The notes under the pieces: model-generated
Database searches by the model: none
What the model saw: only the letters and a program-made list of their open reading frames with translations
Told to the model about the DNA's origin: nothing
Position numbers and translations under genes: made by a program
Source: Actinomadura sp. WMMA1423
GTDB taxonomy: Bacteria; Actinomycetota; Actinomycetes; Streptosporangiales; Streptosporangiaceae
Reading direction: 5' to 3'
Length of the DNA: 64,000 bases
NCBI RefSeq assembly: GCF_006547145.1
Contig: NZ_CP041244.1
Span: 6,510,001-6,574,000, forward strand
Shown here: positions 1 through 64,000 of the stretch, in pieces
How the letters are laid out: the number at the start of each line of letters is the position of its first letter
Position numbering within the stretch: position 1 is the first letter of the stretch

Positions 1-1
1 C

Positions 2-217
2 ATCGCCGCGAAGATCGCCGTCTACCACGACGACACGGCCGCCGAGGTGGCGCGCGGCATCGACGCGGCGGAGGCGAGGGTCCGGGCGCAGATCCCGGAG
101 GCGAAGCTCATCTACCTGGAGCCGGCGCTGGACGAGGCGTCCCGCACGCGGGCCGCCGACGCGTCCAGTACGGGCGCCGCCGAGGCGCGGAAGCCGGAGA
201 CCCCCGCGTCGTCCTGA
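2..217 (+). CDS. Cation diffusion facilitator (cation efflux) protein, C-terminal end only
   Basis: The frame is open from the window edge and ends with TGA at 215-217, giving about 71 residues. The visible part (AAEVARGIDAAEARVRAQIP, then a KLIYLEP stretch) matches the cytoplasmic dimerisation domain that closes CDF metal/proton antiporters, where an alternating helix-strand unit ends in an IYIEPD-like motif. A poorly conserved Ala/Thr-rich tail of about 25 residues follows. The membrane domain and metal-site residues lie outside the window, so the substrate (Zn, Fe, Co or Mn) cannot be told. Family assignment rests on this short C-terminal motif only. Confidence 0.6.
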   Translation: MAAKIAVYHDDTAAEVARGIDAAEARVRAQIPEAKLIYLEPALDEASRTRAADASSTGAAEARKPETPASS

Positions 218-225
218 CGCGTTCC

Positions 226-250
226 GCGCGGCCCGCCCCACGGGCCGCGC
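226..250 (+). terminator. Hairpin terminator after the cation-efflux gene
   Basis: A perfect 10-bp inverted repeat (226-235 with 241-250, loop of five C-rich bases) begins 9 bases after the stop codon. There is no T-run, as is common for actinobacterial terminators. Confidence 0.6.
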
Positions 251-607
251 CGGACACGGAACCCCTCACCGGGCGGCCGCCGCAGGTGCCGGCCGAACCC
301 CAGCCCAGGCGAGACCGGCGAGTGCCTCCGAGGAGGCGAGCCGCGGCCGTCCGGCGAGGTGCTATCCCATGCTCCCCGCCCGGACCCCTGAAACCGGGCG
401 GTTCTGGTGTGACCGCGGCGGCCCCGCCGAACCCCCTACGTCGGCGACGGCCACCGTCGCGGTCACGGTTAAGACACTACGTTCGCGGCACTCCTCCGCA
501 CGTCCCCCTCAAGGAGGGAACGCGCGTGGTACTCCAGGCGGACCTCCGCGATCTGCATACACCCGCGTGGTGAGGCCATGGCGGGCCTCAGCGGTCAGTA
601 TTGAGGG
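251..607. other. Gap of about 360 bases with no gene; hairpins only
   Basis: No reading frame here has coding character or a ribosome site. Two structures stand out. One is a perfect 8-bp hairpin at 376-401 (CCGCCCGG / CCGGGCGG). The other is a 7-bp inverted repeat TGAGGCC / GGCCTCA at 571-590 that ends 17 bases before the histidine-kinase start and could be an operator or an mRNA hairpin over the leader. I compared the stretch by eye with cobalamin, c-di-AMP and manganese riboswitch cores and found no convincing match. Confidence 0.4.
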
Positions 608-2158
608 GTGACGACCGACGACAAGGCCCGGACCGGACCCGACCCCGCGGGGTTCGGCCCAGCCGTCGCGCACCACGCGTGGCGGCTGTCCGGCCGGATC
701 GTAGCGGGGGTCGGGCAGCTGCTGCTGTGGATCCTGACGGGCATCGGCACGCTCCTGCGCCCGCTGGCGGTCAGGCTCGGCGCGCGCCTGAACGGCCGGG
801 CGGGACCCGGTCCCGGGGTCCCGGCCGGGCAGACGGCGCCGCTGCCCCGCTGGATCAAAACGTGGCGGGACGTCGTCGGGTCCTGGTACTTCGCGCCCCT
901 GACCGGGCTGGCCCTGACGATCGCGGCGCTGGCCGAGCTGGCGCCGCGCGTCGACTCGCCGATCAGCCTGGCGGGCGGGTTCGCGGTCGCGGCGACGCTC
1001 CCGCTCGTGTGGCGCCGGGAGAACCTGCGCGCCGTCGCGGCGGTCGTGCTCAGCGCGGTCGCGGCGAGCCTGCTCACCGGGCAGCTCCTGCTGGTCACGA
1101 CCAGCTTCGCGGCCCTCTACACGCTGTACGCGCTGGGCCGGGGGCTGCCCCGCCAGTCCACCGGCGTCCTGGCGGTCGGCAGTGTCGCCGCCCTCGGAGT
1201 CGTCTACCTCGCGACCGGGACGCTCGACGACGTCCCCTGGCCCGCGGCGATCGTCGCGGTGCTCGCCGCCATCGGCCTCGGGGACGCGCGGCGCGTCGTG
1301 GAGTCCGCGGGACGCACGGAGGCGGAGGCCGCCGAGCGCACCAACGAGACCCTCACCCGGCTCACCGCCGTCCAGCGGGAGCAGGCCGTCATGCGCGAGC
1401 GCGCCCGCATCGCCCGGGAGCTGCACGACGTCGTCGCGCACTCCGTCTCCATGATCGCCGTGCAGGCCGAGACCGCGCCGTACACGATGGAGAGCCTGTC
1501 GCCCGAGGCCCGCGCCGGCTACACCGAGATCGCCAAGACGGCCCGGGAGGCGCTGGTGGAGATGCGGCGGCTGCTCAGCGTGCTGCGCGCCGACGCCGCG
1601 CCCGAGCCGGAGGCGGCGAACTCCCCGCAGCCGCGCCTGGACCGGCTGCCCGACCTGATCGAGCAGCACCGCGGCGCCGGCGGCCACGTCGACCTCGCCG
1701 TGCACGGCGACCCGCGCGCCCTGTCCACGACGGTGGAGCTGTCGGCGTACCGGATCGTCCAGGAGGCGCTGACCAACGCGCGGCGGCACGCGCCCGGCGC
1801 GGGCGTCCGCGTCGACCTCACCTTCCTGCCGGACCGGTTGGCGGTCCGCGTCCAGGACAACGGCGCCTCGGCGGCCACCCAGGTCCTGAACCGGCCGAAT
1901 CCCGGTCCTCGTACAGCAGGAGCGGACCCTGCGGGCCCGACCTCCGCGGACGCCGGCCGGACCCGTCTCGAGACGTCCGGGCCGGGTGGCGGACACGGCC
2001 TCGTGGGCATGCGGGAACGTGCGACCATGCTGGGCGGGCGGTTCTCCGCCGGCCCCGCCACCCAGGGCGGGTTCCTGGTGGAGGCCGAGCTTCCGGTGAC
2101 GAATGAGGGGAATTCCTTCCGTGGAAACGGTTCGCAGGCGCCGCCCGGCCGCCCCTGA
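608..2158 (+). CDS. DesK/NarX-type sensor histidine kinase
   Basis: 516 residues from GTG. The N-terminal half carries several hydrophobic segments (about residues 30-50 and 95-225), so the sensor is membrane-embedded with little extracytoplasmic sequence. The HisKA_3 dimerisation box ARIARELHDVVAHSVS places the phospho-acceptor at His273. An HATPase_c domain follows with the N-box QEALTNARRHA (Asn390), a DNG motif near 417-419 and GGGHGLVGMRER. About 37 low-complexity residues are inserted between the G1 and G2 boxes, a common variation in this family. The cognate response regulator starts 33 bases downstream, so the two form a two-component operon. The signal is unknown. GTG at 608 is the first start after the inverted repeat at 571-590. 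Confidence 0.88.
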   Translation: MTTDDKARTGPDPAGFGPAVAHHAWRLSGRIVAGVGQLLLWILTGIGTLLRPLAVRLGARLNGRAGPGPGVPAGQTAPLPRWIKTWRDVVGSWYFAPLTGLALTIAALAELAPRVDSPISLAGGFAVAATLPLVWRRENLRAVAAVVLSAVAASLLTGQLLLVTTSFAALYTLYALGRGLPRQSTGVLAVGSVAALGVVYLATGTLDDVPWPAAIVAVLAAIGLGDARRVVESAGRTEAEAAERTNETLTRLTAVQREQAVMRERARIARELHDVVAHSVSMIAVQAETAPYTMESLSPEARAGYTEIAKTAREALVEMRRLLSVLRADAAPEPEAANSPQPRLDRLPDLIEQHRGAGGHVDLAVHGDPRALSTTVELSAYRIVQEALTNARRHAPGAGVRVDLTFLPDRLAVRVQDNGASAATQVLNRPNPGPRTAGADPAGPTSADAGRTRLETSGPGGGHGLVGMRERATMLGGRFSAGPATQGGFLVEAELPVTNEGNSFRGNGSQAPPGRP

Positions 2159-2191
2159 CCCGGCCGTCCTCCCGCCTCCGGGGCGGCCGCT

Positions 2192-2863
2192 GTGATCAAC
2201 GTGCTGATCGTCGACGACCAGACGATCGTGCGGGCCGGGTTCGCCGCCCTGCTCGCCGCCCAGGACGACATCACCGTGATCGGCGAGGCAGGCGACGGCC
2301 GCGAGGCCGTCGCGCTCGCCGAGCGCCGCCGCCCGGACGTCGTCGTGATGGACATCCGGATGCCCGGCATGGACGGCATCGAGGCCACCCGCCGCATCCT
2401 CGCGCTGCCCGGCTCGGAGAGCGTCCGGGTGCTGGTGCTCACCACGTTCGACGTGGACGAGTACGTCTACGAGGCCCTCGCCGTCGGCGCGAGCGGCTTC
2501 CTGCTGAAGGACGCGACCGCCGACGAGCTGGTCTCGGCGGTCCGGGTGGTGGCGCGCGGCGACTCCCTGCTGGCCCCGCAGGTCACGGGACGCCTCATCC
2601 GCGAGTTCACCAAGCAGCGCCGCAACCGCCCGCAGGCGCCGTCGGAGCTGTCGACGCTGACCGCCCGCGAGACCGAGGTGCTCGTCCTGATCGCGGGCGG
2701 CCTGTCCAACGGCGAGATCGCCCAGCGCCTGTTCGTCAGCGAGCACACCGTCAAGACGCACGTGGCCCGCGTCTTCACCAAACTCGGCCTCCGCGACCGC
2801 GCCCAAGCGGTCATGCTCGCCTACGAATCAGGCGTAGTAGTCCCCGGAGAAAACGCGAGTTAA
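2192..2863 (+). CDS. NarL/FixJ-family response regulator
   Basis: 223 residues from GTG. The receiver domain shows acidic D8/D9, phospho-acceptor D54 in VVMDIRMPG, a T in LVLTTFD and K106 in FLLKDAT. The C-terminal LuxR-type helix-turn-helix is LTARETEVLVLIAGGLSNGE with VSEHTVKTHVARVFTKLGL. It is the evident partner of the upstream DesK-type kinase. Targets cannot be read from the sequence; the hairpin region upstream of the kinase is a candidate autoregulatory site (inference). A copy of the dispersed structured repeat begins two bases after the TAA stop. Confidence 0.9.
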   Translation: MINVLIVDDQTIVRAGFAALLAAQDDITVIGEAGDGREAVALAERRRPDVVVMDIRMPGMDGIEATRRILALPGSESVRVLVLTTFDVDEYVYEALAVGASGFLLKDATADELVSAVRVVARGDSLLAPQVTGRLIREFTKQRRNRPQAPSELSTLTARETEVLVLIAGGLSNGEIAQRLFVSEHTVKTHVARVFTKLGLRDRAQAVMLAYESGVVVPGENAS

Positions 2864-2865
2864 TG

Positions 2866-3032
2866 GCTTTTCTCTCCTCCTTCGGGCCTGGCGGCCCTCC
2901 ATCGTCGAGAAACGCGGGCGATCGCTGGCATCGCTCCGGCTCGCCTTGCGGCTCGCTGCGCGATCAGGTTCTCGCTTCGCTCGCCCCTGCCTTCGGACGC
3001 GATCGCAGCCATTCAGGTTGTTGCGTGGTTGC
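2866..3032 (+). repeat. Dispersed structured repeat, copy A
   Basis: This is one of four near-identical copies in the window. It starts two bases after the response-regulator stop and fills the gap before the convergent MerR-type gene. An outer stem (2866-2874 with 2907-2915, 8 of 9 pairs) encloses TCCTCCTTC, an inner hairpin GGGCC-tggc-GGCCC (2884-2897) and TCCATCGTC. Three further short hairpin units follow, containing GCGAT/ATCGC, GCC/GGC and CAGGTT-like arms, then a shared GGACGCGATCGC box and a GTTG-rich tail. No terminal inverted repeats, no transposase and no evident target-site duplication are seen. Confidence 0.85.
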
Positions 3033-3067
3033 TGTGTTGGCTGAGGCCGGTGGGACGGTCTGAACGA

Positions 3068-3424
3068 TCATGGACGGCGGCGGAGGAGGCGCATTGCCTT
3101 TTCCTTTTCGAAGTCCAGGGCTCGGGTGGGGGGTGCGGAGAGGCGGCCTATGCGTTCGCCGAGTTCGCGCACGTGGGCCTGGACCTGGGGTTCGGCCAGG
3201 ACCCGCAGGCCGAAGGCCAGCTCGGCGGGGCCGATGTCGTAGCGCTTCTCCAGGGCGAGGGCGAGCGCGACGGCGCGCAGTTCGGCGTCGCCGAAGCGGC
3301 GGTGGCCGCCGCCGCGCCGGGCCACGGCCGCCTCGCGGGTGACGGGCAGCAGGCCGAGGGCCTCCCGGTAGCGGAGCATCCGGGGGGAGGTGCCGAGCCG
3401 CCGGGCGGCCTCCGTGATACGCAT
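3068..3424 (-). CDS. Short MerR-family transcriptional regulator
   Basis: 118 residues from ATG at 3424. A MerR-type winged helix-turn-helix starts at residue 1 (MRITEAARRLGTSPRMLRYR, then a GLLPVTR wing and a GHRRFGD strand-turn). A helical dimerisation segment follows with YDIGPAELAFGLRVLAEPQV and a short Arg-rich end. No effector domain or conserved Cys pair is present, so it is not a metal sensor of the MerR/CueR kind. The gene is divergent from sahH with about 157 bases between the starts. A perfect inverted repeat lies just upstream of its start, so autoregulation, and perhaps control of sahH, is plausible (inference). An upstream in-frame extension exists but looks non-coding. Confidence 0.75.
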   Translation of the reverse strand: MRITEAARRLGTSPRMLRYREALGLLPVTREAAVARRGGGHRRFGDAELRAVALALALEKRYDIGPAELAFGLRVLAEPQVQAHVRELGERIGRLSAPPTRALDFEKEKAMRLLRRRP

Positions 3425-3433
3425 GGGGTGATT

Positions 3434-3451
3434 CTGACAAATTAGTGTCAG
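3434..3451. promoter_or_regulatory. Inverted repeat CTGACA-N6-TGTCAG, candidate MerR operator
   Basis: A perfect 6-bp dyad with a 6-base spacer lies 10 bases upstream of the MerR-type start in the divergent region with sahH. MerR proteins bind dyads of this size within promoters. Its position near the start codon suggests autoregulation. Binding is inference. Confidence 0.45.
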
Positions 3452-3581
3452 GAAGTCGCCCCCGGCCGTGCCCTGGCGCGCCCGGCGCCCGTAGACTCGC
3501 CACCGTTGGCGCGGCCGCGCACTCGCCCGCCACGACCTCGCGTACCCGACGGCGCGCACACACCAAGGGAGCAACGAAAGC

Positions 3582-5012
<1,431 letters not shown>

Positions 5013-5038
5013 TACTGGTACCGAGTTCACTGCTTGAG

Positions 5039-5071
5039 GCTGCCGGACGGGGTGAGGCCCCGTCCGGCAGC
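5039..5071 (+). terminator. Strong hairpin between the two SAH hydrolase genes
   Basis: A perfect 14-bp stem (5039-5052 with 5058-5071) with a five-base loop is followed by TACTTTG. It lies 27 bases after the ahcY stop and only 18 bases before the next start. It may end ahcY transcripts or make the paralogue's expression conditional. Confidence 0.75.
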
Positions 5072-5089
5072 TACTTTGTGGGGGTGTTG

Positions 5090-6346
5090 ATGAGCGATAT
5101 CGCGGATCGGTCGCTGGCCTATGAGGGCGTCAAGCGGATCGAGTGGGCGGACCGGAGCATGCCGGTGCTGCGGCAGATCCGGGAGCGGTTCGCCGCCGAC
5201 CGGCCGCTGGAGGGGTTCAAGGTCGCGGCGTGCATGCACATCACGACCGAGACCGCCGGGCTCATCCGCACCCTTCAGGCAGGCGGTGCGAGCGTGGCGC
5301 TGGCGTCGTCCAACCCGCTGTCCACGCAGGACGACACCGCCGCCGCGCTTGTGGAGGAGTACGGGGCCGAGGTGTTCGCGCGCGCGGGCATCGACCGCGA
5401 GGGGTACTACGCGCACATCCACCAGGCGCTTGAGACCGGGCCCGACTTCGTCCTGGACGACGGCTGCGACCTGGTCAACACCCTGCACACCGACCGGACG
5501 GATCTGCTCGGCACCGTGAAGGCGGGGTGCGAGCAGACGACGACGGGCGTCATCCGCCTGCACCAGATGGCCCGCGAGGGCGCGCTGAAGTTCCCCGTGG
5601 TCGCGGTGAACGACACCGACACCAAACACATGTTCGACAACCGGTACGGGACGGGCCAGTCGACGCTCGACGGGATCGTCCGCGCCACCAACACGTTGCT
5701 GGCGGGCAAGACCGTGGTCGTCGCGGGCTTCGGCTACTGCGGGCGCGGCCTGGCCGAGCGGGCGCGCGGCCTCGGGGCGCGGGTCGTCGTCACCGAGATC
5801 GACCCGGTGAAGGCGCTGGACGCGACCATGCAGGGCTTCGCCGTGCGGCCCATGGCCGAGGCGGCCGCGGAGGGCGACGTCTTCATCACCGTCACCGGGA
5901 ACCGCGACGTCGTGAACGCCGACCACCTCGCGGTGATGAAGGACGGGGCCATCCTCGCGAACTCCGGGCACTTCGACGTCGAGATCGACGTGCGGGCCCT
6001 CGGCGACATGGCCGTGGAGGTGCACCGCGCGATCCGGCCGCAGACGGACGAGTACGTGCTGGCCGACGGGCGGCGCCTGGTGCTGCTCGCGGAGGGCCGC
6101 CTGGTCAATCTGGCGGCCGCGGAGGGGCATCCCGCGGCCGTGATGGACATGTCGTTCGCCGACCAGGCCCTCACGTGCGCGTGGCTGGCCACGGCGCACG
6201 AGTCGCTGTCCCCGGCCGTCCACGACGTGCCGAAGGAGATCGACACTGAGGTGGCGCGGCTCAAGCTCGCCTCGATGTCGGTCTCCATCGACCTGCTCAC
6301 CCCGGACCAGGAGGACTACCTGCACTCCTGGCGCATCGGGTCCTGA
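5090..6346 (+). CDS. Short-type adenosylhomocysteinase-like protein (paralogue of ahcY)
   Basis: 418 residues from ATG behind GGGGGT. It aligns along its length with ahcY but lacks both the ~40-residue insert and the C-terminal Lys/Tyr tail, ending YLHSWRIGS as short Thermotoga/archaeal enzymes do. Catalytic and NAD features are kept: ACMHITTETAGL, CEQTTTGVIRL, TKHMFDNRYG (K179, D183, N184), GFGYCGRG (213-220) and NSGHFD. It is therefore probably an active NAD-dependent hydrolase of SAH or a related nucleoside thioether. S-inosylhomocysteine, the substrate of the archaeal short enzyme, is a possible alternative. A small conserved gene follows after 3 bases. The open frame extending upstream across ahcY is a shadow; the ATG with its ribosome site is the supported start. 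Confidence 0.85.
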   Translation: MSDIADRSLAYEGVKRIEWADRSMPVLRQIRERFAADRPLEGFKVAACMHITTETAGLIRTLQAGGASVALASSNPLSTQDDTAAALVEEYGAEVFARAGIDREGYYAHIHQALETGPDFVLDDGCDLVNTLHTDRTDLLGTVKAGCEQTTTGVIRLHQMAREGALKFPVVAVNDTDTKHMFDNRYGTGQSTLDGIVRATNTLLAGKTVVVAGFGYCGRGLAERARGLGARVVVTEIDPVKALDATMQGFAVRPMAEAAAEGDVFITVTGNRDVVNADHLAVMKDGAILANSGHFDVEIDVRALGDMAVEVHRAIRPQTDEYVLADGRRLVLLAEGRLVNLAAAEGHPAAVMDMSFADQALTCAWLATAHESLSPAVHDVPKEIDTEVARLKLASMSVSIDLLTPDQEDYLHSWRIGS

Positions 6347-6349
6347 CCC

Positions 6350-6934
6350 GTGCCCGCCGGGACGTACCTGCACCTCGACGGGGGAGCCGAGGAGCGTTTC
6401 CAGTGCGCGCCCGGGCCCGCCGGGTGGCGGTACACCTCCGCGCGCTCCGACGGGGTCCGCGTGGACCTGGTCGTGGACGCGCGCTGGCGCCAGATCCGCG
6501 TCGAGGTCGTCGCCCCCGCCTGGTGGGTGCGCGGCGGCGTGACCGGCCGCGAACTGGCCTGGGTGCGCGCGGCCGGTGAGACGGGAACCGAGCACGCCGA
6601 GCAGGCGTCGGGCTTCCTGGCCGACTCCCCGGGGTTCCTCGTCGCCGTCGCCCGGTCCTTGGGGCTGGACGAGGGCGCGCAGACCGACGTCCGTCTCGTC
6701 CGGTTGAGCGGGACGTCGCTGTCGGCCCTGACGGCCCTGTGGCGCTGGCGGCTGGTCGGGACGTCCGCCTACGAGACCGAGACCGGGCCGCTGCCCGTCT
6801 CGGAGTACGAGGTCACCGACCTGTCCACAGGCGAGGTCGAGACGGTGCACATCGCCGGGGACGTCGTGCTGGCCGCGCCCGGGATCGAGCTCACCGCCCT
6901 GGAGTCACCGCCGAACCTGGCGAACCCCTCCTGA
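6350..6934 (+). CDS. Conserved hypothetical protein, probably co-transcribed with the short SAH hydrolase
   Basis: 194 residues from GTG, 3 bases after the preceding stop. No signal peptide or membrane segment is visible. The pattern alternates beta strands rich in Trp and Arg (WRYTSARSDGVRVDLVVDAR, RQIRVEVVAPAWWVRGG) with a helical middle, and ends in a strand-rich C-terminus. The Trp-rich strand segments loosely recall glycolipid-binding or lipocalin-like folds, but I do not recognise the family. Tight linkage to the short hydrolase suggests a shared role or at least a shared transcript. Confidence 0.7.
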   Translation: MPAGTYLHLDGGAEERFQCAPGPAGWRYTSARSDGVRVDLVVDARWRQIRVEVVAPAWWVRGGVTGRELAWVRAAGETGTEHAEQASGFLADSPGFLVAVARSLGLDEGAQTDVRLVRLSGTSLSALTALWRWRLVGTSAYETETGPLPVSEYEVTDLSTGEVETVHIAGDVVLAAPGIELTALESPPNLANPS

Positions 6935-6992
6935 CCTGGCTGCGGTATCTTTCCGTACTCGTCCGACAAGATCAGATACGGGGGGTTACGGC

Positions 6993-8036
6993 GTGTACGG
7001 GCAGGTTCCAGAGGGGCAAGGGCAAGTTCCGGAGGGGCAAGGGCAAGCACAGGGGCGGGGCTGGGGCGGGCCGCCGGCGGGCGGACCCCCGATGCCCGGC
7101 CCGCATGCCTCCGGCCCGCAGGCTCCCGGTCCGTTTCCGCCGACCGGTCCGTTTCCGCCTGCGGGTCCGCCGGGTCCGCCGCCGGCGAAGAGGCCCTCGC
7201 CGCTCGTGTGGGTGGCCGTGGCGGTCGCGGGCGTGGTCGTGCTCGCCGGCGTCGCCTTCCTCGCGCTCAACGGGACGGGCGCGCCGACAGGCCCGGTGAA
7301 GGCCGAGCAGTGCGTCGACACCGCCTTCGGGATGGACGACGGCGACCGCATCCCGCCGAGCCTCCGGGTGAGCTGCGACGACGCCAAGGCGAAGGCCAAG
7401 GTGCTGAAGGTCGTCGGCAAGAAGGAGGCGTCGGCCTTCCAGTTCGGCTCGCGTCCCCTGCCCGACTGCCCGAGCGGCACGGACGGCTTCACCAACGTCC
7501 GCGAGAAGAAGGACGAGAAGACCTACTACGAGGCGTGCGTGCGCAACCTCAAGGGCGCCCACCCCGGCGACCCCGGTGCGGGCGGAGCCTTCCTCACGGC
7601 GGGCGACTGCGTGAGCAGCGGCTCCATCGGCTTCGGCAAGGAGCAGCCGTGCTCCAAGCCGGACTGGTACGGCAAGGTGGTCGCACGCGTCGCGGCGGAG
7701 AAGTCGTGTCCGGCCGGCACGCTGGAGACCATGAAGCTGCGGTCCCTCGGCGGCGGGAGCACGGCGAACCCGGTGCTGTGCCTGGGCGCGGGCGGCGGCG
7801 TGCTGTCCCCGGGCGACTGCATCAAGGACCCCTCGTTCAACATCGGCGACCTGGGCAAGGCGGAGTGCGGGTCCGGCGACGCCGTCGCGAAGGTCGTCGG
7901 CAGGGTGTCCACCACGAAGGAGTGCCCGGCCGAGGCCACGAACTACATGACGAGCGAGGGCGCCTTCCGGCCGGTCCTGTGCCTGAAGAAGCTGCGCCCG
8001 ACGCTGACCGAGAAGCTGCGCTCGCTCCCCGGCTGA
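6993..8036 (+). CDS. Membrane-anchored protein with three Cys-rich modules (LppU-like)
   Basis: 347 residues from GTG. A Pro/Gly-rich cytoplasmic tail (1-69, beginning with a repeated QVPEGQG unit) is followed by one membrane helix (71-93) and an extracytoplasmic part built of three similar modules. Each has four Cys and a central KVV strand: C107/C128/C159/C182 around KVLKVV, C206/C220/C239/C263 around KVVARV, and C276/C292/C311/C330 around KVVGRV. Regular spacing suggests two disulfides per module. Pro-rich tail plus LppU/SCO3897-type extracellular modules is a known actinobacterial architecture of unknown function. It stands 15 bases from the convergent RDD gene. Confidence 0.75.
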   Translation: MYGQVPEGQGQVPEGQGQAQGRGWGGPPAGGPPMPGPHASGPQAPGPFPPTGPFPPAGPPGPPPAKRPSPLVWVAVAVAGVVVLAGVAFLALNGTGAPTGPVKAEQCVDTAFGMDDGDRIPPSLRVSCDDAKAKAKVLKVVGKKEASAFQFGSRPLPDCPSGTDGFTNVREKKDEKTYYEACVRNLKGAHPGDPGAGGAFLTAGDCVSSGSIGFGKEQPCSKPDWYGKVVARVAAEKSCPAGTLETMKLRSLGGGSTANPVLCLGAGGGVLSPGDCIKDPSFNIGDLGKAECGSGDAVAKVVGRVSTTKECPAEATNYMTSEGAFRPVLCLKKLRPTLTEKLRSLPG

Positions 8037-8051
8037 CGTCAGGCCGGCCCG

Positions 8052-9089
8052 TCAGTAGCCCGGGTACGGGCCCTGCGGCGGCGGAGGCCCGGCGGGGCCC
8101 GCCGGGTGCGGCGCGGGCGGCCGGGGCGCGTTCAGGACGTTCTGGTACGGCCCCGCGCCGTAGTCGGCCGGCGGAAGGAACCCCGGCTGGCCCGGCCCCG
8201 GCACGCTGAACGGCGGGGGAGCCGGAGGCCCCTGGCGCGGCGGGCCGGACGGCGCGGGCCCCGCCATCGCCATCGCCGGGACGGCGGCGGGCGCGGCGCC
8301 CCACGCGGGAAGCCCGAAACGGCGCATCCGGCGTGCGCGGCGCTCCGCGAGCCGCCGCTCCTCGCGGTGGCGGCGCTCGGCGAGGACGGCCGACAGCAGG
8401 ATCTCGGGCCGCACGCCCGCCGGCGGCGGCGGGCTCACCGCCGCGACGACCTGCGAGGCGATCCGCTGCCCCAGCGAGTCGCGGACCTCCGGCAGCAGCT
8501 CCCAGAACCGCGACAGGTACTGCCGGGCCGTCATCGCCAGCTCGTCCGACACCATCGAGAGCTCCAGCGTCCGCGCCCACCAGGCGAGCTGCGGCGGCAT
8601 CACCGCGACGGGGCCGAACAGCGCCGACGCGGGCACCCGCTCCTGGATGACGATCGTCCCGGCGAACAGGTCGCCGAGCCGCTTGCCGCGCCGGTTGCAG
8701 AACGAGGTGATCAGCGCGGGCGAGCCGTAGAGCATCCAGAACTCGACGAACCCGGCGAGCGCCCGCACCAGCGCCTGCCGGAACCGGACCGGCCCGCCGT
8801 CGTCGCCGACGACGCGGAGCCCGAGGGCCATCTTGCCCAGCGTCCGGCCCCGGGTGAGCGTCTCGAACAGGCACGGGTAGCCGACGAGGACGGCCACGAC
8901 GGCGAGCAGCGTCAGCCCGACCGTCCACGCCTCGTCGGCCACCAGCGAGGTCATCGCCGTGACGTAGACGACCGTGTTCAGCAGCACGGACTGGAGGAGC
9001 AGGTCGATGAAGAGGGCGCAGCCGCGGCTGGCCAGCCGCGCGACCCGGATGTCGAGCGCGACGGCCTCGCCGGTGACGAGATCGGCCAT
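8052..9089 (-). CDS. RDD-family membrane protein with Pro-rich C-terminus
   Basis: 345 residues from ATG at 9089, chosen because GGAGGAAGAG precedes it; an in-frame ATG 11 codons upstream lacks a site. The N-terminal half is an RDD domain: R18 region (LASRGCALFIDLLLQ), several membrane helices, TRGRTLGKMALGLRVV and a NRRGKRLGDLFAGTIV end. A soluble helical segment with an Arg-rich stretch (about 245-265) follows, then a Pro/Gly-rich tail. Such proteins sit beside SpoIIM-like and MoxR/DUF58 genes in actinobacteria, as here. The role is unknown, probably envelope-related. The gene is divergent from the SpoIIM-like gene across 71 bases. Confidence 0.85.
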   Translation of the reverse strand: MADLVTGEAVALDIRVARLASRGCALFIDLLLQSVLLNTVVYVTAMTSLVADEAWTVGLTLLAVVAVLVGYPCLFETLTRGRTLGKMALGLRVVGDDGGPVRFRQALVRALAGFVEFWMLYGSPALITSFCNRRGKRLGDLFAGTIVIQERVPASALFGPVAVMPPQLAWWARTLELSMVSDELAMTARQYLSRFWELLPEVRDSLGQRIASQVVAAVSPPPPAGVRPEILLSAVLAERRHREERRLAERRARRMRRFGLPAWGAAPAAVPAMAMAGPAPSGPPRQGPPAPPPFSVPGPGQPGFLPPADYGAGPYQNVLNAPRPPAPHPAGPAGPPPPQGPYPGY

Positions 9090-9160
9090 GTCCTCTTCCT
9101 CCAATGGCGGCGGACGCCCCATTGTGCCGGTTTCGCGGGTCGAGGCGTTAGTCTCGCCGG

Positions 9161-10156
9161 GTGGACGTCGACGCCTACGTGGCCGAGCACAACGCCGAAT
9201 GGGTGCGCCTCGAACGGCTCATCAACCGCGGCCGGAAGCTGACCGGCGCGGAAGCCGACGAGCTCGTCGACCTCTACCAGCGCACGGCGACGCACCTGTC
9301 GGTCGTGCGGTCCAGCTCGCCCGACCCGCAGCTCGTCGGGCGGCTGTCGTCGCTCGTGGCGCGCGGCAGGGCCTCGGTGGCCGGCGCGCAGGCGCCGCTC
9401 TGGCGCGATGTCACCCGCTTCGCGACCGTGTCGTTCCCTGCCGCCGCGTACCGGATGCGGTGGTGGTGGCTGGGCAACGCCGTCCTCGGCAACCTGGTGG
9501 CGCTCGCCCTGGCGATCTGGGTCGTGCACAGCCCCGAGGTGCAGTCCACCATCGGGACGCCGGACGAGATCCGCGAACTCGTCGAGCACGACTTCGCGAA
9601 CTACTACACCGAGCACTCGGCGTCGTCGTTCGCGTTCCAGGTGTGGGTCAACAACGCCTGGGTGTCGGCGACCGCGCTGATCTTCGGGATCCTGCTCGGC
9701 ATCCCGACCGTGTACGTCCTGCTGCTGAACCAGGTCAACCTCGGGATCAGCGGCGGGCTGATGTTCGCCTACGGCAAGGGCGCCGTGTTCTTCGGGCTGA
9801 TCCTCCCGCACGGCCTGCTGGAGCTGACCGCCGTCTACCTCGCCTGCGCCGGGGGCCTCAAGCTCGGCTGGACGATCATCGACCCGGGTCCGCGGAGCCG
9901 CGGCCAGGCCCTCGCCGAGGAGGGCCGCGCGGCCGTCAGCATCGCCATCGGCCTCGTCGGGGTGCTGTTCGTGTCCGGCCTCATCGAGGGGTTCGTGACC
10001 GGCTGGGTCCACATCACATGGCTGCGCATCGCGATCGGCGTCGTGGCCGAGGCCGCGTTCCTCGCCTACGTGATCGTCCTCGGCCGCCGCGCCGTCCGCC
10101 AAGGCGAGACCGGCGACAGCGACCTCCACCCAGACCTGGCCCCGGTGTCTGCTTAG
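9161..10156 (+). CDS. SpoIIM-like (stage II sporulation protein M, DUF95) membrane protein
   Basis: 331 residues from GTG. A cytoplasmic helical N-terminus (WVRLERLINRGRKLTGAEAD) precedes about six membrane segments from residue 104 onward, with the DUF95 pattern NNAWVSATALIFGILLGIPT and FFGLILPHGLLELTAVYLA. Homologues in Bacillus act in engulfment. In actinobacteria the family co-occurs with RDD and MoxR-DUF58 genes, and its role is undefined. Length fits the family. A copy of the dispersed structured repeat begins on the last base of its TAG stop. Confidence 0.88.
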   Translation: MDVDAYVAEHNAEWVRLERLINRGRKLTGAEADELVDLYQRTATHLSVVRSSSPDPQLVGRLSSLVARGRASVAGAQAPLWRDVTRFATVSFPAAAYRMRWWWLGNAVLGNLVALALAIWVVHSPEVQSTIGTPDEIRELVEHDFANYYTEHSASSFAFQVWVNNAWVSATALIFGILLGIPTVYVLLLNQVNLGISGGLMFAYGKGAVFFGLILPHGLLELTAVYLACAGGLKLGWTIIDPGPRSRGQALAEEGRAAVSIAIGLVGVLFVSGLIEGFVTGWVHITWLRIAIGVVAEAAFLAYVIVLGRRAVRQGETGDSDLHPDLAPVSA

Positions 10157-10321
10157 CTTTTCTCTCCTCCTTCGGGCCTGGCGGCCCTCCATCGTCGAGA
10201 AAAGCGGGCGATCGCTGGCATCGCTCCGTCTCGCCTGGCGGCTCGCTGCGCGATCAGGTTCTCGCAAGCTCGAACCTGCCTTCGGACGCGATCGCAACCA
10301 TTCAGGTTGTTGCGTGGTTGC
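10156..10321 (+). repeat. Dispersed structured repeat, copy B
   Basis: This is the closest match to copy A. Its outer stem is perfect, 9 of 9 pairs (10156-10164 with 10197-10205), enclosing TCCTCCTTC, GGGCC-tggc-GGCCC and TCCATCGTC. A later stem CAGGTTC / GAACCTG (near 10255-10278) is also perfect here, where copy A has two mismatches. It fills the gap between the SpoIIM-like gene and the convergent DUF58 gene, overlapping the stop codon of the former by one base. Confidence 0.87.
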
Positions 10322-10337
10322 AGCCGGGGCTCGGGGC

Positions 10338-11630
10338 CTACAAGCGTCCTGCGGCCTTTAGGGCCAGGTAGGCGTCGGCTAGGGCGGGGGCTATTTCTGC
10401 TGGTGGGGCGTCCACCACTTCTACGCCGTGGCCTCTCAGTTCGGCTGTCAGGCGGCGGCGTTCGGCTCTCGCGCGCTCGGCGGCGGCGGCGTCGTAGACG
10501 GACGCCAGGTCGCCGCGGGCCTCCGCCATCTCCGTGAGGCGCGGGTCCGACACCGCGGCGATCATGACGAGGTGGCGGGCGGTGAGCTGCGGCAGCAGCG
10601 GCAGCAGCCCCTCCTCGATCGCGGCCGTGTTCAGCTCGGTGAGCAGCACGACCAGGCAGCGCTGCCGGACGCGCGCCATCAGCGTCGACACCATCCCGGC
10701 GGCGTCGCATTCGAGCAGCTCCGGCTCCAGCGGCGCCATGGCGTGCACCATCGCGGGCAGCAGGTCGGTCCGGGAGGCGCCCTCGACGCGGGCGCGGACG
10801 CGGCGGTCGTAGGCGAGCAGGTCGACCCGGTCGCCGGCGCGGGACGCCAGGGCGCCGAGCAGCAGCGCCGCGTCCATCGAGCAGTCGAGCCGGGGGATGT
10901 CGCCGACGCGGCCCGCGGACGTGCGCCCGGTGTCGAGGACGAGGTAGATGCGCCGGTCGCGCTCGGGGCGCCAGGTCCGCACGACCACGTCGCCGCGCCG
11001 CGCCGTCGCCCGCCAGTCGATGGACCGGACGTCGTCGCCGTCCACGTACTCGCGCAGGGAGTCGAACTCGGTGCCCTGCCCGCGGATCAGCGCGACGTGC
11101 GCGCCCGTCAGCTCCCGCAGCCGGGCGAGCTTGGCCGGCAGGTGGCGGCGGGACGGGAACGCGGGCAGCGCCCGGACGGTCCAGGGCGCGGAGCGCGAGA
11201 GCTGCCGCGCGGCCAGCCCGAGCGGCCCCACGGAGCGGACGACGACGGTGACGGCCTCGCGGTCGCCGCGCCGGGTCGGCGTCAGCGCCATCTCGACGCG
11301 GCGACGCTCCCCGGCGGGGACGTCCACCTTCACCATGCGGGGCGCGGCGCCCGCGCTGGGCGGCCACACGTCCCGGAGCCGGGCCTTGAGGCGCCGCCGG
11401 CCGAGGTTCTCCACGACCAGCGAGACCTCGGCCGTCCCGCCGAGGCGCACGCTCGTGTCGCCGGCGCGGTGGAAGCGCAGGGCCCGCACGTTCCCGGCCA
11501 GGGCGAGGTCGGCGACGACGCCGAGCAGCAGGACGCCCCACACCGCGAACAGCGTCCACCAGCTCGGCGCGAACAGCGGGACGATCGCGCCGAGCAGGGC
11601 CAGCAGCCCGAGGCGCCCGGTCAGCGCCAT
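10338..11630 (-). CDS. DUF58 / von Willebrand A-like protein of the MoxR operon
   Basis: 430 residues from ATG at 11630, overlapping the MoxR stop by one base (TGATG), which suggests translational coupling. Two N-terminal membrane segments (about 5-45) are followed by a beta-rich region and the DUF58 core EFDSLREYVDGDDVRSIDWR with a TARRGDVVVRTW segment. A VWA-like fold follows with LVLDTGRTSAGRVG in place of a classical DxSxS MIDAS. DUF58 proteins work with MoxR AAA+ ATPases, probably in folding or assembling envelope or secreted proteins (family knowledge; substrate unknown). It is the last gene of the leftward operon and converges on repeat copy B. Confidence 0.88.
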   Translation of the reverse strand: MALTGRLGLLALLGAIVPLFAPSWWTLFAVWGVLLLGVVADLALAGNVRALRFHRAGDTSVRLGGTAEVSLVVENLGRRRLKARLRDVWPPSAGAAPRMVKVDVPAGERRRVEMALTPTRRGDREAVTVVVRSVGPLGLAARQLSRSAPWTVRALPAFPSRRHLPAKLARLRELTGAHVALIRGQGTEFDSLREYVDGDDVRSIDWRATARRGDVVVRTWRPERDRRIYLVLDTGRTSAGRVGDIPRLDCSMDAALLLGALASRAGDRVDLLAYDRRVRARVEGASRTDLLPAMVHAMAPLEPELLECDAAGMVSTLMARVRQRCLVVLLTELNTAAIEEGLLPLLPQLTARHLVMIAAVSDPRLTEMAEARGDLASVYDAAAAERARAERRRLTAELRGHGVEVVDAPPAEIAPALADAYLALKAAGRL

Positions 11631-12667
11631 CAGCGCGGGGCGGGGACGTGGGCGAGGATGCCCTCCAGCACGCCGTCGGCGGTCGCGCCCTCCAGCTCCG
11701 CCTCCGGACGGAGCTGGACGCGGTGCCGCAGCGTGGGCCTGGCCAGCGCCTTCACGTCGTCCGGGGTGACGTAGTCGCGGCCCGACAGCCAGGCCCAGGC
11801 GCGGGCGGTCGCCAGCAGCGCCGTCGCACCGCGCGGCGACACGCCGAGCTGGAGGGACGGGGACTGCCGGGTGGCCCTGCACAGGTCCACGACGTAGGCG
11901 GCGACCTTGGGGTCGAGGTGCACGGTCCTGACGGCGGCCTGCCCGGCGGCCAGCTCCGCCGCTCCGGCGACCGCCTTCACCTCGGACAGGTCGCGCGGGT
12001 CGAACCCGGAGGCGTGCCGCTGGAGCATGGAGATCTCCTCGTCCCGCGTGGGGACGGGCACCGTCAGCTTGACCAGGAACCGGTCGAGCTGGGCCTCGGG
12101 CAGGGGATAGGTCCCCTCGTACTCGATCGGGTTCTGGGTCGCGCACACCACGAACGGGTCGGGCAGAGCGCGCGCGGAGCCCTCCACCGAGACCTGGCGC
12201 TCCTCCATGGCCTCCAGGAGGGACGCCTGGGTTTTCGGCGGCGTCCGGTTGATCTCGTCGGCGAGCAGGAGGTTGGTGAAGACCGGTCCCTCGCGGAACT
12301 CGAACTCCGCCGTCCTGTTGTCGTAGACCAGCGAGCCGGTCACGTCGCCCGGCATCAGGTCGGGGGTGAACTGGACGCGTTTGAAGTCCAGGTCGAGGGC
12401 CCGCGACAGCGTCTTGATGAGCAGCGTCTTGGCCGTGCCGGGGACGCCCTCGAGCAGCACGTGGCCGCGGCAGAGCAGTGCGATCACCAGGCCGGTGACG
12501 ACGGAGTCCTGGCCGACGACCGTCTTGGCGACCTCACCGCGCAGGGCCGCGAGCGCCGCGCGGGCCGTCTCGGCCTGGCGCCGGGCGTCCTCCGGGATCG
12601 CGCCCGGCCTCGCGCCGGGGGCGCCGCCGGGCACGTCGTCCTTCCCGAGCTCTACAGGGGGGTTCAA
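11630..12667 (-). CDS. MoxR-family AAA+ ATPase
   Basis: 345 residues from TTG at 12667, where TTG overlaps the upstream TGA (TTGA), the same 4-base coupling seen elsewhere in this operon. Walker A is GVPGTAKT, Walker B LLLADEINR, sensor 1 CATQNPIEYEGTYPLPEAQL, with the C-terminal lid SPRGATALLATARAWAW. It should act as a cytoplasmic ATP-driven chaperone with the DUF58 protein encoded next. The long upstream extension of the frame is not coding. TTG is rare, but no alternative gives both the overlap and full AAA+ length. Confidence 0.92.
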   Translation of the reverse strand: MNPPVELGKDDVPGGAPGARPGAIPEDARRQAETARAALAALRGEVAKTVVGQDSVVTGLVIALLCRGHVLLEGVPGTAKTLLIKTLSRALDLDFKRVQFTPDLMPGDVTGSLVYDNRTAEFEFREGPVFTNLLLADEINRTPPKTQASLLEAMEERQVSVEGSARALPDPFVVCATQNPIEYEGTYPLPEAQLDRFLVKLTVPVPTRDEEISMLQRHASGFDPRDLSEVKAVAGAAELAAGQAAVRTVHLDPKVAAYVVDLCRATRQSPSLQLGVSPRGATALLATARAWAWLSGRDYVTPDDVKALARPTLRHRVQLRPEAELEGATADGVLEGILAHVPAPR

Positions 12668-13857
12668 GACTGGCGTACCTGCCTTTCCAGGTCGTCGAGG
12701 ACGTCGGTGAGGGCGATCAGCCCGGCGTCGTCCAAGGGTTGAGGACCGTACAGGGCCGCTCCGACGTACGTCTCGTCGTACGCCGTGCGGCGCGAGACCG
12801 CGGACACGATCTCCTGCGCGGCGGAGTGGTCCTGCGCGCTGCTGCGGGGGAGTCCGAGGAGCGGCACGAGCCGTTCGCGGGCGCCGGAGCGCAGGGCGTC
12901 GGAGGCCCGGTCGCGGGCGCGCCCGGCGCGGTACAGGCGGGCGAGGCCCTCGACCGTCTCGGCGGACCGGACGACGACGGGCAGAGACTCCGCCACGACC
13001 GGGCCGAGGCGGCGGCCCCGCCACAGGGCCACCAGAAGCACCGCGACGAGCAGCTGGAGGATGAGCAGCTTCACCCCGAACGGCAGCAGGTCGCCGAGCG
13101 ACCGCTGCCCCGCGCCGTCACCCGCCTTGGGGACCTCGGGGACGAGCCACACCACCGAGGAGCCCGCACCAGCCAGGTTCATGGCGAGTGCGGCGTTGCC
13201 CTCTTCGGTGAGCCTCCGGTTCGTCAGCGGCGCCGTAGCGCCGAACACCGTCACGGTGTGCGCGCCGTTGCGCACCTGGACGAGCCGCGCGTCGCCATAG
13301 TCGCTGCGGTAGCAGGCGGTGGCGCCCGAGGCATCGTAGGTGTCCGACTCGTGGAAGGCGACCGCCCCCGCGAGCGTCGCGGCGGGCAGGTCGCAGCCCG
13401 GCTCGGCGGTCTCCTCGAGAGACGGGCCCCGCCTGCGCACCTGAGGAGCGAGCGCGTCCAGCGCGAACGACGTCGGCCGGACGAGCAGGACGTCGGCCTG
13501 CGTACCGCTCAGCCGGTCGAGGTCGTCCTCGGTGAGCCGTTCGGTGCGGGTCACCACCAGGACCGAGCCCGGCACGGCGGCGCCGAGCGCGTCGCCGGTG
13601 CTGCGGGCCACCGTGACCGGCGTGCCGTTCTGGCGGAGGATCTCGGCGAGCGCCCGGCTGCCGTCCTGCTTCGGCGACTCCGGGTCGAGCGCCTCGGCTG
13701 CCGTGGAGGGGCGCAGCGCGGCCAGTGCCACCGCGACGGCGACCAGCGCGAGGACCACCGCGACGACCCCGCGCGCCGAACGCCAGCGGCGCCCCGCGAC
13801 CTGCCGGGCGGACGGCTCGGCCGCGGCCCGCCCCTCGCGCGGCGGGGACGCGGTCAC
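12664..13857 (-). CDS. DUF4350 membrane protein of the MoxR operon
   Basis: 397 residues from GTG at 13857, overlapping the preceding stop by four bases (GTGA). An N-terminal membrane helix (about 27-46) leads to an extracytoplasmic domain of about 200 residues with a Rossmann-like start (DGSRALAEILRQNGTPVTVA). A second helix (about 255-275, LLILQLLVAVLLVALWRGRR) comes before a cytoplasmic helical C-terminus. This is the DUF4350 layout commonly encoded with MoxR and DUF58. Molecular function is not known. Confidence 0.83.
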   Translation of the reverse strand: MTASPPREGRAAAEPSARQVAGRRWRSARGVVAVVLALVAVAVALAALRPSTAAEALDPESPKQDGSRALAEILRQNGTPVTVARSTGDALGAAVPGSVLVVTRTERLTEDDLDRLSGTQADVLLVRPTSFALDALAPQVRRRGPSLEETAEPGCDLPAATLAGAVAFHESDTYDASGATACYRSDYGDARLVQVRNGAHTVTVFGATAPLTNRRLTEEGNAALAMNLAGAGSSVVWLVPEVPKAGDGAGQRSLGDLLPFGVKLLILQLLVAVLLVALWRGRRLGPVVAESLPVVVRSAETVEGLARLYRAGRARDRASDALRSGARERLVPLLGLPRSSAQDHSAAQEIVSAVSRRTAYDETYVGAALYGPQPLDDAGLIALTDVLDDLERQVRQS

Positions 13858-14534
13858 CACCGCGGCCCCCCTTCGTCGTCGCCGGCCCCGGCCAGGGCGA
13901 GGTCGTCGGACTCCAGCGGCTTCGGCCGCGCGGCCTGGAGCCGCTCGTCGAGCTCCTTCATGCGCGCGTACCCCTCCGGGGTGCCCGGGCGGTCCCCGTA
14001 CCAGACGTCGTCGAAGATCCGCACGCCCGCGGCCAGCTCGCCGGCCAGCTCCGGCACCGCCGCGCCCGCCTCGGCGGCCAGCTCGTCGGCCGTCCGCCCC
14101 GGGCGGGCCGCCAGCACCGCCCGCTCCTCGAGGTCGCGGGCGATGGCGCGCAGCCGCTCGCGGATCGCCTCGGCCCACCGCGCGGCCTCCGCGTGGCGCT
14201 CGGCCGCCTCGCGGTGGTCGAACGCCGTGGACGGCGTGTCCTCCAGCAGCGCGCCCTTGCGGGAGCGGGGGTTCCCGCGCCCCCACATCAGCCACACCAC
14301 CAGGGCGACCGCGACCAGCACGATCACGACGATGATGGCGATCGACACCCAGCCGCCGCCGGTGCTCTGCGACTCCGGGGCGGGCGCCCGCTGGAACAGG
14401 TGGCGCAGCCACTCGGAGAAGTCGTCCCAGGCGCGCTCCAGCCAGGACGGCTTGTCGCGCTGGTAGATCTGCTTCTCCAGCTCGCGGCGGGCCGCCTCGC
14501 GGGCCTCGTCGCGGCCGACCGGATCGAGAATCAC
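13854..14534 (-). CDS. DUF4129 membrane protein of the MoxR operon
   Basis: 226 residues from GTG at 14534, overlapping the upstream stop by four bases. A short helical N-terminus (DEAREAARRELEKQIYQRD) precedes one membrane helix (about 62-82) and a cytoplasmic C-terminal DUF4129 region with RPGRTADELAAEAG and FDDVWYGDRPGTPEGY. In larger proteins this domain follows a transglutaminase-like domain; here it stands alone. Its place between the membrane protein and DUF4350 is typical of actinobacterial MoxR operons. Confidence 0.83.
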   Translation of the reverse strand: MILDPVGRDEAREAARRELEKQIYQRDKPSWLERAWDDFSEWLRHLFQRAPAPESQSTGGGWVSIAIIVVIVLVAVALVVWLMWGRGNPRSRKGALLEDTPSTAFDHREAAERHAEAARWAEAIRERLRAIARDLEERAVLAARPGRTADELAAEAGAAVPELAGELAAGVRIFDDVWYGDRPGTPEGYARMKELDERLQAARPKPLESDDLALAGAGDDEGGPRW

Positions 14535-15700
14535 GTGCCCGCCCCCGTCCACGGACGTGCCTGGGCCGGACCGGTCCGCCACAGGTCGATGAACCCCTCG
14601 TCCTGCTCGCCGGCGCGGTCGCCGGGGCCGTTCCGGCCGCCGCCACCGTCCCGCTCACCGGCCGCCCCCCGGCCACCGAGGGTCTCCGGCGCCCCTGGAG
14701 CCGCCTGGGCCCCGGCGGCCTCCCGCGCCTTGGCGGCGACGGCCGCGGCGGACCGTCCCCGGGTGCGCAGGTCGAGGTCGAAGCCCTCGCGGCGCATCCG
14801 CCGGTCCATGTAGAGCACCGCGATCACGCCCGCGTCGAACGGCATCACCACGGACCAGCTCACGATCCGGCCGGCGGTGTCCACCGCGAGCGCGCCCATC
14901 GTGGCGCCGCTGCCCGAGGAGTCGCCGAAGAAGATCAGCTGCACGAACAGGAACGGGATCCGCAGCGCGAAGAACCCCATGAACACGGTCACGAGGAGGG
15001 CCAGCAGCAGCGTCCCGCACGTCCGGAACCACCGCCCCTTGGAGAGCGTCATGGCGCGGCGCAGCGCGCCGCCCACGGTCTGGCGCTCCATGACCACCGC
15101 CGGGACCGCCTGGACGAACAGTATGTACAGCCACACCATCAGCGCGATGCCGACGGGGAAGCCGAAGAGCCCGGCGAGCACCGCGAAGGCCGGGCGCGCC
15201 CCAGCGGCGATCAGCAGGACGAACGGGACGAGCGGCACGACCAGGGCGCCCAGCGACATGCCCATGACGGCCGCCGCGGTGGCGACCAGCCGCCCGATCC
15301 GGGGCCGGGCGTCCCGCCATGCCTGCCTCGGCCCGATCGGCATGCCCACGAGCTCGCGCCCCAGGATCGGCGCCACCAGGCCCGCCAGCAGCAGGATCCC
15401 GAACGCCGACAGCACCAGCCCCAGCAGCGACAGGGTCAGCTGGGCGCCCAGCGACTCCATCAGCACGTCGGGGGTGATCTCGTCGCGGGCCTGCTCGCCG
15501 ATGAAGAAGTAGGCGGCGACCGAGCTCGTCACCTGGATCACCGTGGCGGCCGCCACCGACAGGCCCAGCGTGGCGCGCGGCCTGCGCCGGATCCCGGCGA
15601 TCGCCCCGTCCAGCATCTCCGAGATGGACATGGGGCGGAACGGGACGCCCCGCGCCGCGTCGGCGTCGTCGGCCTCGTCCCAGCCGTCCGGTCCCGGCAT
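14531..15700 (-). CDS. Polytopic membrane protein, first gene of the MoxR operon
   Basis: 389 residues from ATG behind AGGGAGACGGG. A short acidic N-terminus leads to RPMSISEMLDGAIAGIRRRP, then about six membrane segments to residue 300, and finally a Gly/Ala-rich tail. The pattern resembles the glycerophosphodiester phosphodiesterase membrane domain family, with an amphipathic SISEMLDGA start and an RAMTLSKGRWFRTCG loop. No enzyme domain is attached. It heads a five-gene leftward operon in which the next three junctions are 4-base overlaps. The function is unknown. Confidence 0.8.
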   Translation of the reverse strand: MPGPDGWDEADDADAARGVPFRPMSISEMLDGAIAGIRRRPRATLGLSVAAATVIQVTSSVAAYFFIGEQARDEITPDVLMESLGAQLTLSLLGLVLSAFGILLLAGLVAPILGRELVGMPIGPRQAWRDARPRIGRLVATAAAVMGMSLGALVVPLVPFVLLIAAGARPAFAVLAGLFGFPVGIALMVWLYILFVQAVPAVVMERQTVGGALRRAMTLSKGRWFRTCGTLLLALLVTVFMGFFALRIPFLFVQLIFFGDSSGSGATMGALAVDTAGRIVSWSVVMPFDAGVIAVLYMDRRMRREGFDLDLRTRGRSAAAVAAKAREAAGAQAAPGAPETLGGRGAAGERDGGGGRNGPGDRAGEQDEGFIDLWRTGPAQARPWTGAGT

Positions 15701-15830
15701 CCCGTCTCCCTGCGATCTCCGGCGGGGTCAGCGGCGCGTCCGACCGGCCCGTTCCGGGCCGGTCCGCGACCGCCGGTCAGGTCATCCTGTCACGGGCGCG
15801 GTGTGAATCTTGCGGTGGTTTCGGTGGCCG

Positions 15831-15866
15831 CCCCCTTGATCGCGAGTCGCCCGGACGATCAGGGGG
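15831..15866. promoter_or_regulatory. Inverted repeat in the divergent region upstream of mtrA
   Basis: The arms CCCCCTTGATCG (15831-15842) and CGATCAGGGGG (15856-15866) pair with one bulged base. They lie in the 271-base region between the MoxR-operon start and mtrA. A GTAACC hexamer at 15890-15895 loosely resembles the GTAAC half-site reported for MtrA, but no second half at the expected spacing is convincing. Operator function is inference. Confidence 0.35.
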
Positions 15867-15971
15867 AGCACCGTACGACGCAAACGCGGGTAACCTTGCA
15901 CGCCGAGGCATATCTCTCCCTGGCGAGGTGGCGCCGGAGCATAGCGCCCCACTCCACCGAACCCCGACTTT

Positions 15972-16664
15972 GTGACGATGAGGGCCATGAGAGGACGTGT
16001 ACTGGTCGTCGACGACGATCTCGCACTCGCCGAGATGCTCGGCATCGTGCTGAGGGGCGAGGGCTTCGAGCCCTCCTTCGTCCACGACGGCGACAAGGCG
16101 CTCGAGGCGTTCCGGGAGACCCGGCCCGACCTCGTGCTGCTCGACCTGATGCTGCCGGGGGCCGACGGCATCGACGTGTGCCGGCAGATCCGCGCCGAGT
16201 CCGGCGTGCCGATCGTCATGCTGACCGCCAAGAGCGACACCGTGGACGTCGTCCTCGGCCTGGAGTCGGGCGCCGACGACTACATCGTCAAGCCGTTCAA
16301 GCCCAAGGAGCTGGTCGCGCGCGTGCGCGCCCGCCTGCGCCGCACCGACGAGCCGGCGCCCGAGACCCTGCAGATCGGCGACATCACCATCGACGTCGCC
16401 GGGCACTCGGTCAAGCGCGGCGACCGGCACATCCCGCTCACGCCGCTGGAGTTCGACCTGCTCGTCGCCCTCGCCCGCAAGCCGCGCCAGGTGTTCACCC
16501 GCGAGGTGCTCCTGGAGCAGGTCTGGGGCTACCGGCACGCCGCCGACACCCGGCTGGTGAACGTGCACGTCCAGCGGCTCCGCGCCAAGATCGAGAAGGA
16601 CCCGGAACGGCCCGAGATCGTCGTCACCGTGCGCGGCGTCGGCTACAAGGCCGGCCCGGCCTGA
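15972..16664 (+). CDS. mtrA: OmpR-family response regulator MtrA
   Basis: 230 residues if GTG at 15972 is used; ATG at 15987 (225 residues, preceded by GATGAGGG) is an equally good start. Receiver domain: D14-D16, phospho-acceptor D58 in LLDLMLPG, and K107 in VKPFKPKEL. The winged-helix output domain reads ITLTPLEF-like (PLTPLEFDLLVALARKPRQV) and RLVNVHVQRLRAKIEKDPE. Long identical stretches with mycobacterial MtrA, such as GVPIVMLTAK and VVLGLESGADDYI, make the assignment firm. MtrA couples cell-wall metabolism, division and, in Streptomyces, development. The partner kinase mtrB and lpqB follow. Confidence 0.96.
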   Translation: MTMRAMRGRVLVVDDDLALAEMLGIVLRGEGFEPSFVHDGDKALEAFRETRPDLVLLDLMLPGADGIDVCRQIRAESGVPIVMLTAKSDTVDVVLGLESGADDYIVKPFKPKELVARVRARLRRTDEPAPETLQIGDITIDVAGHSVKRGDRHIPLTPLEFDLLVALARKPRQVFTREVLLEQVWGYRHAADTRLVNVHVQRLRAKIEKDPERPEIVVTVRGVGYKAGPA

Positions 16665-16751
16665 CCCCCCTCCCTCCGTCCGCCGTCCCCGTGACACGCC
16701 GATGACCGACCAGCGCCCCTCCGGACCGCCGTACCGCCTCGCGGACCTCCC

Positions 16752-18389
16752 ATGAAAGCCGACATGAGGAGGGCGAAGCGGTTCGTCCGGCGCGGGCTGG
16801 GCGCCGTCCGCCGCTTCGTGCAGGCGGGCGCGCGGGCCGGCTACCTGCGCTGGCGGCGGTCCATCCAGGTCCGCGTCGTCACCTCCACCCTGTTCATCTC
16901 CGCGATCGTGGTGGCGATCCTGGGCGCCTTCCTCATGCAGCAGGTGTCGTCCGCGCTCATGGACGGCAAGGTCAAGGCGGCCCGTCTCCAGCTGGACGAC
17001 GGCCTGGCGCAGGTCCAGCGCGACCTCGGGAACACCACCGGCGACGGCAGCAGGCTGAACTCGACGATCGACCGGCTGAAGGCGCGCAGCGGGCCGTCCG
17101 GCCTCTACGAGGTCTACATCCGCGACACCACCGAGCAGTACTTCGACGGGTACAGCACGAACGAGCTGCGCGAGGAGAGCGTCCCCAAGAGGCTCCGCGA
17201 GGAGCTGAGGAACGCGCCCGCCGGCTCCCGCGCCTACACCTACGGCAAGCTGTCCTACTTCGGCCACCGGCCGGACGAGCGCGGCCTCATCGTCGGCGGC
17301 AGGACCGGACAGTTCGAGCTGTACTACCTGTTCCCCCTGACGCAGGAGCAGCAGACCCTCACCAACGTCAGCCGGTCCCTGGCCGGAGTGGGCATCGTGC
17401 TGGTGCTGCTCCTGGCGGCGATCGCCTCCCTGGTCACGCGGCAGGTCGTGATCCCGGTGCGGCTCGCCGCCCAGGGCGCGCAGAGGCTCGCCGCCGGACG
17501 CCTGGAGGAACGCATGCGGGTCCGGGGAGAGGACGACCTCGCCCGGCTCGCCCGCTCCTTCAACGACATGGCCGCCAACCTCCAGGAGAAGATCGGCGAG
17601 CTGGAGGACCTCTCCCAGGTGCAGCGCCAGTTCGTCTCGGACGTCTCCCACGAGCTCCGCACGCCCCTGACCACCATCAGGATCGCCGCGGACATGCTCT
17701 ACGAGAACCGCGACGGCTTCTCCGACCCGTCCGTCGGACGGTCCGCCGAGCTCCTGCAGAGCCAGCTGGAGCGCTTCGAGTCCCTCCTGGCCGACCTGCT
17801 GGAGATCAGCCGGCACGACGCGGGCGCCGCCACGCTCGACGCCGAGTCCCTCGACATGCGCGACCTCGTGCTGCGCGTCGTCGGCGACATCCAGGGCCTC
17901 GCCGAGCGCAAGGGCAGCAAGGTCATCCTCCAGCTGCCCGGCGAGCCCTGCATGGCCGAGGTCGACCGGCGCCGCGTCGAGCGCATCCTGCGCAACCTCC
18001 TCGTCAACGCCGTCGAGCACGGCGACGGCGAGGACATCGTCGTCTCCGTCGGCGCCGACCGCGACGCCGTCGCCGTCGCCGTCCGCGACCACGGCGTCGG
18101 GCTGAAGCCGGGGGAGGGGCAGATGGTCTTCGACCGCTTCTGGCGCGCCGACCCGGCCCGCGCCCGCACCACCGGCGGCACCGGCCTCGGCCTGTCGATC
18201 TCCCGGGAGGACGCCCAGCTCCACGGCGGCTGGCTCCAGGCGTGGGGAGAGCCCGGCGCGGGCTCCCAGTTCCGCCTCTCGCTGCCGCGCGCGGCCGGGG
18301 CCGAGCTCCGCGGCTCGCCGCTGCCGCTCGTCCCGCCGGGGGCCGGCGACGCCCGCCCGCTGTTCGCGGAACTGGAGGCCGGCGAATGA
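16752..18389 (+). CDS. mtrB: Sensor histidine kinase MtrB
   Basis: 545 residues from ATG. There are two membrane helices (about 37-58 and 212-234) with an extracytoplasmic domain of about 150 residues between. Then come a HAMP segment, the HisKA box FVSDVSHELRTPLTT, and HATPase_c with NLLVNAVEHG (N-box), VRDHGVGLKPGEG and GGTGLGLSIS. The Arg-rich start is typical. It phosphorylates MtrA, encoded 87 bases upstream. The stop overlaps the lpqB start by four bases (ATGA), so kinase and lipoprotein are translationally coupled; LpqB is reported to modulate MtrB in mycobacteria. Confidence 0.95.
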   Translation: MKADMRRAKRFVRRGLGAVRRFVQAGARAGYLRWRRSIQVRVVTSTLFISAIVVAILGAFLMQQVSSALMDGKVKAARLQLDDGLAQVQRDLGNTTGDGSRLNSTIDRLKARSGPSGLYEVYIRDTTEQYFDGYSTNELREESVPKRLREELRNAPAGSRAYTYGKLSYFGHRPDERGLIVGGRTGQFELYYLFPLTQEQQTLTNVSRSLAGVGIVLVLLLAAIASLVTRQVVIPVRLAAQGAQRLAAGRLEERMRVRGEDDLARLARSFNDMAANLQEKIGELEDLSQVQRQFVSDVSHELRTPLTTIRIAADMLYENRDGFSDPSVGRSAELLQSQLERFESLLADLLEISRHDAGAATLDAESLDMRDLVLRVVGDIQGLAERKGSKVILQLPGEPCMAEVDRRRVERILRNLLVNAVEHGDGEDIVVSVGADRDAVAVAVRDHGVGLKPGEGQMVFDRFWRADPARARTTGGTGLGLSISREDAQLHGGWLQAWGEPGAGSQFRLSLPRAAGAELRGSPLPLVPPGAGDARPLFAELEAGE

Positions 18390-20182
18390 GCCCCTGCGCG
18401 GGAACCCGGCGGATCACGCGGCTGATCGCCGCCGTCGTGCTCGTCGTCGGCGGCGCCGGGTGCGCGAACGTCCCGAGCGGCGGGCAGGTCGTCTCCGGCA
18501 GGCCCCCCGAGCGCGCCGAGCGGGTCGACGACCCCTACGTACGGCTGATCCCGGTGAAGCCGCGCCCCGAGTGGGGGCCCGACCAGGTCGTCTCGGGGTT
18601 CCTCGCGGCGTCCGCGAGCTTCGACGACGGCCACCGGGTCGCCAAGCAGTACCTGTCGGGCCAGACGTCCTGGAACCCGGGGCTCCGGCCGTTCGTGACC
18701 GTGCTGGCGAGCCGCATCACCGACCCGCACGTGATCAAGTCGTCCGCGGACCAGGCCACGGTCCGCATCACCGGCGAGGAACTCGGCACGATCACCGCCG
18801 ACGGGCAGTACACCGCCTCCCCGAAGCCCCTCGACGCGACGTTCCAGCTCGCCAAGACACCGCAGGGCGTCTGGCGCATCACCGGCCTGCCCGGCGACGA
18901 CAAGGCCGGCCTCCTGCTCACCAAGGACGACGTCGAGCGCGCCATGCGCACCGTCAACCTGTTCTTCTTCGCGCCCGACCGGCGCACCCTCGTCCCGAAC
19001 GGGATCTTCCTGCCCGTCGTGAACCGGCAGACGCTGCCCACCCAGCTCGTCCAGGCGCTGCTCGCCGGCCCGACCTCCTGGCTGAACGGCGCGGTCGAGA
19101 CCGCCTTCCCGGAGGGCACCCGGCTCCGGCGCGGCGTGCAGATCGACAAGGAGGTCGCGACCGTCGACCTCACCGGGCAGGCCCGCGGCGGCGACGTCGA
19201 GCGGATGTCGGCGCAGCTCGCGTGGACGATGCGGCAGCTGTCGGAGATCAAGTCGTGGCGGCTGACGATCGAGGGCAAGGCGGTCGCGCCGGACGACATG
19301 GACGTCACGCAGCCCGTGAACGCCTGGGAGGGCAACTCGCCCGACGGCCAGGTCCCCGGCGAGGGCGTCCACCAGAACGCCTACGTCGTCGGCCCCTCCG
19401 GCTTCCTCGGGACGCTGGAGAGCGACCGCGCCCAGCCCGTCGTGACCGGCGCCGCGGGCCGCCTCTCCCGTCCCGCCGTGGCTCCCGACCACCAGGAGTT
19501 CGCGGGCCTGAGCGCCGACCAGAGCCAGGTCCTGGTCGCCGGCCCCGTCACCGGCCAGCCCGCGGCCCGGGTCCTGCTGACCGCGCGGCCCGGGGCCCAC
19601 TTCACGCCTCCGACCTGGAGCCACGACGGCACCCTGTGGATCGTGGAGACGAAGAAGAACGAGTCCTCGCTGTGGGTGCGCAGGCGCGGGCAGCCGCCCG
19701 TGCGCGCCGCCCACTGGGGCCTCGGCGGCCGCGAGGTCCTCGCCTTCCGCGTCGCCCGCGACGGTGTCCGCGCGGCCGTGATCGCCCGCGTCGACGGCCG
19801 TCCCCAGGTCCAGCTGGGGCGCATCGTCCGGGCCCCTGACGGCGCCTTGGACGTCGGCTCGTTCCTGCCCGTCAGCTCCGAACTCCAGGACGCCATCGAC
19901 CTCGCCTGGCGCGACTACGGCACCCTGGCCGTCCTGGGAAGCGCCAAGCGCGACTCGCAGACGCTGCCGTTCCTGATGCCGATCAGCGGAAGCGCCATCA
20001 CGTCCCTGGGCGTCGGCTCCCTCGGCGAGCCCCGCACGATCGCCGCCGCCCCCGGCGCCCCGATCCTCATCGGCACGCGCTCGTCCGGCAAGGACCAGGT
20101 CTGCCGCCAGCGCTCCCCGAGCAACTCCTACAGCCCCTGGATGTGCCCGACCCCCGCCAAGGACCCCTCCTACCCCGGCTGA
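18386..20182 (+). CDS. lpqB: Lipoprotein LpqB, MtrAB accessory protein
   Basis: 598 residues from ATG at 18386, inside the end of mtrB. A signal peptide of about 25 residues ends in the lipobox GGAGC, giving a lipid-anchored extracytoplasmic protein. The LpqB N-terminal domain (about 45-190), a GerMN-like domain (about 195-310, with VNLFFFAPDRRTLVP and LVQALLAGPTSWL) and a C-terminal beta-propeller-like region follow in the order normal for the family. LpqB interacts with the extracellular domain of MtrB and affects MtrA phosphorylation and cell-wall metabolism in mycobacteria. The start well upstream of the ATG in the same frame is a shadow. Confidence 0.94.
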   Translation: MSPCAGTRRITRLIAAVVLVVGGAGCANVPSGGQVVSGRPPERAERVDDPYVRLIPVKPRPEWGPDQVVSGFLAASASFDDGHRVAKQYLSGQTSWNPGLRPFVTVLASRITDPHVIKSSADQATVRITGEELGTITADGQYTASPKPLDATFQLAKTPQGVWRITGLPGDDKAGLLLTKDDVERAMRTVNLFFFAPDRRTLVPNGIFLPVVNRQTLPTQLVQALLAGPTSWLNGAVETAFPEGTRLRRGVQIDKEVATVDLTGQARGGDVERMSAQLAWTMRQLSEIKSWRLTIEGKAVAPDDMDVTQPVNAWEGNSPDGQVPGEGVHQNAYVVGPSGFLGTLESDRAQPVVTGAAGRLSRPAVAPDHQEFAGLSADQSQVLVAGPVTGQPAARVLLTARPGAHFTPPTWSHDGTLWIVETKKNESSLWVRRRGQPPVRAAHWGLGGREVLAFRVARDGVRAAVIARVDGRPQVQLGRIVRAPDGALDVGSFLPVSSELQDAIDLAWRDYGTLAVLGSAKRDSQTLPFLMPISGSAITSLGVGSLGEPRTIAAAPGAPILIGTRSSGKDQVCRQRSPSNSYSPWMCPTPAKDPSYPG

Positions 20183-20211
20183 CCGGGCCGACGGCACCGG
20201 AGCGCCGAGAG

Positions 20212-20232
20212 TTATCCACAGTTTGTGGATGG
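20212..20232. promoter_or_regulatory. Inverted pair of DnaA-box-like sites upstream of comF
   Basis: TTATCCACA at 20212-20220 is a perfect consensus DnaA box. TGTGGATGG at 20224-20232 is an inverted partner matching 7 of 9 positions, so ATCCACA-GTT-TGTGGAT forms a perfect 7-bp dyad. It lies 38 bases before comF. No dnaA, dnaN or box cluster is nearby, so this is not an origin; it may be a DnaA-responsive promoter site or another regulator's operator. Confidence 0.45.
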
Positions 20233-20270
20233 CGGGGCGGTGGCGGGGCGGGCCCGGCATCGTCGGGGGC

Positions 20271-20936
20271 ATGAGCGTTCTCGCCGATCTGATCGACCTG
20301 CTCCTTCCCCAGCACTGCGCCGGGTGCGGGCGGCATCCGGTGCTGCTGTGCGACGCGTGCGCGCGGCCCCTCAGGGCGGCGGCGCGGCCCGCGGGGCAGG
20401 CTCCCGCGGGCCTGCCCCCTCCGTGGACCGTGGCCGCCTATGAGGGCCCGCTCCGGACGATCCTGGCCGCCTACAAGGAGCGCGGCCGCGCGGCGCTCGC
20501 CGTCCCGCTGGGGGAGGCCCTGGCGACGGCCGTGCACGCCGCCCTGCCTTCGGGTCCCGGTCCGCCGGTGGTGGTTTGGGTGCCGTCAGGGCGCAGAGCC
20601 GTGCGGCGGCGCGGCCACGATCCGTTGCGGGGCGCGGTCGACGTCGCGGTGCGCCGGCTCCGTGCGAGCGGGCTTCCCGTGACCGCGCTGGACGCCCTGC
20701 GCCAGCGGGGACGCGTCGCCGACCAGGCGGGGCTCTCCGCCAAGGAACGGGCCGCCAACCTCGACGGGGCCATCGAGGCGCGGGCCGAGATCGCCGGGCG
20801 CAGCCTCGTGCTGGTCGACGACGTGGTCACGACGGGCGCCTCACTCGCCGAGGCCGCCCGGGCCCTGCGCGCGGCCGGAGGGGAGGTGACCGGAGCGGCC
20901 ACCATCGCGGCGACGCCCCGCCACCGACTCTGGTGA
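20271..20936 (+). CDS. comF: ComF-family phosphoribosyltransferase-like protein
   Basis: 221 residues from ATG behind GGGGGC. An N-terminal zinc-finger-like motif CAGCGRHPVLLCDAC is followed by a phosphoribosyltransferase fold with the PRPP-loop LVLVDDVVTTGASL. ComFC-type proteins act in DNA uptake in naturally competent bacteria, but the family is widespread in non-competent actinobacteria, where its role is unclear. An in-frame start 16 codons upstream overlaps the DnaA-box dyad and lacks a ribosome site. The order lpqB-comF-hpf is conserved in actinobacteria. A structured RNA candidate and hpf follow. Confidence 0.88.
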   Translation: MSVLADLIDLLLPQHCAGCGRHPVLLCDACARPLRAAARPAGQAPAGLPPPWTVAAYEGPLRTILAAYKERGRAALAVPLGEALATAVHAALPSGPGPPVVVWVPSGRRAVRRRGHDPLRGAVDVAVRRLRASGLPVTALDALRQRGRVADQAGLSAKERAANLDGAIEARAEIAGRSLVLVDDVVTTGASLAEAARALRAAGGEVTGAATIAATPRHRLW

Positions 20937-21197
20937 CTCCATGTAGTGAAACTTGCCGGGCTGGTGGGGTGTGAGGGGACAGTGTGGAGTTAATCAAGTC
21001 ACATCGGGACCTGAGGGAGTAGAGATTTCGCAAACTCGCCGTGACGTCGGCCCCGGTTGACCTGGGCGGGCGTTGGGCCCGTGAACGGCGCGCACACGGG
21101 CGTTCCGCCCCCGTGAGGGGGCCGCGGGCAGGGCACGGGAGACCTCGCTGAGGCAGTCAACGATGACGGTCAGTGAGTTTTTCCTCGCCTCACCCCC

Positions 21198-21226
21198 CTG
21201 ACATTCGTGGCGTAAGGGGTTAGCGT
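21198..21226 (+). promoter_or_regulatory. Sigma-A-type promoter for the RNA/hpf transcript
   Basis: A -35 element CTGACA (21198-21203), a 17-base spacer and a -10 element TAGCGT (21221-21226) are well placed. Transcription would start near 21233 and yield a leader of about 355 bases before hpf. Confidence 0.55.
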
Positions 21227-21234
21227 TCCTCACA

Positions 21235-21470
21235 TGGCACCCGCCCGGGTCCGTGGTTGCGCTGGATCGCAGTGCCCGTCAGGGGCATGGCAGACGATCC
21301 GGCTAGCCGATGCCAGGCGCAGGCGAAACGGCCCACGTAAGGCGACTTCTCGTCGACCGATCACGGTGCGCCTTAGAGGTAAGTCCTGCCCCGTCGGGGG
21401 ATCCGACATCCCCCGAACCGGGAGAAGGGCAGTAGTGGCGAGAGCGCCGCGAGCCCCTCAGCAGGCGGAT
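21235..21470 (+). ncRNA. Structured RNA candidate, probably the raiA motif, in the hpf leader
   Basis: A 653-base gap separates comF from hpf and holds no gene. Downstream of a good promoter the sequence is RNA-like. A CTGCCC / GGGCAG stem (near 21387 and 21435) encloses a strong CGGGGGAT-ccgac-ATCCCCCG hairpin. A GGCG-agag-CGCC hairpin follows at about 21440, and unpaired stretches such as GAGGTAAGTCC and GGCGAAACGG look like conserved loops. From family knowledge, the raiA RNA of Actinobacteria and Firmicutes is found upstream of RaiA/HPF genes and near comFC genes, which is exactly this setting. Boundaries are approximate, and I could not align it to the family model. The first part of the gap (20937-21197) shows nothing recognisable. 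Confidence 0.5.
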
Positions 21471-21589
21471 GTGGGGACGAAGACCAGGTCGGCCGGGCGG
21501 GTGCGACCCATTGTCCTGTGGTACCCGTCCGGGGCCGCCAGGGCCCCGGAGCGGACCAGAATCGCAACCGGGAGAAGGGGGGTCCCCGC

Positions 21590-22252
21590 GTGAACATCAC
21601 CGTCAGGGGCCGGCACACCGAGGTCAACGACAGGTTCCGTCGGCACGTCGACACCAAGTTGGCCAAGATCGAGCGGCTCGACCAGAAGGTCATCCGCGTG
21701 GATGTGGAGGTGTCCGAGGAACGCAACCCGCGGCTCGCCGACCAGCGCGAGCGCGTGGAGCTCACGATCCGCTCCCGCGGTCCGGTGATCCGGGCCGAGG
21801 CCGCCGCGGACGACCGGTACGGGGCGCTCGACCTCGCCCTTGACAAGCTGGAGTCGCGGCTCCGCCGGGACTCGGAGCGGCGCAAGGGCCACGGCGGCAA
21901 GGGCCGCGCCAAGCTCGCGACGATGGAGACGCTCCCCGAGGCATTCCCCGCCGCCGCGCCCGAGCCCGTGAAGCCGGCCGCCCCGCCGGTCGAGGTCGAG
22001 GAGGAGACCGAGCCCGTGGCGGTCTCCCAGGAGGAGAACCTCGTCCCCATCCCCATGGAAGGCGACGGCCCCCTCGTCGTCCGGGAGAAGTTCCACCCGG
22101 CCGAGCCCATGGGCATCGAGCAGGCCCTCTTCGAGATGGAGCTCGTCGGCCACGACTTCTTCCTGTACCGCGACAAGTCGACGGGCCACCCCTCGGTCGT
22201 GTACCGGAGAAGAGGCTGGGACTACGGAGTCATCAGGCTCGTCGAAGAGTGA
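21590..22252 (+). CDS. hpf: Long-form ribosome hibernation promoting factor (HPF/RaiA)
   Basis: 220 residues from GTG behind AGAAGGGGGG. The N-terminal S30AE domain (MNITVRGRHTEVNDRFRRHV to about residue 100) binds the 30S decoding centre. An acidic, Pro-rich linker (about 120-165) leads to the C-terminal dimerisation domain FHPAEPMGIEQALFEMELVG...YRRRGWDYGVIRL, which joins two 70S ribosomes into 100S dimers in long-HPF bacteria. Length is as expected. The long structured leader suggests RNA-level or independent RNA function. A GC-rich hairpin 73 bases after the stop probably ends the transcript. Confidence 0.95.
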   Translation: MNITVRGRHTEVNDRFRRHVDTKLAKIERLDQKVIRVDVEVSEERNPRLADQRERVELTIRSRGPVIRAEAAADDRYGALDLALDKLESRLRRDSERRKGHGGKGRAKLATMETLPEAFPAAAPEPVKPAAPPVEVEEETEPVAVSQEENLVPIPMEGDGPLVVREKFHPAEPMGIEQALFEMELVGHDFFLYRDKSTGHPSVVYRRRGWDYGVIRLVEE

Positions 22253-22324
22253 TGCGGTACTCGCGTCACGTGACCGCCCGAACCATGTCATGATCTGAAA
22301 AGGCGCACGCCGATCCGCGACGCG

Positions 22325-22353
22325 GCGCGTCCCGGGAACCTCCCGGGGCGCGC
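22325..22353 (+). terminator. Hairpin terminator after hpf
   Basis: Arms of 13 bases (GCGCGTCCCGGGA with TCCCGGGGCGCGC, one G-T wobble) around a three-base loop. No T-run follows. Confidence 0.6.
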
Positions 22354-22512
22354 GGCGGTTGAACGGGAGACACCCCGGTCCGAAATCCCCCGGGTTCGTC
22401 CCCGGACCCCGTAAGTTCCCGAGGACCACCCGTAGGAGAACGACCCTCCGGCAGTTCCATATCGCTGAATAGTGAGAGGGGGAAGCGGCGTCTCCTCCAC
22501 GCCGCGACTCTG

Positions 22513-23280
22513 GTGAGCGAGAATCCCGAGCCTCGCGACGCCGCGGCGGTTCCCCGCCAGGCCGGCGCCGGCACCGCCCCCGCCGGCCGGGAGGCGGCAT
22601 CGCCGACCGGAGCGGCAGACCCCATCCGCGTGCTCATCGTCGACGACCACGCGCTGTTCCGCCGCGGCCTGGAGATGGTCCTCCAGGGCGAGGACGACAT
22701 CGAGGTCATCGGTGAGGGCGGCGACGGCCAGCAGGCCGTCGAGATGGCCGGCGACCTGTTGCCGGACGTCGTCCTCATGGACATCCGCATGCCCCGCCGC
22801 AGCGGCATCGAGGCGTGCACCGCGATCAAGGACGCCGCGCCCAGCGCGAAGATCGTCATGCTGACCATCAGCGACGAGGAGGAGGACCTCTTCGAGGCGA
22901 TCAAGGCCGGGGCCAGCGGCTACCTGCTCAAGGAGATCTCGATCGACGAGGTCCCGCAGGCCGTCCGCGCCGTCCACGGCGGCCAGTCGCTGATAAGCCC
23001 GTCGATGGCCTCCAAGCTCATCACCGAGTTCGCCGCGCTGGCCAAGCGCAGCGACGAGCGCACCCAGCAGGTCCCCGCGCCCCGCCTCACCGAGCGCGAG
23101 ATGGAGGTCCTGCGCCTGGTCGCGCGCGGCCTCGGCAACCGGGAGATCGCCCGCGAGCTGTTCATCTCCGAGAACACGGTGAAGAACCACGTCCGCAACA
23201 TCCTGGAGAAGCTCCAGCTCCACTCCCGGATGGAGGCGGTCGTGTACGCCGTCCGCGAGAAGCTGCTGGAGATCACCTGA
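22513..23280 (+). CDS. NarL/LuxR-family orphan response regulator
   Basis: 255 residues from GTG. A disordered N-terminus of about 36 residues precedes a receiver domain with D44/D45 in LIVDDH, phospho-acceptor D90 in VVLMDIRMP and K in GYLLKEIS. A LuxR-type helix-turn-helix ([38 protein letters not shown]) closes it. No kinase gene is adjacent. An orthologue occupies the same place between hpf and the AlkX-type gene in Streptomyces, so it is a conserved orphan regulator. The long N-terminal extension makes the exact start uncertain; a later Val/Met start is possible. Confidence 0.88.
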
Positions 23281-23334
23281 GCGCGGGAGACCGGCAATCC
23301 GGCTTTGTCGGTGTTGTGTCGTAGCATCGCCCGC

Positions 23335-24612
23335 GTGGTGGAACTAAGCGCGGACGAGGCACGGCGGCTCCAGCTGCGCGCCCAGGGCTTCCTGGGGGCG
23401 CGCCCGAGAGGGGGCGTGCCGGCGATGCTGGAGCGGCTCGGCGCCGTCCAGCTCGACACGATCTCGGTCCTGGCCCGGTCCCACGAACTGGTCCCCTACG
23501 CCCGCCTCGGCCCGGTCGGGCGCGACAAGATCGAGGCCGCGTACTGGGGCGGCGGCCGCACCGCGAAGCGCGGAGCAGCGCGCTCCGAGCCCCGCCCGCC
23601 CGCCGCGGAACCTCCCGCCCCCGCCCGCCCGGTGAGCGCGCCGACGTCGGGCGGGCTCGGGACGTTCGAGTACTGGGCGCACGCCGCGTCCATCCTGCCC
23701 ATGGCCGACTGGCCGCTGTTCGCGTTCCGGCGCCGCGCCTACCTGCGCCGGGGCTGGCGCTGGCACAAGGTGCCCGAGGGCGTCTGCGACGAGATCCGCG
23801 CCCGGCTGGCAGCGGACGGCCCCCTCACCACCAAGGAGCTCGGCGGCGCCAGGGCCGGCGCCGACTGGTGGGACTGGAGCGACCACAAGATCGGGATCGA
23901 GTGGCTGCTGGACATCGGCGAGGTGGTCTGCGTCGAGCGGGCCGGCTGGCGCCGCGTGTACGACCTCGCCGAACGCGCGGTCCCCGCCGGCCTGCTCGCT
24001 CAGGACCTGGACGACGACGCCTGCCTGACCGCCCTCGTGGCCCGCGCGGGACGCGCCCTCGGCGTGGCCACCCGCGCCGACCTCGCCGACTACTACCGGA
24101 TCAAGCAGGACCAGGTCGACCGCGTGGTGGAGGCGGCCGGGCTCGTCCCGGTCGAGGTCGCCGGATGGCCCCGGCGCGCCTGGGCCGATCCTGGGGCGCT
24201 CGCCTCGGCGCCCAAGGGCAGGCACGCCACCGCGCTGCTCTCGCCCTTCGACTCCCTCGTGTGGGACCGCGCCCGCGCCTCCCGCGTGTTCGGCTTCGAC
24301 CACCGCCTGGAGGCCTACGTCCCGAAGGGCAAGCGCGTCCACGGCTACTTCGCGATGCCGCTCCTCGCCGGCGGCCGCCTCATCGGGCGAGTCGACCCCG
24401 CCAGGGAGGGCCGCACACTGATCGCCCGCCAGGTGTCCCTGGAGCCCTGGGCGACCCGCACCGCCGCCCGCACGGAGTCCTCGACGGCGTCCCTCGCCAC
24501 CGCCCTGTGGCGCGCCGCGTCATGGGTCGGCTGCGACGACGTCCGAGTGGAGCGCACCACCCTGCCCCCCGCCCTCCTGGAAACCGCCCTGAAAACCGCA
24601 ACCCCCTCCTAG
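23335..24612 (+). CDS. AlkX/YcaQ-type winged-helix DNA glycosylase (HTH_42)
   Basis: 425 residues from GTG (a second GTG follows directly). The HTH_42 family contains glycosylases that excise bulky alkyl adducts and unhook interstrand crosslinks. The catalytic QxD motif of the YcaQ/AlkX branch is visible as Q39-L-D41 in GAVQLDTISVLARSHELV; the AlkZ branch has QxQ. Winged-helix repeats follow (LTTKELGG, GIEWLLDIGEVVCVERAGWR), and the C-terminal part shows SPFDSLVWDRARASRVFGFD. About 30 Pro/Ala-rich residues (roughly 75-105) are inserted after the catalytic region. Activity is inferred from the motif. Its position between the orphan regulator and secA is conserved. Confidence 0.82.
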   Translation: MVELSADEARRLQLRAQGFLGARPRGGVPAMLERLGAVQLDTISVLARSHELVPYARLGPVGRDKIEAAYWGGGRTAKRGAARSEPRPPAAEPPAPARPVSAPTSGGLGTFEYWAHAASILPMADWPLFAFRRRAYLRRGWRWHKVPEGVCDEIRARLAADGPLTTKELGGARAGADWWDWSDHKIGIEWLLDIGEVVCVERAGWRRVYDLAERAVPAGLLAQDLDDDACLTALVARAGRALGVATRADLADYYRIKQDQVDRVVEAAGLVPVEVAGWPRRAWADPGALASAPKGRHATALLSPFDSLVWDRARASRVFGFDHRLEAYVPKGKRVHGYFAMPLLAGGRLIGRVDPAREGRTLIARQVSLEPWATRTAARTESSTASLATALWRAASWVGCDDVRVERTTLPPALLETALKTATPS

Positions 24613-24812
24613 CCCTGCCTCCCGGGTCCAACCGCCACAACCCCCGCCCCGGAGACACCTACGTGCGCCGTGCGGCTCAGGGTGGGGGTTTGGGACGCAG
24701 GTTGCGGTGGGGCCGGAAAAGGAGAAGCCGCCCGCCGGGGCCGGTCGGCTCCCGCGTGACGGGAGGGGCGGCCGGGGACCGGGGGCGGCCGTGAAGGAGA
24801 GGCCGGGACGGG

Positions 24813-25151
24813 TCAGCCGTGGGGGGTCTGCTCGGTGTCCGTGGCCACCGGGACGTCCAGGACCTCGCCCGACTCGCCGCCGCGCCGCTTGGACGACTGG
24901 GCTCCGAACAGCGAGTAGTCGACGATCTCGGGGATGACGCGGGGCGCGTCCACGACGACGTCGGAGAACAGGTGGACGGCCCAGCTGACGAGCATGCCGA
25001 GCACCACGATGCCCGCGCCGACCCAGAACATGACCCACTGCGGGCCCAGGCAGAGCCCGACGCCGCCGACCACGAAACCGATGAAGATGATGGTGACGGC
25101 GATCCACGAACTCGGCCGTCCGGCGTGCGAACCGTGCGACTCTTCAGACAT
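24813..25151 (-). CDS. HGxxPAAW-family small membrane protein (DUF6704)
   Basis: 112 residues from ATG behind GGAGGGAG. The motif HGSHAGRPSSWIAV near the N-terminus is the family signature, here with SS in place of AA. Two membrane helices (about 16-35 and 40-61) are followed by a cytoplasmic tail containing KRRGG and an acidic end. These proteins are widespread in actinobacteria, and no function is known. It is convergent with the AlkX-type gene and divergent from secA. The 200 bases after its stop (24613-24812) are G-rich with no feature I can support. Confidence 0.75.
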   Translation of the reverse strand: MSEESHGSHAGRPSSWIAVTIIFIGFVVGGVGLCLGPQWVMFWVGAGIVVLGMLVSWAVHLFSDVVVDAPRVIPEIVDYSLFGAQSSKRRGGESGEVLDVPVATDTEQTPHG

Positions 25152-25333
25152 AGCGGCTCCCTCCTGAGGTGTGAGACTTCTTCTCCGGGCCCCCGTTGGT
25201 CAAACGGGGCGCTGTGTGGATTGCGCTCCGGAGTGACCTAGACCATTCTGGGTCTCGCCTACGATGGGCATCGTACGTGTGGTGTGCGCGCCGCCTGGAG
25301 CGGTGACCCACGATCTGCAAGGAGCCTTCGAGA

Positions 25334-28204
<2,871 letters not shown>

Positions 28205-28231
28205 ACGCCGGACAGCGCGAGCACGGTGCGC

Positions 28232-28265
28232 GAGCGGCCTCCCAGGGGTTCCCGGGAGGCCGCTC
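28232..28265. terminator. Bidirectional hairpin terminator between secA and the Rv3235-like gene
   Basis: A perfect 12-bp stem (GAGCGGCCTCCC with GGGAGGCCGCTC) lies centrally between two convergent stops, 28 bases after secA and 8 before the end of the leftward gene. Confidence 0.75.
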
Positions 28266-28272
28266 CCGCATG

Positions 28273-28743
28273 TCAGGGAGCGGTCGTCTCCAGCGCCGTG
28301 CAGCGCCACCGCCCCCGCGCGTGCTCCAGCCGCAGGGCCAGCGCGTGGACGCGTCCCGCCACGACCACCACGGCGACCGCCTCCGCGACGGCGGGCGACG
28401 GCCGCTGCGACCGCGTCGACAGCACCTTCGGCGGGACGACCCGGCCGCCCGGGGCCCGGCGGCCGCACTGCGCGGCGAGCTCCCGGCACACCGCCGGGGC
28501 GGCCACGAGGGCGAGCTGCTGCGCCGGCCGCGTGCCCGCGAGGACCTCCACGGCGAGCCGCACGGCGGCCTCGGCGACGGCCTGGACCTCCGCGTCCACC
28601 CCGTCCGCCGGCCGGACGAGCCGTAATCCGGGCCCTCGCGGTGCGGAGCCCGCCGCCGGGCGCAGCGCCAGTGCCCCCTGAACGCCGGGTGCCGGACGGT
28701 ACCGGACGAACCGCACCGCCGCGGTTCTGGACGGACGAGCCAT
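28273..28743 (-). CDS. Rv3235-family (DUF6459) Ala/Arg-rich protein
   Basis: 156 residues from ATG behind GGGAGG. It begins with a disordered Pro/Arg-rich part. A helix (AEVQAVAEAAVRLAVEVLAGTRPAQQLALV) and a strand-rich end (VHALALRLEHARGRWRCTALE) follow, the conserved core of this family. In Mycobacterium the homologue also lies near secA1. No function is known. An in-frame ATG 12 codons upstream lacks a ribosome site. Confidence 0.78.
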   Translation of the reverse strand: MARPSRTAAVRFVRYRPAPGVQGALALRPAAGSAPRGPGLRLVRPADGVDAEVQAVAEAAVRLAVEVLAGTRPAQQLALVAAPAVCRELAAQCGRRAPGGRVVPPKVLSTRSQRPSPAVAEAVAVVVVAGRVHALALRLEHARGRWRCTALETTAP

Positions 28744-28844
28744 GGAACCTCCCGAGTCGCTTTGTGAAACAGGAGTCACGAAGCCCGCGGAAAATACGTC
28801 CTGACCGCTTACGGCCGCTCCCGTAACACCGCCCGGGGACGCGG

Positions 28845-28954
28845 AAGGCGGCGGGACGCGGAGTGCGTCCCGCCGCCTTCGGGGAGCGAGTCCCGGGGTG
28901 CGGGGTCCCGGGACTCGTGGAGGCCGGGGGCGGCGGGTGCGCGCCGCCCCCGGC
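28845..28954 (-). terminator. Three consecutive strong hairpins after the PTS EIIC gene
   Basis: Perfect stems of 15 bp (28845-28859 with 28865-28879), 11 bp (28887-28897 with 28907-28917) and 13 bp (28923-28935 with 28942-28954) lie in the 217-base gap between EIIC and the next leftward gene. Together they should be an effective terminator or a barrier to 3' exonuclease decay. Confidence 0.7.
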
Positions 28955-28960
28955 GGGGCC

Positions 28961-30325
28961 TCAGCCGGCCGGGGAGTCCTGCGGCTCCGCGGTGCCCTTG
29001 CGGCTCTTCTCCTTGCCTCCGCCGAGCTCGGGATCGGCGGCGGCGTCCACGGCCGTCGACTCCTCGTCGTCGGGTTCGCGGCCCGGGGTCGCGATGTTGA
29101 ACTTCGTGATCAGGAACTTGAAGATGAAGTAGTACAGGAAGAAGTACAGGACGCCCATCCCGAGGATGAGCCACAGCCCCTTGGTGTTGTCCTTCGTGGC
29201 GTTCAGCAGCAGGTCGATGCCGCCCGCGGAGAAGCCGAAGCCGAGCTGGGCGCCGGCCGCCTCCAGGACCGCCATCGAGATGCCGGTGAGGACGACGTGC
29301 ACGCCGTACAGGACCGGCGCGACGAACATGAACGCGAACTCGATCGGCTCGGTGACGCCGGTGACGAACGCGGTGAGCGCGGCGGAGATCATGATGCCGC
29401 CGACCGCGGGGCGCCGGTGCGGGGGAGCGGCGCGCCAGATGGCGAGGGCCGCGCCGGGCAGGCCGAACATCAACACGGGGAAGAACCCGGCGAGGAAGCC
29501 GCCCGCGTGCGGGTCGCCGGCCAGGTACCGGTTGATCTCGCCGTGGACGGTGCCGTCCGGGCCGTTGTAGGAGCCGAACACGAACCAGATGAGCGAGTTC
29601 GGGATGTGGTGCAGGCCGAACGGCAGCAGCAGGCGGTTGATGACGCCGTAGATGCCGGCCCCGGCCGCGCCCGCGCCGGTGATCCAGTTGCCGAAGTCGG
29701 TCAGCCAGCTGCCGAACACGGGCCAGATGAAGCCGATCACGACGCCGAGGACCAGGCCGGCCACCGCCGTGATGATCGGGACGAACCGGCGGCCGCCGAA
29801 GAACGCCAGGTAGGTGGGCAGCTTCACCCGGTAGAAGCGCTGGTAGAGCAGCGCGGCGGTGACGCCGATGAGGATGCCGCCGAGGACGTCGGTGGGGTTC
29901 TTGGCCCCGAAGTCGATGACCTCCTTGGGCGCGCCGTCCACCACCTTGGTGATCAGCACGTTGCCCTTGAGCTCGTCGCTGTGCGAGAACATGATCTTGG
30001 AGACCTGGTCGAACACCAGGTACCCGACCACGGCCGCGAGCGCGGTGGAGCCGTCGGACTTGCGGGCGAACCCGATCGCCACGCCCACCGCGAACAGCAG
30101 CGGCAGGAAGCTGAACAGGGCCTGGCCGGCGCCGCCGACGACCTCGGCCACGCGGGTCCAGCCGAGGCCGTCCGCACCGAGCATGTCGGGCTGGCCGAAC
30201 CGGAGCAGCAGCGCGGCGGCGGGCAGCACGGCGATCGGCAGCATCAGGCTGCGGCCGATCCGCTGCAGCACCGCGAGGGCGCTCGACCCTCGGCGCGGCG
30301 CGGAGTCCACTGTTGTCGCAGTCAT
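28961..30325 (-). CDS. PTS EIIC, N-acetylglucosamine-type permease
   Basis: 454 residues from ATG at 30325 behind GAGGAGGAACC. It is a polytopic membrane permease of the glucose/GlcNAc family (PtsG/NagE type), with the substrate-loop motif FGLHHIPNSLIWF, VTEPIEFAFMFVAPVLY and about ten membrane segments. It carries no fused EIIA or EIIB domain; these are separate genes on the other strand, as with Streptomyces NagE2/NagF/Crr. A charged tail of about 50 residues is exposed to the cytoplasm. It is encoded just downstream of the DasR-type repressor, probably on the same transcript. GlcNAc specificity is inferred from nagA, nagB-type and DasR context. Confidence 0.92.
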   Translation of the reverse strand: MTATTVDSAPRRGSSALAVLQRIGRSLMLPIAVLPAAALLLRFGQPDMLGADGLGWTRVAEVVGGAGQALFSFLPLLFAVGVAIGFARKSDGSTALAAVVGYLVFDQVSKIMFSHSDELKGNVLITKVVDGAPKEVIDFGAKNPTDVLGGILIGVTAALLYQRFYRVKLPTYLAFFGGRRFVPIITAVAGLVLGVVIGFIWPVFGSWLTDFGNWITGAGAAGAGIYGVINRLLLPFGLHHIPNSLIWFVFGSYNGPDGTVHGEINRYLAGDPHAGGFLAGFFPVLMFGLPGAALAIWRAAPPHRRPAVGGIMISAALTAFVTGVTEPIEFAFMFVAPVLYGVHVVLTGISMAVLEAAGAQLGFGFSAGGIDLLLNATKDNTKGLWLILGMGVLYFFLYYFIFKFLITKFNIATPGREPDDEESTAVDAAADPELGGGKEKSRKGTAEPQDSPAG

Positions 30326-30348
30326 CGCGAGGTTCCTCCTCAGGGGAT

Positions 30349-31089
30349 TCAGGAGTGCGGTGGGGGATTTCCGAGGGCCGTGTGGATCTGGTATCGGTCC
30401 GCCCTGTAGGTCGACACGCCCAGCTCGGCGCACACCCCTCCGGTGTAGGAGCGACGTTGCAGCAGCAGCACGGCGCTGCCCCGGGCGATCTGCAGGTGCC
30501 TGGCATCGGCCGCGTCTGCCAGGCTGGCGTCGATGGTCTGGTCGCCCGCGTCGAAGACGAGCCCGTAGACCGCTTCGAGAACGCCGTACAGGGAGCGGTC
30601 GGCGAGCCTGCGGTCGAGCAGGTCGGGAGCGAGCGAGGCCAGGATGTGCGCGCGTTCGAGTGCCATCGGCTCGCCGTCGGCGGTGCGCAGCCGCTCGATG
30701 ACGTGGATCTGCGTGCCCGGCTCGACGTCGAAGATCCGGGCGAGGCGCGCGTCGGCCGGCACCGTGCGCCGGTCGAGGTCGACGGCGCCGGGTCGCAGTC
30801 CGCGGGCCAGCATGTCCTCGGTGAACGAGACGAGCCGCAGCGGCATCTCGATCTTGGGCCGGGCGACGAAGGTGCCCTTGCCGGGGACGCGGTAGAGCCG
30901 CCCCTCGGACACGAGCTGGTCGACGCCCTGCCGGACGGTCATGCGGGACAGCCGGTACCGGACGCACAGCTCGCGCTCCGAGGGGATCGGGGCGTCGACG
31001 GGCAGTTCCGCGCTCTCGATGAGGTCGAGCAGGATCGCGCGGAGCTGGAAGTACTTCGGTACCGGGCTGTGCGGGTCGATGGTGGTCAC
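30349..31089 (-). CDS. dasR: GntR/HutC-family repressor, DasR-type
   Basis: 246 residues from GTG behind GAGGAAAC. The N-terminal winged helix is IPSERELCVRYRLSRMTVRQ with GKGTFVARP, followed by a UTRA effector domain (FTEDMLARGLRPG, RGSAVLLLQRRSYTGGVCAE). In Streptomyces DasR represses GlcNAc/chitin genes and is released by GlcN6P or GlcNAc6P. Two palindromes with TGGTCTAG cores, as in DasR operators, lie between this gene and nagA. One overlaps the probable promoter of dasR-EIIC, where TTGACA is at 31230-31225 on the minus strand. It is therefore likely to control both arms and itself. Confidence 0.9.
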   Translation of the reverse strand: MTTIDPHSPVPKYFQLRAILLDLIESAELPVDAPIPSERELCVRYRLSRMTVRQGVDQLVSEGRLYRVPGKGTFVARPKIEMPLRLVSFTEDMLARGLRPGAVDLDRRTVPADARLARIFDVEPGTQIHVIERLRTADGEPMALERAHILASLAPDLLDRRLADRSLYGVLEAVYGLVFDAGDQTIDASLADAADARHLQIARGSAVLLLQRRSYTGGVCAELGVSTYRADRYQIHTALGNPPPHS

Positions 31090-31185
31090 GGGGGTTTCCT
31101 CGATGGCCGGGGGCCGGATCGATGGGGGGTTCCGGGGCTCGACGATCGGCTGGTCGGTGCTGGGCCGGTGTTCGATTGGGTTCGT

Positions 31186-31211
31186 ACTGGTCTAGGCCGG
31201 ACTAGACCACA
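31186..31211. promoter_or_regulatory. DasR operator (dre) 1, imperfect palindrome
   Basis: ACTGGTCTAGGCC followed by GGACTAGACCACA: two inverted TGGTCTAG-type cores. It covers the region expected to hold the -10 of the leftward dasR-EIIC promoter, whose TTGACA -35 is at 31225-31230. Repressor blocking there is inferred from the DasR paradigm. Confidence 0.8.
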
Positions 31212-31301
31212 GCATCGAAACGCATGTCAATGCACGAATCCGTAACGGCCCGATCGCGCTCGGCCCCTTCATCTCCGTCCAGTGCGTGGAGTATGGTGCG
31301 T

Positions 31302-31327
31302 ACTGGTCTAGTCCGGACTAGACCAGT
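31302..31327. promoter_or_regulatory. DasR operator (dre) 2, perfect 26-bp palindrome
   Basis: ACTGGTCTAGTCC followed by its exact reverse complement, 54 bases before the nagA start. A possible promoter (TTCATC at 31268, TATGGT at 31292) would place the transcription start within the site. Its centre is 116 bases from that of operator 1, close to eleven helical turns. Confidence 0.85.
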
Positions 31328-31381
31328 TGGAATCCGCAGGAAACCACCCGCGATCTTCGCGTCACAGAGAGCGCGTCCCCC

Positions 31382-32542
31382 ATGGCATCACTGCTGATCA
31401 CGGCCGACCGCATGATCCTCACCCCGGCCGGCGGCCCGCATCGCGTCGTGTCCCCGGGATACGTCCGCGTGGCGGACGGTGTGATCGCGGAGGCCGGTGA
31501 GGGGCGCCCGGACGGCGCGCCCGACGTGGACCTGCCCGGCGGCCTCCTCGCGCCGGGGCTCGTCGACCTCCAGGTGAACGGCTACTTCGGCCACGACATG
31601 GTGGACGCCGACGAGGCCGCCTGGCACACCGTGGTGTCCCGCCTCCCCGAGACCGGCGTGACCGCGTTCCTGCCCACCTTCATCACCGCTCCGGTACGGA
31701 CGCAGGCCGAGGCGCTCCGCCGCACGCGCGATCTCCTGCCGGGCCTGCCCGCCGGGGCGCGCGTCCTCGGCGTCCACCTCGAGGGCCCGTTCCTGTCGGA
31801 GAAGCGCAAGGGCGCCCACAACGCCGCGTACATCACCGACCCCGTGCCCGGGGACATCGAGACCCTGCTGGAGACGGGCCTGGTCAAGCTCGTCACGCTC
31901 GCGCCGGAGCGGAACGGCGCCCTGGCGGCGATCCGCGCCCTCACCGCGGCCGGCGTGCTGGTCAGCGTCGGGCACAGCGACGCCACCGCCGCGCAGACCG
32001 CCGCGGCGGCCGACGCCGGCGCCCGCATGGTCACCCACGTCTTCAACGCGCAGTCCGGCGTCCACCACCGCGACCCGGGCGTGGCCGTGCAGGCCCTCAT
32101 CGACGAGCGGCTGAGCCCCGGCCTCATCCTCGACCTGCACCACGTCGGGCCCGAGGCGGCGACGCTGGTGCTGCGGGCCGCGGCCGGACGGGTCGTGCTC
32201 GTCACCGACGCGGCCTCGGCCGCCGGGATGCCCCCCGGCACCTACGACCTCGGCGGCGAGCCCATCACCATGCCCGAGCAGGGCCCGCCGCTGCGCGCCG
32301 ACGGCACCATCGCCGGTTCCGGCCTCCGGCTGGACGAGGCCGTCGGCAACGCCGTCGCCCTCGGGATCGACCCGGCCCTCGCGGTGGACGCCGCGACCCG
32401 GATCCCGGCCGACCTCGCCGGCCGGCCGGACCTCGGCCGAATCGCCCCCGGCGCGGCGGCCGACCTGGTCTGGTTGGGCCCGGACCACCGGGCGCATGCG
32501 ACGTGGGTCAACGGGCAGGAAGTCTTCGGAGGGGGATCATGA
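31382..32542 (+). CDS. nagA: N-acetylglucosamine-6-phosphate deacetylase
   Basis: 386 residues from ATG. It removes acetate from GlcNAc-6-P to give GlcN-6-P in the cytoplasm. Amidohydrolase-barrel motifs are present: GLVDLQVNGYFGHD, the metal ligand Glu in GVHLEGPFLS, His in VSVGHSDA and THVFNAQ, and the catalytic Asp in VLVTDAASAAGM. The C-terminal beta-sandwich strand DLGRIAPGAAADLVWL is intact. The stop overlaps the next start by four bases (ATGA). It is the first gene of a rightward operon under operator 2. Confidence 0.95.
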   Translation: MASLLITADRMILTPAGGPHRVVSPGYVRVADGVIAEAGEGRPDGAPDVDLPGGLLAPGLVDLQVNGYFGHDMVDADEAAWHTVVSRLPETGVTAFLPTFITAPVRTQAEALRRTRDLLPGLPAGARVLGVHLEGPFLSEKRKGAHNAAYITDPVPGDIETLLETGLVKLVTLAPERNGALAAIRALTAAGVLVSVGHSDATAAQTAAAADAGARMVTHVFNAQSGVHHRDPGVAVQALIDERLSPGLILDLHHVGPEAATLVLRAAAGRVVLVTDAASAAGMPPGTYDLGGEPITMPEQGPPLRADGTIAGSGLRLDEAVGNAVALGIDPALAVDAATRIPADLAGRPDLGRIAPGAAADLVWLGPDHRAHATWVNGQEVFGGGS

Positions 32543-33579
32543 CCAGTCAGATGCGCGCCGAGATCGGTGAGCAGCCGGACGCGCTGCGCCGGACGATCGA
32601 CGCGCTCCTCCCGCGCACGCCGGACGTCGCCGCCCTGGCGCGGGAGACCCGGCAGGTGCTGTTCATCGCGCGCGGGTCGTCCGACAACGCCGCGGTGTAC
32701 GGGCGCTACCTGGTGGAGACGCACGCCGGGCGGCTGGCCACGCTCGCCGCGCCGTCCGTCGCGACCGCCTACCGGCGCCGGCTGGACCTGTCCGGCGTGC
32801 TGGCCGTGGCGATCAGCCAGTCCGGCAAGACCGAGGAGATCGTCGAGACCCTCGACTGGGCACGCGGCTGCGGCGCCCGGACCGTCGCGGTCACCAACGG
32901 CGCCGGGTCGCCGCTGGCCGAGGCCGCCGAGGTCGCGCTGGTCACCCAGGCGGGCGCCGAGGTCGCCGTCCCGGCCACCAAGACCTACACGACGCAGCTC
33001 GCGGCGCTGTCGGTGCTCGGCCTCGGGCTCGGCGCGGACGTCGCGGCCGGCGACCTGCGCCGCGTCCCGGACGAGACCGCCCGGATGATCGAGCTGACCG
33101 AGGCCTCGCCCGCCCTGCCCGAGATCGTCGATGACCTGGCGAAGGTGCCGGGTACGGTGGTCTCCGGGCGCGGCATCGCGTTCGGAACCGCGCTGGAGCT
33201 GGCCTTGAAGATCAAGGAGGCGTGCTACCTGCACGCCATGGGCCTCTCGTACGCCGACCTCCTGCACGGCCCGATCGCCGTCGTCGACGCGCAGACCCCC
33301 GCGCTGCTGGTCGCCGCCGACTCCGGCCCGACGCTGCCCGGCACCGTCGCGCTCGCCCGGCGGGTGCGCGGCGCCGGGGCGCGCGCGTTCGGCGTCGGCG
33401 GCGGGACGGAGCTGGCGGAGGCGTGCACGGCCGCGCTGCCGGGCCCCGGCCTGCCCGAGTGGGTGGCGCCGCTGGGCCTCATCGTCCCCGGCCAGATCCT
33501 GGTCGAGAACCTGGCCCGCCGGCTCGGGATCGACCCCGACGTCCCGCGCGGGCTCAACAAGGTGACCCAGACGGACTGA
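32539..33579 (+). CDS. SIS-domain glucosamine-6-phosphate deaminase (NagB-II type)
   Basis: 346 residues from ATG inside the nagA stop. Two SIS domains show VLFIARGSSDNAAVYGRYL, AISQSGKTEEIVETL and VSGRGIAFGTALELALKIKE, ending with a GLNKVTQTD tail like that of GlmS isomerase domains. There is no glutaminase domain, so it should run in the deaminating direction, GlcN-6-P to fructose-6-P plus ammonia, taking the place of classical NagB. AgaS-like aldose/ketose isomerase activity is an alternative. Overlap with nagA makes the pathway assignment likely. Confidence 0.87.
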   Translation: MTSQMRAEIGEQPDALRRTIDALLPRTPDVAALARETRQVLFIARGSSDNAAVYGRYLVETHAGRLATLAAPSVATAYRRRLDLSGVLAVAISQSGKTEEIVETLDWARGCGARTVAVTNGAGSPLAEAAEVALVTQAGAEVAVPATKTYTTQLAALSVLGLGLGADVAAGDLRRVPDETARMIELTEASPALPEIVDDLAKVPGTVVSGRGIAFGTALELALKIKEACYLHAMGLSYADLLHGPIAVVDAQTPALLVAADSGPTLPGTVALARRVRGAGARAFGVGGGTELAEACTAALPGPGLPEWVAPLGLIVPGQILVENLARRLGIDPDVPRGLNKVTQTD

Positions 33580-33657
33580 GCCGCCCCTACGGACCGAGCC
33601 ACCCGGACGATCCGCAGCACTGACCGAGTGACCCCCACCCGAGAAGAGAGAAAGAGC

Positions 33658-33891
33658 ATGGACAAGGCCGAGGCCATCGTCGCCGCCCTGGGCGGAGCCG
33701 ACAACATCGTGGAGATCGAGCCGTGCGCGACCCGGCTGCGCACCGAGGTCTCCGACGCCGGAAGGGTCGACGAGGCGGCGCTGAAGAAGGCGGGCGCGTA
33801 CGGCGTCATGCGCAGCGGCACCGTCGTCCAGGTCGTCGTGGGCCCCGAGGCCGACACCATCGCCAGCGACATCGAGGACATCCTCGACTGA
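33658..33891 (+). CDS. PTS EIIB, glucose/GlcNAc type (NagF-like)
   Basis: 77 residues from ATG behind GAGAAGAGAG. A stand-alone EIIB of the glucose superfamily, with the phospho-Cys in IVEIEPCATRLRTEV (Cys24) and the KKAGAYGVMRSGTVVQVVVG strand-loop. It carries phosphate from EIIA to the incoming sugar at EIIC, which is encoded across the divergent promoter. Separate EIIB and EIIC genes match the Streptomyces GlcNAc system. The upstream in-frame GTG lacks support. Confidence 0.93.
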   Translation: MDKAEAIVAALGGADNIVEIEPCATRLRTEVSDAGRVDEAALKKAGAYGVMRSGTVVQVVVGPEADTIASDIEDILD

Positions 33892-33925
33892 CCCGCCCCA
33901 CCCCGACCGACCAAGGGAACCCCTG

Positions 33926-34375
33926 ATGACCCGAGTACTGTCCCCGGTGGCCGGCCGGGTCGTCGGCCTCGCCGGCGTCCCCGACCCGGTGTTCGCCCAG
34001 GCCATGGTCGGCCCGGGCACGGCCGTCGACCCCGAGCGCGGCCCCGGCCACGCCATCGCGCCCGTCACCGGGAAGATCGTCAAGCTTCACCCCCACGCGT
34101 ACGTCGTGGTGGACGAGGAGGGCCACGGCGTCCTCGTCCACCTCGGCATCGACACCGTCAAACTGAAGGGGCAGGGCTTCGAGCTCCTGGTCTCCGAGGG
34201 CGACGAGGTCACCGCCGGGCAGCCGCTCGTCGGCTGGGACCCGGCGGTGATCGAGGCGGGCGGCCGCTCGCCGATCTGCGCGGTGGTCGCCCTGGACGCG
34301 GGCGCCGACGCCCTGTCGGACGTGCGCGAGTCGGGCGAGGTGGCGGAGGGGGCCGAGCTCTTCACATGGACGTGA
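33926..34375 (+). CDS. crr: PTS EIIA, glucose type (Crr)
   Basis: 149 residues from ATG behind AAGGGAAC. The EIIA-Glc fold shows LSPVAGRVVGLAGVPDPVFA, IAPVTGKIVKLHPHAYVVV with the supporting His, and the phosphorylated His in HGVLVHLGIDTVKL. It accepts phosphate from HPr and passes it to the EIIB just upstream. It lies 34 bases after EIIB and 4 bases before the HAD gene, in one operon. Confidence 0.94.
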   Translation: MTRVLSPVAGRVVGLAGVPDPVFAQAMVGPGTAVDPERGPGHAIAPVTGKIVKLHPHAYVVVDEEGHGVLVHLGIDTVKLKGQGFELLVSEGDEVTAGQPLVGWDPAVIEAGGRSPICAVVALDAGADALSDVRESGEVAEGAELFTWT

Positions 34376-34379
34376 GCAC

Positions 34380-35057
34380 ATGGCGGTGATCGGCCTCGGC
34401 GCGGCGGTCTTCGACCTCGACGGCACCCTCATCGACACCGAGCCGCGCAACCGCGTGATGTGGTCGCGGCTGTTCGACGCGCACCGCGTCCCCTACGACG
34501 AGGCGCTGATCGGCTCGTTCGCGGGGCGGCGCGGGGTCGAGGTGCTGTCCGACCTCGCGCACCTGTTCCCCGGCCGGACGGTCGAGGAGCTGTTCGAGCA
34601 GGCGATCTCCTACGAGTCGCTGCCGGGGATGCCGGACGTGGCCCCCGTCCCCGGCGCGGTCGACCTCGTCCGGTCGCTGGCGGACGCGGGCGTGCCGCTG
34701 GCGGTCGTGACCTCGGGGCAGCGGCCCTACGCCGAGCGCCTCCTGGACGAGCTGGGCGTCCGCTCCCTGCTCGACCTCGTGGTGACGGCCGGGGACGTCG
34801 TCACGGGCAAGCCGCATCCGGAGGGGTACCTGGCCGCCGCGCGCGACCTGGACGTCCCGCCGGTGGAGGCGGTCGGGTTCGAGGACGCCCCGGCGGGCGT
34901 GGCCGCCGTCAAGGCGGCCGGGATGACGTGCGTGGGCGTCATCACCACCCAGTCGGTGGGAGCGCTGGCGAGCGCCGACCACGTGGTGGCCGATTTCATG
35001 GAAGTGGACGTCGTGCCGGGCCCCGCGCTGCGGGTGCTCCGGACGGTAACGAGCTGA
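34380..35057 (+). CDS. HAD-superfamily phosphatase (beta-phosphoglucomutase-like) in the PTS operon
   Basis: 225 residues from ATG, 4 bases after crr. Motif I is VFDLDGTLIDTE with both aspartates, motif II VVTSGQ, motif III GKPHPEGY and motif IV FEDAPAGVAA, so it looks catalytically complete. The helical cap is of the subfamily IA type. A sugar-phosphate phosphatase acting on PTS products such as GlcNAc-6-P or GlcN-6-P, or a detoxifying activity, fits the operon, but the substrate cannot be read from sequence. It ends 13 bases before ptsH. Confidence 0.85.
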   Translation: MAVIGLGAAVFDLDGTLIDTEPRNRVMWSRLFDAHRVPYDEALIGSFAGRRGVEVLSDLAHLFPGRTVEELFEQAISYESLPGMPDVAPVPGAVDLVRSLADAGVPLAVVTSGQRPYAERLLDELGVRSLLDLVVTAGDVVTGKPHPEGYLAAARDLDVPPVEAVGFEDAPAGVAAVKAAGMTCVGVITTQSVGALASADHVVADFMEVDVVPGPALRVLRTVTS

Positions 35058-35070
35058 TTGGGAGTGTGCG

Positions 35071-35343
35071 GTGACCGAGCGCAACGTCAAGATCGAGTCC
35101 AGGGTGGGCCTGCACGCGCGGCCCGCCGCGCTGTTCGTCCAGACCGCGGCCAAGGCCCCGATGGACGTGACGGTGTCCAAGCGCGGCGGTGCCCCGGTGA
35201 ACGCCAAGAGCATCCTCGCCGTGCTCGGCCTGGACGCGCGGCACGGCGAGGAGATCGTCCTGTCCGCGGAGGGCGAGGGGGCCGACGTGCTGCTCGACGA
35301 TCTGGAGAAGCTGCTGTCCACCCCGGAGCCCGAGGGGGCGTGA
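35071..35343 (+). CDS. ptsH: Phosphocarrier protein HPr
   Basis: 90 residues from GTG. The active-site His15 lies in ESRVGLHARPAALFVQTA. The NAKSILAVLGLDARHGEEI segment covers the regulatory Ser46 region, with Ser present in AKS. It shuttles phosphate from EI to EIIA. It is coupled to ptsI, whose start lies one base beyond its stop. Confidence 0.95.
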   Translation: MTERNVKIESRVGLHARPAALFVQTAAKAPMDVTVSKRGGAPVNAKSILAVLGLDARHGEEIVLSAEGEGADVLLDDLEKLLSTPEPEGA

Positions 35344-35344
35344 C

Positions 35345-37027
35345 GTGGGCCAGGTGATGCAGGGCGCGGGCGTCAGCCGCGGCGTCGGGATCGGGCCGGT
35401 GCGCACGGTCGCCGGCGAGGTGCCGGAGCCGCCCGCCGGGTCGCGGCACGGCGGCGACGCCGACGCCGAGCGCGACTCCGCCCTCGCCGCGCTGGAGGCC
35501 GTCGCCGCCGACCTGGAGGAGCGCGGGGAGCGCGCCGCCGCGGCCGGCAACCCCGACGGCCGCGACGTGCTGGGCGCGCAGGCGATGATGGCCCGCGACC
35601 CCGGCCTCGCCGACGGCGTCCGCGCCAAGATCGGTGAGGGCACTGCGGCGGCCCGCGCGGTGTTCGAGGCGTTCGGCGTCTACCGGGAGATGCTCGCCGG
35701 GGCCGGCGAGTACATGGCCGCGCGGGTCACCGACCTCGACGACATCCGCGACCGCGCGATCGCGCGGCTGCTCGGCCTCCCGGTCCCGGGCGTCCCGGAG
35801 TCCGGCGAGCCGTTCGTGCTCGTCGCCCGCGACCTCGCCCCCGCGGACACGGCCGTCCTCGACCCCGCGCAGGTCGTCGCGTTCGTGACGGAGGAGGGCG
35901 GCCCGACCAGCCACACCGCGATCCTGGCCCGGACGATGGGCGTCCCCGCGGTGGTCGCGCTGCCCGGCGCGACCGCGCTCGCCGAGGGCACCCGCGTCCT
36001 GGTCGACGGCGCGGCGGGGACGGTGCGCCCCGACCCGTCCGAGGCCGAGGTGGCCACGGCGCGGGCCGCCGCCGAAGCCCGCGCGTCCGCGCTGGAGGAG
36101 TCCACCGGGCCGGGCGCCACGAGCGACGGGCACCGCGTCCCGCTGCTGGCGAACGTCGGCGGCCCGAAGGACGTGGAGGCGGCGCTGGCGAACGGCGCCG
36201 AGGGCGTGGGCCTGTACCGGACGGAGTTCCTGTTCCTCGACCGGGCGTCCCCGCCGTCCGACGCGGAGCAGGAGGAGGCATACCGGAAGGTGCTGGAGGC
36301 GTTCCCGGAGGGCCGCGTGGTCGTCCGGACGCTCGACGCCGGGGCCGACAAGCCGCTGGCGTTCCTGCCCGCCCCCGGCGACGAGCCGAACCCCGCGCTC
36401 GGCGAGCGCGGCCTGCGGATGATGCGCCGGCACCCGGACGTGCTGGCCTCCCAGCTCGCCGCGCTGACCCGCGCCGCCGCGGGCCTCGGCGTCAAGCTCC
36501 AGGTCATGGCGCCGATGGTGACCGGCGCGGACGAGGCGGCCTACTTCGCGGCGGCGTGCCGGAAGGCCGGCGTCGAGCATCCCGGCGTCATGGTCGAGGT
36601 GCCCGCCGCCGCGCTGCGGGCCCGCGACCTGGCGCCCGAGGTGGAGTTCTTCAGCATCGGCACCAACGACCTCACCCAGTACGCGTGCGCGGCGGACCGG
36701 CAGGTCGGCGGCCTCGCGCACCTCCAGGACCCGTGGCAGCCCGCCGTCCTCGACCTGGTCGCCCCCGCGGCCGGCGCGGGCGTCCCGTGCGGGGTGTGCG
36801 GGGAGGCGGCGGGCGACCCGGCGCTCGCCTGCGTGCTGGTGGGCCTCGGCGTGACGTCCCTGTCGATGAGCGCGCCGTCCCTCCCGCTGGTGCGGGCCGC
36901 GCTGGCGCGCCACACCCTGGAGCAGTGCCGCGCGGCGGCAGCGGCGGCGCGGGGCGCCCGAAGCGCCGAGCAGGCCAGGGAGGCCGCCCGCGCCCACCTG
37001 CCCGGGCTGGCCGACCTCGGGCTGTGA
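35345..37027 (+). CDS. ptsI: PTS Enzyme I (PEP-protein phosphotransferase)
   Basis: 560 residues from GTG one base after ptsH; an ATG four codons in is an alternative. It transfers phosphate from PEP to HPr. Seen: the N-terminal PEP-utiliser start GAGVSRGVGIGPVR, the phospho-His in EEGGPTSHTAILARTMGVPA, GLYRTEFLFLDR, the EFFSIGTNDLTQYACAADR signature and the catalytic Cys in CGVCGEAAGDP. Length is normal. It ends the operon, converging on a small lipoprotein gene 19 bases away across a GC-rich dyad. Confidence 0.96.
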   Translation: MGQVMQGAGVSRGVGIGPVRTVAGEVPEPPAGSRHGGDADAERDSALAALEAVAADLEERGERAAAAGNPDGRDVLGAQAMMARDPGLADGVRAKIGEGTAAARAVFEAFGVYREMLAGAGEYMAARVTDLDDIRDRAIARLLGLPVPGVPESGEPFVLVARDLAPADTAVLDPAQVVAFVTEEGGPTSHTAILARTMGVPAVVALPGATALAEGTRVLVDGAAGTVRPDPSEAEVATARAAAEARASALEESTGPGATSDGHRVPLLANVGGPKDVEAALANGAEGVGLYRTEFLFLDRASPPSDAEQEEAYRKVLEAFPEGRVVVRTLDAGADKPLAFLPAPGDEPNPALGERGLRMMRRHPDVLASQLAALTRAAAGLGVKLQVMAPMVTGADEAAYFAAACRKAGVEHPGVMVEVPAAALRARDLAPEVEFFSIGTNDLTQYACAADRQVGGLAHLQDPWQPAVLDLVAPAAGAGVPCGVCGEAAGDPALACVLVGLGVTSLSMSAPSLPLVRAALARHTLEQCRAAAAAARGARSAEQAREAARAHLPGLADLGL

Positions 37028-37046
37028 CCCGCGGCCCGGCCCGCGG

Positions 37047-37544
37047 TCAGCCCGCGACCTGCCAGCGCGCGCCGTTCCTGCGCAGGACGAAGCTCGCGGC
37101 GAGCAGGCCGCCGGGCCGGGCCGGCGCGCCCTTCCACCGCAGGTCCTCGAACCGGACGGTGCAGTCCCCGCCGTCCGGCCCCACCTGGCAGGCCGGGACG
37201 GTCACGCCGCGCAGCGCCGCGACGTCCTCGGGGCGCAGCCTCGCGCGGGCCCGGCCGAGCCCCGAACGGCAGCGGCCGGGCCCGCCGAATACGCGCTGCT
37301 CGTAGGCGGGCGCGAGGTAGGCGCACGCCCTGACGTTCCCCGCCGCCACCCCGCGCAGGTACTTGTAGAGCGCCAGCCGCGCGGGCAGGGTCCGGCGCGG
37401 AAGGCTCCGGTCCCGCGGCGCCTCGGTGAGGCGGGAGTCGCCCGGCTCGGGGGTGAGCGGCGGCATCGTGACCTCGTTCCCGCCCCCGCAGGCCGCCAGC
37501 AGCGGGAGCAGTGTCAGGGCGGCGAGGAACGGGCGGGCGTGCAC
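37047..37544 (-). CDS. Small lipoprotein of unknown function
   Basis: 165 residues from GTG behind CAGGAGG. A signal peptide with lipobox LLAAC (Cys19) indicates export and lipid anchoring. The mature part has LALYKYLRGVAAGNVRACAYLAP and a C-terminal strand pair (VRFEDLRWKG, SFVLRRNGARWQVAG), a pattern reminiscent of NTF2-like domains with helices first and strands last. Four Cys may form disulfides. I do not recognise the family. It may share a role with nagZ, encoded just upstream on the same strand. Confidence 0.75.
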   Translation of the reverse strand: MHARPFLAALTLLPLLAACGGGNEVTMPPLTPEPGDSRLTEAPRDRSLPRRTLPARLALYKYLRGVAAGNVRACAYLAPAYEQRVFGGPGRCRSGLGRARARLRPEDVAALRGVTVPACQVGPDGGDCTVRFEDLRWKGAPARPGGLLAASFVLRRNGARWQVAG

Positions 37545-37619
37545 GGGGACCTCCTGGGGGCGCGAAGGCGGCCCGATCCTCCCAGCAGAGCGGCCTTCGC
37601 GTCCATCGGGCGGCCGCGC

Positions 37620-39263
37620 CTACCGGTAGCCGATCCCGTATCCGGCGGGCTTCCCGCCCGCGGGCACCGGCAGCCTGCCCGTGGGCTTCACCGCTCCGCT
37701 CAGCACCTTCGCCAGGGCGTCCACCGACACGCGGCTGGAGGAGTAGGTGGCGAGCGCCGCCCTGGCGCCGCCCGCCGAGTCGAGGTCGTAGGGGCGCCCG
37801 AGTGCGGCGACGACCACCGGCCTCGATCCGGCCGCCCGGATCCGGGAGGCGGTCCCCGCTCCCGCGTTCAGCGTGGTCAGCACCGTGACGTCCGCCGAAC
37901 CGGGCGCCGCGATCGCGACCCCCTGCCGGCGCAGCGCCGCCTGGAGCCGGTCGCCGGCCGGACCGGACACGGCGACCTTCCTCCCCTTGAGGGGCAGCAG
38001 GCCGCCGTCGTTGCGGACGAGGGTGACCGCGTGTTCCGCCACCCGCCGCGCGACCGCCTTGTTCGCGGCGGTGCCGACGGCCGAGGCGGCCTTGGCCGGA
38101 TCGGCGGCCGTCCCCTGGAACAGGCCGCGCCGCTGCTTCAGCCGGAGGATCCGCGTCACCGACTCGTCCAGCCGCTTCCGCGTGATCTTCCCGGACCGGA
38201 CGGCCTTCACCACGGCGCCGTAGGCGCGCGGCAGGTTCGGCGGCATGAGCAGCTGGTCGGCGCCCGCGTTGATCGCCCTGACCGGGACGGCGGCGTCGCC
38301 GTACTTCTCCCGCACCCCGGCCATCTCCAGCGAGTCCGTGGTGATGACGCCCTGGTAGCCCAGCTTCTCTCGCAGGAGCCCCGTGAGGACGGTCTTGGAG
38401 AGCGTGGACGGGTCGCCCGATCCGTCGAGCTTCGGGACGACGATGTGCGCGGTCATGACGAGGTCGACGCCCGCCGCGATCGCCGCCTTGAACGGGGGCG
38501 CGTCGAGCCGCTCCCACGTGCTCCGCGAGTGCCGGATCACCGGCAGGCCGGTGTGGCTGTCGGTGGCGGTGTCGCCGTGGCCGGGGAAGTGCTTGGCGGT
38601 CGCGGCGACCCCCGCCGCCTGGAAGCCGCCGACCGCGCCCTGCACCAGCGTCGACGCCAGGGCCGGGTCGGACCCGAACGAGCGCAGCCCGATGACCGGG
38701 TTGCGCGGGTTCACGTTCACGTCGGCGTCGGGCGCGTAGTCGAGGTTGATGCCGACCGCGCGCAGTTCGGCGCCGGTGACCTGGGCGGCGGCGCGGGCGT
38801 CCGCCCGGCTGCGGGTCGCGCCGAGCGCCATGTTGCCGGGGAAGGTCGTGACGAACGGCGTCCGCGAGACGATGCCCTGCTCCTCGTCGACGCCGAGCAG
38901 CAGCGGGATCTTCGAGGCCCTCTGCAGCGCGTTGGACTGCGCGGCCGTCCGCGCCGGGGTGCCGATGTTGCCGGGAAAGTAGATCAGCCCGCCGACGCGG
39001 TACTTCCTGATCTTCGCCAGCGCGTCGGCGCGGCTGGAGAAGGTCGGGACGAACAGCTGCCCGACCTTGTCCTCCACGCTCATCTTCGCGACATGGCCGG
39101 GGATCCACGCGTCCGGTGCGGGCGTGCGCGGACCCCCGGGCGCGGCGGACCCGGCGGACGGCGCCCGCCCGCCCTTGCCGCCATCGCCGCCGCCGCAGCC
39201 GGCAGCCCCCGCGACCAGCGCGGACACCGCCGCCGCGAGCGCGAGTGAACGTGAAGCACGCAC
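37620..39263 (-). CDS. Glycoside hydrolase family 3 lipoprotein, beta-N-acetylhexosaminidase (NagZ-type)
   Basis: 547 residues from GTG at 39263, chosen because a G-rich site precedes it and it gives a standard signal peptide with lipobox GAAGC; an upstream ATG lacks a site. The GH3 barrel shows LLGVDEEQGIVSR, the NagZ-specific loop KHFPGHGDTATDSH with its catalytic His/Asp, and the nucleophile region GVITTDSLEMAGV. A C-terminal alpha/beta domain follows. It should release GlcNAc from muropeptides or chitooligosaccharides at the cell surface, feeding the PTS genes nearby. This link is inference from context. Confidence 0.9.
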   Translation of the reverse strand: MRASRSLALAAAVSALVAGAAGCGGGDGGKGGRAPSAGSAAPGGPRTPAPDAWIPGHVAKMSVEDKVGQLFVPTFSSRADALAKIRKYRVGGLIYFPGNIGTPARTAAQSNALQRASKIPLLLGVDEEQGIVSRTPFVTTFPGNMALGATRSRADARAAAQVTGAELRAVGINLDYAPDADVNVNPRNPVIGLRSFGSDPALASTLVQGAVGGFQAAGVAATAKHFPGHGDTATDSHTGLPVIRHSRSTWERLDAPPFKAAIAAGVDLVMTAHIVVPKLDGSGDPSTLSKTVLTGLLREKLGYQGVITTDSLEMAGVREKYGDAAVPVRAINAGADQLLMPPNLPRAYGAVVKAVRSGKITRKRLDESVTRILRLKQRRGLFQGTAADPAKAASAVGTAANKAVARRVAEHAVTLVRNDGGLLPLKGRKVAVSGPAGDRLQAALRRQGVAIAAPGSADVTVLTTLNAGAGTASRIRAAGSRPVVVAALGRPYDLDSAGGARAALATYSSSRVSVDALAKVLSGAVKPTGRLPVPAGGKPAGYGIGYR

Positions 39264-39370
39264 CTGACCAGGCCCCCCGACGTGGTCTCGGTATTCGGTC
39301 ATTCGGTCGCATCGGACGCACGCGACCGTAGCCGCCCCCGGGTGCCGCTGTCGACCCGATCTCTCCCGGC

Positions 39371-41548
39371 TCAGCGCGGGGTGGCGGACGGGACGGGGGT
39401 CGCACCGGCCCTCGCCTTGGCGGCCTTGCGGCGGGCGAGTTCCGGTGGCAGGGCGGGGGACGGCGGGCTGGAGGGGGACGGGGCGGTGGAAGGGGAGCCG
39501 CCGTCCGGACCGCCGGGCTTCGGCTCCCCGGGGTGCCGCGGGGCCCCGCTCTGCTTCGCCGGGTCGGTGTCGGCCCAGTTCGCGGCGACGCCGGAGAACG
39601 CGGGCCGGGGCAACGGCCGGACCGGCAGGTCGCGGGCGGCCTCGCCCATGAAGGAGCGCCAGATCGTCGCGGGCAGGTTCTCCCCGGCGACCTTCCCCGC
39701 GAAGCCGGGCAGGCCCCGCAGCGGGGCGGGCCTGGCGTTGCCCATCACCACGGCCGTCGAGACCTGGGGGACGAAGCCGACGAACCAGGCGGCGCGGTTG
39801 TGCTCGGTGGTGCCCGTCTTCCCGGCGGCCTCGCGGTCGGGCAGTGCCGCGCGCTCGCCCGTCCCTCCGGTGACGGTGGCATGCAGCGCATAGGCGGCCT
39901 GTGCCGCCTGCTCGGTGCTCAGCACCCGGCGCCCCGGGCGGTCCCAGGGCAGCGGGACCCGCCGGCCGTGCGCGTCGACGACCTTGGTGACGAGGTGGGG
40001 GACGACGGCCGTGCCGCCGTTGGCGAACGCCGAGTACCCGGCGGCCTGGGTCACCGCCGCGACGTCGGGGGTGCCGAGCGCGACCCCGGCCTGCCCCTTG
40101 AACGGCGCGAGCGCGGAGGCGGGCACCCCGAGCAGGCGCGCGGTCTCCATGACGTCCGGGATCCCCGTCTTCAGGGCTGCCTTCACATATCCGGTGTTGA
40201 CCGACAGGGCCGTCGCCTTGACCAGGTCCATCGGGCCGAGCGAGCCGATCTCCTCGTCGTTGTCGACCTTGTAGCCCGGCGCCGTCATCGGCGTGACCTC
40301 GCCGTTCGGCGCGAACTTCTGCGGGGAGGCGCCGCTCACCCTCGTCCGGACGCTGAAGCCCTTGCGCAGCGCGGCCGCCAGTACGTACGGCTTGAACGTC
40401 GAGCCCGCCTGCGCGACCGGCGCGAACACCGAGTCGACCTGGCTGCGCTTCGGGTCGCCGCCGTAGAGCGCCCTGACCGCGCCGGTCCGGGAGTCGACGG
40501 CGACGAGCCCGGCGTGCACGGTCCCGGGCCACCGGGGCTCGCCGGCCTCGCGCATGGCCCGCTCGGCCTCCCGCATCCAGCGCTGGTCCAGCCCGGTGTA
40601 GATCTTCAGGCGGCCGTTGACGACGCTGTCGATCGGGATGCCGACGCTCGCGAGCTCCTCCTCGACCCGGTGCCGGACGAGGAGGTCCTGGCCGGACAGG
40701 CCGACGCCGGTCCACTCGTCCTCGGTGCGGGGGAAGCGCTGCCGGTCGGCCTCGGCCCGGCCGAGCCTGCCCATCGACACCATCCCGTCCAGGACGTACT
40801 TCCAGCGGGTGCGCAGGGCGCGGGCCGCGGGGCCGTCGCCCCGCGTCCGGAAGTACGTCGGCCGCTGGATCATCGCGCCGAGCAGCGCGCACTCGGCGAC
40901 GTCGAGCTGCCAGACGTCCTTGTCGAAGTAGGCGCGGGCCGCCGCCTGCACCCCGGACGTCTGCCGGCCGAAGTAGATCGTGTTGAGGTACAGGTCGAGG
41001 ATCTCGTCCTTGCCGCGGCTGCGGTCGAGCTTCATCGCGATGAAGATCTCCTTGACCTTGCGGCGCATCGTCCGGTCGCGGCTGAGCCCCCTGAAGTAGT
41101 TGCGTGCGAGCTGCTGGGTGATGGTCGAGCCGCCCTGCGTGTCGCGGCCGGACGCGTTGTTCCACAGCGCGCGGAACGTCCCGCTGGGGGAGACGCCGTG
41201 GCCGCCGTAGAAGCCGCGGTCCTCGGCGGCGAGCACCGCCCAGCGCAGCCGGTCGGGGATCTGGTCGTGCCGGACGCTCTCGCGGTTGGCGCCGAGGCGG
41301 AACAGCGGCGTCCGGCCGTCGGCGTAGTAGACGGCGGAGCCCTCGTCGGTGACGCCGTCCTGCGGCTGCGTCGGCAGCGGCGTCCGGAGGTAGGCGACGA
41401 CGGTGCCGGTGGCGCCGGCGGTCACCAGGACGGCCGATGTGATGATCATCACCAGCGCCGCGCGGCGCGGGCGCAGCCGGGTCCGGACGGCGCGGGACAG
41501 GCGGGAGAGGACAGGCCGGAGACGGCGTGCCCTGGGCAGGGGCGGCAT
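39371..41548 (-). CDS. Class A penicillin-binding protein (bifunctional transglycosylase/transpeptidase)
   Basis: 725 residues from ATG. An N-terminal membrane helix (about 28-50) precedes a GT51 transglycosylase domain with AVLAAEDRGFYGGHG and GGSTITQQLARNYF. The transpeptidase domain has the SxxK serine in AGSTFKPYVLAAAL, SVN in ALSVNTGYV and KTGT in REAAGKTGTTEHN. The Pro/Ser-rich C-terminal tail is typical of actinobacterial class A PBPs. It polymerises and crosslinks peptidoglycan. The long frame extending upstream is not supported. A dyad at 41799-41847 lies in its 381-base upstream region. Confidence 0.94.
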   Translation of the reverse strand: MPPLPRARRLRPVLSRLSRAVRTRLRPRRAALVMIITSAVLVTAGATGTVVAYLRTPLPTQPQDGVTDEGSAVYYADGRTPLFRLGANRESVRHDQIPDRLRWAVLAAEDRGFYGGHGVSPSGTFRALWNNASGRDTQGGSTITQQLARNYFRGLSRDRTMRRKVKEIFIAMKLDRSRGKDEILDLYLNTIYFGRQTSGVQAAARAYFDKDVWQLDVAECALLGAMIQRPTYFRTRGDGPAARALRTRWKYVLDGMVSMGRLGRAEADRQRFPRTEDEWTGVGLSGQDLLVRHRVEEELASVGIPIDSVVNGRLKIYTGLDQRWMREAERAMREAGEPRWPGTVHAGLVAVDSRTGAVRALYGGDPKRSQVDSVFAPVAQAGSTFKPYVLAAALRKGFSVRTRVSGASPQKFAPNGEVTPMTAPGYKVDNDEEIGSLGPMDLVKATALSVNTGYVKAALKTGIPDVMETARLLGVPASALAPFKGQAGVALGTPDVAAVTQAAGYSAFANGGTAVVPHLVTKVVDAHGRRVPLPWDRPGRRVLSTEQAAQAAYALHATVTGGTGERAALPDREAAGKTGTTEHNRAAWFVGFVPQVSTAVVMGNARPAPLRGLPGFAGKVAGENLPATIWRSFMGEAARDLPVRPLPRPAFSGVAANWADTDPAKQSGAPRHPGEPKPGGPDGGSPSTAPSPSSPPSPALPPELARRKAAKARAGATPVPSATPR

Positions 41549-41929
41549 GGGACCTCGTTCGACGTGGAGTACGGAGTCGGCCGTCGTCCAGGCCAGGGGA
41601 GCGCAGGGCGGGCATGCGTCTGGCACGCGCCAGGGGAGCTGGGGCGCATGCGGACCGGGAACATCCCGCACGGACGACGCTGCGACGATTTCGCAGCCGA
41701 ATCGCTGGAGCCACGTCTGTGGCCGGTGGTCCCGCGGGGCGCGGCCCCATCGGGACCGCTTCCACGGCACTGCTGCCACCGTGGTCACAGCTTAATCACG
41801 ATGGACCCCGGGATCGCAAGCGGTTCGCGGATCATTGGGGTCCATCGCGATGAACCTGCCGGCCGGGCCGGAATCGGGACGGCTGGGCCGGAGCCGGACG
41901 GGGCCGTGCGCCGGGGCGGCGCGGTCGGC
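41549..41929. other. Gap upstream of the PBP gene holding a perfect 11-bp dyad
   Basis: No gene is visible. The arms CGATGGACCCC (41799-41809) and GGGGTCCATCG (41837-41847) are exact inverted repeats separated by 27 bases. The long loop argues against a simple terminator for the upstream kinase gene and suits two half-sites of a regulator better. The rest of the gap, which would hold the PBP promoter, shows nothing further I can support. Confidence 0.4.
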
Positions 41930-43147
41930 TCAGTCGGGCAGAGGGTGGCCGAGGCGGCGCAGCGCCAACCCGGCCGCACCGACGGCTCCGTCGCCGGCGC
42001 TGCGCGGCGCCTCGGCGAAGCGGGCGCGCAGCCCGGAGCGGACCGCCTCGGCCACGGGGCCTTCTCGGAGCACCGAGCCGTGCATGACGACCGGTGCGCA
42101 GGGGTCGGACAGGGCCGGGCGCACCGCGTCGACGTCGGCCAGCAGCCACTGCGCGGCCTCGTCGGTGATGCGCCTGGCCACGGGATCGCCGGCGGCCGCG
42201 GCGGCGGCGACCACCGGGCCGAGCCGGCCCAGCGCCGCCGGCGGGCGGCCGTAGACCTCCTTGATGATCGCCTGGGCGAGCCGGGGATTGGGCCGGGCCC
42301 CGGGTGACTCGGGATGGCACGGCGGCCCGTGCGGGCCGGGCGGCCCCCCGCCCGGGACGGGGTAGCGGGCGGACGGCGGGTAGGCGGATTCGGGCGCGAG
42401 GACGGCGGTCCCCCCGGCGCGTCCGCCGGGGAGTCCTCCTCCGGTGGACAGGGTCGCGGACTGCGGCACGGCGGAAGGGCCCGGTGACGGCGAAGGGGCG
42501 CCGGCCATGGCCAGCGCCCTTGGATGGCGGTGTCTTCGCCGTTCCGAGTCGATCTGCGCGACCACGGTGGCGCCGAGCAGCGCCCGGGGGACCGAATCGG
42601 TGAGCAGCGTCGGGGAGCCGCGGCCGTCGTAGGCGGCGAGCGCCGCCCGTACGGCCTCCTTCCCGAGCCACACCGCCGAACCCTCGTCCCCGACGAGCCA
42701 GCCGTAGCCGTCCGCGCGCTGCACGATCGCGCCGTCGTTGATGACCGCCGCGCCGGCGCCCGTGCCGGAGAACACAACGATGCCCTTGGGCTCGCTGGTC
42801 CCGGCGGCGAACGCCACCGCGATGTCGGTCACCACCGCGGGCGAGCCGCGCAGCCCGACGGACTGCCAGGCCCGCCGGGCCGCCGCGACGGCGGCGGGCC
42901 GGCCGGCCGAGCCGGCACCGGCGATGCCGAACACGCCGGTGAGGATGTGGGTACGGTCGAGGTCTCCGAGCGCCTCCCGCAGGGCGGTGGTCAGCGCCCC
43001 CGCGGTGTCGCCTCCTGAGTTGGGGTTGGCCCCTGGGCCGGTGCCGGAACCGGCCAGGGCTCCCCCGAGCGTCAGCACGACGCAGCGGGTCTTCGTGCCA
43101 CCCGCGTCGATACCGACCACGTAAGGACCGGCCAAATGGGTCAACAC
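41930..43147 (-). CDS. BadF/BadG/BcrA-family amino-sugar kinase (GlcNAc kinase-like)
   Basis: 405 residues from GTG at 43147 (TTG next to it is possible). Actin-like ATPase motifs: VVGIDAGGTKTRCVVL (phosphate 1), TDIAVAFAAG, VVFSGTGAGAAVI (phosphate 2) and WLVGDEGSAVWLG. The last part is VVMHGSVL. Family members phosphorylate GlcNAc or related sugars with ATP. Divergence from an RpiR/MurR-type regulator and murQ suggests a MurNAc/GlcNAc salvage role. A Pro/Gly/Ser-rich insert of nearly 90 residues (about 200-287) interrupts the fold at a surface position and is unusual. Confidence 0.83.
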   Translation of the reverse strand: MLTHLAGPYVVGIDAGGTKTRCVVLTLGGALAGSGTGPGANPNSGGDTAGALTTALREALGDLDRTHILTGVFGIAGAGSAGRPAAVAAARRAWQSVGLRGSPAVVTDIAVAFAAGTSEPKGIVVFSGTGAGAAVINDGAIVQRADGYGWLVGDEGSAVWLGKEAVRAALAAYDGRGSPTLLTDSVPRALLGATVVAQIDSERRRHRHPRALAMAGAPSPSPGPSAVPQSATLSTGGGLPGGRAGGTAVLAPESAYPPSARYPVPGGGPPGPHGPPCHPESPGARPNPRLAQAIIKEVYGRPPAALGRLGPVVAAAAAAGDPVARRITDEAAQWLLADVDAVRPALSDPCAPVVMHGSVLREGPVAEAVRSGLRARFAEAPRSAGDGAVGAAGLALRRLGHPLPD

Positions 43148-43172
43148 ATGGCGACCGTAGCCTTTCCTAACG

Positions 43173-43201
43173 TTGACGTGACATCCTGCACGTAAGAAAA
43201 T
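43173..43201 (+). promoter_or_regulatory. Promoter for the RpiR-type gene, predicting a leaderless mRNA
   Basis: TTGACG (43173-43178), 17 bases, GAAAAT (43196-43201). The expected start of transcription falls at 43208-43209, on the ATG itself, and no ribosome site precedes that ATG. The AT-rich AGAAAATTTCC stretch may also hold the operator. Confidence 0.5.
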
Positions 43202-43208
43202 TTCCTCC

Positions 43209-44189
43209 ATGAGGAAACCCATCGGCCCCGGTCGGGGCCCCGAGCGGGGGATCACGGGGGAGCCCGCTGCGCCACGGGACGACGCGGCGGGCAAGGAGAA
43301 GGACGCCACGCCGCTGAGCACCGTGGTGCGGGTCCGTTCGCTGCTTCCCTCGCTGCCCCCCGCCGAGCGACGAGTCGCTCAACGCGTCATCGACGACCCC
43401 GAAGGGGTCGCCAACTCGACCATCACCGAGCTCGCCCAGAACTGCGGAACCTCCGAGACCACCGTCATCAGGTTCTGCAGGGCGATCGGGTTCCATGGTT
43501 ACCCAGAGCTGCGGCTGACCCTCGCCACCGAGGCGGGACGGGCCCAGAGCGCCACCGGCGGCCGGGTCATCGGCAGCGACATCAGTCCTGACGACTCGCT
43601 AGAGCAGATCGTGGAGAAGGTCACATTCGCGGACGCGCGGGCGGTCGAGGAGACCGCCGCCCAGCTCGACATCAAGATGCTGGAGCAGGTCGTGGACGCC
43701 GTCGTCGCCGCCGACCGGACCGACGTCTACGGCGTCGGCGCGAGCGCGTTCGTCGCGGCCGACTTCCAGCAGAAGCTGCACCGCATCGGACGCGTCTGCT
43801 CCGCCTGGGCGGACGCCCACATCATGCTGACCAGCGCCGCCGTGCTGAACCCCGGCGACGTGGCGATCGGCATCTCGCACACCGGCGCGACCGTGGAGAC
43901 CATCGACGCGCTGGAGGTCGCGAAGACCAGGGGCGCCAGGACCGTGGCGCTCACCAACTTCCCGAAGTCCCCCATCGCGGAGGTCGCGGACCTGATCCTG
44001 ACGACCGCCGCCAGGGAGACCACGTTCCGCTCGGGCGCCACCGCCAGCCGGCTGGCGCAGCTCACGGTGGTGGACTGCCTCTTCGTCGGAGTTGCGCAGC
44101 GCACCTACGGGTCTACCCGCAAGGCCCTCGAAGCCACGTACGAGGCGGTCCGCGGACGGACCGTGCGACCCGACCGGAGGCGTCGGTGA
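43209..44189 (+). CDS. RpiR/MurR-family transcriptional regulator
   Basis: 326 residues from ATG. A disordered N-terminus of about 35 residues leads to the HTH_6 domain (LPPAERRVAQRVIDDPEG, CGTSETTVIRFCRAIGFHGYPELR) and a C-terminal SIS domain (TDVYGVGASAFVAADFQQKL, GISHTGATVETIDALEVAK). SIS regulators sense phosphosugars. Adjacent murQ, overlapping by four bases, points to MurNAc-6-P or a related phosphosugar as ligand, as with E. coli MurR. It probably controls itself, murQ and the divergent kinase. The likely mRNA is leaderless. Confidence 0.9.
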   Translation: MRKPIGPGRGPERGITGEPAAPRDDAAGKEKDATPLSTVVRVRSLLPSLPPAERRVAQRVIDDPEGVANSTITELAQNCGTSETTVIRFCRAIGFHGYPELRLTLATEAGRAQSATGGRVIGSDISPDDSLEQIVEKVTFADARAVEETAAQLDIKMLEQVVDAVVAADRTDVYGVGASAFVAADFQQKLHRIGRVCSAWADAHIMLTSAAVLNPGDVAIGISHTGATVETIDALEVAKTRGARTVALTNFPKSPIAEVADLILTTAARETTFRSGATASRLAQLTVVDCLFVGVAQRTYGSTRKALEATYEAVRGRTVRPDRRRR

Positions 44190-45082
44190 TCGATTGCGAG
44201 CTCCCCACGGAGGGACGGAACCCCCGGACCCTCGACGTCGACACGCTGCCGACCCTGGAGGTGCTACGCCTGATCAATTCTGAGGACGCGACCGTGCCGA
44301 GGGTCGTCGGCGCCGTCCTGCCCGAGGTCGCCCGGCTGGTCGACCTCGCCGTGGAGTCGCTGCGCGCGGGCGGCCGCGTGCACTACTTCGGGGCGGGCAC
44401 GTCCGGCCGGCTCGCGGTGCTGGACGCCGCCGAACTCCCCCCGACGTTCGGCATCTGGGGCCGGGTCGTGGCGCACCACGCCGGCGGCCCCGGCGCGCTG
44501 TCGCAGGCCGTCTCCGACGTGGAGGACGACACCGAACTCGGCCGCCGGGACGCCCTCGACGTCGCGCCGGGCGACGTCGCGATCGGCATCGCGGCGAGCG
44601 GCCGCACCCCGTACGTGGTGGGGGCGCTGCGCGCCGCCGCCGAGGTCGGGGCGCGCACCGCGCTGATCAGCTGCAACCCGCACACGCCCTACGGGGCCGA
44701 GGTGGAGGTGCACATCGGGCTCGCCACCGGGCCCGAGGTGATCAGCGGGTCCACCCGGATGAAGGCGGGCACCGCGACCAAGCTGGTGCTCAACTCCTTC
44801 TCCACCACGCTGATGATCAGGATGGGGCGCACCTACTCCAACCTGATGGTCAGCGTGAACGCGCTGAACTCCAAGCTGCGGGCCCGGCTGGTGCGCATCC
44901 TCACCGAGGCGACCGGAATGGACGCCCGCACCTGCGAGAACGCGCTGTCCGAGGCGGGCGGCAACACGCGCGTCGCACTGGTCTCGCTCCTCGGCGAGGT
45001 CCCCGCGTCCCGCGCCACGATGGTCCTGGAGGAAACAGACGGCGGCGTAAGAGAAGCGCTGCAGAGGCTTAGATCGGCGTAG
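44186..45082 (+). CDS. murQ: N-acetylmuramic acid 6-phosphate etherase
   Basis: 298 residues from GTG, overlapping the regulator's stop (GTGA). MurQ cleaves the lactyl ether of MurNAc-6-P to give GlcNAc-6-P and lactate, which nagA can use. Signature segments: VHYFGAGTSGRLAVLDAAEL, SQAVSDVEDD, AIGIAASGRTPYVVGAL and VISGSTRMKAGTATKLVLN. Length is normal. A small hairpin (45091-45111) and repeat copy C follow. Confidence 0.96.
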   Translation: MIDCELPTEGRNPRTLDVDTLPTLEVLRLINSEDATVPRVVGAVLPEVARLVDLAVESLRAGGRVHYFGAGTSGRLAVLDAAELPPTFGIWGRVVAHHAGGPGALSQAVSDVEDDTELGRRDALDVAPGDVAIGIAASGRTPYVVGALRAAAEVGARTALISCNPHTPYGAEVEVHIGLATGPEVISGSTRMKAGTATKLVLNSFSTTLMIRMGRTYSNLMVSVNALNSKLRARLVRILTEATGMDARTCENALSEAGGNTRVALVSLLGEVPASRATMVLEETDGGVREALQRLRSA

Positions 45083-45090
45083 CAGGGACC

Positions 45091-45111
45091 CGCAACGACC
45101 TCACCGTTGCG
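45091..45111 (+). terminator. Small hairpin after murQ
   Basis: CGCAACG / CGTTGCG, a perfect 7-bp stem with a 7-base loop 9 bases after the stop. It is weak and lacks a T-run. Confidence 0.4.
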
Positions 45112-45154
45112 CCCTCACCTAAAGCTCGCGATCGCGACAACACCAGCCGCCGCC

Positions 45155-45319
45155 GCAACCAGCGACGACCTCAACACTCGCGATCGCGTCCGAAGGCAGG
45201 TTCGAGCGAAGCAAGAATCTGATCGCGCAGCGAGCCGCAAGGCGAGACGGAGCGATGCCAGCGATCGCCGCAGTGCCCGACGATGGAGGGCCCCCGGGCC
45301 CGAAGGAGGAGGGCACTGC
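45155..45319 (-). repeat. Dispersed structured repeat, copy C
   Basis: Copy C is read on the minus strand. Its outer stem is GCAGTGCCC / GGGCACTGC (45311-45319 with 45270-45278), perfect but wholly different in sequence from copies A, B and D at five paired positions. The inner TCCTCCTTC, GGGCC-cggg-GGCCC and TCCATCGTC are unchanged. The downstream units with GCGATCGC boxes are conserved. It lies between murQ and the convergent acyl-CoA dehydrogenase gene. Confidence 0.85.
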
Positions 45320-45330
45320 AATAGGCACAG

Positions 45331-45369
45331 CAGGGCCTTCAAGGCCCGAGGGAGGAGAGAAATGCAATA
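45331..45369 (-). repeat. Partial duplicate of the repeat's leading hairpin beside copy C
   Basis: On the minus strand this reads TATTGCATTTCTCTCCTCC then CTCGGGCCTTGAAGGCCCTG: the same CTCCTCC box and a GGGCC/GGCCC hairpin as the leading unit of the full element. The closing right arm and TCCATCGTC are missing. It begins 6 bases after the acyl-CoA dehydrogenase stop, directly upstream (in element orientation) of the full copy. Confidence 0.65.
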
Positions 45370-45375
45370 AACACG

Positions 45376-46581
45376 TCAGTTTTCGTACTTGCATAGTTCC
45401 TGGCGGGCCACGGTGCGGATGTGGACCTCGTCGGGGCCGTCGAAGATGCGCATGGCGCGGACCCAGGAGTACATCGCGGCCAGCGGGGTGTCGTCGGAGA
45501 CGCCGGCGGCGCCGTGCACCTGGATCGCCCGGTCGAGCACCTCGTGCGTGATACGGGGCACGACCACCTTGATCGCGGCGATCTCCGTCCGCGCGCCCCT
45601 CGCGCCGTGCCTGTCGATCAGCCAGGCGGTCTTGAGGGTCAGCAGCCGCGCCTGCTCGATCGCCATGCGCGACTCGGCGATCTGCTCGCGGACGACGCCC
45701 TGCTTCGCCAGCGGGCCGCCGAAGGCCTCGCGGGAGAGGGCGCGGCGGCACATGAGCTCCAGCGCCCGCTCCGCCATGCCGAGCGCGCGCATGCAGTGGT
45801 GGATGCGGCCGGGCCCGAGCCGCGCCTGCGCGATCATGAACCCGTCGCCCTCGGCCGCGAGGAGGTGGGAGGCCGGCACCCGGACGTCCTCGAAGACGAT
45901 CTCCGAGTGGCCGTGCTGGTCCTGGTAGCCGAACACGGGCAGGTGCCGGACGACCCGCACGCCCGGCGCGTCGCGCGGCACGAGCACCTGCGACTGCTGC
46001 CGGTGCGCCGGGCCGTCCGGGTCGGTCTTGCCCATGACGATGAAGATCTTGCAGCGCTCGTCGGCGGCACCGGTGATGAACCACTTGCGGCCGTTGATCA
46101 CGTACTCGTCGCCGTCCCGGACGATCGAGGTGGTGATGTTGGTGGCGTCGGACGAGGCGACCTCGGGCTCGGTCATCGCGAACGCGCTGCGGATCTCCCC
46201 GTCCAGCAGGGGCCTGAGCCAGCGCTCCTTCTGCTCGTCCGTCCCGAACATGTGCAGGACTTCCATGTTCCCGGTGTCGGGCGCCGCGCAGTTGACCGCC
46301 TCGGGGGCGAGGTCCGGCGATCGTCCGGTCAGCTCGGCGAGCGTCGCGTAGTCCAGGTTCGACAGCCCGGACACGTCCGGCAGGAACAGGTTCCACAGGC
46401 CGCGCTCGCGCGCCTCGGCCTTCAGCTCCTCGACGACCGGCGGCAGCGCGTGCGGGTCGTTCTCCGCCCGCCAGGCGGCGTAGACGGCCTCGGCCGGGTA
46501 GACGCGCGCGTCCATGAACTCCTGGAGGCGGTCCCGGTAGTCGCGTGCCTTCGGGCTGGGTTCGAAGTCCATGAGCGGCAT
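45376..46581 (-). CDS. Acyl-CoA dehydrogenase (ACAD11-like)
   Basis: 401 residues from ATG; a second ATG three codons in is possible. FAD-dependent acyl-CoA dehydrogenase fold: FAMTEPEVASSDATNITTSI for FAD and substrate contact, INGRKWFITGA, GPGRIHHCMRALGMAERALE and the C-terminal QVHGAAGVSDDTPLAAMYSW. Residues resemble the ACAD10/11 and FadE subgroup that handles long-chain or 4-hydroxy acyl-CoA. A HAD protein is divergently encoded 52 bases away, echoing the HAD-kinase-ACAD fusion of human ACAD10; no kinase gene is present here. The substrate is not determinable. Confidence 0.9.
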   Translation of the reverse strand: MPLMDFEPSPKARDYRDRLQEFMDARVYPAEAVYAAWRAENDPHALPPVVEELKAEARERGLWNLFLPDVSGLSNLDYATLAELTGRSPDLAPEAVNCAAPDTGNMEVLHMFGTDEQKERWLRPLLDGEIRSAFAMTEPEVASSDATNITTSIVRDGDEYVINGRKWFITGAADERCKIFIVMGKTDPDGPAHRQQSQVLVPRDAPGVRVVRHLPVFGYQDQHGHSEIVFEDVRVPASHLLAAEGDGFMIAQARLGPGRIHHCMRALGMAERALELMCRRALSREAFGGPLAKQGVVREQIAESRMAIEQARLLTLKTAWLIDRHGARGARTEIAAIKVVVPRITHEVLDRAIQVHGAAGVSDDTPLAAMYSWVRAMRIFDGPDEVHIRTVARQELCKYEN

Positions 46582-46633
46582 TCTGACAGAACGGGATTCG
46601 GTCGTTTTGCCGGGGATCGCCTACCATCGGCCC

Positions 46634-47269
46634 GTGAGCGTCAAAGCTGTGATCACCGACTGGGGCGGCGTCCTCACCTCCCCCCTGGCCGAGGCCGTCG
46701 AGGTCTGGCTGACCGCCGACCGCATCGACGTCGAGCGCTACAAGACCGTGATGCGCGCCTGGGTGAAGCAGGCCTACGACGGCGCCGGGACCAACCCCAT
46801 CCACGGCCTGGAGGACGGGTCCCTGCCCACCGCCGAGTTCGAGCGGCTGCTCGCGGCCGAGCTGCTCACCGTCGACGGCGGCCCCGTGGAGGGCGCCGGG
46901 CTCATCGCCCGCATGTTCGGCGCGTTCGCCCCGGTCGAGCCGATGTACGACGCGCTGCGCGCGGTCCGCGCCGGGGGCGCCCGCACCGCCCTGCTGTCGA
47001 ACTCCTGGGGCAACGAGTACCCCCACGACCTGTTCGCGGAGCTCTTCGACGCGGTCGTCATCTCCTGCGAGGTCGGCATGCGCAAGCCCGACGAGCGGAT
47101 CTTCCGGCACGCCCTCGACCTGCTCGGCCTGGCCGCCGCCGAGTGCGTCTTCATAGACGACATCGAGCACAACATCCGCGCCGCCGAGGCCCTCGGCATC
47201 CGCGGCATCCTGCACACCGCCCCCGACACCACGATCGCCGAACTGCGCGGGATGGACCTGCTGCCCTGA
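46634..47269 (+). CDS. HAD-superfamily hydrolase, ACAD10/EPHX2 N-domain-like
   Basis: 211 residues from GTG. Motif I is AVITDWGGVLTSP, with nucleophile D9 but Gly-Gly where the second Asp normally stands, the DxGGVL form of ACAD10 and epoxide-hydrolase N-terminal phosphatases. Motif II is TALLSNSWG, motif III MRKPDERIF and motif IV VFIDDIEHNI. It is likely a small-molecule phosphatase. Divergence from an ACAD11-like dehydrogenase suggests a shared acyl- or hydroxyacyl-phosphate pathway (inference). DUF6912 follows 24 bases later. Confidence 0.83.
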   Translation: MSVKAVITDWGGVLTSPLAEAVEVWLTADRIDVERYKTVMRAWVKQAYDGAGTNPIHGLEDGSLPTAEFERLLAAELLTVDGGPVEGAGLIARMFGAFAPVEPMYDALRAVRAGGARTALLSNSWGNEYPHDLFAELFDAVVISCEVGMRKPDERIFRHALDLLGLAAAECVFIDDIEHNIRAAEALGIRGILHTAPDTTIAELRGMDLLP

Positions 47270-47293
47270 CGGTCTGGCAGACTGCAGACCGTC

Positions 47294-47803
47294 ATGCGCG
47301 TCTACCTTCCGTCCACGCTCACGCTGCTCGCCGGCGTCCACTCCGCCCGGGAGATCGGCCCTGCGCCGCTCGCCGCCCACGCGGTCACGCCCGCGCTGCG
47401 CGAGTGGTACGCGGGCGGCGACCTGGAGGAGCTGGAGTACGCGGCGATGACCGCCGCCGCCCGCTCCTCGCTGCGCCTGCTCGCCGCCGACCCGTCCGTC
47501 CCGCCGCGCCGGGTCGTGCTGGCCGCCGAGGTCCCCGACGACCAGGTCTCCTGGGCCCGCGGCGACGCCGCGCTCGGCAACGGCGACCGGGCCCTCGTCG
47601 AGCTCGCCGCCCCCGTCCCGTGGAAGCGGATCGCCTCCGGCCACGTCGACGACTCCGGCGCCGAGCCCGACATCGCCGCCGCGGCGCTGGCCCTCGCGGC
47701 CGCCGACGCCGGCGACGACGACGCCCGCTTCACCGTGGACGGCGCCGAGGGCCACGAGCTCCTCTGGTACGCCACCCAGGAACTCGTCCACCTCCTCGAC
47801 TAG
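47294..47803 (+). CDS. DUF6912-family protein
   Basis: 169 residues from ATG. The start MRVYLPSTLTLL and the end DGAEGHELLWYATQELVHLL are the conserved ends of a small actinobacterial family of unknown function. It is soluble, Ala-rich, with no signal peptide. The middle holds VVLAAEVPDDQVSWARGD. It follows the HAD gene by 24 bases and probably shares its transcript. Confidence 0.78.
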   Translation: MRVYLPSTLTLLAGVHSAREIGPAPLAAHAVTPALREWYAGGDLEELEYAAMTAAARSSLRLLAADPSVPPRRVVLAAEVPDDQVSWARGDAALGNGDRALVELAAPVPWKRIASGHVDDSGAEPDIAAAALALAAADAGDDDARFTVDGAEGHELLWYATQELVHLLD

Positions 47804-47869
47804 CGGCACGGGCGCGGGGTAGGTCCCCCGGCACGTCGACAATGCCGTCGGATCGCAGGGGGACGTCAG

Positions 47870-49498
47870 ATGGACGCCGTCACCGCCGTGCCGGTTCCGA
47901 TGAACGAACCGGTCAGGACGCACGCGCCGGGGAGCCCAGAGCGGGCCGCGCTGGAAGCCGCGATCAAGGAGCTGGGCGGGGCGCAGACCGAGCTGACGAT
48001 GGCGATCGGGGACGAGCGGCGCATGGGCGCGGGCACGCCCGTCGACGTCGTCGAGCCGCACGACCACGGGCACGTGCTCGGCCGGATGGGCGAGGCCACC
48101 GAGGCGGACGTGACCGAGGCGATCGCCGCGGCGCGGGAGGCGGCGCCCGCCTGGCGGGCGATGTCCTTCGACGACCGCGCCGCGATCTTCCTGCGCGCCG
48201 CCGAGCTGCTCGCCGGGCCGTGGCGGGCCACGCTGAACGCCGCGACGATCCTCGGCCAGTCCAAGTCGGTGCAGCAGGCCGAGATCGACGCCGCCTGCGA
48301 GCTGATCGACTTCTGGCGTTTCAACGCCTCGTACGCGCGGCAGATCCACGAGCAGCAGCCGCTGTCACCGCCGGGGGTGTGGAACAGGCTGGAGTACCGG
48401 CCCCTGGAGGGCTTCGTCCTCGCCATCACCCCGTTCAACTTCACCGCGATCGCCGGGAACCTGCCGACCGCGCCCGCCCTGATGGGCAACGTCGTGGTGT
48501 GGAAGCCGTCCCCGACGCAGCAGCTCGCCGCCCACCACACGATGCGCCTGCTGGAGGCCGCCGGCCTCCCGCCCGGCGTGATCAACATGGTCACCGGCAA
48601 CGGCGGCGCCGTCTCCGCGGTGGCCCTGCGCCACCCCGAGCTCGCCGGCCTGCACTTCACCGGATCGGTCGCCACCTTCCAGAACCTGTGGCGGACGATC
48701 GGCGAGAACATCTCCGGCTACCGCGGCTACCCGCGGATCGTCGGCGAGACCGGCGGCAAGGACTTCGTCGTCGCGCACCCCTCCGCCGACCCGGCCGTGC
48801 TGAAGACGGCCCTCGTGCGCGGGGCCTTCGAGTACCAGGGCCAGAAGTGCTCCGCCGCGTCCCGCGCGTACGTCCCGCGCTCCATCTGGGACGGCATGCG
48901 CGACGACTTCTGCGCCGAGGTCGACGCCCTCACCATGGGCGACGTCGCCGACGACCTGTCCGCCTTCATGGGCGCCGTGATCGACGACCGCGCCTTCGCC
49001 AAGCACCGCCGCGCCATCGAGCGCGCCCGCGGGACCGACGGCCTGCGGATCCTCGCCGGGGGCGAGTTCGACGACTCGCGCGGCTACTTCGTGCGCCCCA
49101 CGGTCCTGGAGTCCTCCGACCCGACCGACGAGATCTTCACCACCGAGTACTTCGGCCCGATCCTGGGCGTCCACGTCTACGACGACGCCGACTACGACGG
49201 CGTCCTGACCCAGATGGAGGGCGTCTCCGACTACGCCCTCACCGGCGCGGTCATCGCGGGCGACCGCGCCGCCGTCGCCGAGGCCACCGAGCGGCTCCGC
49301 TTCGCCGCCGGCAACTTCTACGTCAACGACAAGCCGACGGGCTCGATCGTCGGCCAGCAGCCGTTCGGCGGCGCCCGCGCCTCCGGCACCAACGACAAGG
49401 CGGGCTCGATCTTCAACCTCACCCGCTGGACGAGCGCCCGCTCCATCAAGGAGACCTTCGTCCCGCCCACCGACCACCGCTACCCGCACATGGGCTGA
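47870..49498 (+). CDS. pruA: L-glutamate gamma-semialdehyde dehydrogenase
   Basis: 542 residues from ATG. It oxidises glutamate semialdehyde (from proline) to glutamate with NAD. Seen: FVLAITPFNFTAIAGNLP, VVWKPSPTQQLAAH, LHFTGSVATF, the Glu in IVGETGGKDF, the catalytic Cys in YQGQKCSAASRAYVP, and EIFTTEYFGPILGVHVY. This is the stand-alone form (PruA/RocA) without a proline dehydrogenase domain, and no putA/prodh gene is adjacent. Length is typical. Confidence 0.95.
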   Translation: MDAVTAVPVPMNEPVRTHAPGSPERAALEAAIKELGGAQTELTMAIGDERRMGAGTPVDVVEPHDHGHVLGRMGEATEADVTEAIAAAREAAPAWRAMSFDDRAAIFLRAAELLAGPWRATLNAATILGQSKSVQQAEIDAACELIDFWRFNASYARQIHEQQPLSPPGVWNRLEYRPLEGFVLAITPFNFTAIAGNLPTAPALMGNVVVWKPSPTQQLAAHHTMRLLEAAGLPPGVINMVTGNGGAVSAVALRHPELAGLHFTGSVATFQNLWRTIGENISGYRGYPRIVGETGGKDFVVAHPSADPAVLKTALVRGAFEYQGQKCSAASRAYVPRSIWDGMRDDFCAEVDALTMGDVADDLSAFMGAVIDDRAFAKHRRAIERARGTDGLRILAGGEFDDSRGYFVRPTVLESSDPTDEIFTTEYFGPILGVHVYDDADYDGVLTQMEGVSDYALTGAVIAGDRAAVAEATERLRFAAGNFYVNDKPTGSIVGQQPFGGARASGTNDKAGSIFNLTRWTSARSIKETFVPPTDHRYPHMG

Positions 49499-49619
49499 CG
49501 CTCCCTCGCCGGGACCTCTTCACCACCGGTCGAAGGGGTGGGAGGCTTGACGATAGGCTCGCCTCGCCGCCCGCTGGACGGCGCCTGTGCACACCCCCTG
49601 GAGCCGTCATGGGAACGGG

Positions 49620-50330
49620 ATGTCGACGCTGAACCGTCTCGTGCTGTGGAACATCGACCACACCCTGGTCGACGTCGGACGGATCACCCGGGACGCCTAT
49701 GCCGAGGCGTTCCAGCGGATCATCGGGCGGCCGCTGCTGCGCCTGGCGCCCACCCCCGGCCGCACCGAATCCGAGATCATTTTCGAGACCCTGGCGTTCA
49801 ACGACGTCATCACCACCGACGACCACCTGCCCGCCTTCTTCGACGCGCTGGCCGAGGCGTTCGCGAGCCGCCGCGCCGACCTGCGCGCGCACGGCCGGGT
49901 CCTCGCCGGCGCCGGGGAGGCCGTCGAGGCGCTCGCGCACGTGCCCGGCGTCGTGCAGTCGGTGCTGACCGGATCGCTCCAGCCCAACGCCGTGCTCAAG
50001 GTGACCGAGCTGGGCCTCGCCGGGCGCCTCGACCTGGAGGCCGGCGGCTACGAGAACGGGGTCTACAGCAAGGCCGCGCTGCTGGAGCTCGCCCGCACCC
50101 GCGCGGGGGAACGGCACGGCGCCCGCTACCCCGAGTCGGCGACCGTCTACATCGCCGACTCGCCCCGCGACGTCCAGGCCGCGCGCATCGCCCGCTCGCC
50201 GGTCATCGCCGTCGCCACCGGCAGCGCCACCGAGGCCGAGCTCCGCTCCGCCGGGGCGGACAGGGTCCTGGCGACGCTCGCCGACACGAACGCGGTGGTC
50301 GGCGCGGTAGCCGATCTGACCCGTATGTGA
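49620..50330 (+). CDS. HAD-superfamily protein lacking the nucleophilic aspartate
   Basis: 236 residues from ATG at 49620 behind GGGAACGGG; a GTG 11 codons upstream is possible. The fold follows HAD IA phosphatases: motif II VLTGSLQPNAV, a cap domain (ESEIIFETLAFNDVI) and motif IV ATVYIADSPRDVQAA. Motif I, however, reads LVLWNIDHTLVDV: Asn (codon AAC) replaces the first Asp that forms the phospho-aspartyl intermediate, while the second Asp is kept. Phosphatase activity is therefore doubtful. A lineage variant, a binding role or a sequencing change cannot be told apart here. Confidence 0.8.
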   Translation: MSTLNRLVLWNIDHTLVDVGRITRDAYAEAFQRIIGRPLLRLAPTPGRTESEIIFETLAFNDVITTDDHLPAFFDALAEAFASRRADLRAHGRVLAGAGEAVEALAHVPGVVQSVLTGSLQPNAVLKVTELGLAGRLDLEAGGYENGVYSKAALLELARTRAGERHGARYPESATVYIADSPRDVQAARIARSPVIAVATGSATEAELRSAGADRVLATLADTNAVVGAVADLTRM

Positions 50331-50447
50331 GGCTCGCCCCGCTGATAATGGCCGCGGACGGGACAAGGTTGTCACCCCGGAAGGGCAGCGCCACCGCCAC
50401 GCCGTGGATAACTTCGAGTAATCACTTGATGACGAGGAGTGATTCAC

Positions 50448-50762
50448 TTGACGTGTCGTGCGCTCGCCCTGTCCACCGTCGCCGCGGCGGTCCTCGGCGC
50501 CACCGCGCTCATCATGACCACGCCCCCCGGCGACCCCGTCCAGGCCGGCTCCGAACGCGCCGGGGAGATCTCGGTGTGCGAGCGGGTGGACTCGCGGATC
50601 CCCCAGGTCCAGGGACATGACTGCAGCCCCGGCCAGTGGGGCGCGGTCTCGGACTTCACCATCGTCGACCGCCGCAACAACGACACCTACCACTGCCCCA
50701 CCGGCGCGGCCGAGGGCTCCCTGTGGGTCAGCGGCCAGGGCTGCCGGTTCCTGCGGGGCTGA
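50448..50762 (+). CDS. Small secreted Cys-containing protein
   Basis: About 104 residues. TTG at 50448 is preferred because GAGGAG ends 8 bases before it; GTG at 50439 would overlap that site. A signal peptide (ALALSTVAAAVLGATALIM) is followed by a mature part of about 75 residues with four Cys (CERVDS, HDCSPG, YHCPTG, QGCRFL) that could form two disulfides. It ends in GSLWVSGQGCRFLRG. I do not recognise the family. The protein is probably exported. Confidence 0.65.
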   Translation: MTCRALALSTVAAAVLGATALIMTTPPGDPVQAGSERAGEISVCERVDSRIPQVQGHDCSPGQWGAVSDFTIVDRRNNDTYHCPTGAAEGSLWVSGQGCRFLRG

Positions 50763-50899
50763 TCCCCCTCCCCGCGACGCCGCGTCGCCGCGCGCGGCCG
50801 CCCTACATACCGCCGAGCATGCCGGTGTGCCCCCTTCGACCTGCCCTTCTCCCGGGTGTGTGGGGAGGGGGGATGCGCGGGGCATGTTCTGTGTGGGGC

Positions 50900-50965
50900 C
50901 CCGGGGTTGCCCCGGGAGGTGTTCTGCCCTGCGATAGGACGGGTTGACCTGCGACAGGACGGGTT
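50900..50965. repeat. Hairpin and 18-base tandem repeat upstream of acetoacetyl-CoA synthetase
   Basis: The 304-base gap 50763-51066 has no gene. It holds a CCCGGGG-ttg-CCCCGGG hairpin (50900-50916), then CCTGCGATAGGACGGGTT (50928-50945) repeated once at 50948-50965 with one mismatch, a 20-base period. The repeat may be a pair of same-face protein sites or simple duplication. Confidence 0.5.
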
Positions 50966-51066
50966 CCGGGGCTTGGCGGCGGGCGCGGCGGGCAAGTTGC
51001 GCGGTGTGCCGGGCGAGCCCGATATTGGGATGGCCGTGCGGCGTGGCGCGGCGGGGAGGGAGACAG

Positions 51067-53022
51067 ATGGCCCGCGAGGTATCCGAGGGTTCGGCGCTTT
51101 GGGAGCCGTCGGAGGAGGTGGTCGCGAACGCGCGGGTCACGCGGTTCGTCCACTGGCTGGGGGACCGGGGCGTCCTCGCCGAGTCCTACGACGAGCTCTG
51201 GCGCTGGTCCGTCACGGAGGTCGACGCGTTCTGGGACGCGATCTGGTCGTACTTCCAGGTCGTCGGCGAGCGCGGCGACGGGCCCGTCCGGACGGGCGGC
51301 CCCATGCCGGTCGACGGCCTGAAGTGGTTCCCCGGCGCGACCCTCAACTACGCGGCGAACGCGCTGCGCCGGGCGCAGGAGTCGCCCGACGATACGGCCG
51401 TGGTCTTCCGCTCGGAGGCGGGCGGGCACCGGGTGCTGACGCACCGGGAGCTGGCGCTGCACGTCGCCGAGGTCCGCGCGGGCCTGGCCGAGCTGGGCGT
51501 GGGCAAGGGCGACCGGGTCGCCGCCTACATCCCGAACATCCCCGAGGCGCTGATCTGCTTCCTGGCCACGGCGTCGCTCGGGGCGGTGTGGTCGTCGTGC
51601 TCTCCCGACTTCGGGTCCTCGTCGGTGATCGACCGGTTCGCGCAGATCGAGCCCAAGGTCCTGATCGCCGTGGACGGCTACGCCTACAACGGCAAGCGGT
51701 TCGACCGGCGCGAGATCGTCGGCGAGATCGAGGCCGCGCTGCCGAGCCTGGCCGCCACCGTCCTCGTCCCCTACCTGGACCCGGCCGCGACCCCCGAGGG
51801 GCTGCGCGTCGGCATGCACTACGGCGAGCTTCCCCGGCAGGGCCACGACACCCTGGAGTTCGAGGCCGTCCCGTTCGACCATCCGCTGTGGGTCGTGTAC
51901 TCCTCCGGGACGACCGGCCTGCCGAAGCCGATCGTCCACGGCCACGGCGGCGTGGTGCTGGAGCACCTCAAGGCCCTGTCCTTCCACCAGGACCTCGGCC
52001 CAGGGGACGTGTTCTTCTGGTACACCACCACCGGCTGGATGATGTGGAACTACCTCATCGGCGGCCTGCTGGTGGGCTCCACCGTCGTCATGTACGACGG
52101 CGCCCCCCTCGACCTCTGGACGCTCGCCGCGGAGACCGGCGTCACCTACATGGGCGTCGGGGCGCCCTACATCACGGCCTCGCAGAAGGAGGGGCGCCGC
52201 CCCGGCGAGGAGCACGACCTGTCCGGCCTGCGCGGCATCGGCTCCACCGGCTCGCCGCTCCCGCCCGAGGGCTTCGCCTGGGTGTACGAGGCGGTCGGAC
52301 GCGACCTGCTGCTCGGCTCCTTCTCCGGCGGGACCGACCTGTGCACCGGCTTCGTCGGCCCGTCGCCCCTGCTGCCGCTGCGCGCCGGCGTCATCCAGTG
52401 CCGGGGCCTCGGCGCCAAGGTGGAGGCCTTCACCGAGGACGGCAAGCCCGTGACCGACGAGGTGGGCGAGCTGGTCATCACCGAGCCCATGCCGTCCATG
52501 CCCGTGTACTTCTGGCACGACGAGGACGGCGAGCGCTACCGCGGCTCCTACTTCGACATGTACCCGGGCGTGTGGCGGCACGGCGACTGGATCAAGATCC
52601 TTCCGGACGGCGGCTGCGTCATCTACGGGCGCTCCGACTCCACGCTCAACCGCGGCGGCGTCCGCATGGGCACGTCCGACTTCTACCGCGTCGTCGAGGC
52701 GTTCGACGAGATCACCGACAGCCTCGTCATCGACACCGGGCGCCTCGGGCAGGAGGGCCGGCTGCTCCTCTACGTCCAGCTCGCGGAGGGCGCGTCGCTC
52801 ACCGACGAGCTGGTGGCGGAGCTGCGCGGGCGGATCCGGTCCGCGCTGTCGCCCCGGCACGTCCCGGACGAGATCACCGCCGTCCCCGGCATCCCGCGCA
52901 CGCTGTCCGGCAAGAAGCTGGAGGTCCCGGTCCGCAAGATCCTCCAGGGGACCCCGGTCGACAAGGCCGCCAACCGCGACTCCATGGCCAATCCCGAGGT
53001 CCTCCCCCACTTCACCCCGTAG
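51067..53022 (+). CDS. Acetoacetyl-CoA synthetase
   Basis: 651 residues from ATG behind GGGAGGGAGA. Adenylate-forming enzyme: an N-terminal ACAS domain, WVVYSSGTTGLPKPIVHGHG (P-loop), FFWYTTTGWMMWNYLIGGLL, YGRSDSTLNRGGVRMG (hinge) and the catalytic Lys in RTLSGKKLEVPVRK. The GGLL/TGW pattern and length fit acetoacetate-CoA ligase rather than acetyl-CoA synthetase. It activates acetoacetate for polyketide, butyrate or ketone use. The upstream in-frame extension runs through the tandem repeat and is not supported. Confidence 0.92.
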   Translation: MAREVSEGSALWEPSEEVVANARVTRFVHWLGDRGVLAESYDELWRWSVTEVDAFWDAIWSYFQVVGERGDGPVRTGGPMPVDGLKWFPGATLNYAANALRRAQESPDDTAVVFRSEAGGHRVLTHRELALHVAEVRAGLAELGVGKGDRVAAYIPNIPEALICFLATASLGAVWSSCSPDFGSSSVIDRFAQIEPKVLIAVDGYAYNGKRFDRREIVGEIEAALPSLAATVLVPYLDPAATPEGLRVGMHYGELPRQGHDTLEFEAVPFDHPLWVVYSSGTTGLPKPIVHGHGGVVLEHLKALSFHQDLGPGDVFFWYTTTGWMMWNYLIGGLLVGSTVVMYDGAPLDLWTLAAETGVTYMGVGAPYITASQKEGRRPGEEHDLSGLRGIGSTGSPLPPEGFAWVYEAVGRDLLLGSFSGGTDLCTGFVGPSPLLPLRAGVIQCRGLGAKVEAFTEDGKPVTDEVGELVITEPMPSMPVYFWHDEDGERYRGSYFDMYPGVWRHGDWIKILPDGGCVIYGRSDSTLNRGGVRMGTSDFYRVVEAFDEITDSLVIDTGRLGQEGRLLLYVQLAEGASLTDELVAELRGRIRSALSPRHVPDEITAVPGIPRTLSGKKLEVPVRKILQGTPVDKAANRDSMANPEVLPHFTP

Positions 53023-53033
53023 CCTTTCGCCCC

Positions 53034-53627
53034 TCACCCCTTGGAGGCGGCGTAGGCGAGGATGTCGCGCCGGCGGTAGAGGCGGCGGACGCGCCCTCCT
53101 CCGAGGGGCTCCACCCGGGCGGGCTCCGGCCAGCCCGCGGGCGGGCGCCTGGCGTAGACGGTGACGCTCGTCTGCGCCAGGCCGAGGATGCGGGCCGCGT
53201 CGGCCAGGGTGACCAGGTCGTCCGGCCCCTCCTCGGCGGGGCGCTCCGCGAGGGCGCGGTACCAGGCCGTCCAGGCGGCCTCGTCCCAGTACAGGGCCTT
53301 GCCGGCGCGGTACGCCGCGTCGGGGTGGCCGTTGGACGCGCGGTCCGCCCAGAGCTGCTTGAGGCGGTGCCGGCTCACGCCGTGGCGTTCCGCGAGCTCG
53401 TCGCGGGTGGCGAGGCCGGGCGGGACGTCCCGGGAGCGGCGCGCCTCGTACCAGCGGTCCCACTCGTCCGCGTCCCAGGCGAGCTGCGAGCCGACCGTCC
53501 CCACCGGCTCGGGGTGGCCGTTGGAGGCGCGCTCGCGGTACCACTTCTCCAGGGTGCTGCGGCCGAGCCCGTGCTCGTCCATGAGTTCGGCCCGCGTGCG
53601 GACGCGGCGGCCTTCGAGTGTCGCCAT
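53034..53627 (-). CDS. Protein of three tandem helix-turn-helix modules
   Basis: 197 residues from ATG behind GGGAGA. Three consecutive units of about 60 residues each begin with an HTH: TRAELMDEHGLGRSTLEKWY, TRDELAERHGVSRHRLKQLW and TLADAARILGLAQTSVTVYA. Each is followed by a wing-like stretch; in units 1 and 2 this is RASNGHP-(E/D) and then a LAWDADEWDRWYEAR or LYWDEAAWTAWYRAL helix, and in unit 3 GGGRVRRLYRRRDILAY. Unit 3 resembles the excisionase/MerR-superfamily DNA-binding fold. It may recognise an extended, repetitive site. No nearby mobile element explains it. It is convergent with the acetoacetyl-CoA synthetase gene, 11 bases apart. Confidence 0.75.
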   Translation of the reverse strand: MATLEGRRVRTRAELMDEHGLGRSTLEKWYRERASNGHPEPVGTVGSQLAWDADEWDRWYEARRSRDVPPGLATRDELAERHGVSRHRLKQLWADRASNGHPDAAYRAGKALYWDEAAWTAWYRALAERPAEEGPDDLVTLADAARILGLAQTSVTVYARRPPAGWPEPARVEPLGGGRVRRLYRRRDILAYAASKG

Positions 53628-53910
53628 GCGGTCAGTCTCCCGCGTGCGGCGCCGTTCCGCCGCGCGCCACCGCCGCCGGAGGGGCCCGGTTCCGTAGTGA
53701 CATCGGGCGCGCCCCCGGCGCCGGGGATGCGGCGCCATTAGGGTGGTACCCGACCCGAAAGCTGGCCGCCGGAGGCGATGTTCCGGTTCGCTCCGAATGA
53801 TCGCGAGATCGGGTGAACTTGCCTCGTGTCTCGCGCGTCACACAGTCGGAGGGGTGATCCGGGTCGGGGCTCGCTCGGTCCGTCGATCAAGGAGAGGGAC
53901 GGTTCCACGC

Positions 53911-55512
53911 ATGGAGGTTGGGGCGCTGCGGTCCGGAGACCCGGACCGGCTGGGGACGTACGCCCTGATCGGCCGGGTGGGTGAGGGCGGCCAGGGCACG
54001 GTGTTCCTCGGCGTGGCCGAGGACGGCCGGCAGGTCGCCATCAAGCTGCTGCACGCCGAGCTGACGACCGACGACAAGGCGCTCGCCAGATTCCTGCGCG
54101 AGCTGGAGGTCGCCAAGCAGGTCGCGCCGTTCTGCACGGCGCAGGTGATCGACGCCGACGCGACCGGCGACCGGCCCTACATCGTCAGCGAGTACGTGCC
54201 GGGCCCGTCGCTGAACGAGCAGGTCCTGGCGGACGGCCCGCTGTCGGGCGCCGCGCTCGACCGGCTCGCCGTCGGCACCGCGACGGCGCTCGCCGCGATC
54301 CACCAGGCGAACATCGTCCACCGCGACTTCAAGCCGCACAACGTGCTGATCGGCCCGGACGGCCCGCGCGTCATCGACTTCGGCGTCGCCCGCGCGCTCA
54401 GCGGCGGCACCACCCTCACCAGCCGGGTGATCGGCACGCCGTCCTACATGGCGCCCGAGCAGATCAGCGGCGACGAGGTGGGGACGCCCGCCGACGTGTT
54501 CTGCTGGGCGGCCACGCTGGCCTTCGCCGCCACCGGGGCGCCGCCGTTCGGGCAGGACACCATCCCCGCCGTGATCAACCGGATCCTGCACGAGGAGCCC
54601 GAGCTCGGCGGCCTGGACGGGCCGCTGCGCGATCTCGTGCTCGACTGCCTGGAGAAGGACCCGTCCACGCGTCCGGGCGCCCGGCAGGTGCTGATGCGGC
54701 TGCTCGGCCACGAGGAGGCGGCGCGTCCCGTCGCCCGGCCGTCCGGCGACACCGACGAGACCGCGATGCTCGCCGCCGGGTCCGTCCTCGCGGCGGAGGG
54801 CGCCGACGAGGCCGAGGTGTTCGAGCCCGACCCCGTGTTCGGTGACGACCCGGTCTTCGCCGACTCCCCGGAATACGGCGAGTCCTCCGCCCCCGACATG
54901 CCCTCCGTCTACGACGACGCCGCGTTCGAGGACGCCGGGTTCGACGGGCCGGCGGCCGAGCCGCCGCTCGTGCCCGCCGAATGGGGCATCGACGAGACCC
55001 AGCCCGGCGACGCCCCCGACGGACCGACCGGCGGGCTGCGGCGCTCGCTCAGCGGCTCGGGACGCTCGGCCATGCTCGCCGGGGCGGCCGCCCTGTTCGT
55101 CGCGATCATCGTCATCTCCTCCGTCCTGCTGCTCGGCTCGAACAACGACGGCAAGGCGGGCCGGAAGGTCAGCGACCCGAGCGCCCCGCCCGCGTCGACC
55201 GACGTCGTGCCGTCCACCGACGCGCCGACGAGCCGGGAGCCCGTGGAGGAGGCGCCGCCGACCTCCTACGACCCGACGCCCACCGGCGGCACCACCCCGA
55301 CCGGCAGCCCGACGCCGTCCGGCAGCCCGACCCCGTCCGACTCGCCGACCAAGCCGGCGCCGAGCGAGACGCCGACCGACCCGGGCGACCCGTCCAGCGG
55401 CCCCAGCGACCCGCCGAGCGACCCGCCCCCCGACCCCGGGGACGGCGGCGGCACCGACCCCGGAACGGGCGGCGACGGCGGCACCGGGACCACCGGGCAG
55501 GCCGCGGGCTGA
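53911..55512 (+). CDS. Eukaryotic-type Ser/Thr protein kinase, membrane-anchored
   Basis: 533 residues from ATG behind GGAGAGGG. The kinase domain (about 14-265) is complete: Gly loop RVGEGGQGTVFLG, K45 in VAIKLL, HRD in IVHRDFKPHNVL, DFG in VIDFGVARAL and YMAPEQ. An acidic juxtamembrane stretch precedes one helix (387-408) and a Thr/Pro/Ser-rich extracellular tail. No PASTA, sensor or fold-forming domain is seen outside, so ligand sensing is unclear. Upstream, a GGGTGGTACCC dyad (near 53735) and an open 283-base divergent region probably hold its promoter. Confidence 0.9.
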   Translation: MEVGALRSGDPDRLGTYALIGRVGEGGQGTVFLGVAEDGRQVAIKLLHAELTTDDKALARFLRELEVAKQVAPFCTAQVIDADATGDRPYIVSEYVPGPSLNEQVLADGPLSGAALDRLAVGTATALAAIHQANIVHRDFKPHNVLIGPDGPRVIDFGVARALSGGTTLTSRVIGTPSYMAPEQISGDEVGTPADVFCWAATLAFAATGAPPFGQDTIPAVINRILHEEPELGGLDGPLRDLVLDCLEKDPSTRPGARQVLMRLLGHEEAARPVARPSGDTDETAMLAAGSVLAAEGADEAEVFEPDPVFGDDPVFADSPEYGESSAPDMPSVYDDAAFEDAGFDGPAAEPPLVPAEWGIDETQPGDAPDGPTGGLRRSLSGSGRSAMLAGAAALFVAIIVISSVLLLGSNNDGKAGRKVSDPSAPPASTDVVPSTDAPTSREPVEEAPPTSYDPTPTGGTTPTGSPTPSGSPTPSDSPTKPAPSETPTDPGDPSSGPSDPPSDPPPDPGDGGGTDPGTGGDGGTGTTGQAAG

Positions 55513-55692
55513 CCCCCGAGCGGGCACCGGAATCCATGATCACCCCGAGTCGTGCCGGGCACCCTGGCAGGGTGGGACAGGCCACGTAGGCCGAGCACGG
55601 GGCCAGGTCGGCTTTGCGGCGATTCCTGGCTACGCTCGTGCAGTGAGCGGCGCCACAACGAGGTGGCGATGGGTCTCAAGGGGAGATTGTCG

Positions 55693-58600
55693 ATGAGCGG
55701 CATGCTCGATCAAGCGAAGGACGACCTGCTCCGGCGGGCCGCCGAGACGTGCGTGAGGCGTCCGGAGGCGCGCGGCATGGACGTGGAGGAGGCCTTCGCC
55801 TACCTCCGCCTCTACTACCGCCAGGTCGAGCGCGAGGACCTGCTGGAGCGCGACCCGGCCGACATCTGCGGGCCCGCGATGGCGCACCGCGCGCTCGGCG
55901 AGGAGCGGCCGCAGGGGCGCGCGAAGGTGCGCGTCTTCACGCCGACGCTCCAGGAGGACGGCTGGGACCCGGGCCGCACCGTCGTCCAGGTCGTCACCGA
56001 CGACATGCCTTTCCTGGTCGACTCGGTCACGATGGAGTTGACCCGCCACCACCTGGCGACCTACCTGATCCTCCACCCGCTGCTGGGCGTGGACCGCGAC
56101 GTCGCGGGTCATCTCAAGGCGTTCCGCGGCAAGCTCGACAGCGACGCCGACGTCGACGAGTCGTGGATGCACGTCGAGGTCGACCGCACCACCGACCAGG
56201 CCTTCCTGGAGGCGCTGGAGAAGGACCTGATCCGCGTCCTGCAGGACGTCCGGGTCGCCGTCGAGGACGAGCCCAAGATGCGCGCCCGCGCCCACGAGAT
56301 CGCGACCGCGATGCAGGAGGTCCCGCCGCCGCTGCCGGCCAAGGAGCTCGCCGACGGCGTCGAGCTGCTCGACTGGCTGGCCGACGGGCACTTCACGTTC
56401 CTCGGCTACCGCGACTACACGCTCACCGGCGACGGGACGGCGCTGCGGCCCGAGCCCGGCACCGGGCTCGGGATCCTGCGCAACGACAAGCGCGAGTCCG
56501 ACAGCTTCGCCGCGCTGCCGCCGGAGGTCCGCGAGAAGGCGACGGAGAAGCGCCTGCTCGTCCTCACCAAGGCCAACTCCCGCTCCACCGTCCACCGCCC
56601 CCTGTACCTGGACTACATCGGGGTGAAGAAGTTCGACGCCTCCGGCGAGGTGATCGGGGAGCGCCGGTTCCTCGGCCTGTTCACCCACGTCGCCTACAGC
56701 GAGTCGATCGCGCACGTCCCCGTCCTGCGGTCCAAGCTCGACGAGGTGCTGGAGCTCGCCGGGTTCACCCCCGACAGCTACGACGGCCAGGACCTCATCG
56801 AGATCCTGGAGAGCTACCCGCGCGACGAGCTGTTCCAGATCTCGGTGGACGACCTGCTGAAGATCTCCCTCGGCGTGCTGCGGCTGCGCGAGCGGCGCCA
56901 GCTGAAGCTGTTCCTGCGCAAGGACCTGTACGGCCGCTTCATGTCCTGCATGGTCTACCTGCCGCGCGACCGCTACACCACCAAGATCCGGCTGCGCATC
57001 CAGGACCTGCTCAAGGAGGCCTTCGAGGGCGTCAGCGTCGACTACAGCGCGAACGTGACCGAGTCGATCCTCGCCCGGCTGCACGTCGTGGTGCGCGGCG
57101 AGCGCGGCCGCCCGCTGCCGGACGTGGACGTCGCGGAGCTGGAGGAGCGGCTCGCCCGGGCCACCCGCTCCTGGGAGGACGACCTCGCCGACGCGATCGT
57201 CGAGCAGTGCGGGGAGGACCGCTCCGGGGCGCTCGGCCGCGCGTTCGGCGAGGCGTTCCCCGAGGGCTACAAGGCCGACTTCCCCGCCGCAACCGCCGTC
57301 GCCGACCTGCGCCGCCTCGCCGCGCTCGACGAGGGCACCGACACCTCGATCGACCTGTACGGGCCGGACGGGGCCGGGCCCGGCGAGCGGCGGCTGAAGA
57401 TCTACCGGCTGGGCGAGCCGATCTCGCTGTCGCGGGTGCTGCCGCTGCTGCAGAACATGGGCGTCGAGGTGATCGACGAGCGGCCGTACGAGATCAACAC
57501 CTCCGACGGCCGCCGGTTCTGGATCTACGACCTCGGGCTGCGGTACGTGCCGCCGGCGGACGTCTCCGAAAAGGGCGTCAAGGACCTGTTCCAGGACGCG
57601 TTCACCGTGCTGTGGCGCGGCGGCATCGAGAACGACGGCTTCAACGCGCTCGTCCTGCACGTCGGGCTGACCTGGTGGCAGGCGATGGTGCTGCGCGCCT
57701 ACGCCCTGTACCTGCGGCAGGCGGGCACCACGTTCTCCAAGCGCTACATCGAGCAGGTGCTGCTGCGCAACGCCGCGATCACCCGGCTGATCATCCGGCT
57801 GTGGGAGAGCCGCCTCGACCCGTCGCTGCGGGGCGGCGAGGAGGAGCGCAGCGCCGGCATCACCGAGGAGATCCGCGGCAAGCTGGACGACGTCGCGAGC
57901 CTCGACGAGGACCGCATCCTGCGCGCCTACCTGGCGCTCGTCCAGGCGACCCTGCGCACGAACCACTACCAGAACAAGCCCTACCTGGCGATGAAGTTCG
58001 ACCCGGAGGGCATCCCGGACCTGCCGCAGCCCCGCCCGACCTACGAGATCTTCGTCTACTCGCCGAAGGTCGAGGGCGTGCACCTGCGCTTCGGGTCGGT
58101 CGCCCGCGGCGGGCTGCGCTGGTCGGACCGGCGCGAGGACTTCCGCACCGAGATCCTCGGCCTGGCCAAGGCGCAGGCGGTGAAGAACACCGTCATCGTC
58201 CCGGCGGGCGCCAAGGGCGGATTCGTCGGCAAGCAGCTCCCCGACCCCTCCGTCGACCGGGAGGCGTGGCAGAAGGCCGGCATCGCCTGCTACAAGGACT
58301 TCATCTCCGGCCTGCTCGACCTGACCGACAACCTCGTGGACGGCAAGGTCGTGCCGCCGCCGAACGTCGTCCGCCACGACGGAGACGACACCTACATGGT
58401 CGTCGCCGCCGACAAGGGCACCGCGACGTTCTCCGACATCGCCAACGGCGTCGCCGCCGAGTACGGGTACTGGCTCGGCGACGCGTTCGCCTCCGGCGGC
58501 TCCGTCGGCTATGACCACAAGGGCATGGGCATCACCGCCCGCGGCGCCTGGGAGTCGGTGAAGTACCACTTCCGGGCCCTCGGCAAGGACATCCAGAACG

Positions 58601-60528
58601 AGGACTTCACCGTCGTCGGCATCGGCGACATGTCCGGGGACGTGTTCGGCAACGGGATGCTGCTGTCGGAGCACATCCGCCTGGTCGCCGCGTTCGACCA
58701 CCGGCACATCTTCCTCGACCCCGACCCGGACGCCGCCGCCTCGTTCGCCGAGCGCCGCCGGCTGTTCGAGCTGCCGCGCAGCAGCTGGGGCGACTACGAC
58801 ACCTCGCTGATCTCCAGGGGCGGCGGCGTGTACCCCCGCAGCGTCAAGTCGATCCAGGTCACCCCCCAGGTGCGGGCGGCGCTGGGGCTCGGCGACGGCG
58901 TGAAGACCCTGCCGCCCTTCGAGCTCATCCGGGCCATCCTGCGGGCGCCCGTCGACCTGTTGTGGAACGGCGGGATCGGCACCTACGTCAAGTCGTCCCT
59001 GGAGAGCAACGCCGACGTCGGCGACAAGGCCAACGACCCCGTCCGCGTGGACGGCGCCGAGCTGCACTGCAAGGTCGTCGGCGAGGGCGGCAACCTCGGC
59101 GTCACCCAGCTCGGCCGCATCGAGTTCGCCCGCGGCGGCGGCCTGATCAACACCGACTTCATCGACAACTCCGCGGGCGTCGACACCTCCGACCACGAGG
59201 TCAACATCAAGATCCTGCTCGACCAGGCGGTGCGGGACGGCGAGCTGGCCGGCAAGCAGCGCGACGGCCTGCTGTACGAGATGACCGACGAGGTCGGGCG
59301 GCTCGTCCTGCGCGACAACTACGCGCAGAACGTCGTGCTCGCCGCGTCCCGCGCGCAGGCGTCGGCGATGCTGCACGTCCACGCCCGGTACATGCGCAAG
59401 CTGGAACGCGACGGCCGCCTCAAACGGCGCCTGGAGGCCCTGCCGGACGACAAGGCCCTCGCCGAGCGGCGCCACTCCGGGCACGGCCTGACCAGCCCCG
59501 AGTTCTCGGTCCTGCTCGCCTACGCCAAGCTCGCGCTGGACGCCGACCTCGTCGCCTCCGACCTCTGCGACGACCCCTACCTGGAGTCGTGGCTGGTCGA
59601 CTACTTCCCGACGCCGCTGCGCGAGCGGTTCCGCCCCCACATGGACCGGCACCCGCTGCGCCGCGAGATCATCACCACCGCCGTGGTGAACGACGTGGTC
59701 AACGCGAGCGGCTCCACGTTCGTGTTCCGGATGAACGAGGAGACCGGCGCCTCCTCCTCCGACATCGCCCGCGCCTATCTCGTCGCCCGCGACGTCTTCC
59801 AGATGCCGCGGTTCTGGCGGTCGGTGGAGAGCCTGTCGCACCAGGTCGAGGAGTCCACGCAGATCGCGATGCTGCTGGAGGCGCGCAAGCTGACCGAGCG
59901 CGGCGCCCGCTGGCTGCTGCACAACCGGCGGCCCCCGTTCGACATCCAGGAGACCATCGACTTCTTCTCCGGCGGCGCGGCCACGCTGAGCTCGCACCTG
60001 TCGAAGCTGCTGGTCGGGCTCGACCTAGCGGCGTTCGAGCAGCGCCGCGACGGCTTCGCCGAGCTGGGCGTCCCGGACGAGCTGGCCGAGCAGTGCGCCA
60101 CGTTCGTCCCCGCCTACTCCACCTTCGACGTGGTCGGCATCGCGCACGAGACGGGACGTCCGGTGCAGGAGGTCGCCGAGGCCTACTTCGACCTCGCGGA
60201 CCGGCTCCAGCTGTCCCGCCTGCGCGAGCGCATCATCGCCCTCCCGCGCGACGACAAGTGGCGCTCGATGGCCCGCTCGGCCCTCCGCGACGACCTGTAC
60301 GCCGCCCACTCCGCCCTCACCCGCGACGTCCTCATCACCAGCAAGCCGGGCGGCAACCCCGAGGAGCGAATGATCCACTGGGCGGAGCGCAACAAGCCCG
60401 CCGTCCAGCGCGCCCAGCAGACCCTGAGCGAGATCTGGGAAAGCGACAGCTTCGACCTGGCAACCCTCTCCGTGGCCCTGGGCGCCATCCGCACCCTCGT
60501 CACGTCCAGCGCCCTGCCCGCAGAGTGA
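55693..60528 (+). CDS. gdh: Large NAD-specific glutamate dehydrogenase (L_180 family)
   Basis: 1611 residues from ATG at 55693, with AAGGGGAG at a good distance; ATG at 55669 is an alternative. It oxidises glutamate to 2-oxoglutarate and ammonia with NAD. The N-terminal ACT-like regulatory region carries VTDDMPFLVDSVTMELTRHH. The central catalytic part shows RGGLRWSDRREDFRTEILGL, VPAGAKGGFVGK, YWLGDAFASGGSVGYDHK and VVGIGDMSGDVFGNGM, followed by the long helical C-terminus. Length is close to the mycobacterial enzyme, which is regulated through GarA and PknG. Whether the Ser/Thr kinase encoded just upstream is related is only a guess. Confidence 0.95.
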   Translation: MSGMLDQAKDDLLRRAAETCVRRPEARGMDVEEAFAYLRLYYRQVEREDLLERDPADICGPAMAHRALGEERPQGRAKVRVFTPTLQEDGWDPGRTVVQVVTDDMPFLVDSVTMELTRHHLATYLILHPLLGVDRDVAGHLKAFRGKLDSDADVDESWMHVEVDRTTDQAFLEALEKDLIRVLQDVRVAVEDEPKMRARAHEIATAMQEVPPPLPAKELADGVELLDWLADGHFTFLGYRDYTLTGDGTALRPEPGTGLGILRNDKRESDSFAALPPEVREKATEKRLLVLTKANSRSTVHRPLYLDYIGVKKFDASGEVIGERRFLGLFTHVAYSESIAHVPVLRSKLDEVLELAGFTPDSYDGQDLIEILESYPRDELFQISVDDLLKISLGVLRLRERRQLKLFLRKDLYGRFMSCMVYLPRDRYTTKIRLRIQDLLKEAFEGVSVDYSANVTESILARLHVVVRGERGRPLPDVDVAELEERLARATRSWEDDLADAIVEQCGEDRSGALGRAFGEAFPEGYKADFPAATAVADLRRLAALDEGTDTSIDLYGPDGAGPGERRLKIYRLGEPISLSRVLPLLQNMGVEVIDERPYEINTSDGRRFWIYDLGLRYVPPADVSEKGVKDLFQDAFTVLWRGGIENDGFNALVLHVGLTWWQAMVLRAYALYLRQAGTTFSKRYIEQVLLRNAAITRLIIRLWESRLDPSLRGGEEERSAGITEEIRGKLDDVASLDEDRILRAYLALVQATLRTNHYQNKPYLAMKFDPEGIPDLPQPRPTYEIFVYSPKVEGVHLRFGSVARGGLRWSDRREDFRTEILGLAKAQAVKNTVIVPAGAKGGFVGKQLPDPSVDREAWQKAGIACYKDFISGLLDLTDNLVDGKVVPPPNVVRHDGDDTYMVVAADKGTATFSDIANGVAAEYGYWLGDAFASGGSVGYDHKGMGITARGAWESVKYHFRALGKDIQNEDFTVVGIGDMSGDVFGNGMLLSEHIRLVAAFDHRHIFLDPDPDAAASFAERRRLFELPRSSWGDYDTSLISRGGGVYPRSVKSIQVTPQVRAALGLGDGVKTLPPFELIRAILRAPVDLLWNGGIGTYVKSSLESNADVGDKANDPVRVDGAELHCKVVGEGGNLGVTQLGRIEFARGGGLINTDFIDNSAGVDTSDHEVNIKILLDQAVRDGELAGKQRDGLLYEMTDEVGRLVLRDNYAQNVVLAASRAQASAMLHVHARYMRKLERDGRLKRRLEALPDDKALAERRHSGHGLTSPEFSVLLAYAKLALDADLVASDLCDDPYLESWLVDYFPTPLRERFRPHMDRHPLRREIITTAVVNDVVNASGSTFVFRMNEETGASSSDIARAYLVARDVFQMPRFWRSVESLSHQVEESTQIAMLLEARKLTERGARWLLHNRRPPFDIQETIDFFSGGAATLSSHLSKLLVGLDLAAFEQRRDGFAELGVPDELAEQCATFVPAYSTFDVVGIAHETGRPVQEVAEAYFDLADRLQLSRLRERIIALPRDDKWRSMARSALRDDLYAAHSALTRDVLITSKPGGNPEERMIHWAERNKPAVQRAQQTLSEIWESDSFDLATLSVALGAIRTLVTSSALPAE

Positions 60529-60648
60529 ACTAGAAAACGAGACCGTCGCGTGGCCCGCCCCCCGGACCACGCGGCGGAGTCAACGACCGGGTGACCGTAA
60601 CGGACTCACCCAAGCGGACCGCCGGACGCACTGCCCCCAGCCACCGCC

Positions 60649-60816
60649 GCAACCCCGCAACGACCCCAATGGTTGCGATCGCGTCCGAAGGCAGTTTCGA
60701 GCGAAGCAAGAAACTGATCGCGAAGCGAGCCGCCAAGGCGAGCCGGAGCGATGCCAGCGATCGCCCGCTTTTTCCGACGATGGAGGGCCGCAAGGCCCGA
60801 AGGAGGAGAAAAAAGC
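60649..60816 (-). repeat. Dispersed structured repeat, copy D
   Basis: Read on the minus strand. The outer stem is GCTTTTTTC / GGAAAAAGC (60808-60816 with 60767-60775), nine pairs including one G-T wobble. Inner boxes TCCTCCTTC, GGGCC-ttgc-GGCCC and TCCATCGTC are identical to the other copies. The later stem CAGTTTC / GAAACTG is perfect and differs from copy B's CAGGTTC / GAACCTG by a compensatory pair. It sits between the glutamate dehydrogenase gene and the terminator of the convergent lipoprotein gene. Confidence 0.86.
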
Positions 60817-60824
60817 AATACCGA

Positions 60825-60880
60825 CGAGTGCCGGCCGGTTCCGCTGCAGCGGTCAGGAGGAGCGGGCCGGCCGGCACTCG
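60825..60880 (-). terminator. Hairpin terminator of the lipoprotein gene
   Basis: Perfect 14-bp arms (60825-60838 with 60867-60880) with a 28-base loop that itself contains CCGCTGCAGCGG. It starts 7 bases beyond the lipoprotein stop. Confidence 0.65.
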
Positions 60881-60887
60881 ACGGGGT

Positions 60888-61871
60888 TCAGGAGCCCTGG
60901 GCGGTGATGGCCTTGCGGTACATGCCGCTGACCGCGGCGCGGCCCTTGGGCGGAACGGTGGCCAGGTACTGCACGAGGACGGTGGTGTCGAGGCGCGTCC
61001 GGGGGCTGGCGGACGGGGCGAGCCCCACGAGGTCGCCGCTCACGGTCAGCCTGCCCCGCCGGGCCGCCGAGTACGCCTCGTTCTGCTTCAGGACGTACCA
61101 GATGACGGCGCCGCGGTCCTTGGTGCGCAGCCCGTAGACGTTGTACTGCGAGGGGGAGAAGCGGGACGAGAGCGTGACCCCGCGCGCGGCGAGGCTCTTC
61201 TCGCCCTCCTTGAGCGCCTTGTAGGTCTCGGTGGTCTTGGCCCCCTCGGCCAGGAGGGACGCCCCGGAGGCGCCGGGCCCGTCCGTGAGCAGCGCGGCAT
61301 GAGCCTGGGGGACCCTCGCGGGCGGGACGGCGAGGTCCTTGGCGTTCGGGGCGACCGGGGTGGCGTAGCCCTGGGGGTCGAGCGCGATGCCGCCGAGGGC
61401 GAGTTCGGACGGGTAGGGGTCGGCGGCCAGCAGCCACGGCGCGCCCTTCCCGGCCTGCGTGAACAGCAGCGCGTGCCGCAGCGCCCGCTTGCCCTGCCCG
61501 GTCACGGAGTCGGCCGCGAACCAGTGCGGGTAGCCGGTCAGCCGCGGGATGTAGAACGTCGTGTGGGTGAAGGCCACCTTCGGCGGACGCTGCCGGACGG
61601 CGCGCCGCAGCTTGAGCGCCGCGACGTCCATGGAGAGCTGCGGGTCTGCCTCGACCGTGCGCAGCGCCCTGCCGTTGAACCTGTACCCCGCCCTGTTCAT
61701 CCCGTCGGCGAAGGACGTGATGACCTGCTGGGCCTGCTCCTTGGTGAGGGCGGGCGCCCCCTGGGGCTTCCCCGGATCCGCGGACGAGGAGGTGCTGCCG
61801 GAGCAGCCGGTGCTCACGGCGGCGGCCAGCAGGCCGGGCAGGAGTAGCGAGACAAGAGTGCGTGCGGCCAT
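60888..61871 (-). CDS. Lipoprotein, paralogue of the one encoded at 63.3 kb
   Basis: 327 residues from ATG at 61871 behind GGGGGG; an upstream in-frame GTG lacks a site. The signal peptide ends in a VSTGC lipobox. The mature protein has two similar halves of helix plus strands. The signature FYIPRLTGYPHWFAADSV ... PWLLAADPYPSE ... LDPQGYATPVAP is matched by the divergent lipoprotein downstream of prfB. The organisation suggests the lipoprotein family recently named DUF8094, though I am unsure of the number. It is surface-exposed, and no function is known. Confidence 0.8.
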   Translation of the reverse strand: MAARTLVSLLLPGLLAAAVSTGCSGSTSSSADPGKPQGAPALTKEQAQQVITSFADGMNRAGYRFNGRALRTVEADPQLSMDVAALKLRRAVRQRPPKVAFTHTTFYIPRLTGYPHWFAADSVTGQGKRALRHALLFTQAGKGAPWLLAADPYPSELALGGIALDPQGYATPVAPNAKDLAVPPARVPQAHAALLTDGPGASGASLLAEGAKTTETYKALKEGEKSLAARGVTLSSRFSPSQYNVYGLRTKDRGAVIWYVLKQNEAYSAARRGRLTVSGDLVGLAPSASPRTRLDTTVLVQYLATVPPKGRAAVSGMYRKAITAQGS

Positions 61872-61997
61872 GAGGCCCCCCCGAATGGCGACATTGATCC
61901 GAACCACCCGGCATCCTCGCAGAGTGACCGTGCAGTCACTCTATGAACACGAAAGTCGGCCGAAAAAGGTGGGGGACCTCAGGGGGCGGCCCGTGGA

Positions 61998-63107
61998 TCA
62001 GGCGGTCTCCTGCTGGCGCAGCCAGCGGATCTCGGCCTCGATGAACTCGTCGATGTCGCCGTCGAGGACCGCGGAGGGGTTGCCGGCCTCGATGCCGGTG
62101 CGCAGGTCCTTCACGATCTGGTACGGGTGCAGCACGTAGTTGCGGATCTGGGTGCCCCAGCTCGTGGTGGCGTCGCCGCGGATCTTGGAGAGCTCCTCCG
62201 CCTCCTCCATGCGCTTGCGCTCCAGCAGCTTGGCCTGGAGGACGTTCATGGCGGTGGCCTTGTTCTGCAGCTGGCTGCGCTCGTTCTGGCAGGACACGAC
62301 GATGCCGGTGGGGAGGTGGGTGATCCGCACGGCCGAGTCGGTGGTGTTGACGCCCTGGCCGCCGGGCCCCGACGACCGGTACACGTCGATCCGCAGTTCG
62401 CTCTCGTCGATCTCGATGTGGTCGCTCTGCTCCACCACGGGCACGACGTCCAGGCCCGCGAACGACGTCTGCCGCCGGCCCTGGTTGTCGAAGGGGGAGA
62501 TCCGGACGAGCCGGTGGGTGCCGTGCTCGCCGCGCAGCGTCCCGTAGGCGTAGGGGGCCTTCACCGTGAAGGTGGTCGACTTGATCCCGGCCTCTTCGGC
62601 GTAGGACGTCTCGTAGACCTCCGTCGGGTAGCCGTGCCGCTCGGCCCAGCGCAGGTACATCCGCTGGAGCTGCTCGGCCCAGTCGGCCGCGTCCACCCCG
62701 CCGGCCTGCGCGTTGATGGTGACCAGCGCCTCGCGCGCGTCGTACTGGCCCGACATGAGGGTGCGCACCTCGAGCTGCTGGACGGCCTTGTGCAGGGTGG
62801 CCAGCTCCTCGTCGGCCTCCGTGCGGGTGTCGGCGTCGTCCATCTCCCGGGCCATCTCGTACAGCGTGGCGGCGTCCTCCAGCCGCTGCCGCAGGCCCTC
62901 GACCCGGTTGAGCTCGCTTTCCAGGTACGACAGCCGGCGCGTCACCGCCTGGGCGCGCTCCTGGTCGCTCCACAGGTCGGGGTCGGCCGACTGCTCGCGC
63001 AGCTCGGCGATGTCGCGGCGCATGCCGTCGAGGTCCAGCACCTCCTCGATGCTGGACAGGGTCGAGCCGAGCTCCTTGAGCTGTTCTTCGGGTTCGATGC
63101 CAGCCAC
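61998..63107 (-). CDS. prfB: Peptide chain release factor 2
   Basis: 369 residues from GTG in one uninterrupted frame, so the programmed +1 frameshift of many bacterial prfB genes is absent, as usual in actinobacteria. The stop-codon recognition motif SPF lies in [14 protein letters not shown], and the peptidyl-hydrolysis GGQ in [17 protein letters not shown]. The N-terminal helical domain is complete. It terminates translation at UGA and UAA. The usual ftsE/ftsX neighbours are not on its upstream side; a divergent lipoprotein gene occupies it. Confidence 0.97.
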
Positions 63108-63320
63108 GGTCCGAGCTTATCGCCGTCCGGCACTGCTCACCGCCGTCCCCGCACCGCGCACCGCCCGCTCCGGTGCCGCGTGACGCCTGTTCAGGCGGCG
63201 TGCACCGCCGGATGGCGGACCACCGGAGGTCCCGCCAATATCATGCTGATGGCAGAATCACGGGCCGAAGAGGTCGGCCGAGGGCGGCCGGCCCTGGAAT
63301 CTCGGTCCGGGGGACGGGTC

Positions 63321-64000
63321 TTGCACAGCTTCCTGCGGGTGGTCGCGGCCGGGGTGCTGCTCGCCCTGCTCACCGCCGCGGGCTGCGCCGAGGGCAAGAC
63401 GGAGGCGCGGCCCACCCCCACCATGCCCGCGACCTCCCCGCCCGCGCCGGTGGTGCTGACCCCGCAGGTCGCGGACCGGGCGTTCCGCTCCTACGTCACC
63501 GACGAGGACGTGGCCAGGGCGGCGGGCGACGAGCGCCTCGCGCTGACCTGGACGTCCGACGGGCAGGCCCAGCTCACCGCGGCCGAGTTCCGCAAGGCCG
63601 CCTACGACGGCGACCCGGTGCGGCGCTTCGTCTACGGCAGGCCCAAGCTGTACGTGCCGAAGCTGAAGGACGCCGCCTACCCGCAGTGGTTCGTGGTGTC
63701 GGTCGACCGCTCCGCCATGAACCAGGCCAAGAGCAGGCGCAGGGTGCTGATGGGCTTCATCTTGCGCGGGCCGTCCGACCACTGGAAACTCACGCTCGCG
63801 ACCGTCATGCAGGACAAGGCCAAGGAGCCGAAGGTCGCGATCGACTCCTCCGGTTACGCGACCGCCCTGAGCGCGGCCGACGCCTCCGTGCTGATCCGCC
63901 CCCGCGACGTCGGCGGGATCCAGGCGACGATCGCCGCAGAGGGGCCGCGCAGCGTCGCCTCGAAGGTGATGCGGTCCAATCGAGTCACCACGGGCTTCTA
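63321..64000 (+). CDS. Lipoprotein (partial, runs off the window), paralogue of the 60.9-61.9 kb gene
   Basis: About 226 residues are visible with no stop before the window end. TTG at 63321 behind GGGGGAC gives a compact lipoprotein signal peptide ending LTAAGC; ATG at 63249 or 63243 in the same frame would add an acidic, unusual n-region. Mature sequence LYVPKLKDAAYPQWFVVSVD, then DHWKLTLA and IDSSGYATALSAADASVLI align with the lipoprotein on the other side of prfB. An N-terminal segment YVTDEDVARAAGDERLALTW starts the conserved domain. Exported, function unknown. Confidence 0.75.
   Translation, partial: MHSFLRVVAAGVLLALLTAAGCAEGKTEARPTPTMPATSPPAPVVLTPQVADRAFRSYVTDEDVARAAGDERLALTWTSDGQAQLTAAEFRKAAYDGDPVRRFVYGRPKLYVPKLKDAAYPQWFVVSVDRSAMNQAKSRRRVLMGFILRGPSDHWKLTLATVMQDKAKEPKVAIDSSGYATALSAADASVLIRPRDVGGIQATIAAEGPRSVASKVMRSNRVTTGF

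What the first reader, a model, noticed from the sequence alone, without database searches (positions are those of the whole stretch)
45270..45319. Compensatory base changes in the leading hairpin of the repeat family
The outer stem is gcttttctc/gagaaaagc in copy B, gcagtgccc/gggcactgc in C and gctttttttc-like (GCTTTTTTC/GGAAAAAGC) in D. Pairing is kept while paired columns 3, 4, 6, 7 and 8 change on both sides. The enclosed boxes TCCTCCTTC and TCCATCGTC and the GGGCC/GGCCC inner stem are identical in all copies, while the 4-base apical loop varies (tggc, cggg, ttgc). Variable paired stem plus fixed internal loops is the pattern of a functional RNA, or of single-stranded DNA recognised by a protein.
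Basis: seen in the sequence. Interest (0 to 1): 0.8.

Follow-up and report, generated by a model that had tools for sequence, protein, structure and literature searches.

The report
Mobile folded repeat beside stop codons
The paired base changes are real: the hairpin is the end piece of a folded repeat of about 140 letters that has spread through many Actinomadura genomes, often sits right behind the stop codon of a gene, and keeps its fold while its letters change.

Summary
Confirmed and enlarged. The hairpin at 45270-45319 is one end of a ~140-nt structured repeat: the hairpin plus a multibranched second domain closed by GCGATCGC/GCGATCGC. A covariance model finds 55 copies in this genome. 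In an order-wide sample it hits 25 of 249 genomes, all of one genus, none in 55 other genera; the 101 named stretches are all Actinomadura. Covariation holds on 46 copies; a harsh tree-aware null on 173 copies leaves four significant pairs, all structural. At 8 sites shared by two species, 6 pairs changed Watson-Crick to Watson-Crick, against 0.5 expected: pairing is kept in place after insertion. The 'fixed' boxes are fixed in one subfamily only. The complement of the written strand folds better in 223 of 227 copies. Of 133 copies whose upstream gene could be read, 113 face its 3' end, 67 of them with the stop codon within 15 nt. One 7-nt gap between convergent stop codons carries the element in both orientations in different species. 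Best reading: a REP-like mobile repeat acting as a structured transcript 3' end, mover unknown. Hairpin-templated repair is a live rival.

The parts
45270..45319 (-). Copy C, hairpin I: 9-bp variable stem GCAGTGCCC/GGGCACTGC, boxes TCCTCCTTC and TCCATCGTC, inner stem GGGCC/GGCCC, loop CGGG
45180..45319 (-).
   Evidence: covariance model hit G000:6555180-6555319; fold -68.2 kcal/mol, z -3.56 on window +
45320..45374 (-). Leader and half hairpin before copy C (GTGTTTATTGCATTTCTC TCCTCCCTC GGGCC TTGA AGGCCC, then TGCTGTGCCTATT): composite form
   Evidence: by eye
45376..45378 (-). Stop codon TGA of the acyl-CoA dehydrogenase gene (45376-46572 -), just before the composite element
45080..45082 (+). 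Stop codon TAG of the convergent SIS-domain gene on the other side of copy C (murQ-type by recall)
2866..3006 (+). Copy A, structured core; hairpin I 2866-2915; TAA stop of the response-regulator gene begins 5 nt before the stem; convergent MerR-type gene follows
10156..10295 (+). Copy B, structured core; hairpin I 10156-10205; upstream TAG stop overlaps the first stem base
60675..60816 (-). Copy D, structured core; hairpin I 60767-60816

Best explanation
A mobile, structured intergenic repeat of the genus Actinomadura, working like REP/BIME elements. INFERRED: each copy is kept folded because it serves as a transcript 3' end between convergent or serial genes (ending or trimming transcripts, guarding 3' ends, or slowing ribosomes at the stop codon), and the family spreads through an enzyme acting in trans that I did not find.
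For: Covariation. In-place compensation at 8 orthologous junctions: 6 Watson-Crick double changes in 72 column pairs against 0.51 expected, Poisson P 1.6e-5; a looser junction rule gives 13 of 108 against 1.7, but that set counts one site twice and holds doubtful pairings. Placement: of 204 copies examined, upstream coding frame confident in 133, 3' end facing in 113, stop codon start 1-15 nt before the stem in 67 of those 113; downstream frame confident in 95, 3' end facing in 71; of 70 with both, 43 convergent and 3 divergent (copies shared by descent among species are not independent). Occupied and empty sites across species. Strand: complement lower in energy in 223 of 227, closing helix in the MFE of 211 versus 110. 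A.C outnumbers G.T 76 to 24 in 131 distinct outer stems, i.e. G.U on the complement.
Against: No transcript data. No intrinsic-terminator-like site at copy C. Over all helices G.T and A.C are about even (76 vs 82), though 47 of the G.T cells sit in two doubtful pairs, at least one of which I judge to be an alignment artefact. No mover found: G005 (56 exact cores) has no PF01797 match, and G000, G005, G065 and G080 have no RVT_1 match. Location at 3' ends can partly reflect purging of insertions elsewhere. Element identity between orthologous sites (0.80-0.88 at most of the paired sites) is often no higher than to other copies, so conversion or re-insertion at some sites is possible.
Confidence: 0.5

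Rival explanations
1. Neutral repeat whose stems are kept perfect by hairpin-templated DNA repair (template switching copies one arm from the other), not by selection for function.
For: The mechanism is proposed for RNA hairpins (PMC8794818, abstract and start of the introduction seen). At site C the whole 3' arm differs in step with the 5' arm between G080 and G000/G005/G237 (by eye). Outer stem pairs change fast in orthologs.
Against: It should also turn the 9x9 internal loop into a perfect stem; 0 such hairpins against 244 normal ones in the 355 loci held. It does not explain strict conservation of the boxes within a subfamily or the strand asymmetry in folding. The two are not exclusive.
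Confidence: 0.25
2. The hairpin is a transposition signal recognised as single-stranded DNA (HUH/REP-like), so only active source copies need it folded; it has no cis role.
For: Repeat-within-repeat insertions with a constant leader TGCTGTG..TATTGC (by eye); dispersed copies; REPs are reported to keep complementary mutations (PMC2817692, passages read).
Against: Compensation is seen in place at shared sites. No PF01797 transposase in G005; the three PF01797 loci of G000 (L313-L315) have no element in the 7-8 kb held. The REP head GT(A/G)G does not directly precede the stem.
Confidence: 0.15
3. An independent regulatory small RNA family, transcribed from its own promoters in many copies and acting in trans.
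For: Stable two-domain fold with conserved unpaired segments.
Against: No promoter-like site near copy C (such scans are weak in this group); frequent coupling to stop codons suggests a cis role.
Confidence: 0.1

Closest known systems
REP/BIME elements with RAYT transposases (PMC2817692, passages read)
   Same: Many extragenic copies, imperfect palindrome, changes that keep pairing, composites
   Different: Much larger multibranched core, no GT(A/G)G head directly before the stem, no cognate PF01797 gene in a copy-rich genome, found in one genus here
E. coli REPs within 15 nt of a stop codon, reported to stall ribosomes (PMC12306157, passages read, which cites earlier work)
   Same: Hairpin right behind the stop codon
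   Different: There 446 of 4,072 predicted REPs lie that close; here 67 of 113 copies with a facing upstream gene do; ribosome stalling not tested
Stem-loop repeat families of bacteria (PMC2267715, abstract and outline seen), incl. MITE-like Correia and RUP (named in a passage) and ERIC and NEMIS (recalled)
   Same: Short dispersed intergenic folded repeats without genes
   Different: No terminal inverted repeats seen; two-domain fold with strong covariation
Rfam release 15 structured RNAs
   Same: Covarying stems with conserved loops
   Different: No family matched copy B below E 1 (one chance-level hit, AS1726, E 1.4, 17 bits)

Membership tests
REP/RAYT | Short extragenic palindrome in many copies | tested here: met
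REP/RAYT | GT(A/G)G head directly before the palindrome | tested here: not met
   Commonest bases before the stem read GTGTTTATT (237 copies)
REP/RAYT | Cognate Y1 transposase (PF01797) gene flanked by the repeats | tested here: not met
   None in G005; no element at E<=1 in the 7-8 kb held around the three G000 genes; at 4 loci of other genomes only one chance-level hit, E 0.16
MITE | Terminal inverted repeats and target duplication | tested here: inconclusive
   None seen by eye in 11 aligned site comparisons or in the 5' profile; species too far apart for exact ends
Group II intron or other retroelement derivative | Reverse transcriptase in the genome | tested here: not met
   No RVT_1 match in G000, G005, G065, G080, though 8 of the 18 genomes searched have one; an extinct source is not excluded
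IS91-like HUH elements | Y2 transposase (PF04986) | tested here: inconclusive
   0 of 18 genomes, but the control rang nowhere either
Intrinsic terminator | GC hairpin followed by a T run | tested here: not met
   0 sites at 45000-45480; other terminator types not testable
Known Rfam family | Score above gathering threshold | tested here: not met
   Only raiA elsewhere in the window; copy B alone

The most novel reading that the evidence does not exclude
A new class of mobile structured RNA: the element moves by a mechanism that targets gene 3' ends at the stop codon, needs the folded molecule, and each landed copy becomes a working transcript end, so selfish spread and host function rest on the same fold. 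Its internal loop may be a continuous purine helix of three tandem G.A motifs on the active strand.
Probability: 0.2. Interest if true: 0.85.

Novelty: new variant of a known kind. Interest (0 to 1): 0.58.

Why it matters
A repeat with ~55 copies in one genome, occupied and empty sites across species, and compensation visible at single shared sites gives a natural experiment on a long-standing question: are compensatory changes in hairpins made by selection for folding or by hairpin-templated mutation? It also supplies candidate 3'-end elements for GC-rich actinobacteria, where classical terminators are often lacking (recalled).

Tried and rejected
Literature: six searches looked for this family or its kind and two for mechanisms; none listed a description of it; listings with abstract starts only, apart from the four papers opened. 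Plasmids and phages (copy B as query) and viral contigs (exact core) gave no match. Simple hairpins with the GCAGTGCC stem but without boxes are rare: 3 of 10 genomes, one each, no more than the reversed control gives, so the outer stem is not a borrowed generic terminator. A kink-turn reading of the boxes was considered and dropped (no matching C-helix, reasoning only). Bridge RNA, attC and IS200/605 readings were considered and dropped: boxes constant and stem variable within a subfamily, and no element near the TnpA/TnpB pair in L313. Empty sites were too diverged to show a target duplication. The first crude gene-orientation script called 65 of 181 upstream frames antisense and was replaced by the codon model; its near-stop count (52 of 116 same-strand calls) points the same way. 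Results against me: 34 of 38 structural pairs below significance, the G.T/A.C balance over all helices, ortholog identity, no mover.

Full report
Observation. The hairpin and its variants in copies B, C and D are as described.

Extent. Copies align beyond the hairpin. The conserved core is ~140 nt: hairpin I; then a domain closed by GCGATCGC/GCGATCGC, which switches as a pair to GCGATTGC/GCAATCGC in 3 of 46 aligned copies; an inner hairpin AGGTT..AACCT that also switches in pairs; a helix ATCGC/GCGAT; and a small hairpin CC-TTC-GG switching to GC-TTC-GC. A less conserved 5' leader (GTGTTTATT, or TGCTGTGYYTATT before GCAGTGC stems) and a 3' tail bring it to roughly 190 nt (by eye).

Distribution. 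Own genome: 44 exact cores, 55 model hits. Order-wide sample with the model: 25 of 249 genomes, all in the window's genus, none in 55 other genera; this search used stricter filters and scored at most 13 candidates a genome, so weak relatives may be missed and per-genome counts are lower bounds. No match in viral contigs (exact core), plasmids or phages (copy B).

Statistics. 46 diverse copies: 95.7% of cells paired, 15 of 40 pairs changed on both sides, score 0.178 vs 0.068 shuffled, 0 of 500. These shuffles ignore kinship, so I ran a tree-aware null of my own (FastTree, Fitch, substitutions re-placed along branches with column rates kept, 200 nulls) on 173 copies, kept from 191 by having a single core and the distal box. 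Four pairs have E<0.05, all in the structure; the six top pairs are structural; the 7th to 9th are not; 34 of 38 structural pairs do not pass. Two genomes, G000 and G005, were compared site by site. Of 43 distinct G000 copies 31 could be placed in the G005 stretches held, and 36 of 56 the other way. At the 8 strict orthologous junctions (flanks 82-96% identical) 58 of 72 column pairs are unchanged, 7 changed on one side, 6 Watson-Crick on both sides, 1 otherwise on both; 0.51 doubles expected. Pairing is therefore kept after insertion, not only in source copies, unless conversion replaced the copies.

Subfamilies. In part of the genus the boxes are different (TTGG.CGTC or TGCGGCGTC with TCCTTCAAC, TCCTTCGGC, TCCTTCTCC), and the inner stem varies in pairs (GGGCC/GGCCC, AGGCC/GGCCT, AGGCG/CGCCT, GGGCG/CGCCC, 15 genomes, 19 matches). 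Within the first subfamily 244 of 262 hairpins have GGGCC/GGCCC, 9 GGGCG/CGCCC and 6 GGCCC/GGGCC. In most of those shown TC precedes and TCC follows the inner stem, that is GA..GA on the complement.

Strand. On the complement the MFE is lower in 223 of 227 copies, by 7.6 kcal/mol on average (1.5 in 100 shuffled controls), and holds the closing helix in 211 against 110. For copy C the complement's MFE reproduces most of the consensus fold, z -3.56; for copy D the two strands are nearly equal. In 131 distinct outer stems A.C outnumbers G.T 76 to 24, i.e. G.U on the complement. Over all helices the balance is even, 82 to 76, with two doubtful pairs giving 47 of the 76 G.T cells. On the complement the boxes read GACGAUGGA and GAAGGAGGA, which can pair throughout as three tandem G.A motifs with a C-G, a U.G and one further G.A (my reasoning; not modelled by the folding program).

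Place in the genome. With a codon model trained on 26 window ORFs, 204 copies were examined: upstream gene confident in 133, 3' end facing in 113. The stop codon starts 1-15 nt before the stem in 67 of these 113, 45-60 nt before in 19 (several of them composite copies), 16-44 nt before in 10, inside the hairpin in 3, and 14 were not resolved. Downstream gene confident in 95, 3' end facing in 71. Both confident in 70: 43 convergent, 17 same direction as the element, 7 opposite, 3 divergent. Copies from different species at one site are not independent. Around copies A and C the genes are a LuxR-type response regulator facing a MerR-type regulator, and an acyl-CoA dehydrogenase facing a SIS-domain protein.

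Site histories. Site A (copy A): 25 of 30 loci held were printed; element in G000 (+), G005 (-) and G080 (-), also by model; G237 and G079 have only 7 nt between the two stop codons. The opposite orientations mean at least two insertions, or an inversion in place; the different stems of G005 and G080 allow a third. G204 and G021 hold a different insert there with similar motifs (noticed in passing). Site B: 26 of 30 printed; model hits in 7 of 30 loci (G000, G065, G005, G080, G292, G013, and G020 in opposite orientation), one weak hit in G067, and a truncated copy by eye in G079. Site C, the finding's own: model hits in 5 of 30 loci (G000, G005, G237, G080 in one orientation, G065 in the other) and weak hits in G079 and G064. 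By eye in 22 printed loci: composite copies in G000, G005, G237; a single copy in G080 sharing leader and tail with G005 but with another 3' arm, which fits its own 5' arm in 7 of 9 columns; a remnant in G079.

Mechanism. The fold is maintained and the seat is the gene 3' end. The simplest working idea is a REP-like mobile repeat that becomes a structured transcript end. Termination, 3'-end protection and effects on ribosomes at the stop codon are all open. No mover is identified: Y1 transposases occur in 17 of 60 genus genomes but not in copy-rich G005; no reverse-transcriptase match in G000, G005, G065 or G080; the Y2 search is uninformative.

Rival. Template switching can create and mend hairpins (PMC8794818, abstract). 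Against it as sole cause, no hairpin with complementary boxes was found in 2.0 Mb of held loci, against 244 normal ones. The joint arm difference at site C fits it well.

Noticed in passing
window 21240-21501 +: raiA RNA (RF03072), 142 bits, with a 43-nt insert in its 5' part.
   Followed up: partly
L331, L332, L334, L335, L338, L339 (site C in other species): A second hairpin at the same gene 3' end: stem like CCGTGRTCATGCGATCG with loop GTGCGGGGA; L337 has GTACGGGGA, L351 a similar stem with another loop, and L346 and L352 other stems with the same loop, suggesting another covarying repeat family (by eye).
   Followed up: no
L266 and L272 (site A in G204 and G021): A different insert between the same two genes, with GCTGTG..TATTGCAG- or GCTGTGCTTACGCAG-like leaders and CTCGCC..GGCGGCTCGCT motifs but no model hit: perhaps a sister repeat family.
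   Followed up: no
L313 3483-5075: IS200/IS605-type TnpA and TnpB pair in the window's genome with no copy of the element nearby (TnpB name recalled).
   Followed up: partly
L002, L010, L038, L069, L075: Elements nested in or next to truncated elements, each new copy starting with the same leader TGCTGTG/TGTG..TATTGC; hints at a separate mobility of hairpin I with its leader.
   Followed up: partly
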